This document shows positions 1 through 64,000 of a stretch of DNA of 64,000 nucleotides, piece after piece. The stretch comes from Bacteroidota bacterium (GTDB lineage: Bacteria > Bacteroidota > Bacteroidia > B-17B0 > Aurantibacillaceae). The notes beneath the pieces are model-generated. The model was not told where the DNA came from. It saw only the letters and a list, made by a program, of their open reading frames with translations, and made no database searches. The first letter of the stretch is position 1; each line of letters starts with the position of its first letter. The stretch is from the NCBI GenBank assembly GCA_963169355.1, contig CAUJCR010000002.1:62001-126000 (forward strand), read 5' to 3'. The position numbers were made by a program, and so were the translations under genes.

Positions 1-9
1 ATAAAATCA

Positions 10-17
10 TACATTTG
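10..17 (+). promoter_or_regulatory. -7 promoter box for the MATE gene
   Basis: TACATTTG matches the Bacteroidota -7 consensus TAnnTTTG. It ends 8 nt before the TTG start, so the mRNA would have almost no 5' leader. The -33 element would lie outside the window. Confidence 0.6.
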
Positions 18-25
18 CGCCCATT

Positions 26-1393
26 TTGTCAAAATCACACACATATTCGCATTATAAAGATACTATTCAGCTATCCATACCCCTAATTCTTACCCAAGTT
101 GGGCATATCGTTACTGGAATGGTAGATAATATTTTTTTGGGTAGAATAGGAAATACCGAACAAGCTGCTGGAATATTATCCAACAACTTATTTGTGATGT
201 TATTAGTATTTAGCATAGGAATGAGTTTTGTGATAACGCCCTCTATAAGCGATGCTCACATGAATAAAAACGAACGCGAAAAAGCCTTTGTCTTTAAGAA
301 CGCTTTATATATTAATTTCGGAACAGCTATTCTTCTTTTTTTAATTCTTTATGCGGCTACGCCCATCTTATATTACATGCAGCAACCCCAAGACGTTGTA
401 GAGTTAGCCATTCCGTTTTTTAGTGTATTGTCGTTTTCTATTATTCCTGTATCTCTATTTTTCGTATGTAAACAATACACCGAGGGCTTAAGTAATACCA
501 AAGCCGCTATGTATATTAGTGTTATAGGTAATATTGTAAACATTATATTAAACTATTTACTAATTTATGGTTACGCAGGCTTACCAGAAATGGGTTATAT
601 GGGTTCTTGTTGGGCTACGTTTTTTGCTCGGCTATTAATGGGTGTGGGGTTTTTGATTTTTGTGTTTCGCCACCAAAGTGTTAATAGTTTTACTAAATAT
701 TATAAAGAAGCAAAAATTACCGCCACCCACTTTTGGACTTTACTGAAAGATGGACTTGCCTCTGCAATGCAGGTTACATTTGAGGTTACAGCATTTGCTA
801 TTTCTGGACTTATTGCTGGTGTGTTTGGAAAAGAACAGATTGATGCGCATGGCATTGCTCTAAGTTTAGCTGCTTTTACTTATATGTTTGCAAGTGGTAT
901 AGGAAGCGCCACTACTATACGTGTTGGAAATTTCTATGCAATAAATAATTTAATAGATATGAAACAAGCTATAAAAACATCATATAAATTAGTAATTATG
1001 GTGATGGGCTGTATGGCACTTGTTTTTATTTGTTTCAACCAGTTGTTGCCCCAAATTTTTAGTATAGATGCTGAGATTATCGCCATTTCAGCCAAGTTAT
1101 TATTAATAGCCGCATTTTTTCAATTGTTTGATGGAACACAAGTAGTTGCTATCTGTATTTTAAGAGGTGTAGAAGATTACAAATTTTCGACCTATCTAGC
1201 ATTTATTGGATATTGGTTAATTGCTCTACCATTAAGTTACGTATTTGCTTTTATACTTCAATGGCAAGTATATGGCGTGTGGTTAGCTTTAAGTATAGGT
1301 TTAGCTTTTGTAAGCATTACATTGTTTTTTCGTATTAAACTTTTAATAAAAGTTAAAGAAGCATCGCCTACACATTCATCGCCTGCCGAATAA
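26..1393 (+). CDS. MATE family efflux transporter
   Basis: Multidrug and toxin extrusion transporter of the inner membrane, exporting drugs or metabolites in exchange for Na+ or H+. The 455-aa length and about 12 hydrophobic segments fit the family, as does the N-terminal stretch with PLILTQVGHIVTGMVDNIFLG, typical of MATE helix 1. The start is TTG at 26. An ATT codon directly precedes it at 23 and would lie 5 nt after the promoter box, so an ATT start is a less likely alternative. It converges on the downstream endonuclease-like gene with only 16 nt between the stops. The substrate cannot be predicted from sequence. Confidence 0.9.
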   Translation: MSKSHTYSHYKDTIQLSIPLILTQVGHIVTGMVDNIFLGRIGNTEQAAGILSNNLFVMLLVFSIGMSFVITPSISDAHMNKNEREKAFVFKNALYINFGTAILLFLILYAATPILYYMQQPQDVVELAIPFFSVLSFSIIPVSLFFVCKQYTEGLSNTKAAMYISVIGNIVNIILNYLLIYGYAGLPEMGYMGSCWATFFARLLMGVGFLIFVFRHQSVNSFTKYYKEAKITATHFWTLLKDGLASAMQVTFEVTAFAISGLIAGVFGKEQIDAHGIALSLAAFTYMFASGIGSATTIRVGNFYAINNLIDMKQAIKTSYKLVIMVMGCMALVFICFNQLLPQIFSIDAEIIAISAKLLLIAAFFQLFDGTQVVAICILRGVEDYKFSTYLAFIGYWLIALPLSYVFAFILQWQVYGVWLALSIGLAFVSITLFFRIKLLIKVKEASPTHSSPAE

Positions 1394-1409
1394 CAAAGAC
1401 GGATAGAAA

Positions 1410-2423
1410 TTAATACAAAACAATGTATATAGCTAAATGATCGCTATAGCCATTAAAATATTTCTCGCCACCATAGGTTCTATTAGGTCTTTCTTCGCCT
1501 GTTTTCTCGTTTTTATACAACACAAAATCTTTCTTTAATATATGCGCATTCTTAGGTAAAAAACCATATCCTTTTTTTGATCTTAAAAATCCCTGCGATA
1601 CAATAATTTGATCGAGTACGCGCCACTCCTTATTATAATAGTGGGTGCCTTGTTTATTTTTATCTAAAGTTTGAAATGGATTATAAAGCTCAAAATTGTT
1701 TTTAGGTTGATCAGAAGCTTTTAGCACATTGGTTATACTTCTATTATCAGGATGGTCATTAAAATCACCCATAATAATAATTTTGGCTCCTTTGTCTTTT
1801 TTTAAAATCTCATCTACTTGTTTTCTCACTTGCTCTACAGCATAAACACGTCTTGGTTCCGAAGCCTCAACACCCTCTCTTCGGCTTGGCCAATGGTTCA
1901 CAAACACATAAAATACATCGCCATTTGTTGCTTTAAGGGTTGCAAATAAAATGTTTCGTGTTTTGTAATCGCCCAATGTAGGATTTGTAGCGTTTAGTTC
2001 TTTAAACTCCACCAATGTAAATATAGATTTATCATATAATAAGCCACAATCAATACTTCTTACATCAGGGCTATTAGTACATAGCGAAGCATAGTTTTTG
2101 GTTTTAAAAACCGATTGATTAATCAAATCTTGTAACACGTCGTTATTTTCAACTTCCACTAATCCCACCAAACTAGGCAAACCATCGCCAGCCACTGTAG
2201 AATCTAACACTTGGGCTACTTTCGTTAACTTATTTAGGTAACGTGTTTCGTCCCATTTTAACTTTGATTCAGGTAAAAACTCATCGTCGTTTTTTTCTGG
2301 ATCGTCTTTCGTATCAAATAAGTTTTCGGTATTATAAAATGCCACCGTTATAGTTTGGGTGTTTTGTGCTACAGCAAATATGCTTGTTAATACTAAAAAT
2401 AGCGATATAACTAGTTTTTTCAT
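1410..2423 (-). CDS. Secreted endonuclease/exonuclease/phosphatase-family protein
   Basis: Exported metal-dependent hydrolase of the EEP (DNase I-like) fold. A signal peptide (MKKLVISLFLVLTSIFAVAQ) is followed by the family landmarks: FYNTENLFD near residue 30, LVGLVEVEN (metal-binding Glu), FVNHWPSRREG, IIMGDFNDHP, and the C-terminal YSDHLAIYI with the catalytic SDH. Bacteroidota proteins of this type are often annotated as endonuclease or nuclease, but the fold also covers phosphodiesterases and sphingomyelinases, so the substrate is open. The length (337 aa) is normal. It stands alone on the minus strand and diverges from the haem-binding protein gene. Confidence 0.88.
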   Translation of the reverse strand: MKKLVISLFLVLTSIFAVAQNTQTITVAFYNTENLFDTKDDPEKNDDEFLPESKLKWDETRYLNKLTKVAQVLDSTVAGDGLPSLVGLVEVENNDVLQDLINQSVFKTKNYASLCTNSPDVRSIDCGLLYDKSIFTLVEFKELNATNPTLGDYKTRNILFATLKATNGDVFYVFVNHWPSRREGVEASEPRRVYAVEQVRKQVDEILKKDKGAKIIIMGDFNDHPDNRSITNVLKASDQPKNNFELYNPFQTLDKNKQGTHYYNKEWRVLDQIIVSQGFLRSKKGYGFLPKNAHILKKDFVLYKNEKTGEERPNRTYGGEKYFNGYSDHLAIYIVLY

Positions 2424-2487
2424 AGGTTAATTTAATACAGTGTAAATATAAACAAACAAATATGTAATTTATATTTATGTAATGTTA

Positions 2488-2495
2488 TAAATTTG
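2488..2495 (+). promoter_or_regulatory. -7 promoter box, leaderless arrangement
   Basis: TAAATTTG matches TAnnTTTG and is followed by only four bases (TAAT) before the ATG at 2500. Transcription in Bacteroidota normally starts about 4-7 nt after this box, so the start codon would be at or next to the 5' end of the mRNA. No clear -33 TTTG was found. Confidence 0.6.
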
Positions 2496-2499
2496 TAAT

Positions 2500-2982
2500 A
2501 TGAAGAAACACCTCAACTTTAAAAAAATTAGTTTATCGTTAGTCATTTTATTTTTATTAATTCAATCCATTAGAATTGATAAAACCACCCAACCCGTTGA
2601 TGACAAAAAAGATTTTATTTCGTTAGTAGTTCCTAATCAAGAAGTAGCGTCTATATTAAAAACATCTTGTTACGATTGTCATTCTAATCAACCCATTTAT
2701 CCGTGGTATAGCAATATAGCACCTGTTTCTTGGTGGATAAAAAACCATATTAATGAGGGGAGTCATCATCTCAATTTTTCTGTTTGGGGAGATTATTCTG
2801 ATAAACGAAAACACCATAAATTAGAAGAATGCATTGAAATGATTGAAGAAGATGAAATGCCAATGTCATCATACACTCTCATGCATAAAAATGCGGCGCT
2901 TTCAGACGCTCAAAAAGTGCAATTAGTCGAGTTTTTTAAGGCTCTAAAAAATGAGGCAGGAACTCAAGAAAATCTAAACTAA
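2500..2982 (+). CDS. Haem-binding domain-containing protein
   Basis: Small exported or membrane-anchored protein of the haem-binding-domain family (Pfam Haem_bd type). One N-terminal hydrophobic segment (about residues 12-24) is followed by a single CxxCH haem attachment motif, CYDCH at residues 57-61. After that comes the characteristic aromatic stretch PIYPWYSNIAPVSWW and a conserved EMPMSSY region that may give the Met ligand. It is likely periplasmic, with the haem face in the envelope. The 160-aa length is typical. No partner oxidase or operon is visible, so the electron-transfer role is inferred from the family only. Confidence 0.85.
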   Translation: MKKHLNFKKISLSLVILFLLIQSIRIDKTTQPVDDKKDFISLVVPNQEVASILKTSCYDCHSNQPIYPWYSNIAPVSWWIKNHINEGSHHLNFSVWGDYSDKRKHHKLEECIEMIEEDEMPMSSYTLMHKNAALSDAQKVQLVEFFKALKNEAGTQENLN

Positions 2983-3075
2983 AGCTGATAATTTAGCCTT
3001 GTATTATTTCCATAATTTTTACCGTTTTTCTATTAAAAATCATTAACTTAGCCTCGTTTTTTTAACAAAAAGGCT

Positions 3076-5793
3076 ATGGACAAATTTTCCTATGTTGGAA
3101 CCAGCGATGTAAACGCTATTGAAGATTTATTTTTACAATATTCCAAAGATTCAAATTCAGTTGATGCCTCTTGGCGAGATTTTTTTAAAGGCTTTGAATT
3201 TGCCCGTACTTCTTATGATACAGAAGGGGGCATTCCTGAAAATGTAGCTAAAGAATTTAAAGTGATAGGCTTAATTAATGGCTACCGTCAGCGTGGGCAC
3301 TTGTTTACAAAAACAAATCCTGTTCGCCAGCGCCGAAACTACGAGCCTAATTTAAGCCTTGAGAATTTTGGCTTATCGGATAAGGATTTAGAGACCGTTT
3401 TTCAAGCTGGAAATGAGATAGGGATTGGTCCTGCTAAGTTAAAAGATATTGTTACGCATTTAGAGCACACCTACTGCCAAAGTATTGGAGTGGAATATTT
3501 ATACGTTCGTGAGCCAAAGGTTCTTAATTGGATTCAGGAGCGTATGGAGAAATCTAAAAACACCCCTAGCTTTACAAACGATGAAAAACGTGTTATCTTA
3601 AAAAAACTAACCCAAGCTTCCGTTTTTGAAAATTATTTACATACTAAGTTTGTGGGACAAAAACGTTTTTCGTTAGAAGGTGGTGAAGCTGTAATTCCTG
3701 CCATGAATACCTTAATGGAGCATGGCGCGAACTTAGGTATCAAAGATTATGTAATTGGAATGGCACATCGTGGCCGTTTAAATGTACTAACCAATATTAT
3801 GGGTAAGTCGTATAAAGATGTGTTTACCGAATTTGAAGGAAGAGAAAGTGAAGACTCATTATTTGATGGCGATGTTAAATATCACATGGGTTATTCATCT
3901 GACTTAATAAGCGATGACGGTAAAAAAGTACACATTAGTTTAACACCAAATCCATCGCATCTCGAAACATCTGCTTCGGTAGTGCAAGGCATTGTTCGTT
4001 CAAAAATTGATAGTTTACATCAAGGCGATAACTCAAAAGCATGTCCTGTTATTTTACACGGAGATGCGGCAGTAGCTGGACAAGGTTTGGTTTACGAATT
4101 AATACAAATGAGTCAATTAGATGCTTATAAAACTGGAGGCTCAATTCATTTTGTAATAAATAATCAAGTTGGTTTTACAACTAATTTCTTAGATGCACGT
4201 TCATCTACTTATTGTACAGATGTTGCAAAGGTGGTATTAACGCCTGTATTTCATGTAAATGGCGATGATGTTGAAGCGCTTTGTTTTGTATCTAAGTTAG
4301 CTATGGAATTCCGCCAAACATTTCATAAAGATGTTTTTATTGATGTGTTATGCTATCGTAAATACGGGCATAATGAGGGTGATGAACCTCGCTTTACTCA
4401 ACCATTATTATACAAAGCCATTGCTTCACATCCAAACCCAAAAGATGTGTATGTAAAAAAATTACAAGCTGAGGGTAATGCCTTAGCCGACGAAGCTAAA
4501 TCTATTGAAACTAGTTTTAAAGCCGAGTTAGATAATAATTTAGATGAAGCTAAAAAAACAGAGAAAGCAAAAATTACTTCGTTTTTACAAGGTAACTGGA
4601 CAGGATTAAAAATAGCAACTGATAAAGACTTTGAGTCTTCGCCAAAAACAAGTGTAGATGAAAAAACATTTTTAGACATTGCTAAAAAAATTGTAGAGTT
4701 ACCTAAAGACAAAAAGTTTTTTAATAAAATTCAAAAGTTATTTGATGATCGCAAAGCCATGATTGCTAATGACAATTACGACTGGGCAATGGGAGAATTA
4801 ATGGCTTATGCAACTTTATTAAAAGAAGGAAACCCTGTGCGATTTAGCGGACAAGATGTAGAGCGTGGTACGTTCTCTCATCGTCATGCGGTTGTAAAAG
4901 TAGAAGATAGCGAAGAAGAATATACGCCACTTAATAATATTGGTGCTTCGGCAAAATTAGACATTTACAATTCTCTTTTAAGCGAATATGCTGTAATGGG
5001 ATTTGAATATGGTTATGCCTTTGCTGCGCCAAACGCCTTAACTATTTGGGAAGCGCAATTTGGAGACTTCTTTAATGGCGCACAAATTATTGTTGACCAA
5101 TATTTAACCTCTGCTGAGTATAAGTGGAGAAGAATGAATGGCTTAGTGGTTTTATTACCACATGGCTACGAAGGTCAAGGTCCTGAACATTCATCAGCAC
5201 GCATGGAACGTTTCTTACAAGCTTGTGCTGAGAATAATATTCAAGTTGTAAATGCTACTACTCCAGCACAGCAATTCCATGTGCTACGCCGTCAGTTAAA
5301 ACGTGATTTCAGAAAACCATTAGTATGTTTTACACCTAAGAAATTATTACGTTACCCTAGCTGTGTAAGTAAACTAAGCGATTTTACGAAATCAAATTTC
5401 CAAGAAGTTTTAAATGATACTGTTGATGCAAAGAAAGTAACACGTATTGCTTTCTGCTCAGGAAAAATATATTACGATTTAATTGAACGTAGAGAAAAAG
5501 AAGGCGTTAATGATATTGCCTTTATTCGTTTAGAACAACTGTATCCATTCCCTCAAAAACAATTAGATGCAATATTAAGCCAATATTCAAAAGTTAAGGA
5601 ATTCTTGTTTGTTCAAGAAGAACCAGAAAATATGGGGCCTTGGCGTTTTGTTGATTATAACCTTCGTTCGCTTAATTTAAAATACATCGGGCGAGCTGCT
5701 GCGGCTAGTCCTGCTACTGGCTACACCAAAAAGCATAATGCAGAGAACGAAGAAATAATGACAAAACTATTTGCAAAAGTATTAGTAAAATAA
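3076..5793 (+). CDS. sucA: 2-oxoglutarate dehydrogenase E1 component
   Basis: Thiamine-diphosphate-dependent decarboxylase of the TCA-cycle 2-oxoglutarate dehydrogenase complex; it decarboxylates 2-oxoglutarate and succinylates the lipoyl arm of E2. The N-terminal E1-type segment (DLFLQYSKDSNSVDASWRDFF) is followed by the ThDP-binding half with MAHRGRLNVL, HGDAAVAGQG and the YGHNEGDEP loop. The C-terminal transketolase-like half has the GQDVERGTFSHRHAV and HGYEGQGPEHSSAR motifs. The 905-aa length matches OdhA/SucA. It lies 26 nt upstream of the E2 gene, forming the usual sucAB operon. The lpd (E3) gene is not in the window. Confidence 0.97.
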   Translation: MDKFSYVGTSDVNAIEDLFLQYSKDSNSVDASWRDFFKGFEFARTSYDTEGGIPENVAKEFKVIGLINGYRQRGHLFTKTNPVRQRRNYEPNLSLENFGLSDKDLETVFQAGNEIGIGPAKLKDIVTHLEHTYCQSIGVEYLYVREPKVLNWIQERMEKSKNTPSFTNDEKRVILKKLTQASVFENYLHTKFVGQKRFSLEGGEAVIPAMNTLMEHGANLGIKDYVIGMAHRGRLNVLTNIMGKSYKDVFTEFEGRESEDSLFDGDVKYHMGYSSDLISDDGKKVHISLTPNPSHLETSASVVQGIVRSKIDSLHQGDNSKACPVILHGDAAVAGQGLVYELIQMSQLDAYKTGGSIHFVINNQVGFTTNFLDARSSTYCTDVAKVVLTPVFHVNGDDVEALCFVSKLAMEFRQTFHKDVFIDVLCYRKYGHNEGDEPRFTQPLLYKAIASHPNPKDVYVKKLQAEGNALADEAKSIETSFKAELDNNLDEAKKTEKAKITSFLQGNWTGLKIATDKDFESSPKTSVDEKTFLDIAKKIVELPKDKKFFNKIQKLFDDRKAMIANDNYDWAMGELMAYATLLKEGNPVRFSGQDVERGTFSHRHAVVKVEDSEEEYTPLNNIGASAKLDIYNSLLSEYAVMGFEYGYAFAAPNALTIWEAQFGDFFNGAQIIVDQYLTSAEYKWRRMNGLVVLLPHGYEGQGPEHSSARMERFLQACAENNIQVVNATTPAQQFHVLRRQLKRDFRKPLVCFTPKKLLRYPSCVSKLSDFTKSNFQEVLNDTVDAKKVTRIAFCSGKIYYDLIERREKEGVNDIAFIRLEQLYPFPQKQLDAILSQYSKVKEFLFVQEEPENMGPWRFVDYNLRSLNLKYIGRAAAASPATGYTKKHNAENEEIMTKLFAKVLVK

Positions 5794-5819
5794 AACATAA
5801 AATTTAAACCTAATTTAAT

Positions 5820-7079
5820 ATGGCAATTGTAGAATTAAAAGTACCAAGCCCAGGCGAATCTATTACCGAAGTAGTTATTGCAAGATGGGTAAAAAATACG
5901 GGAGATGTGGTAGAAAAAGATGAGGTATTAGCTGAAGTAGATTCAGATAAAGCTACCTTAACTTTAAATGCCGAAGAGGCTGGTAAAATAGAAGTGCTTG
6001 CTGCCGAGGGCGATACTGTAAAAGTAGGTCAAGTAGTGGTAAAGATTGACACATCTGTAAAACCTGAAGCTAAAGCACCAGTGGCAGCAGCCGAGAAAAA
6101 AGAAGTAGTTGCCGAAAAGAAAGCAGAGCCTACTCCAGCTGTTTCAAAAACAGAGCCTGCTTCAACTAGTTATGCAAGTGGTACACCAAGTGTAGCTGCA
6201 GCAAAATTAATGACTGAAAACAACATTCAATCTTCTCAAATAAAAGGCACAGGCAAAGATGGTAGAATCACCAAACAAGATGTGTTAGCGGCTTTATCTA
6301 ATGGCTTACCAACGGCTGTAGAAGTGTTATCGAACTCATGGAAAGGTGGAAGAGATAAAGATCGTACGAAGATGACATCATTACGTAAAACAGTTGCTAA
6401 ACGCTTAGTATCTGTAAAAAATGAAACCGCTATGTTAACCACTTTTAATGAAGTGGATATGAGCGAGATTTATGCAATACGTGCAAAATATAAAGATAAA
6501 TTTAAAGAGGTACATGGTAGTAATATTGGCTTCATGAGTTTCTTTACAAAGGCAGTAACCGAAGCGTTATATCATTTTCCAGCCGTAAATGCTATGATTG
6601 ATGGCGATGAAATTGTGTATAACAAATATTGTGATATAGGAATTGCAGTAAGTGCACCAAAGGGATTAATGGTTCCAGTGTTGCGTAATGCTGAATTGAT
6701 GAGTTTAGCAGATATTGAAAAAGGAATTAAGAACTTGGCTGTAAAAGCCCGCGATGGTAAATTAACCATTGCTGATATGGAGGGTGGAACTTTTACCATT
6801 ACAAATGGTGGTGTTTTTGGTAGTATGATGAGTACGCCAATTATTAATCCTCCTCAATCAGCAATTTTAGGTATGCACAACGTTGTAGAGCGTCCAATGG
6901 CTGTAAATGGTCAAGTGGTAATACGCCCAATGATGTATATTGCTTTAAGCTACGATCACCGCATTATTGATGGTAGAGAATCTGTTGGTTTCTTAGTAAA
7001 AGTAAAAGAAATGCTAGAGAACCCAAGCCGTATGTTATTTGGCGGTAAAGTACCAGAAGAGATCTTATTAGGTTTATAA
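5820..7079 (+). CDS. sucB: 2-oxoglutarate dehydrogenase E2, dihydrolipoyl succinyltransferase
   Basis: Core subunit that transfers the succinyl group from lipoate to CoA. Domains in order are: one lipoyl domain (about residues 2-78) with the modified lysine in EVDSDKATL; an Ala/Pro/Lys-rich flexible linker (about 85-120); a peripheral subunit-binding domain ([13 protein letters not shown] to GRITKQDVL); and the catalytic acyltransferase domain ending in the active-site [11 protein letters not shown] motif. The 419-aa length is typical. It is cotranscribed with sucA and closed by a strong terminator just after the stop. Confidence 0.97.
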
Positions 7080-7083
7080 CAAG

Positions 7084-7116
7084 AGAGGCTGTCTTTTTAG
7101 ACAGCCTCTTTTTTTT
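7084..7116 (+). terminator. Rho-independent terminator of sucAB
   Basis: A perfect 11-bp stem, AGAGGCTGTCT / AGACAGCCTCT, with a TTTT loop is followed by a run of seven T. It lies 5 nt after the sucB stop. Confidence 0.95.
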
Positions 7117-7156
7117 CTATGATGTTTCCATCTATACAAATGGAGAGATAGTAAAA

Positions 7157-9163
7157 TTAATTTTTAACTATTTTAGTTGTTTTAAGTACCGTATTATCCA
7201 TGTCCTTTATTTGAACCGAATAAATACCATTTGCAACTTTAGAAATATCAAACTCTATATGCTGATTAAATGGTTGTTTTAAGATGAGTTTACCACTCAT
7301 ATCAAAAACTTCCACTTGAACCTTTTCATTTTTAGTGGTAGAAATATTTAAGGCATCTGAAGTAGGATTAGGTCCAACAAAAATAGCGATGTCTTCTTCA
7401 TCTATAGCTTTTGTAGATAATGTTACGTCTTTTACAATAGTTCCTACTTTGTTTAAAATCCAATTATTTGGATCAACCGATATAGCAGTTACAGAGCCTG
7501 TTAACGCTAAGGTGTAATTTTCAACAGATTGACCATGATACAATCTAATAATTGTATCTGGCATCGATGCTCGAAAGATTTTATAATCTACATGTGTCAT
7601 AAATACAGGTACAGAACTTGGTTTTGAGGTAGTTTGAGTTGATTTGAGATAAAAAACATTATTGGAATGATTCCAGTTTAAAGCAAACGTTGGATAGCCC
7701 TCTCCATAATACCATTGATTAAAGAATTGATTAAAGTTGATGCCTGTATAGGTAGCCATAAAATTCTTAAAATCAATAACACTTGCCGAACTAAAAGCAT
7801 ACGCAGCTTGGAAAGCACGTATAGCAGGAAAAAACACAGAGTCATTATTAATCTCATAACGTAAACTATGAATAATTGCGCTTCCCTTATCATACGTTAA
7901 TCGAGAACTAAAAATCACACTTGCATTCATTGTATCTGCGTTTGAAATATACGAACTTCCACCTGGTTGCGACATTACGTTGCTATGCACATCTTGCATT
8001 TTTTGAGCAGGTGTAGTTCCAGAGATTGAACCTAAATATTGATGGCATAGATATTCCGTATAACTTGCCCAACCTTCGTTGATAAAAATATCTTTCCATG
8101 CCGCACACGTTACGTGGTCTCCCCACCATTGGTGACCTAATTCGTGAGCATCAAGTTCAAAATCAAAAAATCCTAAAGTTGTCATAGTTTGATGCTCCAT
8201 ACCACCTCCAAGTGGTGCCATGCAATGTCCATATTTTTCATCTTTAAAAGGATACATACCAAATAACTTACATTGAAGTTCAATGGTAGGCACTATTTTG
8301 TTTAAAGCAACTTTTTGTCCAGATATCCACGAACTATTATTGATAGCATTATCATAAATGTAATTTAGTATCATAATAGAATCATTAGGTAAGTACAATG
8401 GCTTAGCATATAATGTATATGGTTTATATTTTGCTGTTGAAACAGAAATCAAATAATAAGCAATTGGATAATTTGTTTTCCATTCATAGCGTTTTTTGTT
8501 ACCAATAGTTACTACATTTTTCAGTAATCCATTTGAGCCCACCATATTTGTAGAATCAGTAGTTGCAAAAACCCACACCGAATCTATTTTATCTCTTAAG
8601 TCTTGTTTACTAGGAAACCATTGATAGGCGCATAAACTCTCGCTTAAAGTCCAAGTTACCTCGTTACCCCACGATGGAGAAGATGCATGATTATAACCAT
8701 CGCCAATGGCTGCGCTTCCGCCCGAAGGACAAGTGCCATGATAGTAAACAGTAGCATCTACTAATTGATTTTGAGCAATAGCACTTCCAACCGTTGCAAG
8801 TACTAAGCTATCTCTTCTCACAAAATTACGACGTAACCCATTAACATACACCGAATCGATGGTGTGATTTTGATGCAACACGAAGGCAAATGAATCCATA
8901 CTTGGAACCACAACTTTAGCAAGGCTTCGCACATTACCACTAATAAACAAGCTAGTACGCTCTACATTGATATTGAGGTGATAAAACTTTAAATCGTAAT
9001 CATTTTCTTTAGGTACCGCTGTTACCTTTTGTGTTTTCTGATTCAGTTGTTTTTGAAGTTTAGCATTAAATTGCTTGGCTTTATGCTCAGCACAATAATG
9101 TGTTTGCGCCATACCTATTGTTAAACTAAGCACGGCAGAAAATGTGTAGATGATTTTTTTCAT
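7157..9163 (-). CDS. Secreted M1-family metallopeptidase with T9SS type A sorting domain
   Basis: Zinc aminopeptidase exported to the cell surface or medium. A signal peptide (residues 1-19) is followed by an M1 N-terminal beta domain. The exopeptidase loop appears as GGGMEHQ (319-325), replacing the usual GAMEN. The zinc site is HELGH (340-344) with the third ligand Glu363 in NEGWASY. The last 80 or so residues form a T9SS C-terminal domain starting with VGPNPTSD and ending in the short basic tail KTTKIVKN. The gene stands alone, converges on sucAB, and has no obvious TAnnTTTG box upstream. Confidence 0.93.
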   Translation of the reverse strand: MKKIIYTFSAVLSLTIGMAQTHYCAEHKAKQFNAKLQKQLNQKTQKVTAVPKENDYDLKFYHLNINVERTSLFISGNVRSLAKVVVPSMDSFAFVLHQNHTIDSVYVNGLRRNFVRRDSLVLATVGSAIAQNQLVDATVYYHGTCPSGGSAAIGDGYNHASSPSWGNEVTWTLSESLCAYQWFPSKQDLRDKIDSVWVFATTDSTNMVGSNGLLKNVVTIGNKKRYEWKTNYPIAYYLISVSTAKYKPYTLYAKPLYLPNDSIMILNYIYDNAINNSSWISGQKVALNKIVPTIELQCKLFGMYPFKDEKYGHCMAPLGGGMEHQTMTTLGFFDFELDAHELGHQWWGDHVTCAAWKDIFINEGWASYTEYLCHQYLGSISGTTPAQKMQDVHSNVMSQPGGSSYISNADTMNASVIFSSRLTYDKGSAIIHSLRYEINNDSVFFPAIRAFQAAYAFSSASVIDFKNFMATYTGINFNQFFNQWYYGEGYPTFALNWNHSNNVFYLKSTQTTSKPSSVPVFMTHVDYKIFRASMPDTIIRLYHGQSVENYTLALTGSVTAISVDPNNWILNKVGTIVKDVTLSTKAIDEEDIAIFVGPNPTSDALNISTTKNEKVQVEVFDMSGKLILKQPFNQHIEFDISKVANGIYSVQIKDMDNTVLKTTKIVKN

Positions 9164-9333
9164 GAGTACGAGATATTAATGTTTCTTAATTGCGACTTAT
9201 CTCCAGAAGTCGATTGCCTATTTTTTTTAAAGTACTAATCTAATCTATTAAAATGTTAAATCCATTTATTTTTGTAAAAATCGCTGTTTATTTGTTTAAA
9301 AATGGATAATTTCTGTAAAAAAACAATGTCGTC

Positions 9334-11340
9334 TTATATTCTAATACCAACAATACACACATCATCAATCTGTTCTAAATCCCCTTTCCAGCGGTTAAAT
9401 TCCTTTGATAATTCTTGGGCTTGAAGTGTCATTTCTTTCTTAGAAATATTTAATAGGAAATTCTCGAGTTGTTTGTATTTATATTTCTTTCCTTTCTCTC
9501 CTCCAAACTGATCAGCATATCCATCAGAGAAAAGATAAATACAATCATCAGGTTGAATTGCTAATTGAATGTTATGAAAAGGTTTAAGGGCTTCGCCATA
9601 AAAGCTGCCAACAGGATGTTTGTTTCCTTTTATTGTATCGATGTTGTTTTGAGAAACTTTATAGATAATGGTATTAGCACCTGCAAATAAGAATTCGTTA
9701 GTAGATTTGTTCCACTGACAAATAGAAATTTCCATTCCGTCTTTAATAGAACTTTCATGTTCTGTTTGTTTTAAAATTTCATTTAAATCATGATTAACTC
9801 TATTTAAAATATCAGCAGGTGTTTTACATTGATGCTCGTGAATGGCATTGTTTAATAAATTAAATCCCACAATACTCATAAATGCACCAGGTACACCATG
9901 ACCTGTGCAATCCACAACAGCTACATATACCGAACCATCTCTGTCTTCCTCCGCCCAATAAAAATCACCACTTACAATATCCTTAGGTTTAAATAAAACA
10001 AAGGATTTTGGAAATAAGTTTTGAAAGAAAGTAGTAGTTGGAAATATAGCTTCTTGAATTCGTTTGGCGTATCTTATACTATCGGTGATATCTTTATTTT
10101 TTTCAGATAACTCTTGATAAGCCATGTCAATGATAGCTTTTTGTTTTTCGATGGCCTGATTCTTTTTACTTATAGCATCTGCAATTTGTTGTTTTTCTTT
10201 ATATCGCTTAAAAAGCATGAAAGAAATAATTAATATAAATACACCTATGATAGATAAAACGCTTATAAAATAATTTTTAGTTTTCAAGCGTTCTGCATTT
10301 TCCTTTTCACGTAATACTTGCTCATGCTTAATCTCGGTAAGTTCAGTTTCTTTTTCTTTGGTTTTAAATTTAGTTTCCAATTCGGCTATTTGATTAGCAT
10401 TCTCAATATTTCGAATACTATCATTCAGCATCATTAATTTATTGAGAATTTGATTAGCCGATTTATAATCCTTTTTAAGTTCAAACACATCTCTTAAATT
10501 TAGGCAAGCCGCTTTTATGTCTTGTTTAGAACCTAACCTGGTTGCTAATTGTAGCACTCTGTTTGATATATCTATGGCATCATTCAAATTATTTTGCGCA
10601 ATAAATATGCTTCCTAAATTATTCATACTGGCCAACATACCAATAGTATCTTGTATCTTTTCTCTTATCTTATAACTCTCTTTATTACTTAATAAAGCAT
10701 ATTTAAATTCTTTTTTTTGTTTATAAATAAGCGACATATTATCTAAACAAGCAGCCGCTTGTTTAGGCTTAGTGGTAGGGTCAAAAATGGTTAATGCTTT
10801 TTGATAATAAATTAGAGCACTATCTAACTGTCCGTTTTCATCAAATAAAATAGCTAAGTTTCCGTAACTGGCAGCCATCCCGTTAACATCTCCAATCTGC
10901 TGGCATATAGCAATATTCTTTTTATAGTACTCCTCCGCTTTATCATAAAAACCTTGGTACCAATAAATAACTCCCATAGCAGTATAACACTGCGCTAACT
11001 TTCCTTGATTTTTTAATGCCTTGCTAATTTCAGTAGCTTTTAAAAAACAGGTTAGGGCATTTTTATAATTAGCCTGTGCCTCATAGGCATATCCAATTAA
11101 TAAGAATGACTCAGCTCTAAGTAGTTCATCTTTTATTGAGGTGGCTATATTAAGCCCTATTTTTCCACACACAAAAGCCGAATCAATGTTACTTTGTAAG
11201 ATAATTTCACCATATTTTAAAATCAACTCCGCTTTATGTTTTGGTTGCGAGGTATTTTTAAATACATGCAACAAACTATCTGCATTGGCAAATGCAGTTA
11301 ATTGAAAAATAAGTAAGGTATATAATAAAAGTTGTTTAAT
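9334..11340 (-). CDS. TPR-repeat SpoIIE/PP2C-type serine phosphatase, membrane-anchored
   Basis: Predicted signalling phosphatase. A TPR region (about residues 40-300 of the ORF) with repeats such as AAACLDNMSLIYKQKKEFKYALL is followed by one transmembrane helix (YFISVLSIIGVFILIISFMLF), a coiled coil, and a cytoplasmic SpoIIE domain. The metal-binding aspartates lie in VSGDFYWAEEDRDG, VDCTGHGVPGAFMS and LFSDGYADQFGG. The ORF track starts at TTG 11274. Reading upstream in frame, however, gives a clean signal peptide, (I)KQLLLYTLLIFQLTAFANA, which would start at an ATT codon at 11340 and put the TPRs in the periplasm. I use 11340 for that reason. ATT is a rare start, and a sequencing error is the alternative. 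Confidence 0.85.
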   Translation of the reverse strand: MKQLLLYTLLIFQLTAFANADSLLHVFKNTSQPKHKAELILKYGEIILQSNIDSAFVCGKIGLNIATSIKDELLRAESFLLIGYAYEAQANYKNALTCFLKATEISKALKNQGKLAQCYTAMGVIYWYQGFYDKAEEYYKKNIAICQQIGDVNGMAASYGNLAILFDENGQLDSALIYYQKALTIFDPTTKPKQAAACLDNMSLIYKQKKEFKYALLSNKESYKIREKIQDTIGMLASMNNLGSIFIAQNNLNDAIDISNRVLQLATRLGSKQDIKAACLNLRDVFELKKDYKSANQILNKLMMLNDSIRNIENANQIAELETKFKTKEKETELTEIKHEQVLREKENAERLKTKNYFISVLSIIGVFILIISFMLFKRYKEKQQIADAISKKNQAIEKQKAIIDMAYQELSEKNKDITDSIRYAKRIQEAIFPTTTFFQNLFPKSFVLFKPKDIVSGDFYWAEEDRDGSVYVAVVDCTGHGVPGAFMSIVGFNLLNNAIHEHQCKTPADILNRVNHDLNEILKQTEHESSIKDGMEISICQWNKSTNEFLFAGANTIIYKVSQNNIDTIKGNKHPVGSFYGEALKPFHNIQLAIQPDDCIYLFSDGYADQFGGEKGKKYKYKQLENFLLNISKKEMTLQAQELSKEFNRWKGDLEQIDDVCIVGIRI

Positions 11341-11466
11341 AAGCGTTTGTTTTAGAATTAAATATACATAAAAACAATTGGATAAAGACCAAATCTGTCT
11401 ATGAATTATTAATTTCTAAAGAAAGAAAGATGTATTTTATAAAGTCTTTATAAATACTTTACGCAC

Positions 11467-14400
11467 TTACATATTTCTTCTGTACTGACCACCTACTTCA
11501 AATAAACATTTGGTAACTTGCCCAAGCGACATGTATTTTGCCGCTTCCATTAATTCTGCAAAAATATTTTTGTTATGTATCGCTGCTGTTTGAAGACGTG
11601 TTACCATCTCTGTATGTTTATCCTTATGCGATTTATGTAACTCCCCAAGCATAGAGATTTGATATTCTTTTTCTTCTTTGGTTGAACGAATAACTTCTTT
11701 AGGTAACACCGTAGGGCTACCTTTGCTCGACAAGAATGTATTTACACCAATAATTGGGTATTCGCCTGTGTGTTTAAGTGTTTCGTAATACAAACTCTCT
11801 TCTTGTATTTGCCCACGTTGATACATGGTTTCCATAGCGCCTAATACACCGCCACGCTCGGTAATTCTATCAAACTCTTGCAATACCGCTTCTTCAACTA
11901 AGTCAGTAAGTTCTTCGATAATAAACGAACCTTGAATTGGGTTTTCATTTTTTGCTAAACCTAATTCTCTATTAATAATTAATTGAATAGCCATGGCGCG
12001 TCTTACACTCTCTTCGGTAGGCGTTGTAATTGCTTCATCGTAAGCATTTGTATGTAATGAATTACAGTTATCGTATATAGCGTATAAAGCCTGTAATGTT
12101 GTACGAATATCATTAAAGTCAATTTCTTGTGCATGTAATGAACGTCCTGAAGTTTGAATGTGATATTTCAACATCTGGCTTCTTTCGTTTCCATTATATT
12201 TAAACTTCATGGCTTTACTCCAAATGCGACGAGCCACACGCCCAATTACCGAATACTCTGGATCAATTCCATTACTAAAGAAGAAAGATAAGTTAGGCGC
12301 AAAATCATCAATATGCATGCCTCTACTTAAATAATATTCTACAAAAGTAAAACCATTGGCTAAAGTAAAGGCAAGTTGAGAAATAGGATTTGCGCCAGCT
12401 TCGGCAATGTGGTAGCCACTAATAGATACCGAATAAAAATTGCGCACCTTTTGATCAATAAAATATTGTTGCACATCGCCCATCACACGAAGACTAAACT
12501 CTGTACTAAAAATACAGGTGTTTTGAGCTTGGTCTTCTTTTAAAATATCGGCCTGTACGGTACCACGCACTTGCGATAAAGTACTTGCTTTAATTTTATC
12601 ATACACCTCTTTAGGTAATACTTGATCGCCTGTAACGCCTAACAACATTAAGCCTAAGCCATCATTACCTTCGGGTAATTCGCCTTGGTATTTTGGCCTT
12701 TGGGTACCTTTTGCTTTATAAATGGCTGCTATTTTACTTTCAACTTCTTTTTCTAATCCATTGGCTTTAATATAAATTTCGCATTGCTGGTCAATAGCGG
12801 CATTCATAAAAAAAGCAGCCATAGTAGGCGCAGGCCCATTAATAGTCATTGATACCGAAGTTTTAGGGTCGGCTAAATTAAACCCACTATATAGTTTTTT
12901 AGCATCATCTAAACAACAGATACTTACGCCAGAGTTACCAATCTTTCCATAAATATCAGGACGGTAATCAGGGTCGTTTCCATATAACGTTACGCTATCA
13001 AATGCGGTACTTAATCGAGCTGCTGGTAAGCCTTTACTTACATAATGAAAACGTTTGTTGGTTCTTTCAGGTCCACCTTCGCCAGCAAACATACGGGTTG
13101 GATCTTCGCCTTCACGTTTAAAAGGATAAATACCCGCTGTGTAAGGAAAATCGCCAGGGAAATTTTCTTGTAAATTCCATTTTAAAATATCACCCCAAGC
13201 ACTGTATTTTGGCGATGCAATTTTGGGAACTTGCGTGTGCGACAAAGACTCGTAATGCGTTTTTATTTTTAATACTTTATCACGTACTTTAAATTCATAA
13301 AACTCATTACTATACAATTTCTTTTTAGCATCCCAGTTCTCAATCAGTTTAAAATGATGTGGATCTAAATCTAATTTTATTTTTTCATAAACCTCTTGTA
13401 AGCCCTTTATTAATCGGTCTTTATCTTCAATATTAGATTCTTTAAGGGTTTCGATAGACTTATGAACGCCGTATAATTTTTGAGCAATTTCGGATTGTTG
13501 ATGAGCACGCTTATCATAGTTGCGGTTATTTTCCGAAATATCTGACAGGTAACGTGTTTTAGATGGCGGAATGATAAATACTTTCTCGCTCATTTCTTCG
13601 GTTACCTTAAATGTAGAAGTGAGGTTTTTGTTTCCTGTTTTTTCAACTAACTTATCCATTACCGCTTTATATAAACGATTCATTCCTGGGTCGTTGAACT
13701 GAGAGGCAATAGTTCCAAATACTGGAATATCCTCGTCGTTCATCTCAAATAATTTGTGGTTGCGTTTGTATTGTTTTTTTACATCACGCAATGCATCTAA
13801 AGCGCCACGTTTGTCAAATTTATTGAGAGCAATAATATCGGCAAAATCTAACATGTCGATTTTCTCTAACTGAGAGGCGGCACCATATTCGGGTGTCATA
13901 ACATATAAGCTCATGTTAGAGTGTTCAATAATTTCGGTATCTGATTGACCAATACCAGAGGTTTCTAAAATAATTAAATCGAACTGTGCTGCTTTACATA
14001 CATTTACCGCATCTTGCACATATTTACTAAGTGCCAAATTACTTTGACGAGTAGCTAACGAACGCATATACACACGTTGGTTTTGAATAGCGTTCATTCT
14101 AATTCTATCGCCTAGTAAGGCGCCGCCCGTTTTACGTTTTGATGGATCAACAGAAATAATGGCTATCTGCTTTTCTTTAAAATCAATTAAAAAACGGCGA
14201 ACCAATTCATCAATTAAAGACGATTTACCGGCACCACCTGTACCAGTTATCCCTAATACTGGCGTTGACGAGGCGCTTGCTTTTTGTTCAATCTCTTTTA
14301 ATAAGGCAGCGTTTTCTTCGCTAAAATTTTCGGCAGCCGAAATAATACGTCCTATTGAAGCAAAATCTTTCTCAACAAACTTTTTAGGTTCATCTTTTAA

Positions 14401-14847
14401 ATTTGCACCCGTTGCAAAATCACTTAAGCGGAGTAAATCATTAATCATTCCTTGCAATCCTAGTGCTCTACCATCATCAGGGCTATAAATTCGGGTAATG
14501 CCGTATTGATGCAATTCTTCAATCTCCTCTGGAAGAATAACACCGCCTCCACCACCAAATAACTTGATGTGTGTGCAGCCTTTTTCTTTTAATAAATCAT
14601 ACATGTATTTAAAATACTCCACATGTCCGCCTTGATAGCTTGTTACAGCAATGGCATTAGCATCTTCTTGTATGGCGCAGTTTACAACCTCTTGTGCACT
14701 TCTATCATGCCCTAAGTGAATAACCTCGGCACCGCTCGATTGAATAATACGACGCATAATATTAATAGCGGCATCGTGTCCATCGAATAAAGCAGCAGCG
14801 GTTACAATTCTAATTTTATGTTTAGATTGATATGGTGTTGTTTCCAT
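11467..14847 (-). CDS. icmF: Fused B12-dependent isobutyryl-CoA mutase / G-protein chaperone
   Basis: Adenosylcobalamin-dependent acyl-CoA mutase with its repair GTPase built in, interconverting isobutyryl-CoA and n-butyryl-CoA or related branched acyl-CoAs. Order: B12-binding domain with DGHDAA at 22-27 (the His is the cobalt ligand); MeaB-like GTPase with Walker [10 protein letters not shown] (202-210), the DPSKRKTGG region, ETSGIGQSD and NKFD (342-345); and the C-terminal TIM-barrel mutase. In the mutase, [18 protein letters not shown] carries Phe where methylmalonyl-CoA mutases have the Tyr-containing YxTMY loop, which favours IcmF over Mcm. The length, 1,126 aa, is typical. It is monocistronic in appearance, and no cobalamin riboswitch was recognised in the 207 nt upstream. 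Confidence 0.93.
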
Positions 14848-15054
14848 TGGAAATAGATATAAAAAATGAGATGTCTAATATAAAGTTTTTTTGGATTTTA
14901 GGGCAATATTTTAGTCGATTTGTGGACTAATACTAAATACAACTATAATTTCCTTTAGGTACTATATTTTGGAATCAGCACAAGCAATTCGCACATAACT
15001 TAATAATGAGGCTCCTTTCATTATACAATAAGGTTTTATAAATCAGAGTAACCC

Positions 15055-15414
15055 CTATTTAGTCTTACTATCCTCCACATCTAAAAGTTTGAAATAAGTT
15101 GCTTTAAATCGTCCATCAACCACTTCGCCTTGTACTTCGGCTTTGCGAACAGCTACACAAAAACCATTTTTATTATGAGGGTGTCCATATTCTTGAATAT
15201 TAAGACCATCTACAAAATACGCCTTACCATCTATCCTAACAGCTAAATCGCAATCTTTACCAGGTAACTCAAAATTACATTCACCACACGAAGCCTCTAC
15301 CGTAAATACTTTTTTATTTTTATCAGGTACCGAACTTAATTTACTAGCTACTTGAGCATAATTAAAGAACGACAAAAACATAAAGGCAGTTATTAAAGTT
15401 ATTGTTTTCATCAT
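15055..15414 (-). CDS. Small secreted protein, DUF6370-like
   Basis: A 119-aa exported protein of unknown function resembling the DUF6370 family. The signal peptide MMKTITLITAFMFLSFFNYAQ is followed by a Cys-rich core, EASCGECNFELPGKDCD, and a conserved GHPHNKNGFC segment. The spaced Cys and His residues could bind a metal or form disulfides in the envelope, which is inference. The double ATG start overlaps itself and either Met works. It lies 34 nt downstream of pheS on the same strand, so it is probably cotranscribed. Confidence 0.72.
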   Translation of the reverse strand: MMKTITLITAFMFLSFFNYAQVASKLSSVPDKNKKVFTVEASCGECNFELPGKDCDLAVRIDGKAYFVDGLNIQEYGHPHNKNGFCVAVRKAEVQGEVVDGRFKATYFKLLDVEDSKTK

Positions 15415-15448
15415 GTTATTTTTTTAGTTTATCTACCTTAAAAACACA

Positions 15449-16474
15449 TTACTCAGCCGAGAATTGCTTTAAAAATCGTGCATCATTTTCAAAAAATAAT
15501 CGTAAATCTTTTACTCTATACTTTAACATGGTAATACGTTCTATACCCATTCCAAATGCAAATCCTGTGTATTTTTTCGAATCAATTTTACAGTTTTCTA
15601 ATACTTGAGGATCCACCATGCCGCAGCCTAAAATCTCAACCCAGCCTGTATATTTACACACATTACAACCTTCGCCTTTACAAATGGTGCAACTAATATC
15701 CACCTCGGCGCTAGGCTCTGTAAATGGAAAATAACTAGGGCGCATGCGTATTTTAGTTTCGGTACCAAATAATTCTTTCGCAAAAAAATTGAGTGTTTGT
15801 TTTAAATCAGCAAACGACACTTGCTCATCAATATAAAGTCCCTCTACCTGATGAAACTGGCAATGCGCACGTGCACTAATCGCTTCGTTGCGATACACTC
15901 TTCCTGGAGAAATAGTACGAATTGGCGGTTTTTGATTTTCCATAATGTGTACTTGAACAGATGAAGTTTGGGTTCTAAGCACCATCTCTGGATTGGTTTC
16001 TACATAAAATGTATCTTGCATGTCTCGCGCCGGATGATTTTCGGGGGTGTTTAAGGCCGAAAAGTTATGCCAATCATCTTCAATTTCTCGCCCCTCGCTT
16101 ACTGTAAATCCAATTCTCGAAAACACATCAATAATTTGATTTTTAACCAAAGACAATGGATGACGAGAGCCAAACTGAATACTTGGATCGCTTGGCAATG
16201 TCAAGTCTTGTTGTTGAGCACCCGCATTATCTGCCGTGTGCTCATATTTTTCTTTTAGTTCGTTTATTTTATTTTGAGCCTTTGTTTTTAGTTCATTTAG
16301 CCTCTGCCCTACTTCGCGCTTTAGTTCGGGGGCAACTGATTTAAAATCATCAAATAACGAAGTTATTTCGCCTTTTTTACTCAACCATTTTATACGATAC
16401 CCTTCTAATTCCTCTTTATTACTCACAGAAAATTCTTCTACCTGTTGTAATAAATTATTTATTTTTTCTAACAT
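15449..16474 (-). CDS. pheS: Phenylalanine--tRNA ligase alpha subunit
   Basis: Class II aminoacyl-tRNA synthetase catalytic subunit charging tRNA-Phe. The N-terminal coiled coil (residues 1-90) is followed by the catalytic domain with RTQTSSVQVHIM, motif 2 around ISPGRVYRNEAISARAHCQFHQVEG, a Cys-rich insert (CTICKGEGCNVCKYTGW), and motif 3, FAFGMGIERITML. The length, 341 aa, is normal. pheT is not adjacent, as is common in Bacteroidota. The promoter box lies about 20 nt upstream. Confidence 0.97.
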   Translation of the reverse strand: MLEKINNLLQQVEEFSVSNKEELEGYRIKWLSKKGEITSLFDDFKSVAPELKREVGQRLNELKTKAQNKINELKEKYEHTADNAGAQQQDLTLPSDPSIQFGSRHPLSLVKNQIIDVFSRIGFTVSEGREIEDDWHNFSALNTPENHPARDMQDTFYVETNPEMVLRTQTSSVQVHIMENQKPPIRTISPGRVYRNEAISARAHCQFHQVEGLYIDEQVSFADLKQTLNFFAKELFGTETKIRMRPSYFPFTEPSAEVDISCTICKGEGCNVCKYTGWVEILGCGMVDPQVLENCKIDSKKYTGFAFGMGIERITMLKYRVKDLRLFFENDARFLKQFSAE

Positions 16475-16495
16475 AATTTAATTTGATAATTACGA

Positions 16496-16503
16496 CAAAT
16501 TTA
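16496..16503 (-). promoter_or_regulatory. -7 promoter box for pheS
   Basis: On the minus strand TAAATTTG matches TAnnTTTG and lies 21 nt upstream of the pheS ATG, in the short space shared with the divergent MORN/VWA gene. Confidence 0.55.
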
Positions 16504-16517
16504 AGCATTTTTAGGTA

Positions 16518-17675
16518 GTGAAAAACCACCTATCTACATATATCTATTTTGGGTTATTATTACTTGTTGTACAATTATTACCTGCGCAAACTTTATTGAG
16601 TTATCAAGTTGTGGAGGGCGACACCATCAATATTATAAATAGTGATAGTTTAAAACAGGGCTTATGGAAAGAATTTTGGAGTAATGGCGATGTGAAAAGC
16701 GAAGTGAATTATAAAAACGGAAAAAAACAAGGCTTTGAAATTACTTGGTTTGATAGCCCAGATTGTGTAGAGTCTGAAAAATTTTATAAAAATGGTAAAT
16801 TAGATGGCCCAGTTATTTATTATTCCAAAAAATGTCAGAAAGAATTATTTGAAACCTATAAAGATGGCGTAAAAGAAGGCTTAGAACTAGAATACTACTC
16901 GAATGGCAGAGTGAAAGCAGAAGGAAAATATATCAAAGGACACCTTGATGGCTACTATAAAGTATTTGACAAGAACGGTAATTTTTCGTTTGAAAGTAGA
17001 AGTAGTGATGCAGAAACTGACTTAAATCCTAACATTGCTGACACAGTTAATAGCGTTGTATTTAATGTGCTGAAACGAAATAAAAAATGGCATAACAAAC
17101 TCATAGTGGCAGACTTAACAGGAAGCATGTACCCTTATGCACAACAAATAATTACTTGGATGAAACTAAATTTTATGAGTGATACAACGAGTCAGCATTT
17201 TGCATTTTTTAATGACGGCGATAAAAAAAGAGATGACGCAAAAAAAATTGGCGCCACAGGTGGCGTGTATCATTGCAAAGCAAAAAATGTAGAAGAATTA
17301 GTTTCTACCATGGAACTGGTGATTAAAAAAGGACAAGGTGGCGATGCCCCCGAAAACGTTATTGAAGGCATTATTTACGGACTAAACAAATCTGGAAAAG
17401 TTGATAACATTATTTTAATTGCTGATAACTGGGCAAAGGTAAGAGACATTAAATTGTTGCCTCGCATTAAAGTGCCTGTAAGAGTTATTTTATGCGGTGT
17501 TTACGAAGGCATGGCCATAGAAGAAGATTATTTAAACATAGCTTATAAAACCAATGGTTCCATACATACCATTGAGCAAGATATTACTAACTTAATGAAT
17601 CAAAGTACTAATAAAAAATTTACCATTAATGGTGTTGATTACATTATAAAAAATGGAAGAATAAAAATTTTTTAA
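16518..17675 (+). CDS. MORN-variant-repeat protein with a VWA-like C-terminal domain
   Basis: Exported protein of unknown function. The signal peptide (MKNHLSTYIYFGLLLLVVQLLPAQ) is followed by four or five toxin-antitoxin/MORN variant repeats (for example QGLWKEFWSNGDVKSEVNYKNG and EGLELEYYSNGRVKAEGKYIKG) up to about residue 155. The C-terminal 200 residues look like a von Willebrand A fold: the stretch VADLTGSMYPYAQQ resembles the DxSxS metal site with Thr-Gly-Ser variants, followed by AFFNDGD and an ILIADNWAKVRDI strand. The start is GTG at 16518, supported by the signal peptide. It is followed 13 nt later by ribF. I infer a role in binding at the envelope. Confidence 0.75.
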   Translation: MKNHLSTYIYFGLLLLVVQLLPAQTLLSYQVVEGDTINIINSDSLKQGLWKEFWSNGDVKSEVNYKNGKKQGFEITWFDSPDCVESEKFYKNGKLDGPVIYYSKKCQKELFETYKDGVKEGLELEYYSNGRVKAEGKYIKGHLDGYYKVFDKNGNFSFESRSSDAETDLNPNIADTVNSVVFNVLKRNKKWHNKLIVADLTGSMYPYAQQIITWMKLNFMSDTTSQHFAFFNDGDKKRDDAKKIGATGGVYHCKAKNVEELVSTMELVIKKGQGGDAPENVIEGIIYGLNKSGKVDNIILIADNWAKVRDIKLLPRIKVPVRVILCGVYEGMAIEEDYLNIAYKTNGSIHTIEQDITNLMNQSTNKKFTINGVDYIIKNGRIKIF

Positions 17676-17688
17676 AAAGAAACAGGGC

Positions 17689-18612
17689 GTGAGAATTTTT
17701 AACGACACACATACATTGCCTCCTTTTCAAAATGCCATAGTTACCATTGGTACTTTTGATGGTGTGCATTTAGGACATCAAAAAATAATTAATCGTTTAA
17801 AAGAATTAAAACAACAAGAAGGGGGCGAAGTAATTGTTTTTACTTTTGATCCTCATCCAAGAAAAGTGTTGTTTCCTGAGCAAAGAGATTTAAAACTAAT
17901 TACAACTACCGAAGAAAAATGCGAACTCCTTCAGCAGTTTGGTGTAGATAATGTATTAGTATATCCCTTTAGCACTTCGTTTTCTCAAATGCCAGCACGA
18001 GATTATATTTTTGATGTTTTAGTAAAAGCACTTCAAACAAAAACACTTGTTATTGGCTATGACCATCGCTTTGGAGCTAATAGAGAAGGAAATATTCAAA
18101 CACTGAAGGAACTTTCATCACTCGGCATTTTTAATGTAGAAGAAATACCAGCACAAGAAATTAATCAACTAAATGTTAGCAGTACTCGTATTAGAAAAGC
18201 TATTGAAGACGGCGAGGTAACTATTGCTAATGATTTTTTGGGATACAATTTTTTTATAAATGGTATAGTTGTAAAAGGAAAACAACTTGGCAGAACCATT
18301 GGCTACCCAACAGCTAATTTATTTATAGCCGATAAAAACAAACTCATTCCTAAAATGGGCGTGTATGCCGTAAATGTGTACCATAAGAACACCCACTACA
18401 AAGGCATGTTAAACATTGGCACTAACCCAACCACCGATACCGACAATATCATAAAAGTAGAAGTAAATATTTTTGATTTTGATAAAGATATTTATGGCGA
18501 AGCACTTAAAGTTGAATTTGTGAAGAGAATTAGAGATGAAGAAAAATTTGCTAACTTAGATGAACTCAAATTAGCCATTGCACGCGATAAAATAGCTTGT
18601 TTAAATGTTTAA
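17689..18612 (+). CDS. ribF: Bifunctional riboflavin kinase / FAD synthetase
   Basis: Converts riboflavin to FMN and then FAD. The N-terminal nucleotidyltransferase domain has GTFDGVHLGHQ near residue 20 and a C-terminal STRIRKAI (ISSTxIR-type) signature near residue 165. The riboflavin kinase domain follows, with GRTIGYPTANL near residue 205 and the LNIGTNPT loop. The length, 307 aa, is normal. The start is GTG. The end overlaps the following LRR gene by 8 nt, so the two are likely translationally coupled. Confidence 0.96.
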   Translation: MRIFNDTHTLPPFQNAIVTIGTFDGVHLGHQKIINRLKELKQQEGGEVIVFTFDPHPRKVLFPEQRDLKLITTTEEKCELLQQFGVDNVLVYPFSTSFSQMPARDYIFDVLVKALQTKTLVIGYDHRFGANREGNIQTLKELSSLGIFNVEEIPAQEINQLNVSSTRIRKAIEDGEVTIANDFLGYNFFINGIVVKGKQLGRTIGYPTANLFIADKNKLIPKMGVYAVNVYHKNTHYKGMLNIGTNPTTDTDNIIKVEVNIFDFDKDIYGEALKVEFVKRIRDEEKFANLDELKLAIARDKIACLNV

Positions 18613-19213
18613 GTCCTTACAAAAAATAATTATCCTTGTTGCTTACTTGCTTGTATCTCAAGTTTCAAAAGCGCAATTGCTCGACTCATTAACATTAGAT
18701 ACGATGACCGCTATTACCGACTTACAAGTAGCACTAAAAAAACCAGATGCGGTGGTGAAGTTAATTTTACGGAAACAAAAATTAAAAACATTTCCCAATG
18801 AAGTTTTACAATTTAAAAATTTACAATACTTAGACATTAGTAAAAACTCCATTAAAGAATTGCCTGATAGTATTGATAAACTCTCCAACCTTCAGTATTT
18901 GGCTTGTAGTAAAACAGGGCTTGAACGTGTACCGAAAGAAATTGGAAATTTAACACATTTAAAATACCTCAACCTCAATCAAAACGAACTAATTATGTTG
19001 CCTCCACAAATAGGTAATTTAGAGAAATTAGAAATTTTAGATTTATGGAGTAATAATTTTGATGAATACCCTTCCACACTTTCTGGTTTAAAATCATTAA
19101 AGGTGTTAGACCTTCGCAACATTTTAATAAGTGACCCCGTTCAAAAAAGCATAACCGATATGCTGCCAAAGGCAACCGTTTATATGTCGCCAAGTTGCCG
19201 ATGTAAATGGTAA
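18605..19213 (+). CDS. Exported leucine-rich-repeat protein
   Basis: A 202-aa protein with an N-terminal signal peptide (ending SKAQ near residue 24) and about five leucine-rich repeats of the LxxLxxLxLxxNxLxxLP type, for example LQYLDISKNSIKELPDSIDKLSN and LKYLNLNQNELIMLPPQIGNLEK. It ends in a short Cys-containing tail, SPSCRCKW. LRR proteins of this size usually bind other proteins. No ligand is suggested by the neighbours. The ATG at 18605 lies inside the end of ribF. It converges on the rfbD-like gene with 11 nt between them. Confidence 0.82.
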   Translation: MFKSLQKIIILVAYLLVSQVSKAQLLDSLTLDTMTAITDLQVALKKPDAVVKLILRKQKLKTFPNEVLQFKNLQYLDISKNSIKELPDSIDKLSNLQYLACSKTGLERVPKEIGNLTHLKYLNLNQNELIMLPPQIGNLEKLEILDLWSNNFDEYPSTLSGLKSLKVLDLRNILISDPVQKSITDMLPKATVYMSPSCRCKW

Positions 19214-19224
19214 AATTGCTCCAT

Positions 19225-20157
19225 TTACTTTTTCATAGCTAACAGTTGTTCTTCTAGAAATTTAATGCCTTCTACAAAACTATGAGGATGGTAGCCCAAT
19301 TCGTTTTTAGCTTTATCAATTATAAAACCTGTAATTGGCGGTCGTTTTGCGGGTTGTTTGATGTCTTCCGATTTTGAGGGTTTAATTAATGATTTATCTA
19401 ATTGATAATAATCGGCTACTAAATGAGCAATTTCTAAAATACTTAAAAAATCTTTTCCCGAAATATTATAAATACCTGTTGCCCTTTTTTGAGCTATTAA
19501 AATACAGCCATCTGCTAAGTCCTCGGCAAGTGTTGGTGTACGAAATTGATCATCTACCACATTAATTGTTTTACCTTGTTCTAAATTTTGTTTTACCCAC
19601 AAAACAATATTGCTTCTACTCATATTATCTACAATACCATAAACCAATACAGTTCGAGCAATAGCCCAATCTAACGACGATGCCATTACAATTTTTTCGG
19701 CTTCTAATTTTGTTTCGGCATAATAACTTAAGGGATTTGGCTTTTCGGTTTCATCAATTGGACCATGAGTGCCATCAAAAATAAAATCGGTAGATAGATG
19801 AATAAAATGAGGTTTGTAGTTGGGGTGTTGTTTTACTAATTTTTCTAAAACCTCTACCTGATTTTTTACCGCTTTGGTATTTAATAAATAAGCCGATTCT
19901 TTATCTGTTTCACAAGCATCTACATTTGTCATTGCTGCCGTATTAATAACCACATCTGGCAAATAGGCAGAAAACACTGCCTCTACATTATTATAATCGG
20001 CAATATTTAATTCGGCGTACTCATAGCCATTTTTATTTACTAAACGATTCTCGCCTCTAGCAGTTGCAATACAGGTTATGCCTGTATGTTGAATGAGTTT
20101 ATATACCAGTTTTTGTCCCAACAAACCATTAGAACCTGTAATTAAAATTTTTTGCAT
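19225..20157 (-). CDS. NAD(P)-dependent sugar-nucleotide reductase, RfbD-like
   Basis: Extended short-chain dehydrogenase of the dTDP-4-dehydrorhamnose reductase (RmlD) family. It has the Rossmann glycine motif GSNGLLGQKL (residues 7-16), the NTAAMTNVDACE segment characteristic of RmlD, the catalytic YYAETKLEAEK (YxxxK), and the C-terminal ISGKDFLSILE region. The length, 310 aa, is close to RmlD. No rfbA, rfbB or rfbC genes are nearby, so whether it makes rhamnose is unproven; many Bacteroidota RmlD-like reductases stand alone. The ATG sits 4 nt after a -7 box. Confidence 0.85.
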   Translation of the reverse strand: MQKILITGSNGLLGQKLVYKLIQHTGITCIATARGENRLVNKNGYEYAELNIADYNNVEAVFSAYLPDVVINTAAMTNVDACETDKESAYLLNTKAVKNQVEVLEKLVKQHPNYKPHFIHLSTDFIFDGTHGPIDETEKPNPLSYYAETKLEAEKIVMASSLDWAIARTVLVYGIVDNMSRSNIVLWVKQNLEQGKTINVVDDQFRTPTLAEDLADGCILIAQKRATGIYNISGKDFLSILEIAHLVADYYQLDKSLIKPSKSEDIKQPAKRPPITGFIIDKAKNELGYHPHSFVEGIKFLEEQLLAMKK

Positions 20158-20161
20158 AGTC

Positions 20162-20169
20162 CAAATTTA
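20162..20169 (-). promoter_or_regulatory. -7 promoter box, leaderless arrangement (RfbD-like gene)
   Basis: Minus-strand TAAATTTG followed by GACT and then the ATG, a four-base gap identical to that at 2488 and 41115. It predicts an mRNA that begins at or next to the start codon. Confidence 0.6.
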
Positions 20170-20220
20170 AAGAAATAAATAAGGCTAAAAATACATTTTA
20201 AATTTTTTAAGTAAAACAAT

Positions 20221-20475
20221 ACTTTCGGGTTAGTGTTCTGAACTTTTGTTTCTTTTGCTTCAAGGCAAAAGAAATGAAGATGTTTTTACTCTTCCTAACT
20301 TTTCTTTGCTTCTCCAAAGAAAAGTAACAAAAGAAAAGAGCTCACAAAAGCCAACAGAAAGTTTCATTTGTCGCACGAGCCTGCGCTTGCAAGCCATAAA
20401 ACTTTCAGTTCGCACCTTTCGTGGACGTCCACCCACTCAAAAGCCTGTTCGTATGTTTGTTGTATGTTTTTTTTG
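20221..20475. repeat. Non-coding hairpin-rich element, possibly a dispersed repeat
   Basis: The 429-nt gap between the RfbD-like gene and the S74 protein holds two strong inverted repeats close together: a 10-bp stem (20249-20258 with 20265-20274, loop TTCAAG) and an 11-bp stem (20298-20308 with 20315-20325, loop CTTCTC). Both are T-rich on one arm and A-rich on the other. The 108-aa ORF over it has the low-complexity LLLQRKVTKEKSS composition that I recall from spurious ORFs over repeats in Bacteroidota. No copy number can be judged from this window. Confidence 0.45.
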
Positions 20476-20530
20476 CATCAAGCTATTACGGTTAGCACAA
20501 GGCATTTGTAATGCTGTGGCTATAAAAACA

Positions 20531-20562
20531 AAAAAACCGCAGCTATTCACTGCGGTTTTTTT
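20531..20562. terminator. Bidirectional terminator
   Basis: AAAAAACCGCAG / CTGCGGTTTTTT with a 7-nt loop. It lies 25 nt beyond the stop of the S74-domain gene (minus strand) and has T runs in both directions. Confidence 0.9.
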
Positions 20563-20586
20563 ATTGGGGTAAATAGTAAACGTTGT

Positions 20587-23500
20587 TTACTCTCTTACCA
20601 TTTTTTTACTATCCACTACTTGGCCATCGGCTACTAAGGTGTAATGATACATACCACTTGATAAATCGGCAGCAAATACATTTACCTTGCCTTTGCCTCT
20701 TGTTTTAATATCTACAGTTTGTATAATTTGCCCTGCGCTGTTATAAAATAATAGTTGCGCTTTGCCCACACTACTTGGTACATTGTAAGTAATGGTTGTT
20801 TGCTCGGCAAACGGATTAGGTACATTTTGATTTAATACAATAGCATCTTTATCGCTCAACTCTACATCCATTTGATTTAATACAGATGTGCTTGCGTTAT
20901 TAGCTGTTTTAGCACTATTGTTAGTACAACAAGTAGCAATAGCGTTTTCTAACGCTGTTAAGCGAGCATCTTGTATGCTATCTTTGTTACTTAATTGATT
21001 GGTTAAACTATCAATTTTATGTTGTTGCTCTTGTATTGCTTTAATTAATAAGGCAATAAAAGCATTATAATTTACTGTTTTAAATGATTTTGCTGGATAA
21101 ATAACTGTGCCTGACGAATCAACCATTGCGGGTTTATAATTATTAGAAACTAACTCTGGCAACACACCTTCAACTTGTTGTGCTATTACGCCATATTGTT
21201 TTTGGCTAGGAAATTTCATACCATTAACATTAGTAGTATCGTAATAAAATGTTTTTGCTTCAATTTGTTGCAATATTTCTGATGCATTTGTAATACTATC
21301 TATATTTGTTTTTAAATTGGCATCAGAAGTGATAACTGGTGCACCATAAACAGTTAACGCTCCATTAACATTTACCTTTCCCTCAAAATAACCTGCATAA
21401 TCTGTTGTACTTGGTGATGGATTCCATCCATAAACTCCAATAGCATAATTATATGGAAACAATGTAGGTAATGTAAATTGTGCGCCATTTATATCTCCCA
21501 TCACTCCTATTCGAGTTTGGCTATTTTCAGCACTAAACCAGCCTCCAATTGTTAATCCTGAAGAATTTCCTGTATTTGAAACTGCTCTGCCTCTCATGGC
21601 AAAATTTTGGGGTGCTCGTGATGCCTCTGCATATACACCTACATTTCGTTGATTTGAATTACTTGAACTTATAGCGTTTGCTGTACTATAAACACCATAA
21701 TTATTGGTTGCATTACTTGCATTTGTTGCTACACCAATGTTATTCTTATTTAAAGCATTAACGTCTGAACTCATCCCAATTGATAGTCCAGAATAATTTG
21801 AATTATTTGCCAAATTTGTTTGGGTTATTTTTACAGCAGTAACTGCATTTGGATTATTTGATGTTAAGGGTGATATTACATCTAAATTTGCTGTAGGAGA
21901 ACATGTTGTTCCTATCCCTACATAATTCGTTCCCCAAGGGTTTGTAGCTGATGGCCCTTTAAATCGATAATTAAAATTATTAGTAAGTATTTCATAATCA
22001 TCGGTTAATGGTTTTTTAATACTATCGCTGCAATAATTACCCACATCAGCACCGCCACCTGCTCCGTTTCTTATGAGCACTACATTGCCTAAGCTATCTA
22101 CCGTAAGTACTTTATCTACATCTATGCCTACTAGCTTAGCTACGCTATCGCTTACTATTTTACTATTACTAGTTAAATCTCTAAATCTTAAACCCGATGC
22201 TCCTGTACTGCCTAAATAAGAACCTGTAACATTGGTATTAGCCGCAGCATTATAGCCATTCATAATAGAATTAATTTCGATGGTATTACCCGGATTAATT
22301 GTACCCACTGGTGTTAAACTTTCAAAATCACCAAAGCCAGTGCGAGGGTCGTTTACACCCAAACTGGTGTTATGAAAAGGCACATAGCGTACAAACTCTA
22401 ATCCATTTTGTGTACTCATAGCACCTGGTCCTGGAAATGGCTGACCTGCCGCTGGCGAGGTAAATATAATTCGTAATTTATCGGGAGCTATGTTAAACCC
22501 TGGCAATACATTAGTATAGTTATCTCCAAAAGATATAACCGCATCTTGCCTATCGCCAAGTACACCATTCTCGTTTTTTAAACCTATGTACATGTTATCG
22601 GTGCCTTGCGATATAAATGTTCCTACATCCATCCAAGAGCGCCATCCATCGGTAGTAGTTGGGTTTAATACTGAGCCTGTGTTATATCCTAAATGCAATA
22701 AAGCTAATGGGCGAGTTACAGGTGTTGCTGGGTTATGACTAATGGCTACACGGGTAATATTATTTGGTACATTACCAGGATTTGAAATACCTGGAGCACC
22801 AATTTGTGTAATTATTACCCTTTCTCTATTATTTGTAAATAATTTAAGATTCCTATTTTCCTTTTGAACTAACTCTGCATTTCCTATGCTAGTAATTCCT
22901 AAATGTAATCCATCATTTTGAGATTGACCTGTCCCATTAGTATTACTAATTTGTATATATGCTTCATTAGTAGCGTTATTGTTTATATGAAGCATATTCT
23001 GTGCTGGAGCATTATCGTAAAACACTGGTCCAATTCCTACATGACCATCTCCATCCATTCTCATTACCTCTCTACCATAATCTGTATTAGAAAAACCATC
23101 GTTTATTATCGAATTAAGTGGAGAATGGAATATGAAACTTAAGCCAGTTGTTATTGGGCTTATTCCATTTTGAGACACACTATTGTCTCCCCAAGTTATT
23201 ACCGCATCTTGATAATCGGTCGGTAGATTAGTTACCACAGAAGTACGACCTGTTTGGTCATTAGGATTTTTTTGTCTTAACCCTACATAAAAATTGTCAG
23301 TCCAAGCCATATACATTGTACCAATATCTTGCCAACTTCTATATCCTAGAGGAGAAACTCCACTAGCCATTGAAGGTGAATCATATCCTAAGTGCAATAA
23401 ACAAAATGGTTTTTGAATCGGATTACTCCCATCTCTACTTATTCCTATTCTAGTAAGATTTGTATTCCAAAGAGGATTGGTTAAACTTGAAGAATATGGT

Positions 23501-23778
23501 TGTAAATTTGCACCAAATGGGAGATGAGTAACAGTTATCCTATTAGCGCCATTAGTTTGCATGAAAATGGGGCTATTCCACATTGTACCAAAGATATTGT
23601 TATTACCAGCTGAACCTCCTGGAAGATTACCACCACGATACCAAGCTTTTTCTACCATATTTTGAACTGCAAAAATATATGGAAGTGTATTTGCTGGTGG
23701 TGCACTACCAGTTGGAGTTTGTTGGGCAACGACATTAAAACCAATTGTCATTAAACCTAAATAAATTTTTATTCTCAT
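20587..23778 (-). CDS. Secreted fibre-like protein with peptidase S74 chaperone domain and T9SS type A sorting domain
   Basis: A 1,063-aa surface or secreted protein. The signal peptide (MRIKIYLGLMTIGFNVVAQ) precedes an about 800-residue Gly/Asn/Thr-rich stalk without clear enzymatic motifs. From Ser818 comes an intramolecular-chaperone (endosialidase-type, S74) domain with the signature SDANLKTNI and the QYGVIAQQVEGVLPELV core. After a short coiled coil (KAIQEQQHKIDSLTNQL to LENAI), the last 80 residues are a T9SS sorting domain (QNVPNPFAEQTTI to KKMVRE). S74 domains trimerise phage fibres and cleave themselves off. It lies 15 nt downstream of the type B T9SS protein, probably as one operon. 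Confidence 0.88.
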   Translation of the reverse strand: MRIKIYLGLMTIGFNVVAQQTPTGSAPPANTLPYIFAVQNMVEKAWYRGGNLPGGSAGNNNIFGTMWNSPIFMQTNGANRITVTHLPFGANLQPYSSSLTNPLWNTNLTRIGISRDGSNPIQKPFCLLHLGYDSPSMASGVSPLGYRSWQDIGTMYMAWTDNFYVGLRQKNPNDQTGRTSVVTNLPTDYQDAVITWGDNSVSQNGISPITTGLSFIFHSPLNSIINDGFSNTDYGREVMRMDGDGHVGIGPVFYDNAPAQNMLHINNNATNEAYIQISNTNGTGQSQNDGLHLGITSIGNAELVQKENRNLKLFTNNRERVIITQIGAPGISNPGNVPNNITRVAISHNPATPVTRPLALLHLGYNTGSVLNPTTTDGWRSWMDVGTFISQGTDNMYIGLKNENGVLGDRQDAVISFGDNYTNVLPGFNIAPDKLRIIFTSPAAGQPFPGPGAMSTQNGLEFVRYVPFHNTSLGVNDPRTGFGDFESLTPVGTINPGNTIEINSIMNGYNAAANTNVTGSYLGSTGASGLRFRDLTSNSKIVSDSVAKLVGIDVDKVLTVDSLGNVVLIRNGAGGGADVGNYCSDSIKKPLTDDYEILTNNFNYRFKGPSATNPWGTNYVGIGTTCSPTANLDVISPLTSNNPNAVTAVKITQTNLANNSNYSGLSIGMSSDVNALNKNNIGVATNASNATNNYGVYSTANAISSSNSNQRNVGVYAEASRAPQNFAMRGRAVSNTGNSSGLTIGGWFSAENSQTRIGVMGDINGAQFTLPTLFPYNYAIGVYGWNPSPSTTDYAGYFEGKVNVNGALTVYGAPVITSDANLKTNIDSITNASEILQQIEAKTFYYDTTNVNGMKFPSQKQYGVIAQQVEGVLPELVSNNYKPAMVDSSGTVIYPAKSFKTVNYNAFIALLIKAIQEQQHKIDSLTNQLSNKDSIQDARLTALENAIATCCTNNSAKTANNASTSVLNQMDVELSDKDAIVLNQNVPNPFAEQTTITYNVPSSVGKAQLLFYNSAGQIIQTVDIKTRGKGKVNVFAADLSSGMYHYTLVADGQVVDSKKMVRE

Positions 23779-23793
23779 AAGTTAATTGTATAA

Positions 23794-24795
23794 TTACCTT
23801 ATTAGTTGAATAAATCCTTTGTATATTTTTTTATCTATATTAGTAGAAGCTGTAATGATGTAAAAATAAGCACCATCATTACATGGTTCACCGCTTGTGG
23901 CATGAGCATCCCATTTTATAACAGGATTATCTGTTTCATAAACTTTATTGCCCCAACGGTTATATATTACACTGTGAGCCTTTTCGAATACACTTAAATC
24001 AACATGCCAAATATCATTTACACCATCGTTATTAGGTGAAAAAATATTTGGAAAAACAGGATCTTTAAAGGGTAATTCTTTTATTGATATATCATCTATG
24101 AAAATATAATCTAACACATAAGCAAGTCCGCCCCAATATGAAGTATCACAATTACTCATCGTAAATTTTGTATGTACACTATCAGCGAAACACCCAATAA
24201 CTGCGTAATTTTCATTACCATTTGCTTTGTATTGCATAGTTATTTTTTGCCATCCTAACGAGTCTGTAATATAATTACTAGTATCATTAAGCGCATCTGG
24301 AACCAAATTGGTTAACCAAAGGGCATTTGTATCTTTATATCTTTGGTTAAAAAATTTAACGCCAATTTCGCTTATACTACAAAAACTATTTTTAGATGAA
24401 ACAAACATATCTATTTCATAAGTAACACCTTTTACTAAAGGTTGGCTTAGTTTGTTTTGAATATACTCACGATAGTTTCTAACAAAAACATCACCCACAT
24501 AAAAGGCAGCCATATTCATTCCTGTTTTAGGATATTGATACCCTAATCCTACATTTGGAGGCTCATATGGGCCTAGTACGCCATTTGGGCACCATAAATC
24601 ACTACTACTTCTTATGGGATTACTCCATCCTTTACAACCACACCACTCAAAAACATCAAATCCTAAATTAGGAATAGTACCATAGCAAGAATCAATTTGT
24701 TCAAAGCTACCATTAGTAATGTATTCTGTTTGTGCGTTTACCTTACAGCAAAGCATTACAAGTATATATAAAAAAATATATAAAGGTTTATTCAA
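23794..24795 (-). CDS. T9SS type B (gliding-motility-associated C-terminal) protein
   Basis: A 333-aa secreted protein. The signal peptide (MNKPLYIFLYILVMLCCKVNAQ) is followed by an about 220-residue N-terminal domain beginning EYITNGSFEQIDSC, a jelly-roll pattern common in carbohydrate- or cell-surface-binding modules. The C-terminal 85 residues are the gliding-associated/T9SS-B domain: FPNIFSPNNDGVNDIW, VIYNRWGNKVYE, and the closing YKGFIQLIR. The start is TTG at 24795, chosen because the signal peptide begins there. It is upstream of the S74 protein on the same strand. The ligand is unknown. Confidence 0.87.
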   Translation of the reverse strand: MNKPLYIFLYILVMLCCKVNAQTEYITNGSFEQIDSCYGTIPNLGFDVFEWCGCKGWSNPIRSSSDLWCPNGVLGPYEPPNVGLGYQYPKTGMNMAAFYVGDVFVRNYREYIQNKLSQPLVKGVTYEIDMFVSSKNSFCSISEIGVKFFNQRYKDTNALWLTNLVPDALNDTSNYITDSLGWQKITMQYKANGNENYAVIGCFADSVHTKFTMSNCDTSYWGGLAYVLDYIFIDDISIKELPFKDPVFPNIFSPNNDGVNDIWHVDLSVFEKAHSVIYNRWGNKVYETDNPVIKWDAHATSGEPCNDGAYFYIITASTNIDKKIYKGFIQLIR

Positions 24796-25218
24796 TTAAA
24801 TAAGTTGGTTAAAGTAATTTTTTTTAAAAAGTAAGTTATTAAAATAAATGAGTATTGGCATTTTATTTTAAAAAGACTTACCTTTTATTTGTTTTGGAAC
24901 AAGTAAGCTAAACTTAGCTTACAAAATCCTATACTGTTATTTGGCATGGGCATAAAAGTATAAAGTTTATTTTTACATTACAGGAGGTTCCCTACCTCCT
25001 TTCTTATATAATGGCTTAATGCGCTGCAACCCGCATGGCTGTATATATATATATATACGAGTGCTGGTATGTAGTATTAAGTTTCATAATAGCTAAGTTA
25101 TTACAATTTTTTTATTTTACAAATTTTTAACTATTTATTTTTTTTAAATAAGTGCAATACTATTCCGGGTACTGCTATGGCATTTTAAAATGTTGCCTCG
25201 TACATAAACTATTATTCC
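24796..25218. other. 423-nt intergenic region with small hairpins and a TA repeat
   Basis: No ORF of note. It holds GTAAGCTA-AACT-TAGCTTAC (24903-24922), AGGAGGT-TCCCT-ACCTCCT (24982-25000), a run of TA dinucleotides (about 25039-25057) and the palindrome CATTTTAAAATG (25181-25192). It is the 3' side of the histidine kinase gene and the 5' side of the T9SS-B gene. No clean TAnnTTTG box was found. Confidence 0.5.
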
Positions 25219-26163
25219 TCAATTAAAAGTAATTCGATAAATAGTTCCTTTATTTTCTTGAGATTCAACTTCTATCTTTCCGTCAATCTGATCGGATAGG
25301 GATTTTACTAAATCTAGCCCAATTGAATTACCATAGGGTTTATGAAACTTAGAAACATCATAACCTTTGCCGTTATCCGAATACACTAGTAAATACTTAC
25401 CGTTATCTGCTTTGGTGTAACTAAGACTAATTTCTCCTGATGAAGTTGTTGTGAATGCATGTTTTATAGTATTTGAAACTAATTCATTAATAATAATTCC
25501 CAAAGGAACCATCTTATCTATTGATAAAAACACCTCGATAATATTTGTTGTATATGTAATGGTTACTTGACGATACAAAAGATGATGCATCAAATCATTA
25601 AGATAGTGTGAAAGATTAATAGTAGATAAATTAGAGGATTTATATAAATTCTCATGAACCAAAGCCATTGCTTGAATACGATTTTCGCAATCATTAAAAA
25701 TTTCGCGTTCATAGGTTCCTTTTAACTTATCCGATTGCAAATGAATTAAACTAATTACGATTTGTAAATTGTTTTTTACACGATGGTGTAATTCTTTTAA
25801 CATCACTTCTTTCTCTTCTTTACTCATTAATGTCTTTCTAAGTTCGTTAATTGTAGAAACTCCAGAAAGCACTACGAGATAAACAAAAACAGCACCCATA
25901 AAGAAAATAACTCCTATTAGAGTTTCGTAATATTCATTTAGCTTAAAAAAATAACCAACAATAACCAACAAATAACCTAAGAAAAAAACAACCATAAAAA
26001 CCAAAAGTAATCTCCAACGACCAAAATGACGATTTCCTTTTATAATACGAAGCAAGCCCTTTGTTTTGAATATTGCCAACAACATGGCAAGAGCTCCAAG
26101 TAAAATAAGACCCGTAGTAATAATAGCGGTATTAAAAAGTGATATAATATATGATTGCAACAT
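25219..26163 (-). CDS. Membrane sensor histidine kinase, HisKA_2 family
   Basis: A 314-aa kinase with about four N-terminal membrane helices (residues 8-31, 50-72, 82-102) and no recognised extracellular sensor domain. The HisKA_2 dimerisation domain carries MLKELHHRVKNNLQIVISL (phosphoacceptor His127). The HATPase domain has VPLGIIINELVSNTIKHAF (N box), VYSDNGKGYD (G1) and SIGLDLVKSLSDQI (G2). No response regulator is adjacent, as is usual for this family in Bacteroidota, so the partner is unknown. Confidence 0.9.
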   Translation of the reverse strand: MLQSYIISLFNTAIITTGLILLGALAMLLAIFKTKGLLRIIKGNRHFGRWRLLLVFMVVFFLGYLLVIVGYFFKLNEYYETLIGVIFFMGAVFVYLVVLSGVSTINELRKTLMSKEEKEVMLKELHHRVKNNLQIVISLIHLQSDKLKGTYEREIFNDCENRIQAMALVHENLYKSSNLSTINLSHYLNDLMHHLLYRQVTITYTTNIIEVFLSIDKMVPLGIIINELVSNTIKHAFTTTSSGEISLSYTKADNGKYLLVYSDNGKGYDVSKFHKPYGNSIGLDLVKSLSDQIDGKIEVESQENKGTIYRITFN

Positions 26164-26454
26164 GTAGTTTAAATTTTATTCTAAGAAATTTAAAAATACT
26201 ACAAAATAAAAATACAAAATAAAAATGAGTTTTAAGCCTTAAATACAAATTACGCATTAATACTTCTCTTAATAATCGGATTGTGCGTTATATATTCATC
26301 TTCAAAACCTAAATTAATTAACAACTTTGGCTTTTATTTTAAAGTAAAAGAAAACAAGAACTATCTTTTAATTCTTTAACATCTAGTATTTTGATACCAT
26401 GCTTTAATTTCGGATATTGAGAGTTAATTCATCTATACTTTACATTATATAATA

Positions 26455-27267
26455 ATGGCTACAACAGATATTTCAAAAAAAATAAAATTAAGACGGATAA
26501 CATTAGAAGATTATGCGCAAATAACAGCCTTACAACTACTTTGTTTTCCTGGCATGAAACCATGGTCTGAAGGACAATTCAAAAATTTAATCTCTCATTT
26601 TTCGGAAGGACAGGTTTGCGTGCAATATGGGAAAAAGATAATTGCTTCTTCATGCAGCTTAATTATAAACTTTGATGATTATAGCGAAGAATCGCCTTGG
26701 AGTGAACTTACCGATAGCGGAAATATTAGCAATCATGATCGATATGGAGATACACTTTATGGTATTGAAATGATGGTAAATCCTGAATTTAGAGGAATGA
26801 AACTATCTCGTCGGTTATATGATGCAAGAAAAGAATTAGCCAAAAAGCATAATTTAAAACGTATTATTATTGGAGGAAGGTTACCCAGCTATTCTAAATA
26901 CGCTCATAAATTATCGATAGAAGATTTTGTGGAGAAAGTAATTAATAAAAGTATTTATGATACCGTATTAACAGCTCAGCTATCTAATGGATTTTCATTA
27001 AGACGGATATTGCCAAATTATTTACCCAATGATAAAGAGTCTTGCGGTTATGCAACCTTACTCGAATGGCGAAATTATAACTATAGCTCCAAAAAGGAGC
27101 AAGCAACACCTAATGCTCATTACACCAGAGTAAGCGCTGTGCAATATCAAATGCGGGCTATAAATTCATTTAATGATTTTGCAAGGCAAGTAGAGTTTTT
27201 TGTAGATACATCTTCCGATTACAGAAGCGACAATGAATTATTACCTGAGAAGATTACCCTCCAATAA
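26455..27267 (+). CDS. GNAT acetyltransferase half of a broken GNAT-nitrilase protein
   Basis: The 270-aa product starts with a GNAT N-acetyltransferase domain (LRRITLEDYAQITALQ, then the acetyl-CoA loop NPEFRGMKLSRRLY near residue 110). It ends in the first strand of a carbon-nitrogen hydrolase domain, up to LLPEKITLQ, where Glu265 would be the nitrilase catalytic glutamate. It is cut by a TAA at 27265. The reading frame continues after it without shift into the rest of the nitrilase. Complete homologues are single bifunctional proteins of about 510 aa. Confidence 0.8.
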   Translation: MATTDISKKIKLRRITLEDYAQITALQLLCFPGMKPWSEGQFKNLISHFSEGQVCVQYGKKIIASSCSLIINFDDYSEESPWSELTDSGNISNHDRYGDTLYGIEMMVNPEFRGMKLSRRLYDARKELAKKHNLKRIIIGGRLPSYSKYAHKLSIEDFVEKVINKSIYDTVLTAQLSNGFSLRRILPNYLPNDKESCGYATLLEWRNYNYSSKKEQATPNAHYTRVSAVQYQMRAINSFNDFARQVEFFVDTSSDYRSDNELLPEKITLQ

Positions 27268-27342
27268 TTATCATTTTTACCCGAAAAACGCCCAGGTTTA
27301 GCCATTCGTCAATTAAGTCAGTTTACTGAGCAATACATAGAA

Positions 27343-28002
27343 TTGTTTACCAGCTTGGCTATTAAATACAACATTAATATTATTGGAGGTTCGCACTTTA
27401 CTGTAGAAGATGATAAATTATATAATATCTCCTATTTATTTAGGCGAGATGGCACTTATGATAAACAATACAAAATTCATATTACACCCTCTGAAAAAAA
27501 ATGGTGGGGAGTTGAAAATGGTGATAAAATAAAAATATTTAATACTGATAAAGGTAAAATTGCCATCTTAATATGTTATGATGTTGAGTTTCCAGAGTTA
27601 TCGCGTATTGCCGTAAGTAAAGGTGCTAAAATTATTTTTGTGCCGTCCAATACAGATGATAGAAGAGGTTACTTGCGTGTAAGATATTGCGCCCAGGCAA
27701 GAGCCATTGAAAACCAAGTTTATGTTATAGTAACAGGCTGTGTAGGCAATTTACCTGAAGTAGCTAACCTAGATGTTCATTATTCACAAGCCGCCATATT
27801 TACACCTTCGGATGTTGAATTTCATAGAGAAGCAATTGCTTCTGAGGCAACACCAAATACCGAAACCATGATATACCAAGACCTTGATATGAATTTATTA
27901 AAACGTAATAGAGAAATGGGTTCTGTACAAACATGGAATGATAGAAAACAAGGCTTCTACAAATTAAGTTATACTGAAGACGGAAAAGAAATGATCGTAT
28001 AA
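27343..28002 (+). CDS. Carbon-nitrogen hydrolase half of the broken GNAT-nitrilase protein
   Basis: The 219-aa ORF carries the remaining nitrilase-superfamily landmarks: the catalytic Lys in [11 protein letters not shown] (Lys44 of the ORF) and the nucleophile Cys78 in [12 protein letters not shown]. The end, [14 protein letters not shown], is typical of the bifunctional family. The N-terminal strand with the Glu lies before the stop in the preceding ORF. Nitrilases hydrolyse amides or nitriles; the substrate here is unknown. The ATG at 27343 is probably internal to the ancestral gene and not a genuine start. Confidence 0.7.
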
Positions 28003-28004
28003 AG

Positions 28005-28033
28005 AAAGCTGCCCTTTATGAGGCAGCTTTTTT
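28005..28033. terminator. Bidirectional terminator between convergent genes
   Basis: AAAGCTGCC / GGCAGCTTT with an 8-nt loop, followed by TTT on the plus strand and preceded by AAAG, giving T-rich tails in both directions. It lies directly after the nitrilase stop and just past the end of the 1,531-aa gene. Confidence 0.88.
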
Positions 28034-28052
28034 AAAATTATACTATACAAGG

Positions 28053-31000
28053 TTATTTTTTCATTAAGAACACGTGACCAAGTTTTTGGTATTGCTTACC
28101 AAGTTCATCTTTAAAATAAATTTTATACACATAAGCATCTTGTTTTAAAATTGGCCCTGAGTTATTTTTTCTTCCATTCCAAAATAAGTTCACGTCATTT
28201 GTTTTATAAATCATTTCGCCCCATCTATCAAAAATATATAATTGGAAAGTGGAATAATCAACTCCTGTAGGTGGTAAAAAGATTTGGAACACATCATTCA
28301 ATCCATCTCCATTACCTGGTGTAAAGGCATTTGGCACATATAATACCACATCTGGTTTTACAACAATAACAATAGATGTATCATCTACGCAACCATGATT
28401 AGTTGTCGCTATTAATGTAACTGTATAATCTCCTGAGTTTGAAAACAAATAAGACTCATCAACATTAGTACTAGTGGATAACCCGCCAATATCCCAATTA
28501 TAGGTATTATCTGCCAATACTGTTGAAGTATTTGTAAATTCCACCTGACCATCTACTACTGTTGTTTCGGTTAATGATGGATCGAAAGAGGCAACAGGCA
28601 TTGGGTAAACATCAATGGCACTTGTAGCCGTACTGGTATCTTTACATCCTACATTATCTGTATAGGTAATGGTTGCGGTATAAGTTCCTGGAACTGTATA
28701 AGTGTGTGTTACTGATAACCCAGTGGCTGTATTACCATCTCCAAAATCCCACACCATTGTACCTGTATTAACAGTAGTTGAACTATAATTAATAGTTACA
28801 GGATTACATCCTTGAGTGATGTTTGGAACTGCATTAGCCTCTGGTTTAGGATTTACTACAACCTCCATAGTAGCTGTACTTCCGCAATATAATAATGGAG
28901 AAGGGTTAGTTGAGTAAGTTAATACATGTGTTCCAGCACCTGCCGAGGCCGGTGTAAACGTATCAGATGAAACACCTGCCCCCGTCCATGTACCTCCAGG
29001 AAACTGAGTAAGAGGTTGTAAATTAGTTGCAGCATCATAAATACAATTTGGACCTACGGCACCTGTTATAACGGCTGGTACAAACTGTACAACAGTAATA
29101 CTTGTTGTTTCGGTAGCCGAGCAAGTTGAAGACCCTACCGTGTAAGTGTAGGTGTTATTTCCAACAGTTGCTGCAGTTGGGTCAAATGATCCAGTAGCAG
29201 AAATACCGTTACCAGCTACCCAAGTTCCTCCGCTTGGTGTTACCGACATAGTAACTACAGAACCGTTAGAACAATATGGACCTACTGCTGTAATAGTTGG
29301 TTGAGTAGCAGAATTTACTTGAACGCTAATTGTACTTGTTGATGGACAAAGCGTGGTAGTAGGTGTTGAATTAGTGCTATAAGTTAGCGTATGAGTTCCA
29401 GCACCTGACACAGTAGGATCAAAAATATTACCTGTCACACCTGGTCCCGACCACACTCCTGTTCCTAAAGTAGATGTTGTTAAAGCGGTAGATAAATCAA
29501 CCGTACTTGCAGGTAAACACATAGGGTTTATTGTACCTCCAATAGTAGATGGTACATATTGTTCGATAGAAACAGTTGTGTTTCCAATAGAGGCACATGA
29601 ACCCGTTCCAATGGAATAGGTATAAGTATTGTTACCAACAGTTGCTAATGAAGGTGTTAACACCCCTGCCGAAGTAATACCAGCACCAGTCCAAGTTCCA
29701 CCCGTTGGAGTAGCTGTTAAAGTAATTGCTGTTGCATTATTAGAACAAAACGGACCAACTGGTGTAACAGTTGCAGGAATAGGCACGATTACAGAAACTG
29801 TAGAACTTTGAGTTTGCATACAATTTGTTTGACCTATTGGTTCTACTTGCACATTATACACAGTAGTTACAGTTGGATTAGCAATGGTTGTATAGGTATT
29901 TGTTGGGTTTAACCCTGCTGTAGGTGTCCATGTATAGCTAAATAATGAAGGATTTGAACCACCACAGTTACCAAATCTAATATTTGGACGATACGTTGTA
30001 TTTGGTGTATAACCTGAAGATGTTGTATAAGGACAAGCTACCGTAACATCACTATTAAACCATCTTACAGAGTTAAATGGAGTAGCCGTGTAATATGTTG
30101 ATGAGTTATTAGTATAAGAAGCAGTTAAGTCGTTACACACATCAACAAGAATATTAGATACACCATCCCATTCGTATGCAACAGGGAAATTATAAGTGTT
30201 CCATCCAACTACCACATTAACCGAAGGCGCGCTATACACTTGAGTTAACCCTACATTATCAAATGCAGTAGAAGTTCCTAAGTCGTTTACATTTGTACAC
30301 TTCATCTTAATAGTAAAATTTGGATAGGTGGTTGTTCCAGCTGTCATTGCTACATTCCATGCAATACTTGAGATTTTACCTGGTTGAACGCCTGCTGCTA
30401 AAAGTTCGCTAGCAAGATATAAAATCTGATGTCTCGAATTTTTATACCAGTTACCATAAATTGCCGGATAAGTAGTTGAACTATTTATTTGAGTACCTGT
30501 ACCTATTGTAACAAAATTAGGTGTTGTACATCCTCCACTTCCAGACAAACCACAAGTTGCAGGTGTTGTGTTTCCAAAATTCACAGTTAATGATGTACTT
30601 AAAGGTGTACATATTACAGTATTGGTTGGAGTTAATGTAAAAGTATATACAAACGGATTTACGGTAAAAGTAGTATTATATAAACATTGTCCATCGAATA
30701 CAGTTGCACTATAAGTTCCTATTGATAACCCAGTGATACTGTCTTTTATTGCCGACGTATTATTTAGTGTATGACTATAACCGCTTGGACCTGTAACAGT
30801 ATAACTATAAGGTACCGTTGCAGCAGTTTGTAAATTAATAACAGCATACGAGTTATTGTTCCCTGGACAAATACTCTTAATATTACTTGCATATATATTT
30901 CCGCCAGGTTGTTGAGTTAAAGTATATTTAATGGAATCTTTACATCCACTAGCCGTTGTATAAACTAAGAAATATTGTGCGCCATTTACAGGATTATTGA

Positions 31001-32648
31001 TTGTTAAGGATGAACTTGTTGCGCCTGGTATCACAGCAAGAGGTGAGGCTGTGTACCAAGTATAATTTGACCCACCATTTTTAGTAATCCAAGCTACAGT
31101 TCCACAATATGGAGCTTGTAAGCCATAGAAAGCTGGCGCACTTATTCCTACATTTACAGTAGTTGTAGCTGACCCACACATTGGAGAGTTTACAATAACC
31201 GTATAGTTCCCTGGTGCTAACCCTGTAGCTGTTTGGGTTGTTCCTACCTGAGTTCCCACACTATTAATCCATTGATAACTATAGCCTAAACTACTACCTG
31301 TTGCATTAACATACGCCGTTCCACTAAAGCCATTAGGGCAAGATGGTGTTGAGCCTACTCCCGTTATACTCACTGTTGTTACTGAAACAGTGGTTTGAAA
31401 AGAACTTAAACATCCATTAGGTGCTGTTACATTACAAGTAAATACTTGACCTGCCGTTACAGGGCTAATCGTTGCAGTCATTGCGTTTCCACCATTAGCC
31501 ACACTAATTGGTCCGCCTGGTCCTACCCATTGATAAGTTGAATATCCAGCAGGTGCTGTTAATACGGAAGCATTAGAGCCCGCACAGAAACTAGCAACTG
31601 CCCCACCTTGGCTACATTCTGCATCCACATAAGCATAGCCCCAGTGTCCACCTTGTGAACACCCCCCTACATAAAACTCAACATTTACTGCTGTAATAGA
31701 TGGGTAATTAGAAAAATCAAAAGCATAAGTAGCCCATTTTCTATACATGATATCAAATCCAATTACAGAATTAGTCCAAGTAGGGTCGTATTGAGGTGAA
31801 GCTGTATTCGTTAAGTTTGTATTACAAGTTACTGTATATATTGAGCAGCCTGGCACTGGATTACCATTCTGGTCGGTAACTTTAACTGAAAAATAAGGTT
31901 GTTCAGCAGCTGGATGATTACCATTTTGTAAAACCAAAGCATAAGAAACAGAGAATGATTTATTATTAGGATTTAAAGTCATTAAATAATTCAACTTACT
32001 GGCTCTGTAATTAGCTACCGCACCATTCATCCTTACTGAAGAAGGCGCTCCGAATGGACTAACAACTGGAATCTCCGATACAGTTTGTGTTCCAACAACT
32101 TTACACGCAATAGAATCCCAACCAACACAATTAGGATAAATACTGTTAGTGGCAGGTGTTGTCATAATCGTATGATAATTAGTGGTATTTGTTAATCCTA
32201 CATTGTTACCCGCACCATTCATAATTGTAGCACCTGTTTGATTATAAATAGGGAAAGGAGCACCCGTTCCCCCATTAGCAACTGAACCGTATCCACCAGT
32301 CCAGTTGGTAAAGTTTAATTGTTCAAATCCAGCATTAGGACAATACGCATTTTGAGGAGTATTATTAGGAGGAGTGATTGTTTTAAAAATGGAGCCATTA
32401 TTTCCATTCACATATATGGTTCCCATATCATACACATCGGCACTATTATGAGTTGATGTAGAGGTATGCCCCTTATGTGATAAATAATCGGCGTGCAAAA
32501 ATTTAACGTATCCTTCAACGTCTGATTGTGGAATGCCCTTTTCTTTGGCTGTTTGATAGGCAGCCTTAATGTCAAAACCATCTGGTAATTGCGACAAAAT
32601 AATTTTTGAAGAAAATAAAAAGATTAGTAATAACAATACGTGTTTCAT
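28053..32648 (-). CDS. Large adhesin-like protein with PKD domain and T9SS type B C-terminal domain
   Basis: A 1,531-aa secreted protein. Signal peptide (MKHVLLLLIFLFSSKIILSQ), then an N-terminal jelly-roll-like domain beginning CPNAGFEQLNFTNWTGG. A long series of Ig-like repeats follows, including near-duplicate units of the form VGPYCSN...TPSGGTW...TVGNNTYTYTVG. A PKD domain (WDFGDGNTATGLSVTHTYTVPGTYT) comes next, with a second PKD-like unit. The gliding-associated T9SS-B domain closes it (VPNAFTPGNGDGLNDVF, IFDRWGEMIYKT, GHVFLMKK). It likely acts as a surface adhesin or matrix protein. Low-complexity Thr/Gly/Asn composition is normal for such repeats. Confidence 0.9.
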   Translation of the reverse strand: MKHVLLLLIFLFSSKIILSQLPDGFDIKAAYQTAKEKGIPQSDVEGYVKFLHADYLSHKGHTSTSTHNSADVYDMGTIYVNGNNGSIFKTITPPNNTPQNAYCPNAGFEQLNFTNWTGGYGSVANGGTGAPFPIYNQTGATIMNGAGNNVGLTNTTNYHTIMTTPATNSIYPNCVGWDSIACKVVGTQTVSEIPVVSPFGAPSSVRMNGAVANYRASKLNYLMTLNPNNKSFSVSYALVLQNGNHPAAEQPYFSVKVTDQNGNPVPGCSIYTVTCNTNLTNTASPQYDPTWTNSVIGFDIMYRKWATYAFDFSNYPSITAVNVEFYVGGCSQGGHWGYAYVDAECSQGGAVASFCAGSNASVLTAPAGYSTYQWVGPGGPISVANGGNAMTATISPVTAGQVFTCNVTAPNGCLSSFQTTVSVTTVSITGVGSTPSCPNGFSGTAYVNATGSSLGYSYQWINSVGTQVGTTQTATGLAPGNYTVIVNSPMCGSATTTVNVGISAPAFYGLQAPYCGTVAWITKNGGSNYTWYTASPLAVIPGATSSSLTINNPVNGAQYFLVYTTASGCKDSIKYTLTQQPGGNIYASNIKSICPGNNNSYAVINLQTAATVPYSYTVTGPSGYSHTLNNTSAIKDSITGLSIGTYSATVFDGQCLYNTTFTVNPFVYTFTLTPTNTVICTPLSTSLTVNFGNTTPATCGLSGSGGCTTPNFVTIGTGTQINSSTTYPAIYGNWYKNSRHQILYLASELLAAGVQPGKISSIAWNVAMTAGTTTYPNFTIKMKCTNVNDLGTSTAFDNVGLTQVYSAPSVNVVVGWNTYNFPVAYEWDGVSNILVDVCNDLTASYTNNSSTYYTATPFNSVRWFNSDVTVACPYTTSSGYTPNTTYRPNIRFGNCGGSNPSLFSYTWTPTAGLNPTNTYTTIANPTVTTVYNVQVEPIGQTNCMQTQSSTVSVIVPIPATVTPVGPFCSNNATAITLTATPTGGTWTGAGITSAGVLTPSLATVGNNTYTYSIGTGSCASIGNTTVSIEQYVPSTIGGTINPMCLPASTVDLSTALTTSTLGTGVWSGPGVTGNIFDPTVSGAGTHTLTYSTNSTPTTTLCPSTSTISVQVNSATQPTITAVGPYCSNGSVVTMSVTPSGGTWVAGNGISATGSFDPTAATVGNNTYTYTVGSSTCSATETTSITVVQFVPAVITGAVGPNCIYDAATNLQPLTQFPGGTWTGAGVSSDTFTPASAGAGTHVLTYSTNPSPLLYCGSTATMEVVVNPKPEANAVPNITQGCNPVTINYSSTTVNTGTMVWDFGDGNTATGLSVTHTYTVPGTYTATITYTDNVGCKDTSTATSAIDVYPMPVASFDPSLTETTVVDGQVEFTNTSTVLADNTYNWDIGGLSTSTNVDESYLFSNSGDYTVTLIATTNHGCVDDTSIVIVVKPDVVLYVPNAFTPGNGDGLNDVFQIFLPPTGVDYSTFQLYIFDRWGEMIYKTNDVNLFWNGRKNNSGPILKQDAYVYKIYFKDELGKQYQKLGHVFLMKK

Positions 32649-32752
32649 TTGATCATAATTTTAAACCGTAAAGTTACAACAAAATCAGATAGAAAAAGAA
32701 CAGTTTACTCATTAAAACTGTACTCCTACGAAATCAAAATACTCTAAATCAT

Positions 32753-33277
32753 TTAAGAGATGACAGGAGGAGGTTCCATTACATGTTTACAAGCCTTGCA
32801 AGTTCTTAAATCTAGTGAATTATAAAATTTATGAAACACGCTTTGGAACTGGGTAGTTATATCTTTTAATTCAAATTTTTCTTCAAATAATGGGTGATTA
32901 CATTTTTCACAAAACCACATTAAACCATCCATTTCACCTGGTCGGCGCTTGCGTTCCATTACCAAACCAATTGTATTTGGTCCGCGTTTTGGATTATGAG
33001 GAACCTTGGGTGGTAACAAGAAAATATCTCCTTCTTTAATAGGCACATCTACTGCTTTGCCATTTTCTTGAATTTGAACAGTAATATCGCCCTCTAATTG
33101 ATAAAAGAACTCCTCGCTTTCATTAAAGTGATAGTCTTTTCTTGAGTTTGGACCCCCCACCACCATTACTATAAACTCAGTGTCTTTATACACCACTTTG
33201 TTATTTACAGGCGGTTTTAATAAGTGGCGGTTTTCATCTATCCACTTCTTAAAGTTGAATGGTCGGGTGATACTCAT
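32753..33277 (-). CDS. nbaC: 3-hydroxyanthranilate 3,4-dioxygenase
   Basis: Non-haem Fe(II) cupin dioxygenase of the kynurenine pathway of tryptophan degradation; it opens 3-hydroxyanthranilate to the precursor of quinolinate. The 174-aa length, the first motif RKDYHFNESEEFFYQLEGD with the His and Glu metal ligands, PPKVPHNPKRG with the second His, and the C-terminal rubredoxin-like CEKCNHPLFE...CKACKH metal site all match the bacterial enzyme. It follows the enoyl-CoA hydratase gene by 21 nt. Other kynurenine genes are not in the window. Confidence 0.94.
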   Translation of the reverse strand: MSITRPFNFKKWIDENRHLLKPPVNNKVVYKDTEFIVMVVGGPNSRKDYHFNESEEFFYQLEGDITVQIQENGKAVDVPIKEGDIFLLPPKVPHNPKRGPNTIGLVMERKRRPGEMDGLMWFCEKCNHPLFEEKFELKDITTQFQSVFHKFYNSLDLRTCKACKHVMEPPPVIS

Positions 33278-33298
33278 ATTTAGCGAAATTTTAGTTAA

Positions 33299-34093
33299 TT
33301 AATTTCCTGGAAACTTTGCTTTTCTTTTCTCCAAAAACGCATCTACTCCTTCTCTAAAATCAGCTGTCCCAAAACTCTTTCCAAACTCCTCAATTTCAAC
33401 CTCATAGCCGTTTAATTTAGAGTTATATCCTGCATTTATAACTTTAATAGCTGTTTTTATAGCGGTTGGTGATTTAGTGGCTATTTTAGAGGTTATTTCA
33501 AAACATTTATTAAGTAATTCCTCGGGTGTAGTTACATAATTTACTAAACCCCATTTGTAAGCATCTTCTGCTACCAACATATCGGCTGTAACAATCATTT
33601 CAAAGGCTTTCCCTTTACCAACTAGTTGTGCCAAACGTTGAGTTCCGCCATATCCAGGTATTACTCCTAAACTTACTTCAGGCAAGCCCATTTTAGCATT
33701 ATTACTCGCCACACGAATATGACAAGCCATTGCTAATTCTAATCCACCACCTAGTGCAAAGCCATTTACAGCAGCAATAACTGGTTTAGAATAATTTTCG
33801 ATGAAGTTAAATATTTTAAAATGACCGATAGAACTTAATTGTTTACCTTCTTCAACACTAAAATTAGCAAACTCCGCGATATCGGCACCTGCAACAAACG
33901 CTTTATTCCCTGAGCCAGTAATAATAAGTGCCTGAACTTCTTTATTATTTTCAGCATCAACTAATACCTCGTGCAATTCCTCAATGGTTTGTTTATTTAA
34001 TGCATTTAGTTTATCAGGGCGATTAATAGTAAGTATTAATACATTATTTTTTATTTCAGCAGTTATATTTTCTAAAGCCATTTCTACAGTCAT
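33299..34093 (-). CDS. Enoyl-CoA hydratase/isomerase family protein
   Basis: Crotonase-fold enzyme. It has the oxyanion-hole segments GSGNKAFVAGADIAEFA (about residues 60-75) and NGFALGGGLELAMACHIRVAS. The two acidic residues typical of hydratases are in GGGLELAM (first Glu) and LPEVSLGVIPGYGGTQRL (second Glu), which supports a short-chain enoyl-CoA hydratase. The ORF track begins at TTG 34099. I use the ATG at 34093; a third Met (MALENI, 34081) is also possible. It is likely cotranscribed with the dioxygenase gene and may act in acyl-CoA degradation. Confidence 0.92.
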   Translation of the reverse strand: MTVEMALENITAEIKNNVLILTINRPDKLNALNKQTIEELHEVLVDAENNKEVQALIITGSGNKAFVAGADIAEFANFSVEEGKQLSSIGHFKIFNFIENYSKPVIAAVNGFALGGGLELAMACHIRVASNNAKMGLPEVSLGVIPGYGGTQRLAQLVGKGKAFEMIVTADMLVAEDAYKWGLVNYVTTPEELLNKCFEITSKIATKSPTAIKTAIKVINAGYNSKLNGYEVEIEEFGKSFGTADFREGVDAFLEKRKAKFPGN

Positions 34094-34115
34094 TTTCAAT
34101 TAAATTTAGTTGCAA

Positions 34116-34123
34116 CAAATATA
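34116..34123 (-). promoter_or_regulatory. -7 promoter box for the enoyl-CoA hydratase operon
   Basis: Minus-strand TATATTTG matches TAnnTTTG and lies 22 nt upstream of the ATG at 34093. Confidence 0.5.
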
Positions 34124-34193
34124 ATACGATATGTATGGATTACACAAAAAGTTATTAACCACCTCTATAAGGCTCATAAAACCTAGCAAAAAC

Positions 34194-34226
34194 AAAAAAC
34201 CTGTTTGGATTTCAAACAGGTTTTTT
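34194..34226. terminator. Terminator of rng
   Basis: AAAAAACCTGTTTG / CAAACAGGTTTTTT, a 14-bp stem with a 5-nt loop. It begins immediately after the rng stop codon (minus strand), with T runs on both strands. Confidence 0.92.
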
Positions 34227-34227
34227 G

Positions 34228-35784
34228 TTAAATAACAATTTCGTCTTGGTCTTTATTAAAGAAGTGATATTCCATAAAGGCATAACTATTGGAGCTAATA
34301 ATTTTAACCCATTGTTTATGTTCAAAGTACCATTTCCATTGTTTGCTTCGTAAAAAACCTTTTTGTTTTAAGAATCCTTCGATGTAAGGATGCACACACA
34401 ATGTAATATTTTTAGCGGCTTGTTCTTTGATAATAAATCGTAGGGCAATCTCAATTTGTTCTACAAACAAAATGCTTGGCTGAACTTTACCACTTCCGTT
34501 ACAACTTGGGCAACTTTCTAAAACCTCCACATTTACCTCTGGGCGCAAACGCTGACGGGTAATTTGAATAAGCCCGAACTTACTTGGTGGCAAAATATTG
34601 TGTTTTGCTCTATCCGATTTCATTTCCTCTTTTAATTTATCAAAGAGTACTTTTCTATTTTCAGGATCGTGTAAATCAATAAAATCAACCACAATAATAC
34701 CGCCCATATCACGTAGTCGTAACTGACGAGCTACCTCAACAGCTGCTTCTAAATTTACTTCTAAAGCATTTTCTTCTTGCGATTTATCGCTTTTTGCTCT
34801 ATTTCCACTATTTACATCAAATACATGGAGCGCCTCTGTGTGTTCTACAATAAGGTATGCCCCACTTTTCATAAACACTGTTTTTCCGAACAATGATTTA
34901 ATTTGGCGATCGATACCAAAATTATCGAAAATAGGCACTTTGCCAGTATAATGTTTTAAGATATCTACTTTATCTGGCGAAATGGTTTTGATGTAAGATT
35001 TTAAATCGGTAAACACTTCTTCGCTATTTACATGAATAGCATTAAAAGAGGAGTTTAAAAAATCTCTTAGGATAACGTTAGTTCTATCAACCTCACCTAA
35101 TACTTTAAACGGAGGTTCGGCAGTTTGTAAAGCCTTAAAACAAGTATCCCATTTGGATACTAAATCTGCCATATCCGCTTCAATATCAGCAACCGATTTA
35201 CCCTCGGCAACAGTACGAATAATGACACCAAAGTTTTTAGGCTTAATACTTTGTACTAATGATTTTAATCGTGTTTTCTCTTCGCTACTTCTTATTTTTG
35301 AAGAAACAGAAATTTTATCTGAGAAAGGGATTAATACAATATATCTTCCTGCAATAGAAATTTCGGTAGTAATTCGGGGGCCTTTAGAAGAAATGGGTTC
35401 TTTAGCAACTTGAACTAATACATATTGTCCACTTTTTACTGCATCATTTATTTTGCCGTCTTTATTTATATCAGCTTCATTTTTAAAATACATTAAATTG
35501 CTCACGCTCTGTTTACCAGAACGAACTGCCTCTACGTACTTAAAAATAGAATTAGCTTGAGGACCTAAATCTAAATAATGCAAAAATGCATCTTTATCAT
35601 AACCTACATCTACAAAAGCGGCATTTAAGCCTGTCATTACTTTCTTTACCCTGCCGAGGTAGATATCACCTACCGAAAACTTTACGTTACTCTTTTCTTT
35701 ATGTAGTTCTATTAAACGTTTATCGTTTAATAATCCTATTACAACTTCGCCAGGTGTAGAATTTATTACTAGTTCTACATTCAC
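34228..35784 (-). CDS. rng: Ribonuclease G/E family protein
   Basis: Endoribonuclease for rRNA and mRNA processing. An N-terminal S1 domain (VGDIYLGRVKKVMTGLNAAFVDVG) is followed by the RNase E/G catalytic region, with the DNase I-like metal site in FDVNSGNRA and GGIIVVDFIDLHD. The Zn-link CPSCNGSGK sits near residue 425, then a short C-terminal tail. The length, 518 aa, fits RNase G and lacks the RNase E degradosome scaffold. It is downstream of the 29-aa basic protein, TPR and HU genes but has its own promoter. Confidence 0.95.
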   Translation of the reverse strand: MNVELVINSTPGEVVIGLLNDKRLIELHKEKSNVKFSVGDIYLGRVKKVMTGLNAAFVDVGYDKDAFLHYLDLGPQANSIFKYVEAVRSGKQSVSNLMYFKNEADINKDGKINDAVKSGQYVLVQVAKEPISSKGPRITTEISIAGRYIVLIPFSDKISVSSKIRSSEEKTRLKSLVQSIKPKNFGVIIRTVAEGKSVADIEADMADLVSKWDTCFKALQTAEPPFKVLGEVDRTNVILRDFLNSSFNAIHVNSEEVFTDLKSYIKTISPDKVDILKHYTGKVPIFDNFGIDRQIKSLFGKTVFMKSGAYLIVEHTEALHVFDVNSGNRAKSDKSQEENALEVNLEAAVEVARQLRLRDMGGIIVVDFIDLHDPENRKVLFDKLKEEMKSDRAKHNILPPSKFGLIQITRQRLRPEVNVEVLESCPSCNGSGKVQPSILFVEQIEIALRFIIKEQAAKNITLCVHPYIEGFLKQKGFLRSKQWKWYFEHKQWVKIISSNSYAFMEYHFFNKDQDEIVI

Positions 35785-35839
35785 CTTTAAATAATTTTAT
35801 ATTAATATTTTTAGTTTCAATTATATAGATACCAATATC

Positions 35840-35861
35840 TTACAATTCAAAAATATTGTAA
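35840..35861. promoter_or_regulatory. Palindromic operator-like site overlapping the rng -7 box
   Basis: TTACAAT-N8-ATTGTAA is a perfect 7-bp dyad. Its 8-nt centre is exactly the minus-strand -7 box TATTTTTG (35848-35855), about 60 nt upstream of rng. The position would let a dimeric repressor block the promoter. Confidence 0.4.
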
Positions 35862-35880
35862 CATATATAAACAACACAAG

Positions 35881-35905
35881 CAGAAAGATTATACAAACCT
35901 TTCTG
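35881..35905 (-). terminator. Hairpin after the 29-aa basic protein gene
   Basis: CAGAAAG / CTTTCTG with an 11-nt loop, downstream of the small gene on the minus strand. The T run is poor, so it is a weak terminator candidate. A second 7-bp stem (35929-35935 with 35945-35951) overlaps the stop codon. Confidence 0.4.
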
Positions 35906-35946
35906 TTTATGTTGTAAAATTCAAAATTAATAATCAGCTGAGCCGA

Positions 35947-36036
35947 TTATTTTTTCTTATGACGACTCTTTCTCAAACGTTTTTTACGTTTGTGAGTTGC
36001 CATTTTATGTCTTTTTCTTTTCTTTCCGCTTGGCAT
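35947..36036 (-). CDS. 29-aa extremely basic conserved protein, possibly ribosome-associated
   Basis: Too short for the ORF track. The product begins MPSGKKRKRHKMATHKRKKR and is 29 aa long; about 17 residues are Lys or Arg and only a few are hydrophobic. I recall near-identical small ORFs annotated as hypothetical in many Bacteroidota. The composition resembles small ribosomal proteins such as THX or bL36-type RNA-binding tails; that role is inference. It lies 26 nt downstream of the TPR gene in the HU-TPR operon and upstream of rng, an RNA-related context. Confidence 0.8.
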   Translation of the reverse strand: MPSGKKRKRHKMATHKRKKRLRKSRHKKK

Positions 36037-36062
36037 AATCCTATTGGTTTAAAAATTTATAT

Positions 36063-36908
36063 TTATTTAATTGTTTGTTTTTTTAGTTGTTCAATGTATT
36101 TCTTTATCTCATTTCTCGCCATTACATCATCTGTTTTAGAAGCATAAACTTCAAGCATCTCAATGGTTTTTGCAATATTACCTTGTTGTTCGTAAGCATC
36201 AGCAAGATGTAAATACGCTTCGATATAAAGTGGATCAATAGCTAATACTTTTTCAAAACGTTTAATTGCTTTTTCCCATTGTTGCGATTGTACTGAGAAG
36301 AATGCAAAATTCATTTGAAGTTTCACGTTATTGCTATCTATTTTTTCAAGCTCTTTTAATAACGCGATACCTTGCATTGGGTCTTTTCCACCCTCTACAT
36401 AACAAGCTGCTAATTGAATCTTAGCATCAAAATTAGTACTATCTTTTTCGATAGATTTTTGATAACAGTGTACAGCACTTTGATATAAAATTGGAATTTC
36501 TTTCTCATCTTTTATAAAACGAATCGCATAGTAATATCTATTTCCAGCTTTATGAAAATCCTCTGCTTTTTGGGTGATATTAGCTGTTTGTTCTACGAAA
36601 TAAGCCGCAAAATCTGGTCGTTTTAAATTATCCCAAAATGCAATTACATCAACAAAAGCATTATCTGATTGAGTGCTTTTTGCTTTTGCCAATAAATCAT
36701 CGTAGTGTGTTTTTTCTTTAATTTCTAAAGCATTAACAGCAAGTTGTACCTGACTTTGTAAATCTTGTACAAGCATCTCATTACTTTCCAATTTCTGCTT
36801 CTCGGCCATCTTTTTGGCCGATGGTGTATTTGGCGCAATAAATAAAAGAACGGTTAAAACAACAGCTGTTAATCCTAATCCAATCTGTGTTTTACGTGCA
36901 GTTGTCAT
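36063..36908 (-). CDS. TPR-repeat protein with N-terminal membrane anchor
   Basis: A 281-aa protein with one N-terminal membrane helix (about residues 8-25, TQIGLGLTAVVLTVLLFIA), a helical spacer, and TPR units from about residue 120. These include IPILYQSAVHCYQKSIEKD and a clear pair, AIKRFEKVLAIDPLYIEAYLHLADAYEQQGN. It probably acts as a scaffold on the periplasmic face of the membrane. It shares one base with the HU gene stop (TAATG), so translation is likely coupled. The ORF ends with a Lys-rich tail. Confidence 0.85.
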   Translation of the reverse strand: MTTARKTQIGLGLTAVVLTVLLFIAPNTPSAKKMAEKQKLESNEMLVQDLQSQVQLAVNALEIKEKTHYDDLLAKAKSTQSDNAFVDVIAFWDNLKRPDFAAYFVEQTANITQKAEDFHKAGNRYYYAIRFIKDEKEIPILYQSAVHCYQKSIEKDSTNFDAKIQLAACYVEGGKDPMQGIALLKELEKIDSNNVKLQMNFAFFSVQSQQWEKAIKRFEKVLAIDPLYIEAYLHLADAYEQQGNIAKTIEMLEVYASKTDDVMARNEIKKYIEQLKKQTIK

Positions 36909-37225
36909 TAATCAATTTCGTTATTATCTAATGGTTCGGCTACTTTTACATTTCGCTTAACGCGTTCGCTAAAAGTTTTAGCTGGTTTAAATGCTGGAAT
37001 ATAGTGTGCAGGTATTACCACAGTTGTATTTTTTGAAATATTACGTCCTACTTTTTCTGCACGCTTTTTAACTACAAATGTTCCAAACCCTCTTAGATAT
37101 ACATTTTTTCCTTCGGTCATAGAAGAGCGGATGGTTTTCATAAAAGCCTCCACAGTCGTTTGTACAACCACCTTCTCAATACCAGTTTTTTCTGAAATTT
37201 CGTTTACAATATCTGCCTTTGTCAT
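36908..37225 (-). CDS. HU/IHF-family DNA-binding protein
   Basis: Histone-like dimeric DNA-bending protein. It begins MTKADIVNEISEKTG and has the arm region GRNISKNTTVVIPAHYIPAFKPAK, equivalent to the GRNP(K/Q)TG beta ribbon, with Pro at the intercalating position. The body matches HU/IHF, and a 15-residue acidic tail (KVAEPLDNNEID) is added; the total is 105 aa. It heads the operon HU-TPR-29 aa protein. Confidence 0.94.
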   Translation of the reverse strand: MTKADIVNEISEKTGIEKVVVQTTVEAFMKTIRSSMTEGKNVYLRGFGTFVVKKRAEKVGRNISKNTTVVIPAHYIPAFKPAKTFSERVKRNVKVAEPLDNNEID

Positions 37226-37272
37226 TTACAATATATTTAAAATCAATGATTTAATATTTAAAAATCGGGCGA

Positions 37273-37280
37273 CAAAGATA
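37273..37280 (-). promoter_or_regulatory. -7 promoter box for the HU operon
   Basis: Minus-strand TATCTTTG matches TAnnTTTG, 47 nt upstream of the ATG, giving a leader of about 40 nt. Confidence 0.5.
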
Positions 37281-37346
37281 CATTTTTTATTGTAAATGAA
37301 AAATTTATTTACCTAAATAAGTGCTTTTTTGTTAAAAAAAGGGGAA

Positions 37347-38843
37347 TTAAATTTCTTTACGCATCCGCGCAACTGGAATATCAAGCTGTTCGCGGTACTT
37401 AGCAACGGTTCGGCGGGCAATATTGTAGCCTTTACTTTTTAGGCTCTCACAAAGCGCATCGTCGGTTAATGGTTTTTTCTTGTTTTCGTTTGAGATTAAA
37501 TCTTCTAATATTTTTTTAACCTCACGCGTACTTACTTCCTCGCCACTATCTGTACCCAGTGATTCTGAAAAGAAAAACTTTAGCGGCTTGGTTCCATAGG
37601 GTGTTTGCACAAACTTACTATTTGCTACCCTCGATACAGTGGAAATGTCTAGTTTTACCTTATCGGCAATATCTTTTAATATCATCGGTTTTAACTTCGA
37701 CTCATCTCCTGTTATAAAATACTCTTGTTGAAACTCCATTATACAGTGCATGGTTATTGACATAGTTTTATACCTTTGTTGTAAGGCATCAATAAACCAT
37801 TGTGCTGACTCAACTTTATCTTTTACAAATGCTCCTGCTTGCTTGCTAGATTTATCCTTAGCTTTAGAGTATTCTTCTAGCATTTGTATATACTCTTTAT
37901 TTACTTTTAGTTCTGGTAAGTTACGCTGATTAATGCTTAACTCGGGCAACCCATCTACTACTTGTATATTAAAATCAGGTATTACTTCGGAAGTTTGACC
38001 TTTAAAATCAACCTCAGAATTACCAGGGCGAGGATTTAAGCGTCTGAGTTCATCAATTACTTCTTTTAAATCCTCATCGTTTAAATCTAACTTACGAGCA
38101 ATCTTATCATAATGCTTTTTCAGGAACTCATCCATCATGTGTTTTACCACCTCAATAGCTAAAAGTGTTTCTCTTGCTTTTTCTTTTTTATGCTCGAGTT
38201 GAATTAATAAACATTCTTGTAAACTACGCGCTCCAACACCTGGTGGATCAAACGTTTGAATAATGCGTAACATCTCTTCCACTTCTTCCTCTTGAACCGT
38301 AAGACCAGAGTTTAATATAAATGCGCCATAAATTTTATCTAGCTCTCGCAAATAACCATCTTCATCAATCCACCCAATAATGAACATACCAATCATATAT
38401 TGTCTTTCGGTAAGTTCCTTAAGCCCAAGCTGATGTTCTAATTTAGAACGGAAATCAGGCGACTCCACCACCACTGTTTGAAAATGCTCGTCATCAGCAC
38501 TTCTATTTACTACATCATACTTATAGGAATCTAAATCTCCGTCGGCCATGTAATCCTCTAACTCATAACCATCGTCTATTTTTGTTATTTCATTTTCTTC
38601 AGATCCATAACTATCATCATCACTTAAATTATCATCAGTATTATCAATCTCATCATATTCATTACTCACCTCTTCCGTTTCCGTTTCATTACTTTCATTT
38701 TCTAAGCATGGATTCAGTTCTAATTCTTCTTTGATACGTTGCTCTAACTCAACAGTAGTTAGCTGCAACATTTTCATTAATTGTATCTGTTGCGGAGATA
38801 GCTTCTGACTGAGTTTTAATCCTTGTATTTGTTTTAATGCCAT
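37347..38843 (-). CDS. rpoN: RNA polymerase sigma-54 factor
   Basis: Alternative sigma factor needing AAA+ enhancer-binding activators. Region I is Gln/Leu-rich (LKLSQKLSPQQIQLMKMLQLT), region II is strongly acidic (about residues 50-110), then comes the core-binding domain. A helix-turn-helix (LKDIADKVKLDISTVSRVANSKFV) and the RpoN box ARRTVAKYREQL near the C-terminus recognise the -24 element. The 498-aa length is normal. It is monocistronic with a near-leaderless promoter. No sigma-54 activator gene is in the window. Confidence 0.97.
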   Translation of the reverse strand: MALKQIQGLKLSQKLSPQQIQLMKMLQLTTVELEQRIKEELELNPCLENESNETETEEVSNEYDEIDNTDDNLSDDDSYGSEENEITKIDDGYELEDYMADGDLDSYKYDVVNRSADDEHFQTVVVESPDFRSKLEHQLGLKELTERQYMIGMFIIGWIDEDGYLRELDKIYGAFILNSGLTVQEEEVEEMLRIIQTFDPPGVGARSLQECLLIQLEHKKEKARETLLAIEVVKHMMDEFLKKHYDKIARKLDLNDEDLKEVIDELRRLNPRPGNSEVDFKGQTSEVIPDFNIQVVDGLPELSINQRNLPELKVNKEYIQMLEEYSKAKDKSSKQAGAFVKDKVESAQWFIDALQQRYKTMSITMHCIMEFQQEYFITGDESKLKPMILKDIADKVKLDISTVSRVANSKFVQTPYGTKPLKFFFSESLGTDSGEEVSTREVKKILEDLISNENKKKPLTDDALCESLKSKGYNIARRTVAKYREQLDIPVARMRKEI

Positions 38844-38851
38844 TGATATGG

Positions 38852-38859
38852 CAAATATA
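38852..38859 (-). promoter_or_regulatory. -7 promoter box, near-leaderless arrangement (rpoN)
   Basis: Minus-strand TATATTTG ends 8 nt before the rpoN ATG. With transcription starting 4-7 nt after the box, the leader would be only 1-4 nt. Confidence 0.55.
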
Positions 38860-38873
38860 CAAAAAAAAGACTT

Positions 38874-39467
38874 TTAATAATTGTAATAAGGCGAAATTAA
38901 GATATACACCAATACACCGCTAATGGTTACATATAGCCAAATTGGGTAACTAAATCGTGTGATTTTTTTATGTTTCACAAAATCATTTTTAAGCGCATAA
39001 TAAAATGATAAAAGAATGAGTGGCAAAACAATGGCTGCTAAGAAAATATGTGATAACAAAAAGACTAAATAAGGTATTCTGCTTCCAGATACCGCTGCTC
39101 TTTCTTCATCTTCTAAAAATCCATTGTGATTGACATCGCCATACACGGTGTCTGCTATAAAATAATGGGCGGTGATGTATGACACGAAAAACAAAGCTGA
39201 TAAGAAAAAAGCTGTGAGATTTAACTTTTTATGAAGTGCTAATCTTTTTGTTTTTACAGCCCAAAGCGACGTAAGTAACAATAAACTACAAGTTGCATTA
39301 ATACAAGCATTAAGCAAGGGTAACTTATAAATAAAATCTGGAAATACCTCTGGGGCAGGCAATACTCTTTTGTTTAGTAGAATAACCACTAAACAAATTA
39401 AGATGCTTATGCTTAATACTAATTTAAACGCCTTGGCGTCTTGATTTTTATTTTCCTCGTTACTCAT
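38874..39467 (-). CDS. DUF420-family membrane protein
   Basis: A 197-aa integral membrane protein with about five hydrophobic segments. It has the conserved histidines of the DUF420/cytochrome-oxidase-assembly-like family in LSHIFLAAIVLPL and FYYALKNDFVKHKKITRFSYPIWLYVTISG. DUF420 members are often near respiratory oxidase assembly genes, but here the gene closes the lolA/lipoprotein/FabZ-like operon. The ATG overlaps the stop of the FabZ-like gene by four bases (ATGA), so the two are coupled. The function is not established. Confidence 0.85.
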   Translation of the reverse strand: MSNEENKNQDAKAFKLVLSISILICLVVILLNKRVLPAPEVFPDFIYKLPLLNACINATCSLLLLTSLWAVKTKRLALHKKLNLTAFFLSALFFVSYITAHYFIADTVYGDVNHNGFLEDEERAAVSGSRIPYLVFLLSHIFLAAIVLPLILLSFYYALKNDFVKHKKITRFSYPIWLYVTISGVLVYILISPYYNY

Positions 39468-39850
39468 ATTGAATTAATAAATGTGCCTTTGAATTTGGTA
39501 AATGTAATATCTTTAAAAAACAACGTTGCCTCAACAAACAATTCTCCTTCTTGCTTTGGTTGAAATACAATTTCAACATTCACAGTTTGATGTTGAGTAG
39601 GAATTATCATTGCAGTGAATTTAATATTATCTCCTTTTTTAAGAGTTAACGTTTTTGAAACTTGTTGCTGTAATATCTCTTTAATAATTTGTGTTTGGCA
39701 AACTCCTGGCACAACAGGCATTTGCTCGAAATGCCCTTTAAATATGGCATGTTGTTCGTTTAAAACTATTGTTGCCGAAATTTTAGAATCTATTTGCTGA
39801 ATAGATTTAATAATATAAAAGTCATTTAATAAAAAAGTGTGTGTTGTCAT
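39464..39850 (-). CDS. FabZ-like hot-dog dehydratase family protein
   Basis: A 128-aa single hot-dog fold protein. The motif AIFKGHFEQMPVVPGVCQTQ is the FabZ/FabA active-site stretch with the catalytic His and the PGV turn, so beta-hydroxyacyl-ACP dehydratase activity is plausible. It is shorter than housekeeping FabZ, and its neighbours (LolA-like protein, lipoprotein) resemble the accessory set of aryl-polyene/flexirubin-type pigment loci. It may act on a special acyl chain. It starts one base inside the stop of the upstream lipoprotein gene. Confidence 0.82.
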   Translation of the reverse strand: MTTHTFLLNDFYIIKSIQQIDSKISATIVLNEQHAIFKGHFEQMPVVPGVCQTQIIKEILQQQVSKTLTLKKGDNIKFTAMIIPTQHQTVNVEIVFQPKQEGELFVEATLFFKDITFTKFKGTFINSI

Positions 39851-40527
39851 TACTCTGTAATTGAATTTAACTCAAAATAAAATTTAATTAAACCATATTG
39901 TTTAGCCTTCGCTTTTGCAAATCCTCTATCTGACATATTATTATAAATTACTTTAGAATTTAGCCTCTTGCCGTGATAGGTTTCTTGTTCAACAATAGTG
40001 TATTTTGACTTATCTAAATGCTCCAATTTTGCTGTCTTTTCTGCTTTTAGAAAAGTTTTTTGGCGATTGCCCGAACTAAGCATTAAGAAAGTTTGCTTGC
40101 TTTTATGAGTACATTCATTAAGCACTTTGCCCTTAATATTTAACAATAATATATTTCTAAAATTTTCTTTAAGCACTGTAATAATGGCTGGTTTATTTAA
40201 TGGTTCGAAAACATAACGAGCATTTATACTATCTCCTTTTACCTCAAAATCAAACATTTTCATTCCAAGCTCGGTTACAAAAACAATATGTGCCGTAACA
40301 CTATCAGTTTGTTTTACTAATACAATACCTGTTAAATGATTCTTTAATACATCTATTGTAGTATTAAACTTTAAAATTTTATCAAGTTTAATAATTGGAG
40401 TAATTATGCTATCAGCAACAATTGTAGAGCAATTAGTTAACTTCTGATACTTTGAAATAGCACAAGAAGAAAAAAACATACAGCAGATACTACTTAATAA
40501 TAAATAATTCTTGAGGTATTGCTGCAT
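39850..40527 (-). CDS. Lipoprotein of unknown function in a LolA/FabZ operon
   Basis: A 225-aa predicted outer-membrane or periplasmic lipoprotein: hydrophobic N-terminus with lipobox FFSSC (Cys22). The body is beta-rich (IVLVKQTDSVTAHIVFVTELGMKMFDFEVKGDS), similar in style to LolB-like proteins. Together with the upstream LolA-like protein it could form a dedicated lipid or lipoprotein carrier pair; that is inference from fold style and position. It overlaps the lolA end by 38 nt, which implies tight coupling. Confidence 0.7.
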   Translation of the reverse strand: MQQYLKNYLLLSSICCMFFSSCAISKYQKLTNCSTIVADSIITPIIKLDKILKFNTTIDVLKNHLTGIVLVKQTDSVTAHIVFVTELGMKMFDFEVKGDSINARYVFEPLNKPAIITVLKENFRNILLLNIKGKVLNECTHKSKQTFLMLSSGNRQKTFLKAEKTAKLEHLDKSKYTIVEQETYHGKRLNSKVIYNNMSDRGFAKAKAKQYGLIKFYFELNSITE

Positions 40528-41110
40528 TTAACTTCTTATTTAAAAAATCAATTGTAGTTACATCTTCGCTCGCTTCAATCATTTCTATCTTAACTACCGA
40601 AGATACGGTTTTATCAAACATCAAATTTATGGTTTTAAACGTATCTTTCATGTTTTTTACTAAAGGTTTAAGTTCTAACTTATAATATTTTTCATTCTCA
40701 AAATAAGCCGTTTTAAATTTATTTGATTTAAATATAGTGCCTTGAACACAGCTTAACATAATATCATTTATTTCCTTAAAAACCTTATTACTATTCATAT
40801 CATACTTTGTGGTTTTCTTTTCATCTTTTATTAAAATCTTATCCTTATTTATAACAATAAGATACTTAGTTGGTGAATTATATTCCCATCGCAATAAATT
40901 ATCTTTCTTAAAAACAAAATGCCCTTTGCTAACTATCTTCTCAGATAACATACTTAAATTTTTTTCTTGAGTAAAATCCGATTCAATTGAGTTGGTATTT
41001 TTACTCATACTCTCAATTTTTTGTTTAAGTAGTGTGGTATCTTTCACTTGTTTAAAAGACTGCGAAAAACCAATACACGGTAATAAAAGAATAAGCCACA
41101 ATTTATACAT
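40490..41110 (-). CDS. lolA: LolA-like outer membrane lipoprotein carrier protein
   Basis: Periplasmic carrier. The ORF track begins at TTG 41143, but the promoter -7 box lies inside that extension, and the ATG at 41110 starts a good signal peptide (MYKLWLILLLPCIGFSQ). The mature part has the LolA pattern: IESDFTQEKNLSMLSEKIVSKGHFVFKKDNLLRWEYNSPTKYLIV, then an ILIKDEKKTTKYD strand. In this operon it may serve a dedicated role rather than bulk lipoprotein transport. The lipoprotein gene overlaps it downstream. Confidence 0.85.
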   Translation of the reverse strand: MYKLWLILLLPCIGFSQSFKQVKDTTLLKQKIESMSKNTNSIESDFTQEKNLSMLSEKIVSKGHFVFKKDNLLRWEYNSPTKYLIVINKDKILIKDEKKTTKYDMNSNKVFKEINDIMLSCVQGTIFKSNKFKTAYFENEKYYKLELKPLVKNMKDTFKTINLMFDKTVSSVVKIEMIEASEDVTTIDFLNKKLNAAIPQELFIIK

Positions 41111-41114
41111 ACAA

Positions 41115-41144
41115 CAAAAATAACGATTAAATAAGCCTTGCAAA
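41115..41144 (-). promoter_or_regulatory. Full Bacteroidota promoter, leaderless, for the lolA operon
   Basis: On the minus strand TTTG (41144-41141), an 18-nt spacer, then TATTTTTG (41122-41115), and four bases later the ATG. Both -33 and -7 elements and their spacing are ideal. The mRNA should start at or next to the ATG. Confidence 0.75.
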
Positions 41145-41188
41145 GTGATTATTTGTTAAGAAACATTAATGATTAATACTGCGCCCAA

Positions 41189-41608
41189 TTAGATTAATCC
41201 CCATTTCTTTTTCCATTCTTCCATATAATTTGGCACTGTGATATGCAGTTCTTTTGTGGAAGGCGTCATAAATACTTGGGTGCTTTTGCCTGTACATGCC
41301 ACAAAACCATGTTTAGCACTTGAAATCTTGTATTCAAAAATAAGTTTAGCAGCTGGTGTAGGAATAAATAAGGTTTCAATTACTGCACTATCACCATATT
41401 CTAACACTCTTTTAAAATTAACTTGCAAATCAACAATTGGCACCGCCAAGTTTCCATTCTCAAAAATATCAAGATAGCCTAAACCATATTGTCGCCCGAA
41501 AGCCTCTCGACCATCCTCAAAATACCTCACATAATTACCATGCCACACCACACGTAAAGAATCAACCTCACTGAATTTAATAGGTATTTCTACAATTGAT
41601 TTCAACAT
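41189..41608 (-). CDS. 4HBT-fold acyl-CoA thioesterase, YbgC-like
   Basis: A hot-dog thioesterase of about 139 aa. The family motif EVDSLRVVWHGNYVRYFEDGREAF holds the expected Asp and the WHGNYVRYFE consensus of YbgC/4-hydroxybenzoyl-CoA thioesterases, followed by DLQVNFKRVLEYGD. The track start (TTG 41617) falls inside a TAnnTTTG box, so the ATG at 41608 is preferred. It lies upstream of the lolA operon on the same strand but is separated by that operon's own promoter. The substrate is unknown. Confidence 0.88.
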   Translation of the reverse strand: MLKSIVEIPIKFSEVDSLRVVWHGNYVRYFEDGREAFGRQYGLGYLDIFENGNLAVPIVDLQVNFKRVLEYGDSAVIETLFIPTPAAKLIFEYKISSAKHGFVACTGKSTQVFMTPSTKELHITVPNYMEEWKKKWGLI

Positions 41609-41614
41609 AAAATT

Positions 41615-41622
41615 CAAATATA
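41615..41622 (-). promoter_or_regulatory. -7 promoter box, near-leaderless arrangement (thioesterase)
   Basis: Minus-strand TATATTTG ends 6 nt before the ATG at 41608. It also shows that the TTG at 41617 cannot be the start if this box is used. Confidence 0.55.
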
Positions 41623-41662
41623 CGTATTTAACCCAGAAAAATTTGGAGTTTTATCTTAATTA

Positions 41663-42025
41663 CTATAACGTAGGATAAAAAGCAGAAATAATATGTTCAA
41701 TTTTTGGCTGATTTTCATTTCCTATAATAGAAACGACATCGAACCGAGTTTCCCAAAAAATGTTATTTTCCATTATATAATGTTGAGCTGCTTTTATGAG
41801 GTTTTTTTGTTTGCTTTTGGTTACAAAGTCCATAGGATTTCCAAAAAAATCATCAGCCCTCCACTTTACCTCCACAATCACCAAAGTATTGTTAATACTA
41901 GCAATTATATCTATTTCCAGGTGTTTATGCCGCCAGTTTTTATGAATTATTTGATAGCCATTTTTAACTAAATATGCAACCGCCTCTTCTTCACCTTTTG
42001 TCCCTTTTTCAATATTATTTGGCAT
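41663..42025 (-). CDS. YraN family (UPF0102) nuclease-fold protein
   Basis: A 120-aa protein of the YraN/UPF0102 family, a restriction-endonuclease-like fold of unknown function. The landmarks are GTKGEEEAVAYLVKNGYQIIHKNWRHKHLEIDIIA (with the GExxA and conserved Asp) and LVIVEVKWRADDFFGNP (the E-x-K core of the nuclease site), ending in TRFDVVSI. The length is standard. A TAAATTTG box at 42065-42072 (minus strand) is a likely promoter about 40 nt upstream. Confidence 0.92.
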   Translation of the reverse strand: MPNNIEKGTKGEEEAVAYLVKNGYQIIHKNWRHKHLEIDIIASINNTLVIVEVKWRADDFFGNPMDFVTKSKQKNLIKAAQHYIMENNIFWETRFDVVSIIGNENQPKIEHIISAFYPTL

Positions 42026-42064
42026 AATTTTTATATATTAAAAAATAAGTATTATTTTTAATGT

Positions 42065-42072
42065 CAAATTTA
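42065..42072 (-). promoter_or_regulatory. -7 promoter box for the YraN gene
   Basis: Minus-strand TAAATTTG, 39 nt upstream of the ATG at 42025, in the space between the divergent YraN and DUF4412-like genes. Confidence 0.5.
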
Positions 42073-42085
42073 AACTTTTAAATCA

Positions 42086-42727
42086 ATGAACAAATTTAAA
42101 TTATTATTAGCTGGACTTTCAATATCTGCAATTGGTATTGCGCAATCCTTTGAAGGTAGCATGGAGTTTAAGATGGAAACTTCTAAAGATACCACTACAA
42201 ATATCTATTACATAAAAGGTAATGATGTAAAATTAGACCAAATTGGTAAAAAATCTGGGAAAGTCGAAGGAAGTTTCATATTTAATACCGAAACAAAAGA
42301 GATTCGATTTGTAAATCCTGTGCGTAAAGTTTGGGGAGAGCATAAAAGCGAAACAGCTCCTATTATTAAAGGAACTTGTGAAGTTACAAAAGGCACAAAT
42401 ACTAAAGTTATTCAAGGTGTAAAATGTACTGAGTATATTGTAAAGAACACGGCTGAAAACACCCAAATTACTTACTGGATTGCTTCTGGTAAATATGATT
42501 TTTTTATTCCGGTTGTAAAAATGTGGAATAGAAAAGACAAACAAAGCATCTATTTTAATCAAATTAAAGACTTGCCTAAAGGTTCAATGCCTATGTTATC
42601 AGAAGAAAAATCTTTGTCTGACAATACAATTGTAAGTCGATTAGAGATTTCTAAAATAAACAAAGGCAATATCGATGCTTCTAAATTAAGCGTGCCTGCT
42701 GATTATAAGAAATTTGAGCAACGCTAA
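42086..42727 (+). CDS. DUF4412-like secreted protein
   Basis: A 213-aa exported protein. The signal peptide MNKFKLLLAGLSISAIGIAQ is followed by a beta-rich body of the DUF4412 type: FEGSMEFKMETSKDTTTNIYYIKGNDVKLDQI, then GVKCTEYIVKN and YWIASGKYDF. These proteins resemble lipid-binding LolA/LolB-like barrels, and no enzymatic residues stand out. It is upstream of the nos cluster but cut off from it by a terminator, so it is probably not part of that locus. Confidence 0.8.
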   Translation: MNKFKLLLAGLSISAIGIAQSFEGSMEFKMETSKDTTTNIYYIKGNDVKLDQIGKKSGKVEGSFIFNTETKEIRFVNPVRKVWGEHKSETAPIIKGTCEVTKGTNTKVIQGVKCTEYIVKNTAENTQITYWIASGKYDFFIPVVKMWNRKDKQSIYFNQIKDLPKGSMPMLSEEKSLSDNTIVSRLEISKINKGNIDASKLSVPADYKKFEQR

Positions 42728-42755
42728 TTCGTTCTATTAAAATAGAACCAAAATT

Positions 42756-42782
42756 AAAAACCATCTTTTAGATGGTTTTTTT
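42756..42782 (+). terminator. Terminator after the DUF4412-like gene
   Basis: AAAAACCATC / GATGGTTTTT with a TTTTA loop, followed by more T. A separate small hairpin GTTCTATT-AA-AATAGAAC lies just before it (42731-42748). Confidence 0.9.
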
Positions 42783-42811
42783 ATGTCTTATTTTTTCTTA
42801 AGAACTGATTT

Positions 42812-42856
42812 AGGTCATTTTAGGTGCTGATTATAATCTTGCAATAATTATGACCT
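42812..42856. promoter_or_regulatory. Inverted repeat upstream of the nos promoter
   Basis: AGGTCAT (42812-42818) and ATGACCT (42850-42856) form a perfect 7-bp inverted repeat separated by 31 nt, with centres 38 nt apart. It lies just upstream of the -33 region of the nos cytochrome gene. This is a candidate regulator site; it does not match the FNR/CRP consensus. Confidence 0.35.
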
Positions 42857-42864
42857 TACTCATA

Positions 42865-42893
42865 TTGTTTAGTGGTTTTTATTTATAATTTTG
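42865..42893 (+). promoter_or_regulatory. Promoter of the nos cluster
   Basis: TTG (42865-42867), an 18-nt spacer, then TAATTTTG (42886-42893), which matches TAnnTTTG. The cytochrome ATG follows 16 nt later. Confidence 0.65.
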
Positions 42894-42909
42894 CTAAAAA
42901 TTCTAAAAT

Positions 42910-43407
42910 ATGAAAAAGATAATTGTTATCGCATCATTCTTTGTTTCAGCTTTACTAATTAGCTGTGGCGGAGAAGAAAAACCAGCTGCGCAAGGACAGG
43001 AAGCAGCTACAACTGAGGAACAACCAGCAATGGCGGAAGCAAATCCTGAGTCTTATGACCCTAAAAGAGGTGAAGGTAAATGGACGGCCGAATTACTTGC
43101 ACTTACTGAAACATTAGATGCTGCTAAAGCAGATGCTGGAGAAAAAGCATCAAATGTTAAATGTTCATCTTGTCACAAATATACAGATGAAAGATTAGTA
43201 GGACCAGGTTGGAAAGATGTAACAAAACGTAGAACGCCAGAATGGTTAATGAATTTTATTACTAATCCAGATCCTATGTTAGACAAAGATCCTGAGGCTC
43301 AAGCAATGTTAGAGTTATGTTTAGTGCGTATGCCTAATCAAAATTTAACTGACGACGAAGCAAGAGGGATTTTAGAATTTATGCGTAAAAATGATGGTGT
43401 AAAATAA
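42910..43407 (+). CDS. c-type cytochrome of the nitrous oxide reductase cluster
   Basis: A 165-aa lipoprotein cytochrome. Lipobox LLISCGG (Cys19) is followed by an Ala/Glu/Gln-rich linker and one c-type haem site, CSSCH at 85-89. A conserved Met in CLVRMPNQNL is the probable second axial ligand. It fits the small NosC-type cytochromes placed before nosZ in clade II loci, where they are thought to pass electrons from the quinol/bc pool to NosZ. It is the first gene of the cluster, with its own promoter. Confidence 0.88.
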   Translation: MKKIIVIASFFVSALLISCGGEEKPAAQGQEAATTEEQPAMAEANPESYDPKRGEGKWTAELLALTETLDAAKADAGEKASNVKCSSCHKYTDERLVGPGWKDVTKRRTPEWLMNFITNPDPMLDKDPEAQAMLELCLVRMPNQNLTDDEARGILEFMRKNDGVK

Positions 43408-43532
43408 CACCACTTATCTTTACCGATTATCTAACCAGTTGATTATTAAATTACTACGCAATATTAAGTTGCTAGAATGGGATGATTTTGCAGAATTAAA
43501 TCTATATTAAAAATAAAATAACACCATAAACT

Positions 43533-45530
43533 ATGAAAATGACAAGTAAAATATTAACAATTGCAACTGGTGGTGCATTAATTGCCAGTGCCTTACAGTC
43601 GTGTAAACCAAAAGACACCAGTAACGTTGTGTCAGGTAACGCATCTGTAAAAGCTTATGTAGCCCCAGGGAAATTTGACGAGGTTTATAACTTTGTGAGC
43701 GGTGGTTTTAGTGGGCAGATGAGTGTATATGGTATTCCAAGTGGTCGTTTATTCCGTGTAATTCCTGTATTTTCAGTAGATCCTGAAAAAGGATGGGGAT
43801 ATAGCGAAGAAAGTAAGCCCATGTTAAATACCTCTAAAGGATTTATTCCATGGGACGACTTACACCATGTTCAATTATCAAAAACAAATGGTGATGCTGA
43901 TGGTCGTTGGGTATTTGGTAATGCTAACAATACACCACGTATAGCACGTATTAGTTTAAAAACCTATAAAACGGAAGAAATTATTGAGATACCTAATAGT
44001 GCAGGTAACCACTCATCTCCATTCTTAACTGAGAATACAGAATATGTAGTAGCTGGTACTCGTTTTAGCGTTCCTTCAGATAATGTTAATGGCGATGTTC
44101 CTATTAATACCTACAAACAAAACTTCAAAGGTTACTTAAGTTTTATTAGCGTAGGAAAAGAAGATGGGAAAATGGATATAGCCTTTCAATTAGAGTGTCC
44201 AGGAGTTAACTTCGATTTAAGTCGTGCAGGTAAAGGTGTATCACATGGTTGGTTCTTCTTTTCTTGTTATAATACAGAACAAGCTAATACCTTGTTGGAA
44301 GTTAATGCTTCACAAAGAGATAAAGACTTTATTATGGCAGTGAATTGGAAAAAAGCTGAGGAATATATTAAAGCAGGAAAAGGAAGAAAAGAATCTGTAA
44401 AATATGCGCATAATGTGTGGGACGAATCAACCCATACATCAACTTCTGAGATTAAAAATGAAGTTACAGTTTTAAATGTAAAAGATTTTCCAGATATCTG
44501 TTATATGATGCCATGTCCTAAATCTCCACATGGTTGTGATGTAGATCCTACTGGTGAATATATTGTAGGAAGTGGTAAACTTGCCGCATTATTACCAGTA
44601 TTTAGTTATAGCAAAATATTAAAAGCTATTGAATCAAAATCGTTTGATGGAGAATATGAAGGTGTACCAGTTTTAAAATACGAATCAGTGCTTCATGGTG
44701 AGGTTAAGAAACCTGGTTTAGGTCCTCTTCATACTGAGTTTGACGCTAAAGGAAACGCTTATACTTCATTCTTTGTATCGTCTGAAATTGTAAAATGGAA
44801 CGTTAAAGAATTAAAAGTGATTGATAGAGCCCCTACTTTCTATTCAGTTGGTCACTTGTGTACTGTTGAAGGTGATTCTAAAAACCCAACGGGTAAATAC
44901 TTAATTGCATACAACAAAATCACTAAAGATCGTTATTTACCAACTGGTCCAGAATTATGTCAAAGTGCTCAATTATTTGACATCAGTGGAGAAAAAATGG
45001 AGATGATTTTAGATTTCCCAACAATTGGTGAACCTCACTATGCTCAAATGATTTTAGCTGATAAGATTAAAAACAATTCAACTAAAATTTATAAAATTGA
45101 TGAGAACAAACATCCTTACGTAACTAAAGGAGAAAAAGAATCAAAAATTGTGAGAGAAGGTAACAAAGTACATGTGTATATGACTTGCGTACGTTCGCAC
45201 TTTGCTCCAGATAATATCGAAGGTATCAAAATGGGAGATGAAGTATATTTCCATGTAACTAACTTAGAACAAGACTGGGATGTTCCACATGGATTTGCTG
45301 TAAAAGGCGATGCAAATGCTGAACTACTAATTATGCCAGGTGAAACACAAACTTATAAATGGGTTCCAAATGGTGTAGGTATTGTTCCTTTATATTGTAC
45401 TGACTTCTGTAGTGCATTACACCAAGAGATGCAAGGATATGTACGTGTATCTCCTGCTGGTAGCAATGTTCCTTTAACATGGAGTGTTGGTACTAATTTA
45501 CCAAAAGCAGAAGAAACTGCTACTAAGTAA
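43533..45530 (+). CDS. nosZ: Nitrous oxide reductase, clade II (Sec-type)
   Basis: Reduces N2O to N2 in the periplasm. The N-terminus (MKMTSKILTIATGGALIASALQSC) is Sec/lipoprotein-like and lacks the twin-arginine motif, which marks clade II. The seven-bladed propeller carries CuZ histidines in DDLHHVQLS, GVSHGWFFF, PKSPHGCDVDP, LHTEFDA, SVGHLC and GEPHYAQ. The C-terminal CuA domain has YCTDFCSALHQEM, giving Cys622, Cys626, His630 and Met633. At 665 aa it is full length. A 125-nt gap separates it from the cytochrome gene, and a terminator-like hairpin follows it. Confidence 0.97.
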   Translation: MKMTSKILTIATGGALIASALQSCKPKDTSNVVSGNASVKAYVAPGKFDEVYNFVSGGFSGQMSVYGIPSGRLFRVIPVFSVDPEKGWGYSEESKPMLNTSKGFIPWDDLHHVQLSKTNGDADGRWVFGNANNTPRIARISLKTYKTEEIIEIPNSAGNHSSPFLTENTEYVVAGTRFSVPSDNVNGDVPINTYKQNFKGYLSFISVGKEDGKMDIAFQLECPGVNFDLSRAGKGVSHGWFFFSCYNTEQANTLLEVNASQRDKDFIMAVNWKKAEEYIKAGKGRKESVKYAHNVWDESTHTSTSEIKNEVTVLNVKDFPDICYMMPCPKSPHGCDVDPTGEYIVGSGKLAALLPVFSYSKILKAIESKSFDGEYEGVPVLKYESVLHGEVKKPGLGPLHTEFDAKGNAYTSFFVSSEIVKWNVKELKVIDRAPTFYSVGHLCTVEGDSKNPTGKYLIAYNKITKDRYLPTGPELCQSAQLFDISGEKMEMILDFPTIGEPHYAQMILADKIKNNSTKIYKIDENKHPYVTKGEKESKIVREGNKVHVYMTCVRSHFAPDNIEGIKMGDEVYFHVTNLEQDWDVPHGFAVKGDANAELLIMPGETQTYKWVPNGVGIVPLYCTDFCSALHQEMQGYVRVSPAGSNVPLTWSVGTNLPKAEETATK

Positions 45531-45548
45531 GTAATAATTAAAATTTAC

Positions 45549-45588
45549 AAAGGGAGCAGTTTTTTAGAAAATCTGCTCCCTTTTTCTT
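45549..45588 (+). terminator. Terminator or attenuator between nosZ and the maturation genes
   Basis: AAAGGGAGCAG / CTGCTCCCTTT, an 11-bp stem with a 13-nt loop followed by TTC and T-rich sequence, 18 nt after the nosZ stop. No TAnnTTTG box lies between it and the next gene, so it probably gives partial termination. Confidence 0.85.
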
Positions 45589-45605
45589 TATATTTAAAAT
45601 TTGAA

Positions 45606-46625
45606 ATGATGAAAAATAAGATTTCGCTATTATCAAGAATATTACTTGTATTGGCCGCTGTTGCACTAGTATATTCCGTATTTGTACCAATTTGGCAAAT
45701 AGATTTAGATGCGCCCCAATATCCTGAAGGATTAGTATTAAAAATTCATGCTGATAAATTAGCTGGAAACGTGGATATTATTAATGGATTAAACCATTAT
45801 ATTGGGATGAAAACATTACACACCGAAGACTTTATTGAATTTAAAGTTTTAAAATATATTATTTTCTTTTTTGCTGGCTTATCTTTACTCACCGCAATTA
45901 TTGGAAACAAAAAGGTGCTTAACTCACTGCTTAGCTTATTTGTACTATTTGGTATTGTAGCAATGGTTGATTTTTGGAAATGGGAATATGACTATGGGCA
46001 TAACCTAGATCCTCATGCTGCTATTATAGTTCCAGGAATGGCTTATCAGCCACCATTAATAGGATTTAAACAACTACTTAATTTTGGAGCTTATTCAATA
46101 CCTGATATTGGAGGGTGGTTGTTTATAGGTAGTGGCTTATTAATGTTAATTGCTGTGATTTTTGAATGGAGAAAATCAGTGAACTTAAAAAAAAGTGGTT
46201 CAACATTAGCTATAGCTAGTTTAATGGTTTCTATTATTGCAACTAGTTGTGGACAATCTGGTCCAGAAAAAATTAATTTAAATAAAGATAATTGCGACAA
46301 CTGTAACATGCCTATCTCCGACATTCGATTTGGATGTGAATTAGTAACTGAAAAAGGCAGAGTCTATAAATTTGACGATGTGTCTTGTATGATAGGCTAT
46401 AGTGCGGAGAATAAAGATAAATTAAATAATGCGCTTTACTATGTTTGCGATTATTTATCGCCACACGAACTTGTTCAAACTAATCAATTAACGTTTATAG
46501 AAGGAGAGGCTGTAAATAGTCCTATGGGAGGAAATGTAGCCTCATTTTCAAATGCTGATAGTGCTAATACCTATAAAACAATTTGGAATGCAGCAGCAAC
46601 TTCGTGGCAGAGCATGAACCAATAA
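45606..46625 (+). CDS. nosL: Membrane protein fused to a NosL-type copper chaperone domain
   Basis: A 339-aa two-part protein. Residues 1-190 form a membrane domain with helices at about 8-28, 82-100, 103-122 and 168-187 and a soluble loop (about 30-80). Residues 216-339 are a NosL domain: CDNCNMPISD (230-239, the Cu(I) site), GRVYKFDDVSCMIGY and a C-terminal SPMGGNVASF segment. NosL delivers copper to NosZ. Between the parts is a complete lipoprotein-like signal, NLKKSGSTLAIASLMVSIIATSC (Cys215), preceded by an in-frame GTG (46179) with a GGAG upstream. Either a true fusion or a second internal start is possible. nosD begins 2 nt after the stop. Confidence 0.85.
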   Translation: MMKNKISLLSRILLVLAAVALVYSVFVPIWQIDLDAPQYPEGLVLKIHADKLAGNVDIINGLNHYIGMKTLHTEDFIEFKVLKYIIFFFAGLSLLTAIIGNKKVLNSLLSLFVLFGIVAMVDFWKWEYDYGHNLDPHAAIIVPGMAYQPPLIGFKQLLNFGAYSIPDIGGWLFIGSGLLMLIAVIFEWRKSVNLKKSGSTLAIASLMVSIIATSCGQSGPEKINLNKDNCDNCNMPISDIRFGCELVTEKGRVYKFDDVSCMIGYSAENKDKLNNALYYVCDYLSPHELVQTNQLTFIEGEAVNSPMGGNVASFSNADSANTYKTIWNAAATSWQSMNQ

Positions 46626-46627
46626 GC

Positions 46628-47863
46628 ATGAAGCAATTCATTCAAATACTCGTTTGTCTTTTTATTAGTTTTCAATATTATGGAAAGCAATTACAGGTTG
46701 GTTTAAATAAAGAATTTACTTCCATAAAAAAAGCAATTGAAGTTGCCGATAACAATGATACTGTTTATGTTTATTCAGGACACTATAAGGAAGGTAATAT
46801 TGTTATAAAGAAATCTATTAAACTAATTGGGAAAGGCTTACCAATTCTTGATGGAGAAAAAAAAGGTGAGGTGCTCTCCATTAAAGCTAATTATGTATTA
46901 GTATCGGGTTTTAAAATACAAAAATCAGGTTTTGCTTCTTTAAACGATCCTTGTGGCGTAAAGGTGTATGATAGTCATCATGTAATCATAGAGCGCAACA
47001 TTTTTGATGATAATTTCTTTGGTATTTACCTACAATATAGCAAACACTGTGTAGTTAAAAATAATAAACTTACTGCTTACGCTGTAGAGGAACAGCAAAT
47101 AGGAAATGGAATTCATTGTTGGAAGAGTGATAGTTTACAAATAATTGGTAATAAAGTAAAAGGGCATCGAGATGGTATTTATTTCGAGTTTGTAACTAAC
47201 TCTGTTATTTGGCGAAATATAGCTACAGATAATATTCGATATGGTTTACATTTTATGTTTTCTCATAGCGATTCTTACATTTCAAATATATTCAGAAATA
47301 ATGGTGCAGGTGTTGCCGTTATGTTTACAAAAGGGGTAAAAATGTTTCATAATACATTTGAAGAAAATTGGGGTGATGCAGCTTATGGCTTAATGTTAAA
47401 AGAAATCTCTGATAGTCATATTATAGGAAATACCTTTAAAAGAAATACAACGGGTATTTACATGGAAGGCACTAATCGCATTTTGGTTGAGAGAAATAAA
47501 TTTGAATCAAATGGCTGGGGAATGAAAGTACAAGCAAGTTGTATGGATAATATTATAACCAATAATAATTTAATAGGAAATACCTTTGACATTAGCACAA
47601 ACGGCAGCTTAGTATTAAACACATTTAACTCGAACTACTGGGACAAATACGAAGGATATGATTTAAACAAAGATAATGTTGGCGATGTACCTTTTCATCC
47701 TTTAAGCATCTTTTCTATCATTGTAGAAAAAAATCCACCTGCTATGTTACTGTTTAGAAGTTTTATGGTTACTTTGCTAGATAAATCTGAGAAGATGATG
47801 CCTAGCCTCACACCCGAAAATTTTATAGATAACACGCCGTTAATGCGTTCTTTAGACTTATGA
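46628..47863 (+). CDS. nosD: NosD, periplasmic beta-helix protein of nitrous oxide reductase maturation
   Basis: Right-handed beta-helix of the CASH/NosD family that works with NosFY in delivering sulfur or copper for the CuZ site. The ORF track starts at 46583 inside the NosL frame; the ATG at 46628 begins a signal peptide (MKQFIQILVCLFISFQYYGK) and is preferred. The mature part has repeated coils such as HHVIIERNIFDDNFFGIYLQYSKHCVVKNNKLT and SHIIGNTFKRNTTGIYMEGTNRILVERNKF. The corrected product is 411 aa, normal for the family. Its stop overlaps the nosF start (ATGA). Confidence 0.94.
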   Translation: MKQFIQILVCLFISFQYYGKQLQVGLNKEFTSIKKAIEVADNNDTVYVYSGHYKEGNIVIKKSIKLIGKGLPILDGEKKGEVLSIKANYVLVSGFKIQKSGFASLNDPCGVKVYDSHHVIIERNIFDDNFFGIYLQYSKHCVVKNNKLTAYAVEEQQIGNGIHCWKSDSLQIIGNKVKGHRDGIYFEFVTNSVIWRNIATDNIRYGLHFMFSHSDSYISNIFRNNGAGVAVMFTKGVKMFHNTFEENWGDAAYGLMLKEISDSHIIGNTFKRNTTGIYMEGTNRILVERNKFESNGWGMKVQASCMDNIITNNNLIGNTFDISTNGSLVLNTFNSNYWDKYEGYDLNKDNVGDVPFHPLSIFSIIVEKNPPAMLLFRSFMVTLLDKSEKMMPSLTPENFIDNTPLMRSLDL

Positions 47864-48573
47864 TTGAGATAACAAATTTACATAAGCATTTTGGGAAACT
47901 TGAAGTTTTAAAAGGGATAAATTTATCTTTTAATAAAGGTGAGTGTATTGCCTTGATAGGTCCTAATGGTTGCGGAAAAACCACTTTAATAAAAAGCATT
48001 TTAGGAATGGTTATTCCTAGCCAAGGAACTATAAAGGTAAAAGGAGAATTAATTTCTAAAAACTACCAATATCGACAACATATTGGGTATATGCCTCAAA
48101 TAGGACGTTATCCTGATAACATGACAATTGGTCAAATAATTGAAATGATAAAAGATATCCGAAAAGAAAATCAGAACTTAGACGAGGAACTTTTACATCA
48201 TTATTTATTACAAGGTATGTTTGATAAACGTATGCGTACTTTATCGGGCGGAACTACTCAGAAAGTAAGTGCAACGCTCGCTTTTCTTTTTAATCCAGAT
48301 ATTTTAATTTTAGACGAGCCCACTGCAGGACTTGATCCTTTAGCTTCTGAAATTCTAAAAGAAAAAATTATTACCGAAAAACAAAAAGGAAAGCTAATTC
48401 TTATCACATCGCACTTACTTAGTGAACTAGATGATTTAATTACACACATCGTTTTTATGCAAGATGGACATTTAAAATTTCATCAATCGGTCTCTGAGTT
48501 AAAAACAAGAACAGGCGAAGAAAGAATTTCAAAGGCTATTGCATCTGTATTGAGAGGAGGTAGCCATGAATAG
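47860..48573 (+). CDS. nosF: NosF, ABC transporter ATPase of nitrous oxide reductase maturation
   Basis: A 237-aa ATPase. Walker A is GPNGCGKTTL (near residue 34), the Q-loop is YMPQIG, the signature is LSGGTTQKVS, Walker B is ILILDEPTAGLDP, and the switch His is in ITSHLL. It energises the NosDFY complex, thought to move a sulfur species for CuZ assembly. It overlaps nosD by 4 nt and nosY by 8 nt, so the three are translationally coupled. Confidence 0.95.
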   Translation: MIEITNLHKHFGKLEVLKGINLSFNKGECIALIGPNGCGKTTLIKSILGMVIPSQGTIKVKGELISKNYQYRQHIGYMPQIGRYPDNMTIGQIIEMIKDIRKENQNLDEELLHHYLLQGMFDKRMRTLSGGTTQKVSATLAFLFNPDILILDEPTAGLDPLASEILKEKIITEKQKGKLILITSHLLSELDDLITHIVFMQDGHLKFHQSVSELKTRTGEERISKAIASVLRGGSHE

Positions 48574-49333
48574 AATTATCAAATTTATCATATTAGATAT
48601 TTTAAAGAATAAAATAGTTCTCATCTACACGCTCATACTAGCTGTACTTTCGTGGAGTGTATTTAGCTTAGAAGATAACAGTACAAAGGGTATTCTTACT
48701 TTACTAAATGTGATACTATTAACTGTTCCTTTGGTATCTGTTATATTTTCTACCATTTATCTATATAATAGTTCCGAGTTTATAGAGTTGTTACTTAGCC
48801 AACCCGTAAATAGAGTTAAAATATGGCGCAGTTTATTTTTTGGATTAGTTATTTCCTTAATCCTGTCATTTAGCATTGGAGTAGGTATTCCATTAATGAT
48901 GTATGCGCCAAGTAACGTAGGCTTCATGATGTTGGCTGTTGGAATTTGTATCACTACGGTTTTTGTGGCTATCGCATTTTTTAGCTCAATTATTACACGC
49001 GATAAGGCAAAAGGCATTGGAATTGCCATTATGCTTTGGTTATTCTTTGCCCTTCTTTTTGATGGTATCGTTCTTTTTCTTTTGTTTCAATTAGCAGATT
49101 ATCCAATCGAAAAAATGATGGTCGGAATTACAGCTCTTAATCCAATTGACTTAGCAAGGATTTTAATTTTATTGCATCTTGATGTATCTGCCATGATGGG
49201 TTATACAGGCGCTATATTTAAAGAATTTTTCGGTACATCACTCGGAATTATAGTAGCATTTTTAGTGCTGTTGTTATGGACAGTTACCCCTTACCTTATC
49301 TCTTTAGTAAAGTTTAAAAACAAGGATTTATAA
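48566..49333 (+). CDS. nosY: NosY, ABC-2 type permease of nitrous oxide reductase maturation
   Basis: A 255-aa inner-membrane permease with six hydrophobic segments, starting MNRIIKFIILDILKNKIVLIYTL and including FIELLLSQPVNRVKIWRSLFFG, the amphipathic coupling helix typical of NosY. It is the last gene of the nos operon. It is followed by 59 nt and then a convergent MFS gene, without a strong terminator. Confidence 0.93.
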   Translation: MNRIIKFIILDILKNKIVLIYTLILAVLSWSVFSLEDNSTKGILTLLNVILLTVPLVSVIFSTIYLYNSSEFIELLLSQPVNRVKIWRSLFFGLVISLILSFSIGVGIPLMMYAPSNVGFMMLAVGICITTVFVAIAFFSSIITRDKAKGIGIAIMLWLFFALLFDGIVLFLLFQLADYPIEKMMVGITALNPIDLARILILLHLDVSAMMGYTGAIFKEFFGTSLGIIVAFLVLLLWTVTPYLISLVKFKNKDL

Positions 49334-49392
49334 GAAGAAATAAGGGGTTGTAAAAATAGCTTGATTAACCCTATTATAAAAAAGATAAGTTT

Positions 49393-50646
49393 CTATTCCA
49401 AATCTTTCATGTTTAACTTACTAAGTTCTGGATTTAATTTATGAACGCCAATTACTGTTATAATTGTCATAGCGCCACCAAATATAATAGAAGGCACTAA
49501 GCCTACTAATCGGGCTGCTAAGCCCGATTCAAACGCTCCTAATTCGTTACTTGAACCCACAAAAATACTATTAACAGCCGATACCCTACCTCTCATATTA
49601 TCGGGCGTCATTAATTGTAAAATAGTATGTCGTATTACTACACTTACATTATCAAATACGCCCGTTAATAGTAACATGACAAATGCTAACCAATAATTAG
49701 TACATAATGCAAATAAAATTGTGCTAACACCAAATGCCGCTACTGTCCATAGTAATTCTTTACCTGCATTTACTCCTGGTTGCTTAAACGCTAAATAAAA
49801 TGAGGTGATTACAGCACCAATACCTGGAGCTGTTCTTAATAAACCATAAGCCTCTGGTCCTAATCCCAAAATTTTATCTGTAAAGGCTGGAACAATAGCC
49901 ACAGCGCCACCAAACAGCACCGCAAACATATCTAAGGACAAAGCACTCAATATCATTTTATTGCCTCTTACAAATGTAATTCCTGAACGAATACTTTGTA
50001 ACATACTTTCCTTTTGAGATTTCTCTGGAACTGGTTTATCTGAAATTGAGAAATAATACACCAATGTGCCAATTAGCAAAAAACTATTAATAAGATAACA
50101 CCAATCAGCATGTTGTTCATCTTTAAATCCATAAATTAATCCCGCCAACACTGGCCCAACAATAGAGGCGGTGTGCCACACCGTTGTGTTCCATGTAGTA
50201 GCTTGGGTGTATTGATGGCGTTCTACAATTTGAGTCATAAAAGGTTGTGTGGCAGCGGCCAAAAAAGCACGAATAATCCCAAAGATAAATACTACAGTAA
50301 ATAAAGCACTTGCTCCCAATAATTTTAATGATGGAAAATAATTGCTACTATATAAATACAAAAACACAGAGCCTAACAGTAAAGCCAAGGTGCCTGCTAA
50401 TAAAATCTTTCTACGACTTATAATATCGGCAAAATGTCCTGAAAAAAAAGAAGTGATAACAAAAGGAATTACCTCGGTTAACCCAATTAATCCTAGGGTT
50501 AATTCATTTCTATCGTGCTCATAATAAATTTGCAAATACACCGTGCTCATCTGCATTTGAATAGCGAGCGTAATAAATAAGCGAGCATAAATAAAACGAC
50601 GAAATTCGTGGTGTTTTAAAATTTGGAGCGAATTAAGAAATGACAT
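49393..50646 (-). CDS. MFS transporter, EntS-like exporter
   Basis: A 12-helix major facilitator of about 417 aa. The motif FADIISRRKILLAGT after helix 2 is the MFS A motif, and the pattern MSFLNSLQILKHHEFRRFIYAR with GPVLAGLIYG resembles the EntS/enterobactin-exporter and MFS_3 group. The track start (GTG 50652) lies inside a -7 box, so the ATG at 50646 is preferred. The substrate is unknown. It is divergent from radC. Confidence 0.9.
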   Translation of the reverse strand: MSFLNSLQILKHHEFRRFIYARLFITLAIQMQMSTVYLQIYYEHDRNELTLGLIGLTEVIPFVITSFFSGHFADIISRRKILLAGTLALLLGSVFLYLYSSNYFPSLKLLGASALFTVVFIFGIIRAFLAAATQPFMTQIVERHQYTQATTWNTTVWHTASIVGPVLAGLIYGFKDEQHADWCYLINSFLLIGTLVYYFSISDKPVPEKSQKESMLQSIRSGITFVRGNKMILSALSLDMFAVLFGGAVAIVPAFTDKILGLGPEAYGLLRTAPGIGAVITSFYLAFKQPGVNAGKELLWTVAAFGVSTILFALCTNYWLAFVMLLLTGVFDNVSVVIRHTILQLMTPDNMRGRVSAVNSIFVGSSNELGAFESGLAARLVGLVPSIIFGGAMTIITVIGVHKLNPELSKLNMKDLE

Positions 50647-50651
50647 GAGCA

Positions 50652-50659
50652 CAAAAGTA
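50652..50659 (-). promoter_or_regulatory. -7 promoter box, leaderless arrangement (MFS exporter)
   Basis: Minus-strand TACTTTTG ends 5 nt before the ATG at 50646. The upstream GTG is part of the box. Confidence 0.58.
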
Positions 50660-50703
50660 TTATTTTAATGTTTTATTAAAAAGCATTATTTTTAAATCCT
50701 CTA

Positions 50704-51405
50704 GTGGAAGAATCTATACATAAACATTTAACAATCAAATCTCTTTCTGAAGACGACAGACCGAGAGAAAAGCTATTACAAAAAGGCAGACAATCACTTT
50801 CTGATGCTGAACTTATAGCTATTTTAATAGGCTCTGGCAACAAAAATGAAACCGCCGTTCAGTTAGCGCAACGCATTTTAAATTCTCATCAAAATTCTAT
50901 TAATGAATTAGCTAAACTGCAAATAAACGACTTAAAAAAATTTAAAGGCATTGGAGAAGCAAAAGCAATTACCATAGCAGCAGCCCTCGAAATTGGTAGA
51001 AGAAGGAAAACTGAACTAACTGAAGATAAACCATTAATTACTACTTCAGAAAAAGCATACATTATCTTAAAAGAAAAATTAAGCGATTTGCCACATGAGG
51101 AATTTTGGGTTTTATACACTAACAGAGGCGGCAGATTAATAAAAACTGAATGTATTAGCAAAGGTGGTGTTTCAGGTACTTTTGTTGATATTCGGTTGGT
51201 TATAAAACCTGCGATTGAATGTTTGGCAGCTGGCATCATTTTAGGACATAATCATCCTTCTGGAAACTTAAAGCCAAGTCAGCAAGATCTTAACTTAACA
51301 AAACAACTCAAAGCATCTGCAAAACTTTTTGATATAACTATACAAGATCACTTAATAATTGGAGATAGTAGTTACTTAAGCTTTGCCGACGAAGGCATCT
51401 TATAA
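50704..51405 (+). CDS. radC: RadC family JAB-domain protein
   Basis: A 233-aa protein with an N-terminal helix-hairpin-helix (LKKFKGIGEAKAITIAAALEIGRR) and a C-terminal JAB/MPN metal site: HNHPSGNLKPSQQD (HxH...D), with the Glu in VLYTNRGG further upstream. Despite its name a repair role is doubtful; the JAB site suggests a metallo-hydrolase acting on DNA-linked or ubiquitin-like substrates. The GTG start is supported by the conserved downstream motif SEDDRPREKLLQKG. It is divergent from the MFS gene. Confidence 0.94.
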   Translation: MEESIHKHLTIKSLSEDDRPREKLLQKGRQSLSDAELIAILIGSGNKNETAVQLAQRILNSHQNSINELAKLQINDLKKFKGIGEAKAITIAAALEIGRRRKTELTEDKPLITTSEKAYIILKEKLSDLPHEEFWVLYTNRGGRLIKTECISKGGVSGTFVDIRLVIKPAIECLAAGIILGHNHPSGNLKPSQQDLNLTKQLKASAKLFDITIQDHLIIGDSSYLSFADEGIL

Positions 51406-51459
51406 TTAATACAAATTAAAAAATTTAATACATCCAATAGCTTTAGCACATACCTAAAT

Positions 51460-52605
51460 ATGAAAAAAATTGTAACCATAATTGGAGCCCGACCACAAAT
51501 AATAAAAGCAGCCGCATTAAGCCGAGCCATTGCTACACACTTTAAACAACAAATAACCGAAATTATTGTACACACAGGGCAACACTATGATGAAAATATG
51601 AGTCAGGTGTTTTTTGATGAATTAGGCATACCCGCTCCAAATTACAATTTACAAGTAGGTAGTGGAAGCCACGGAAAACAAACCGCCACCATGATTGCGG
51701 GTATAGAAGAGATTTTAATAAAAGAAAAACCAAATGCCATTGTATTATATGGAGACACCAATTCTACGTTGGCAGGCGCTATTGCAGCTAGCAAAATTCA
51801 TATTCCAGTAGTGCATATTGAAGCTGGCTTACGTTCTTTTAATAAGGCAATGCCTGAAGAGATAAATCGTATTATGTGCGACCACGTTTCTACCCTATTA
51901 TTTTCTCCTACTAAAACTGGTTATCAAAATTTACAAAAAGAAGGGTTTAAAACAGAGAACAAAGCACCATATCATGCCGATAATCCAAAGATTTACCATT
52001 GTGGTGATGTGATGTATGATAATAGTTTACATTTTAGTACTGTAGCCGAAGAAAAAACATCCATCATTAAAGAACTTCATCTACAAAAAAATGAATTTAT
52101 CTTAACCACTATTCATCGCAACAATAACACCGATGAGCCTAGTAGGTTAAACGCTATTTTTGATGCCTTATTTCAAATAAGTGAAAAAAGTAAACAAACA
52201 ATTGTTTTACCATTGCATCCACGTACCGCCAAATTATTAGAAACAAATATTGATGGTGCTTTATTAGATAAAATTAAAAACAGTAACCGCTTTAAAATTA
52301 TAAAGCCTGCTTCTTTTTTAGAAATGATTGCTTTAGAAAAAAATTGCAGCCTAGTAATGACCGACAGTGGCGGAGTACAGAAAGAAGCCTTTTATTTTGA
52401 GAAAGCTTGTGTTATTTTTCGTTCAGAAACAGAATGGGTAGAATTAGTGGAGTGTGGCGCCGCCATTATTGCCGACGCCAATACCCAACAAATCATTCAT
52501 GCTTACGAAAAACTCTCTGCTAAACAACAATTTGAATTTCCAAAACTATATGGTGATGGACATGCTGCTGAGTTTATGTGCAGAGAGATGATTCAACACC
52601 TGTAA
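51460..52605 (+). CDS. wecB: UDP-N-acetylglucosamine 2-epimerase, non-hydrolysing
   Basis: Converts UDP-GlcNAc to UDP-ManNAc for surface polysaccharides. It has GARPQIIKAAALSRAI at the N-terminus, HTGQHYDENMSQVFFDELGI, YGDTNSTLAGA, HIEAGLRSF, and MTDSGGVQKEAFYF in the nucleotide-binding C-terminal domain. At 381 aa it is full length. Its stop shares its last base with the end of the carbonic anhydrase gene on the other strand. A TAGCTTTA (one mismatch) lies upstream. Confidence 0.95.
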   Translation: MKKIVTIIGARPQIIKAAALSRAIATHFKQQITEIIVHTGQHYDENMSQVFFDELGIPAPNYNLQVGSGSHGKQTATMIAGIEEILIKEKPNAIVLYGDTNSTLAGAIAASKIHIPVVHIEAGLRSFNKAMPEEINRIMCDHVSTLLFSPTKTGYQNLQKEGFKTENKAPYHADNPKIYHCGDVMYDNSLHFSTVAEEKTSIIKELHLQKNEFILTTIHRNNNTDEPSRLNAIFDALFQISEKSKQTIVLPLHPRTAKLLETNIDGALLDKIKNSNRFKIIKPASFLEMIALEKNCSLVMTDSGGVQKEAFYFEKACVIFRSETEWVELVECGAAIIADANTQQIIHAYEKLSAKQQFEFPKLYGDGHAAEFMCREMIQHL

Positions 52606-53244
52606 TTAAGCCGACGCTAATTGATAAACTTCTTCTAACTCCTTATTACTCTTTAAAGTACATTTCTGATCTCTTATAATTCCGTCTTCGATGGCATACA
52701 CCCAGCCATGGATATGTACTTCTTGACCTCTATTCCATGCTTCTTGAATAATAGAAGTTTTAGCTAAATCGTGAACTTGCTCTACTACATTTAACTCCAC
52801 AAAACGATCAAAACGAGCTTTATTATCTTTTATGGCATCTAATTCTTCTTTATGAAAACGATATGAGTCTTTTATATGTCTTATCCAGTTATCTATAAGG
52901 CCCACTTTTTTGTTGGTCATAGCAGTGTGTACACCTCCACAACCGTAATGACCACACACAATAATATGTTTTACTTTTAATACGTTCACAGCATAATCCA
53001 ACACACTTAACATACTCATATCAGAATGTACAACCATATTGGCAATATTACGATGCACAAACACTTCACCAGCTTTAGCACCTATTACCTCATTAGCAGG
53101 CACACGCGAATCGGCACAACCAATCCACAACACGGGTGGAGTTTGTCCTTTGGCTAAATCCGAAAAAAAGTTTGGGTTATTTTTAATTTTATCTTGAGCC
53201 CATTTTTTATTATTTTCTAATAATTGATTATAAAATGCTTCCAT
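52606..53244 (-). CDS. can: Beta-class carbonic anhydrase
   Basis: Zinc enzyme interconverting CO2 and bicarbonate. The zinc ligands lie in IGCADSRVPANE (Cys43, and Asp45-Arg47 for the dyad) and VCGHYGCGGV (His99, Cys102). The 212-aa length is typical. It follows the SulP transporter gene by 41 nt on the same strand; a SulP-carbonic anhydrase pair suggests coupled bicarbonate uptake and supply for carboxylases. Confidence 0.96.
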   Translation of the reverse strand: MEAFYNQLLENNKKWAQDKIKNNPNFFSDLAKGQTPPVLWIGCADSRVPANEVIGAKAGEVFVHRNIANMVVHSDMSMLSVLDYAVNVLKVKHIIVCGHYGCGGVHTAMTNKKVGLIDNWIRHIKDSYRFHKEELDAIKDNKARFDRFVELNVVEQVHDLAKTSIIQEAWNRGQEVHIHGWVYAIEDGIIRDQKCTLKSNKELEEVYQLASA

Positions 53245-53285
53245 GTCTTTTAAATATTTTTAAAAAAATTAATATGACTTATTTT

Positions 53286-54833
53286 TTAGTGTCCCATGAT
53301 AGGAACACTTTTAACTCTATATGTTGTAACTTTTATGTTACGTTCTTTTGCTTTATACATTTTAAATTCCTGTATCACCTCTAAAACATCATAATCTATA
53401 AATTTGCTATTAGATCCATCAATAATTAGATGAGCGTTTTCTGGAACTTTATATAACGATTCTAAAATGCTCCCTTTATTTAAAAAAGATACATCTTCAG
53501 CTAATTGCATCTTGATCAATGGTTTTCCATCCTCCTCACCATCCTCAATTTTATAGTTACTCTTATAATTTTTTCGAAGAATAAAAAAGATAGCAAACAC
53601 TAAACCTATAGCAATACCTTTTAATAAATCTGTGAATAATACACCCACAATAGTGGCAAGGAAAGGCAAGAATTGGTCAATACCCAAGGCATACATTTTC
53701 TTATATAAATTTACTGCTGATAAATTATACCCTACCATCATTAAGATAGCTGCCAATGAAGCGTAAGGAATAAGATTAAGTACATTAGGTATTAATACCA
53801 CACACAGCACTAACAACACTCCATGAAAAATAGTAGATAATTTAGATTTTGCACCTGAGTTAATATTAGCCGAGCTTCTTACAATAACCTGCGTAACTGG
53901 TAGTCCGCCTAATAAACCCGACACGATATTTCCTACACCTTGAGCTTTTAGTTCACGATTAGGATCAGTGGCGTTTTTCTCAGGATCAAGTTTATCAGTA
54001 GCCTCCACGCTTAATAAAGATTCTAAACTAGCAACTAAAGCAATTGTAAATGCGATGGCATAAGTATTAGGATTGGATAAAGCAGAAAAATCTGGGGTGA
54101 TAAAAAAATCACCCACGTTTTCCATAGAGGTAATAACAGGTAAATTTACCAAATGTTCGCTCGATAACGCTAAGTCAGGGAAAGAAGATTGAAAGAGGAG
54201 GTTTAATAACACGCCTACAATTACAGCAATTAAAGCGCCTGGAATAAACTTAAAAAGCTTTATTTGTTTCATAAAAGCCGTATTAAATAAAATTAATATA
54301 ACTAATGAAACACAAGCTATAATTACGGCCCCTAGATTAATGGCTTGGAAAGCATTATTTAATTCATCTATAAAATGTTCGTTGGAGCCATTAATTAACA
54401 ATGATTTATCAAAACCAACTAAATGCGGTATTTCCTTTAAGATTAAAGTGATACCAATAGATGCCAACATACCTTTAATAACTGATGAAGGAAAATAAGC
54501 ACTAATTAATCCAGCACCCAAAAATCCTGCAATGACTTGTAATATCCCAGCTAATATAATGGTTACCAAAAAAGCCTCGAAACTACCAAGTGTAGCAATA
54601 GCTGCAATAACTATAGTTATTAACCCTGCAGCAGGACCTGATACCCCTAAACGAGAACCACTAATTGAGCCTACTACAATTCCACCAACAATACCTGCAA
54701 TTATTCCAGAGAATAATATAGGATTTTCACCAGTAGATGCTAAGGCAACTCCTAAACACAAAGGCAAAGCTACCAAAAAGACCACTAAACTTGCAGGAGC
54801 ATCATATTTAATATTTGAAAAAAATTGTTTCAT
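53286..54833 (-). CDS. SulP family anion transporter, probable bicarbonate transporter
   Basis: A 515-aa membrane protein with about 11-12 helices. It has the SulP features near the N-terminus (IKYDAPASLVVFLVALPLCLGVALASTG, then SGSRLGVSGPAAGL), NPNRELKAQGVGNIVSGLLGGLP midway, and a short C-terminal STAS-like domain (about residues 425-505). SulP proteins carry sulfate, chloride or bicarbonate; the downstream carbonic anhydrase gene argues for bicarbonate (inference). Confidence 0.93.
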   Translation of the reverse strand: MKQFFSNIKYDAPASLVVFLVALPLCLGVALASTGENPILFSGIIAGIVGGIVVGSISGSRLGVSGPAAGLITIVIAAIATLGSFEAFLVTIILAGILQVIAGFLGAGLISAYFPSSVIKGMLASIGITLILKEIPHLVGFDKSLLINGSNEHFIDELNNAFQAINLGAVIIACVSLVILILFNTAFMKQIKLFKFIPGALIAVIVGVLLNLLFQSSFPDLALSSEHLVNLPVITSMENVGDFFITPDFSALSNPNTYAIAFTIALVASLESLLSVEATDKLDPEKNATDPNRELKAQGVGNIVSGLLGGLPVTQVIVRSSANINSGAKSKLSTIFHGVLLVLCVVLIPNVLNLIPYASLAAILMMVGYNLSAVNLYKKMYALGIDQFLPFLATIVGVLFTDLLKGIAIGLVFAIFFILRKNYKSNYKIEDGEEDGKPLIKMQLAEDVSFLNKGSILESLYKVPENAHLIIDGSNSKFIDYDVLEVIQEFKMYKAKERNIKVTTYRVKSVPIMGH

Positions 54834-55108
54834 ATTTTTATAGTTCGATTTTATAGATTATTGTTTTTTATTCTAAACACAATAATTACAAGGAGATGCG
54901 AGAAATTAGACATTAATTTAATCACTACCACATAAGTCTAACTCTTAATAGAATAAACTTAGGTAAGATGACGTTTCATTCTCTCATTCACACACGACAC
55001 CTTAAAAACAAGTTAAAGTGTTTTCAATTAATGAGTTTTAAATTATAGATTGATGTAGTCTTAGTTGGAAATACACTAAGAACACTAGCACTCTTTATAG
55101 AGTAGCCA

Positions 55109-55384
55109 TTAAGCAATATTTGGTGGGGGAACTATCACATCGATACAAACATCTTTATAATGTTTGATTAAATAGGTAGAACAAAGAGGGCTCTTATCTA
55201 CTTGATCGAGCAAATGTAATTTTGACCTAGAGTACTTTATTAATTTAAAATTTTCTTTGTGCGTTTCTTCCTCCTCAGTCATCGAAATAGAAGTGTTAAT
55301 ACCTTTACTGTACATTGAATAAATAACCACCACATTAAACGTAGTGAATATTATTAACAAGGTTGCAGCGATTAGTCTTCTCAT
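55109..55384 (-). CDS. Small membrane-anchored protein of unknown function
   Basis: A 91-aa product with one N-terminal membrane helix (about residues 3-26, RLIAATLLIIFTTFNVVVIYSMY) and a soluble tail with an acidic segment (MTEEEETHKE) and two cysteines. I do not recognise a family. A promoter box placed 7 nt before the ATG supports it as a real gene. It lies alone between the SulP gene and the glycosyltransferase block. Confidence 0.55.
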   Translation of the reverse strand: MRRLIAATLLIIFTTFNVVVIYSMYSKGINTSISMTEEEETHKENFKLIKYSRSKLHLLDQVDKSPLCSTYLIKHYKDVCIDVIVPPPNIA

Positions 55385-55391
55385 TTCCCCA

Positions 55392-55399
55392 CAAAGATA
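55392..55399 (-). promoter_or_regulatory. -7 promoter box, near-leaderless arrangement (91-aa gene)
   Basis: Minus-strand TATCTTTG ends 7 nt before the ATG at 55384. Confidence 0.5.
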
Positions 55400-55563
55400 A
55401 TAAAAACTAATAGAAATTACTGCATCAGTTATATGATATTTAACACAATTTTTGATGATTAAAATCTAAACTATACTTTAGAGGATAGAATTTAAAAAAG
55501 GATGGATTTCATAATTAAAACATCATGTTTTTCGGTAATTCAACCTCGTAATAGAACCACTAG

Positions 55564-57453
55564 TTAAAACACCGATTCATCTACTATTGGCTCATAAGCT
55601 TCTAGAGTTAAATCATCAACGTAAATGGAATGATTACTTTGATTCCAAAAATACCATTGTACAAAATCATTCTTATTCCAAAAATCGGGGGTTATGTAAT
55701 ATAATTCTAGTTCATTCCACACACCTTGTTTGTACGAACTATTTTTAATCTTCTTAGATTTTACGCTAAACCATTTGTTACTATGTTGCATATTAATCAA
55801 TAACTCTGCATCTAAACTATCTGGTGGCATCCTTGTAAAAAACTTTGTGCTTAACCTAAAAATTAAGTGCGACTTTTTTGTGATTTTTTTATATGGTATA
55901 TCATTTGGCAAAATGCAAAATCTATTAAACAGATTAGTTTCGTAACTATTAGGTAATGATGAGGCAAGAAAACCTCTTGTCCAAATGCTGTCCTTTATAG
56001 TTTTATCAAAATCATCTACTTTTCTTAAAACCAATTTGTAATTACTTAAATCTGGAACTACGGTGTCATATTTAAAATTAAGTGCAGTCTTATCCATCAA
56101 TAGTAATGCTTTTTGTTCTTTGGTTGGTTTTTCTGTTTGTAAAAAGGTTGAAAAGTAGTACGCTCTTGACATATTAGAGCCGTGTATGATACCCTTGGTA
56201 ACTTGCCACGATTGAAATAAATTAAGTGCAATTAAAAACATCACGATTGTTACAAATAGATACTTAAATCTATGTTTATTTATTTCCACAAACATAAACC
56301 CAAGTGGTATTGATAAAATAACATACGATGGGATAATGGCTCTAGAACTAAAAGAATCGCCATACCACCAACACGACCAACTAGACATCACATAAAAGTT
56401 GAGAATAAAATAAATAAAAACAGACAAAAACATGGTTCTATTCTTTTTGAATAAAACAAACAATCCTATTAAAGCAAATAACATAATAGGCGTATAAAGC
56501 AACCATCCTTTTCTAAAACTAAATAAAAATTCAAACACGTAGGGTTTTAAAAAATTAAATCCTTCTCCTAAGTTATTTTGGTAGCTATAAAACAAAAACT
56601 TTCCAGTGGTATATTTCCAATACATTAATTGAATGGAAACTATTATACCAAATATTAAAATACCTAAAGTAAGTTTAAACTTATGTTGTTTTAATAACTC
56701 ATATTTTAACAACAAAGTTTGCTTATTATATACATTGTAAAACAAAAAGAATAAAACAACTAAAAACTCAGGAGGCCTTACAATGGCTATTAATCCTAAC
56801 AAAACAAAGATGTAGATTAAATGTTTAAGTTGATAAGTTTTGTGCCATTGAATAATATAATAAATACAAAGCGCTAATAAGGTAAACATAATATTATGTA
56901 CCATTAATGGCTGCCCATGAATAGACACTTGTATTAAGTAGTTGGTAGCAAAAACAGTTATTAATATAACAACGGCTACTATCTTATCTGAAAAAAAAGA
57001 TTGAAGGATTTTCTTTAAATAATATAACCCCACACAGGTATAAAAGAAACAACCAGCAACCACACTCCATTGGTACGGTTTAGAGAATCCATCTTTTGGA
57101 TAGTTCAAAATTTCGGCAAATACATCTGCAATTAAATAAAATGGAGCATACGCAATAGCCATACCAATTGGGTATTTAATAACCCAATAACTAGTAGATT
57201 CTGAAGCTTTATAAGCTTGATAAAAACCATCGTTTATTTGATATTTTGATAACAAGGCAAACACCTCATCTATATTAGATAAGCGAATATCATTAAAATG
57301 AAATGTTGCAGGTAAATACAGATAATAACCTAGTACATCAAAAATAAAAACGTTCTCTGGAGTTTTAACTAAAATGAGATAGGTAATAAATCCAATAGCA
57401 AATAAAAAAGATAAGAAAGAAAAACTGAGACGGTTATTGACATACCTCATCAT
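55564..57453 (-). CDS. Multi-spanning membrane protein with C-terminal beta domain, paralogue 1
   Basis: A 629-aa protein of the GT-C-like (mannosyl/arabinosyl transferase style) membrane class. It has about 11-12 helices, and the loop VFDVLGYYLYLPATF near residue 40 holds the acidic residue expected in a lipid-phosphate-sugar transferase. It shares FLFSFRKGWLLYTPIMLF and SSWSCWWYGDSFSSRA with the 596-aa paralogue. After the membrane part (to about residue 400) is a beta-sandwich-like region ending VDDLTLEAYEP. It lies 1 nt from the GT2 gene. It probably transfers a sugar to a lipid or glycan in the envelope; the activity is unproven. Confidence 0.72.
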   Translation of the reverse strand: MMRYVNNRLSFSFLSFLFAIGFITYLILVKTPENVFIFDVLGYYLYLPATFHFNDIRLSNIDEVFALLSKYQINDGFYQAYKASESTSYWVIKYPIGMAIAYAPFYLIADVFAEILNYPKDGFSKPYQWSVVAGCFFYTCVGLYYLKKILQSFFSDKIVAVVILITVFATNYLIQVSIHGQPLMVHNIMFTLLALCIYYIIQWHKTYQLKHLIYIFVLLGLIAIVRPPEFLVVLFFLFYNVYNKQTLLLKYELLKQHKFKLTLGILIFGIIVSIQLMYWKYTTGKFLFYSYQNNLGEGFNFLKPYVFEFLFSFRKGWLLYTPIMLFALIGLFVLFKKNRTMFLSVFIYFILNFYVMSSWSCWWYGDSFSSRAIIPSYVILSIPLGFMFVEINKHRFKYLFVTIVMFLIALNLFQSWQVTKGIIHGSNMSRAYYFSTFLQTEKPTKEQKALLLMDKTALNFKYDTVVPDLSNYKLVLRKVDDFDKTIKDSIWTRGFLASSLPNSYETNLFNRFCILPNDIPYKKITKKSHLIFRLSTKFFTRMPPDSLDAELLINMQHSNKWFSVKSKKIKNSSYKQGVWNELELYYITPDFWNKNDFVQWYFWNQSNHSIYVDDLTLEAYEPIVDESVF

Positions 57454-57454
57454 G

Positions 57455-58171
57455 TTATTTAGCTTTAAATAAGCCGTATTTTAAGATACAATATATAGCT
57501 CTAAACCCATCTTTCCATCCAATTTTTTTACCCTCTTCATACGTTCTTCCATAATATGAAATACCAACCTCATAAATACGAATATTTGTTATACGAGAGA
57601 TTTTTGCAGTTACCTCAGGTTCAAAACCAAATCGTTTTTCCCTCAATGAAATATTCTTAATAATATCTGCTTTAAATAATTTATAGCAGGTTTCCATATC
57701 TGTTAGGTTTAAATTGGTAAACATATTAGATAAAAGAGTTAACCATTTATTCCCTATAGAATGCCAGAAAAATAAAATACGATGCGGTTTCCCTCCAATA
57801 AAACGGCTACCATACACAACATCGGCCATGCCGTTTAATATTGGTTTAAGTAAAATATTATACTCCTCAGGATCATACTCTAAATCTGCATCTTGAATAA
57901 TTACATAATCCCCCGTAGCTTTTTTTATACCCGTGTGTAAAGCTGCTCCCTTCCCTTGATTAAATTCATGTTTAAAATACTGAATATTCAAATCGGGATT
58001 TTGTACTTTGTAATTTTGAATAGCTTCTTCGGTATTATCTTTCGAGAAATCATTTACAATTATTATTTCTTTTTGTACGTTATTAGGTAAACTTACCGCC
58101 TTTACCTTATTTAATATGTGATGAATGGTTTTCCCTTCATTGTACGCTGGTATAACAATTGATAATAACAT
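57455..58171 (-). CDS. Glycosyltransferase family 2, polyprenyl-phosphate sugar type
   Basis: A 239-aa cytoplasmic GT-A glycosyltransferase. The start is ATG 58171 (the track's TTG 58177 adds only MF). The motif [14 protein letters not shown] opens the domain, [11 protein letters not shown] is the metal-binding DxD region, and [17 protein letters not shown] is typical of dolichyl/undecaprenyl-phosphate mannose or glucose synthases (DPM1-like). It probably makes the lipid-linked sugar donor used by the neighbouring GT-C-like membrane proteins. Confidence 0.88.
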
Positions 58172-58216
58172 AAACAAACCTACATATATTTAATTAGAAA
58201 TCAAACGATTTCGATT

Positions 58217-60007
58217 TTACTTTTTAATTATTGTGTACTTTAAATCATCTACTAAATTATAACCCTTCTCTGTATTAGCAAAAACCTTTAAATAATTACT
58301 ATCATTATTTTGCGATTCTAAAACTTCAACTATTTGTGTCATCTTTGCCCAACCATCATCACCTGCAGAAAACTGATTTCTAAACACAACATTCCATGAA
58401 ACCATTTCGTTGTTAGCATCTATCGACACAACAAGCCCTAAATCTCTACCATCTGCATCAGTCTTAGCCATACATTCTACAACAATATAAAACGAACCAC
58501 TAAAACCTAAGTCTTTTATTGGGAAACCAAATCCCTTTGAATACCAATTATCTTTACCAACTTTGCAAGCCTTTTTACTCTTAAATCCTCCATCTACAAT
58601 TTTACTAGCATCATCATCTTGCTCATAGGTCATTAATTCCATTTTAAATATCTTTCGATTCTCTAAGATTGATTTTAATCTATCCTCGTTAATAGTTGCT
58701 AAGTCTGTTTTAAGGAAAACATCCCAAAATTTCTGTTTATCCATTAATACGGTGTCAATTAATAGATTACTATATTGAAACGCTATTAATTGACCAAAGA
58801 ATACAAATGGAATGGAAAGTGCTAACAGTACCTTTTTTGTTTTTGGTTGGATATAATTGAGTAAGAACAAAACAGTAATGATAATGATTGGATAAAAATC
58901 AATAGCGGGTCTTATACTTAATCCTCCACCATACCACCAACACCACCACGAAGATGTAATGTAAATGAAGACGAACATGGTAATAAAGAAAATAATTCTT
59001 TTAAACCAAAAACGAGTTGATAATAAAATAAAAAGAACCATCAGAAATAATAATGGAGCGTAGATAAAAATACCCTTTCTGTAACTAAATAACACATTCA
59101 TTATTTCAGGATTCTTAAAATCAAAAGTTTCTCCTTCATAAGTCATCACAAAAAAATCTCCAGTTTGTAAATAATAAAATGTAAACTGTATTACAACGCC
59201 TAACACGGGCATTAAAAGAAATAATAGAGTTCCGAAAAAATGTTTTGTAATTATTTGTTTAAGGAATAATAAGTAAGATTTAAAATTTTCAAAGAAAAAA
59301 GGCGTAAACAATACAACTACTACGTTTACAGGCCTTATTAATATCACTAATGCTAGAGCTAATCCTAGCATTACTATGCGTTTAGTTGTGATGTCGGTTA
59401 ATAACCTCACAAAACAATATAAGAACAAGCTTACGGCAAAAAAAGAATATACATGAGACATGGACGGCTCCTGTATGGTATAATGAAACAAATTAGTAGA
59501 AAGAAAAACCATAAAACAAACAAGCATGGTTGTTTTTTCTGATATTAAAAAATGTTTAGCAACTTTTGTTAATAGCTTTACCGCTAACAGAAAATAAACC
59601 AAAGAAGCAATACTAATTAACATTAAAAAAGTATCGGTATATCCATTTATATCTGTTCCTGCAATAGCCGAAATAAGAATTCCTAACAAAAAAAAGGGCA
59701 ACATACAAAATGCAGTACCACTATAATATTTATTGACGCCCTTGTCTTTATAAGGACTTATATAAGGCTTATAAAACGGCTTAATGTAATTTTCTTTTAC
59801 ATCATAGTAACTGTAGGTAAAATCTTGATAGATGATGGCTGCTGGTAAATAACAATAATATCCTAAACCATCAGAGGAAACTGAATTGACCAAGCCGTTT
59901 TGACGTTCGCTAAGAAAACGTTGTGTGGTTACAACTAAAAATAAACTAACAAAAAGAAATAAATATTTCTTTTTCCATAAAAATGTTTTTAATCCTTGAA
60001 ACATCAT
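58217..60007 (-). CDS. Multi-spanning membrane protein with C-terminal beta domain, paralogue 2
   Basis: A 596-aa relative of the 629-aa gene product: VSSDGLGYYCYLPAAI, LFSYRKGIFIYAPLLF and SSWWCWWYGGGLSIRPA match it closely. About 11 helices are followed by an exposed region of some 180 residues with alternating strands, ending YNLVDDLKYTIIKK. It starts 4 nt after the scoB stop, so it is in the same transcript. A GT-C transferase or glycan-related membrane enzyme is likely; no GT family can be assigned with certainty. Confidence 0.72.
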   Translation of the reverse strand: MMFQGLKTFLWKKKYLFLFVSLFLVVTTQRFLSERQNGLVNSVSSDGLGYYCYLPAAIIYQDFTYSYYDVKENYIKPFYKPYISPYKDKGVNKYYSGTAFCMLPFFLLGILISAIAGTDINGYTDTFLMLISIASLVYFLLAVKLLTKVAKHFLISEKTTMLVCFMVFLSTNLFHYTIQEPSMSHVYSFFAVSLFLYCFVRLLTDITTKRIVMLGLALALVILIRPVNVVVVLFTPFFFENFKSYLLFLKQIITKHFFGTLLFLLMPVLGVVIQFTFYYLQTGDFFVMTYEGETFDFKNPEIMNVLFSYRKGIFIYAPLLFLMVLFILLSTRFWFKRIIFFITMFVFIYITSSWWCWWYGGGLSIRPAIDFYPIIIITVLFLLNYIQPKTKKVLLALSIPFVFFGQLIAFQYSNLLIDTVLMDKQKFWDVFLKTDLATINEDRLKSILENRKIFKMELMTYEQDDDASKIVDGGFKSKKACKVGKDNWYSKGFGFPIKDLGFSGSFYIVVECMAKTDADGRDLGLVVSIDANNEMVSWNVVFRNQFSAGDDGWAKMTQIVEVLESQNNDSNYLKVFANTEKGYNLVDDLKYTIIKK

Positions 60008-60011
60008 TCAG

Positions 60012-60668
60012 TTATAGCGACATCTCTGGAATCTCTCCTTCTACAATTAATTTACCAGCAGTGGCATTTTTAATTTGCTCTACACTCACGCCTGGCGCTC
60101 TTTCTAATAATCGGAAGCCTCCTTCTGACATTACTTCTAACACGGCTAATTCGGTAACAATACGTTTCACACATTTAATTCCTGTAAGAGGCAACTCGCA
60201 CTTAGGTAGTAATTTTGATTCGCCTGCTTTATTAACATGTTGCATAGCCACAATAATGTTTTTGGCGCTGGCTACTAAATCCATTGCACCACCCATACCT
60301 TTCACCATTTTACCTGGTATTTTCCAGTTAGCAATATCTCCATGCTCACTTACTTCCATAGCGCCTAAAATAGTTAAATCTACTTTTTGTGCTCTAATCA
60401 TTCCAAAGCTAGTGGCCGAGTCGAATATAGATGAGCCGGGTAACAAAGTTACTGTTTGTTTACCTGCGTTAATTAAATCAGCATCTTCTTCTCCCTCAAA
60501 AGGAAAAGGTCCCATGCCTAATATACCGTTTTCGGATTGTAACACTACGTTTACACCCTCGGGAATATAATTTGCTACCAAGGTAGGAATCCCGATTCCT
60601 AGGTTTACATACATGCCATCTTTTACTTCGCGTGCAATACGCTTTGCAATTCCATTTTTATCTAACAT
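60012..60668 (-). CDS. scoB: 3-oxoacid CoA-transferase subunit B
   Basis: Transfers CoA between succinyl-CoA and a 3-oxoacid such as acetoacetate. The 218-aa beta subunit shows NLGIGIPTLVANYIP near the N-terminus and the catalytic glutamate in LQSENGILGMGPFP, with GGFRLLERAPGVS at the C-terminus. Its partner alpha subunit is not adjacent but lies 2.6 kb upstream (63,292 onward), with two unrelated genes between. The length is normal. Confidence 0.95.
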   Translation of the reverse strand: MLDKNGIAKRIAREVKDGMYVNLGIGIPTLVANYIPEGVNVVLQSENGILGMGPFPFEGEEDADLINAGKQTVTLLPGSSIFDSATSFGMIRAQKVDLTILGAMEVSEHGDIANWKIPGKMVKGMGGAMDLVASAKNIIVAMQHVNKAGESKLLPKCELPLTGIKCVKRIVTELAVLEVMSEGGFRLLERAPGVSVEQIKNATAGKLIVEGEIPEMSL

Positions 60669-60729
60669 GGTTAAATTATTTAATGCACAGCGAAAGTAAT
60701 AAAAAAAATAGAAAATAGATAGAAAAATA

Positions 60730-62667
60730 CTAAGTATTGCGTGTTTTAATTATCTCAAATTTAAAGTCGTTTCTATCCTCATATCTATCAAAAATAACTC
60801 TTTCCCCATCTTCATTCGTTTTTAAATATTTGTTATGAAAAGTTTTAATCTTAAATCGTCCATTTCCTATACTTTCAATCTTAAATCTTTCATTAAGATT
60901 ATATTTTGTGCCATCAAACAAGATTAAATTACCATATTCAAAGGCAATTCTAGCAAACTGGTTATTTTCGGTTTTGATTTGTGAATTACCATCTGCAAAA
61001 GTGGTAATGATAAATTTAGTTTTATTAGAATTACAAGTAAGCTTGTTGTTGTCTATAGAGAAATAGCCATGTGTTAAAGACTTTAAATAGCAGGTGTCTC
61101 TTCTTATAACTTTAAATTTAGGAATACTTATAATAGTAAAATCTTTATTAGTTTCTACTCCATTAGGTAAAGCGCCTGTATTTATAATTGCAACTTTATA
61201 ACCTTTATTTTTAATAGTCTTAACATCTGAACTGTCGGGTAGTCTTGCGTATCCAATATAATTTGTTTCAAACATAAAGTTAATGTTTGTAGGAAAATCG
61301 CAATTAAAAAACACAAGATTTGTGTCTTTTATAAATTTATTAACGTAATCGCAAATTTCTATAAGCTCTTTTTCTCTTTGAATGTATTTTATGTTTCTCT
61401 CAGAGAGTTTCCAAGTTGTATGATTATCTTGTATAGCTTCTATATTAAAGCTAGTGAAACTAAAGACTAGAGCAAGAATTACGAGTATGGTTTTACTAAT
61501 CTTCTTAGATAACGAATTTGAAAAAGTAAATAAATCATGAGCAATTGCGCCAAAACCTAAAAATATAATAAATGATACAACTAATGTAAACCCATGTAGT
61601 TTAGTGGTTGCATAGGTAAAAAAACTATACACAAATACTAATGATATTATAAAGGCATAATAAATATTATTACGAACTACGTATTTATACAGTAATACAA
61701 TTCCGAGTAAGCAAAATAGAGGCGATAGATAACCATACTGAGTAGATAAACCGTCAAAATAAAAAAAGTTAGTTCCTCCATGCCCTTCAACCACTTCGTT
61801 GATATGCTTACTATTGTAAGCGTATTCAAATCTAGATTCTTGCGGAAATCTTAGTAGAATATATATTTGCCATGGTAGCGAAATACAAATGGCAATAAAT
61901 AAACTTTTAAGTAAATCATAAAAATGATTTAGCCTTATTTTGCCTTTGTTTTCAAATATAATATAAGCTCCCCAACATAAAAATACCAATAAGCCTACTA
62001 ACCATTTATTAAGTATTGCTAAGCCAGAAAACAAACCTATTAAGAAAATATTTTTTAATGTTTTATGATGAATATATCTTGTTAATGCCCATATAGAAGC
62101 AAAAATTAGATTAATAAAAACAACATCGTTATGGTCTGTAGCTATTGCTCCAGATAATTGTTCGTTCATGTAATTATTTAAACAATAAAACAATGCAGCA
62201 TAAAATCCAATTCTTGAGTTGGCAATATTTTTTCCAATGCCATAAATAAAAAAAACACCAGCTACAGCATAAACTAAACTAGGAAATCGTACCGCAAAAT
62301 ATGAATTTCCAAATATCTTGATGCTTAATGCTATTTGCCACAAAAACCAAGGCTGTTTATGTAACCAAATGGAAGAGTCCCACCAGTTTTTATAATCATG
62401 TTCAAAAAAAGGATCTTTATATAACAAAGGTTTTAATGGGTTGTCGGCTAAATGTTTTGCTACTAAACCATGAAATGATTCGTCCCACAACATTAAATAA
62501 GGAGTGAGTAAGATCATAAAAAGTTTTATCCCTAAAGCGCCAGTTAATAGTAGAAACAGAGATTTGTTATTATCGTAAATCTCAAAATGAACGATAGAAA
62601 TAGCAATAAATAGAAATGATACCGCTAAAATAACTTGTAGATATATTGCAAAATATGAATCGAACAT
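60730..62667 (-). CDS. GT39-like membrane glycosyltransferase with C-terminal beta-trefoil-like domain
   Basis: A 645-aa protein. The first 420 or so residues form an ArnT/PMT-like GT-C domain. Its N-terminal loop LMLWDESFHGLVAKHLA carries the acidic DE catalytic-type pair, and the periplasmic WWDSSIWLHKQPWFLWQ is typical of PMT_2 proteins. A soluble linker (about 430-525) leads to a C-terminal stretch (about 528-645) whose units (GNGRFKIKTFHNKYLKTNED and so on) look like a fascin/actin-crosslinking beta-trefoil. It lies between scoB and a lipoprotein gene. Confidence 0.82.
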   Translation of the reverse strand: MFDSYFAIYLQVILAVSFLFIAISIVHFEIYDNNKSLFLLLTGALGIKLFMILLTPYLMLWDESFHGLVAKHLADNPLKPLLYKDPFFEHDYKNWWDSSIWLHKQPWFLWQIALSIKIFGNSYFAVRFPSLVYAVAGVFFIYGIGKNIANSRIGFYAALFYCLNNYMNEQLSGAIATDHNDVVFINLIFASIWALTRYIHHKTLKNIFLIGLFSGLAILNKWLVGLLVFLCWGAYIIFENKGKIRLNHFYDLLKSLFIAICISLPWQIYILLRFPQESRFEYAYNSKHINEVVEGHGGTNFFYFDGLSTQYGYLSPLFCLLGIVLLYKYVVRNNIYYAFIISLVFVYSFFTYATTKLHGFTLVVSFIIFLGFGAIAHDLFTFSNSLSKKISKTILVILALVFSFTSFNIEAIQDNHTTWKLSERNIKYIQREKELIEICDYVNKFIKDTNLVFFNCDFPTNINFMFETNYIGYARLPDSSDVKTIKNKGYKVAIINTGALPNGVETNKDFTIISIPKFKVIRRDTCYLKSLTHGYFSIDNNKLTCNSNKTKFIITTFADGNSQIKTENNQFARIAFEYGNLILFDGTKYNLNERFKIESIGNGRFKIKTFHNKYLKTNEDGERVIFDRYEDRNDFKFEIIKTRNT

Positions 62668-62723
62668 TTTAAAGCGTTACTTTCTAGTTTAAATTTTAAA
62701 TAGAAAGTTAACATAAGTATAAT

Positions 62724-63281
62724 TTATTGTACGGCTTTTATTTTATAAAAAGATAATTTTATATCATCACAATCTAAAGTCGATTTACCATCTGGGTTAA
62801 AAGAATATGACTTAATAATTAAACCATTTCTATTTATAATGTTAGCTGGGAAAGTAACACTATCTACAACTTGAATCCATTTATTGGTTTCAGCAATATG
62901 ACTTCTGAAATCAATTTTTTCCCACTTTAAGACATGTCCATTGCCATCTTCTAACGACAATGCAAATTCTTTATTGTGCGATAAATCGCCTACCCTCACC
63001 CATCCTTCAAATTTTACTTTTGCATCGGCTTGCAATAAACTATCATGCACATTAAAAATAAATCCACTTCCATAAATGTTAGAACTATCAGCTCTTGAGA
63101 AGAAATTACCCGAATGAGCATCTCCCTTAACTTCAACTTTTATAGTGGTATCTTCAAAATCGGTAAAGTGCGTATAAACTAATGTACTTTTTTCTTCGGT
63201 TTTGCTTTCATTGTTTGAGCAAGACACCGCTATTATTATAGATAGAACGCCTAAAAATTTATATACTAATTTCCCTTTCAC
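62724..63281 (-). CDS. Lipoprotein with a beta-sandwich domain like the neighbouring C-terminal domains
   Basis: A 185-aa lipoprotein: signal with lipobox AVSCSN (Cys21), then one beta-rich domain (THFTDFEDTTIKVEV, ADAKVKFEGWVRVGD, KWIQVVDSVTFPA) closing with LDCDDIKLSFYKIK. The closing pattern and strand order resemble the tails of the 596-aa and 629-aa membrane proteins. The start is GTG at 63281, fixed by the signal peptide. It may bind a glycan at the cell surface (inference). It ends 56 nt before the GT39-like gene and starts 10 nt after the scoA stop. Confidence 0.68.
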   Translation of the reverse strand: MKGKLVYKFLGVLSIIIAVSCSNNESKTEEKSTLVYTHFTDFEDTTIKVEVKGDAHSGNFFSRADSSNIYGSGFIFNVHDSLLQADAKVKFEGWVRVGDLSHNKEFALSLEDGNGHVLKWEKIDFRSHIAETNKWIQVVDSVTFPANIINRNGLIIKSYSFNPDGKSTLDCDDIKLSFYKIKAVQ

Positions 63282-63291
63282 AATTACTAAT

Positions 63292-64000
63292 TTATTTTTT
63301 CCTTACGGTTACTTGTTCTATTCGTTTTTCGTATTTCTCTCCTTTAAAAATACGGTGTACATAAATACCAGGTGTGTGAATTTGGTTAGGATCTAATTCG
63401 CCAACCTCTACTAGTTCTTCCACTTCGGCAATTGTAATTTTTCCGGCCATCGCAATCATTGGATTAAAGTTACGAGCAGTGTATCTAAATACTAAATTAC
63501 CTGCTGTATCACCTTTCCATGCTTTTACAATCGCAAAGTCGGCTTCAAATGCCTTTTCTTCAAGGTACTCTTTAGTTTGTCCGTTATAGGTAAAAGTACG
63601 CACAGGTTTACCAATGGCAACTTCAGTACCTACGCCTGCAGGCGTATATATAACAGGCATTCCATAGCCTGCAGCTAAACAACGAGTAGCTAATGTTCCT
63701 TGAGGGATTAATTCAACTTCAAGTTCCCCACTTAACATCTGGCGTTCAAATTCGGCATTTTCACCAACGTAAGATGCTACCATTTTTTTAATTTGTTTGT
63801 TTTGTAACAACAAGCCTAAACCAAAATCGTCAACACCAGCATTATTACTAATACAAGTTAAACCTTTAATTCCTTTTTTTACTAGCGCAGCAATACAGTT
63901 CTCTGGGATGCCACATAAACCAAAACCACCTACTAATAATGTGGCGTTGTCTTTAATGTCTTTTGTTGCCTCTTCGGCATTTTTTACTACTCTGTTAATC
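63292..64000 (-). CDS. scoA: 3-oxoacid CoA-transferase subunit A (runs off the window edge)
   Basis: The track ORF begins at an internal TTG (63813), but the same frame is open to the end of the window and reads [20 protein letters not shown] and then [20 protein letters not shown], the CoA-transferase family I alpha-subunit signature. The window stops one base into the codon that would be ATG, so only the initiator Met is missing if the protein starts MINRVV. The rest includes [22 protein letters not shown] and the C-terminal [10 protein letters not shown]. It is probably the first gene of the long minus-strand transcript. Confidence 0.94.

Follow-up and report, generated by a model that had tools for sequence, protein, structure and literature searches.

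Does a gene that joins a polytopic membrane domain to a copper chaperone make one protein or two? The question is raised by a nitrous oxide reductase (nos) cluster of a Bacteroidota bacterium, in which the two domains share a single reading frame and a complete lipoprotein signal sits between them, in the middle of a protein that already has four membrane helices. The window analysed here is a 64,000-nucleotide stretch (contig CAUJCR010000002.1, positions 62,001 to 126,000), and the gene occupies positions 45606 to 46625 of its forward strand, stop codon included, encoding 339 amino acids from an ATG start.

The locus and its two joined domains

The gene stands in a cluster read entirely from the forward strand, in the order cytochrome c, nosZ, nosB/L, nosD, nosF and nosY. 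A c-type cytochrome lipoprotein-like gene (42910 to 43407; PF00034, E 3e-6) precedes nosZ (43533 to 45530), which encodes a clade II, Sec-dependent nitrous oxide reductase (TIGR04246, 922.6 bits against a cut-off of 625). Downstream of the fusion gene come nosD (46628 to 47863; TIGR04247, 419 bits against a cut-off of 300) and two ABC transporter genes assigned by family match and by place: the ATPase gene nosF after nosD (47860 to 48573; PF00005) and the permease gene nosY after nosF (48566 to 49333; PF12679). Between nosZ and the fusion gene lies a strong terminator-like hairpin with a T tail (45549 to 45591, forward strand, fold -18.7 kcal/mol). By raw count, comparable hairpins stand in 106 of 197 related loci, which suggests that nosZ may be expressed above the level of the accessory genes. 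The fusion is present in single copy in the source genome.

The reading frame is confirmed as NosB, a membrane protein with four helices that belongs to clade II nos clusters, joined to the copper chaperone NosL; the membrane domain and NosL domain that an earlier, sequence-only reading had placed in one frame were both recovered, the former as four helices in a structure model and the latter as a PF05573 match. NosB takes up residues 1 to 188 (45606 to 46169), with four membrane helices and two periplasmic loops. AlphaFold2 places helices at residues 8-24, 77-99, 102-132 and 168-193 (mean pLDDT 96.6) and predicts both loops to be beta-rich. The motifs LNHYIGM (residues 62-68) and YGHN (residues 130-133) are present, both named as NosB motifs in PMC9697520, and the helix number (four, where NosB should have four or six) and the position directly 3' of a clade II nosZ are those of NosB. 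The same paper describes NosB as essential for N2O respiration in Wolinella. The suggestion that the membrane part might be a missing partner of clade II NosZ has therefore been overtaken, the domain being already known as NosB and already reported in fused form (PMC9697520).

The N-terminal domain matched no family in Pfam, NCBIfam or the PDB sequences; a weak NCBIfam "lipo-invert" match (E 0.96) was set aside as not significant. In a fold search the NosB model (residues 1-194) weakly resembled claudin/TARP-like folds (best E 2.3e-3, TM about 0.46), but the likeness was put down to a common architecture of four helices and a beta-sheet rather than to kinship. Residues Q38, N63, H64, Y65, G67, M68, E78, L134, A138, P149 and G153 are invariant across 106 aligned NosB sequences, and the one His and one Met among them could be metal ligands.

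The NosL domain spans residues 216 to 339 (46251 to 46622), with CxxCxM at 230-235. PF05573 matches residues 227-324 (E 2.9e-11, 44.3 bits against a curated cut-off of 24), and a profile built from the fused relatives matches P. stutzeri NosL, whose structure is solved (7osf), from the signal onward (E 3.2e-7). The copper motif residues are C230, C233 and M235, of which C233 and M235 are invariant in 75 aligned fused sequences. In separate NosL, a lipoprotein, two cysteines are conserved, the predicted lipid anchor and the Cys of CXM, and soluble NosL devoid of the anchor Cys still binds Cu(I) tightly (PMC6530538). The product of the fusion gene shares the NosL fold, the CXXCXM motif and the lipobox Cys with the NosL lipoproteins of P. 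denitrificans and P. stutzeri (7osf), but those are separate proteins with an N-terminal signal, whereas here the conserved signal and its lipobox are internal, behind the four-helix domain. At nine loci (L115, L118, L120, L137, L141, L144, L147, L166 and L181) nosB is followed by a pair of NosL-like genes, the first of which has other residues in place of CxxCxM (e.g. DICSYTNDVIETVRYGG) and is a possible candidate for a non-copper NosL paralogue.

Fused and split forms across Bacteroidota

The domain fusion is already known. PMC9697520 reports it in Dyadobacter fermentans, with van Spanning 2011 and Hein 2017 as its sources, and infers it for Flavobacterium azooxidireducens as well as two relatives; other flavobacteria carry nosB and nosL as two genes. 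These NosB-L proteins resemble the one studied here in their domains, the order of the domains, their placement between nosZ and nosD, and the LNHYIGM and YGHN motifs; the difference is that the passages of PMC9697520 on NosB-L treat it as one multidomain protein and mention no lipobox, lipoprotein or cleavage. The clade II NosB of Wolinella succinogenes and Gemmatimonas is likewise a membrane protein encoded beside nosZ, with the conserved motifs, but from a separate gene that is not joined to NosL (PMC9697520). A literature search on internal lipobox cleavage returned nothing relevant, and no description was found of the retention of the central lipobox or its consequence for NosB, although priority is uncertain, with Hein 2017 and van Spanning 2011 outside the literature covered.

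Matches were obtained in 134 of 396 Bacteroidota genomes, and the loci were classed as 110 fused and 100 not fused, a proportion that is not a prevalence because 80 of the fused loci came from a search for sequences similar to the fused protein, which favours fused forms. The evenly drawn tree sample has 30 fused loci out of 120. Nearly all fused loci (106 of 110) have nosZ upstream and nosD downstream. Among the non-fused loci, ten have NosB with no NosL found nearby and the others have a separate NosL behind it, and in most of the Bacteroidota sampled NosB is a separate gene just before nosL. Whether the N-terminal part occurs in this way had been posed by the sequence-only reading as a check; 82 loci have a separate nosB directly before nosL, with nosZ upstream and nosD downstream. 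The proposed merger of a membrane gene with nosL is borne out to the extent that these are two separable genes, while the accompanying idea, that the old signal became a plain transmembrane segment, is at odds with a lipobox that has been kept.

No recognisable NosL lies near nosZ-nosB-nosD in L186, L187, L191, L193, L194, L195, L200, L203, L207 and L208, which indicates that NosB functions without an adjacent NosL.

Separate nosB and nosL are usually tightly packed, the commonest spacing being a 4-base overlap, so small changes are enough for fusions to arise. For 120 loci a tree was built from NosB and NosL with the linker excluded; read with no inference of the direction of change, it requires at least 16 switches between the fused and the split state, and at least nine of these are forced by well-supported branches. 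One genus (code g6) holds both forms, fused in genomes G025 and G068 and split in G057 and G258. Given this interchange, the fused proteins that retain the lipobox represent several independent lineages. The whole protein was matched once in 29 of the 30 fused genomes of the unbiased sample, so that free NosL, if needed, must derive from the fusion.

The signal between the domains

The linker begins with a positively charged stretch, residues 189 to 198 (46170 to 46199), which alignment charge marks as the putative cytoplasmic n-region of an internal signal. It is followed by a hydrophobic h-region, residues 199 to 214 (46200 to 46247), and by the lipobox A-T-S-C, residues 212 to 215 (46239 to 46250), with the Cys215 codon at 46248-46250. 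The layout thus runs from R189 K190 and K195 K196 through a 15-residue helix in the model (199-213) to I-I-A-T-S-C, ending at Cys215.

A lipoprotein-type signal had been read here from the letters of this one gene, and the relatives bear it out. When the lipobox Cys was located upstream of the NosL domain in each of 108 distinct fused sequences, it was found in all 108. The preceding residue (-1) is Ser in 75%, Gly in 16% and Ala in 7%, a small residue of this set (S/G/A) standing there in 107 of 108. On a tree of fused proteins only, with a total length of 43.5 (about 43 substitutions per site), the Cys column requires 0 parsimony steps and the -1 column 17; the other linker columns require 52-74 steps from -24 to -2 and 45-53 from +1 to +3. 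C215 also stands as an invariant column when 75 fused proteins are aligned independently with MAFFT. Its codon varies among the fused genes (TGC 65, TGT 43), which shows that the codon drifts while the residue stays fixed.

Separate NosL proteins have the same Cys in 90 of 90 and S/G/A at -1 in 89 of 90 (A 34%, S 32%, G 32%); the nine second NosL-like paralogues were left out of this set, their signal Cys lying further upstream than the interval scanned. Lipoboxes that fall outside the relaxed consensus number 14 of 108 in fused and 11 of 90 in separate proteins. The retention of the Cys is not an ascertainment effect, since the 80 search loci were retrieved with no peptide pattern on the lipobox and the Cys is also kept in the 30 fused loci of the evenly drawn sample.

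The surroundings of the Cys fit a signal of this type. Mean net charges taken from the alignment are +2.5 and +3.4 for the predicted cytoplasmic loops (the latter being residues 187-200) and -2.8 and -0.4 for the predicted periplasmic ones, in agreement with the positive-inside rule, and no charged residue occurs at -13 to -2 in 106 of the 108 fused h-regions. A Lys/Arg-rich n-region, an uncharged h-region and a Cys preceded by a small residue are the features of a lipoprotein precursor cut by LspA. Genes for both Lgt and LspA are present in the source genome.

The fate of the fused chain

Could the fused chain be a precursor? We consider it probable that the gene encodes two proteins in one, a chain that is lipidated and cut into NosB and a free NosL lipoprotein. 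A single chain would be translated in which NosB has its N-terminus in the cytoplasm, crosses the membrane with four helices and returns its C-terminus to the cytoplasm; the Lys/Arg-rich stretch and the hydrophobic segment behind it would then serve as an internal lipoprotein signal, taking NosL to the periplasm. Lgt would attach a diacylglycerol to Cys215, and the bond between Ser214 and Cys215 would be cleaved by signal peptidase II (LspA). NosB would keep a fifth helix, and the released NosL would be an ordinary lipid-anchored copper(I) chaperone, taking part in CuZ assembly with NosDFY.

A linker that otherwise changes freely but holds one unvarying Cys, with a small residue in front of it, is the pattern expected from selection by Lgt and LspA, and because four helices already anchor the protein, a lipid would be superfluous unless NosL were released. 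FbcH of Bradyrhizobium, the cytochrome b/c1 precursor, provides a precedent: a single chain is synthesised in which a polytopic membrane protein precedes an internal signal and a periplasmic domain, and this chain is cut at the signal. It differs in that the cut is made by type I signal peptidase, no lipid is involved and the proteins are unrelated. Against a cut precursor stands the fact that LspA is normally known to act on N-terminal signals, as do the 14 fused lipoboxes outside the relaxed consensus, although separate NosL proteins deviate too; in some young fusions, moreover, the signal could in principle have been refreshed by repeated fission and fusion.

The fusion might instead stay intact and bifunctional, a possibility that we regard as rather unlikely. 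The signal would then form a fifth transmembrane helix, with a Cys that is lipidated by Lgt but uncut or that acts as an extra anchor, and NosL would stay close to NosB and NosDFY, so that copper could be passed on. The portrayal of NosB-L in PMC9697520 as uniting both functions agrees with this, as do the helix that the model predicts through the signal and the slightly longer uncharged run before the Cys, with a median of 16 residues in fused proteins and 13 in separate NosL. However, the near-universal S/G/A at -1 is what LspA cleavage would be expected to impose, the rest of the linker is unconstrained, and a lipid anchor would be redundant next to four other helices. For a transmembrane helix that remains uncut, we know of no cause for the -1 restriction.

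Two products could also arise by translation. The sequence-only reading had allowed for a full-length protein and a free NosL lipoprotein from the one frame; two products are the outcome favoured here, but an internal start as their source is improbable. Ribosomes would also have to begin at the in-frame GTG at 46179-46181, or at its equivalents in other genes, to yield a NosL with its own N-terminal signal. That GTG is indeed there, in frame with the Lys residues and the h-region, and so is the GGAG at 46168-46171, 8-11 nt upstream of it. The combination is common only to this gene and the 93%-identical L031, and is best read as chance and the GTG as non-functional. Across the fused genes start codons are not enriched where they would be needed: ATG, GTG or TTG occurs at -30 to -13 in 69 of 108 against 74.1 expected (sd 3.6, synonymous resampling), and in a narrower interval 56 were observed against 60.4 expected. 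An ATG at -25 to -14 is found in 26 of 108 fused genes versus 83 of 89 separate NosL genes, and a start together with a Shine-Dalgarno (SD)-like element in just 8 of 108. Bacteroidota use SD elements weakly, so their absence alone does not exclude starts; the missing start codons in many genes do. The fused genes thus have no conserved pairing of internal start codon and ribosome-binding element. Of the two features whose conservation in fused forms the sequence-only reading had put at stake, then, the lipobox is conserved and the internal start is not.

It is very improbable that the Cys is a copper ligand, passing Cu from NosB to NosL, rather than a lipidation site. A thiol that never varies, lying close to the membrane surface and flanked by two domains with putative roles in copper handling, would suit such a function, but separate NosL, with its signal at the N-terminus, keeps the residue just as strictly, and the -1 restriction would be left unexplained. 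A sequencing or assembly artefact, or a decaying leftover of a recent fusion, for which nothing speaks beyond the fusion's origin from two genes, can be given next to no weight, being refuted by the 110 fused loci in independent assemblies, complete isolates included, and contradicted by a signal maintained across deep divergence.

The NosB-NosL fusion has served as an argument for a role of NosB in copper handling. Should the chain be cut once it is made, NosB and NosL need not work as a unit and that argument is weakened; what would remain to explain the fusion is fixed stoichiometry or co-insertion. An internal lipobox behind a membrane domain would then be an LspA substrate. On balance, and a little less firmly than for the precursor itself, we lean towards the wider view that signal peptidase II of Bacteroidota acts on an internal lipobox behind a complete polytopic membrane protein, so that one gene gives a membrane protein and a lipoprotein, in an arrangement repeatedly gained or lost in nos clusters that may be a general route to matched amounts of the two.
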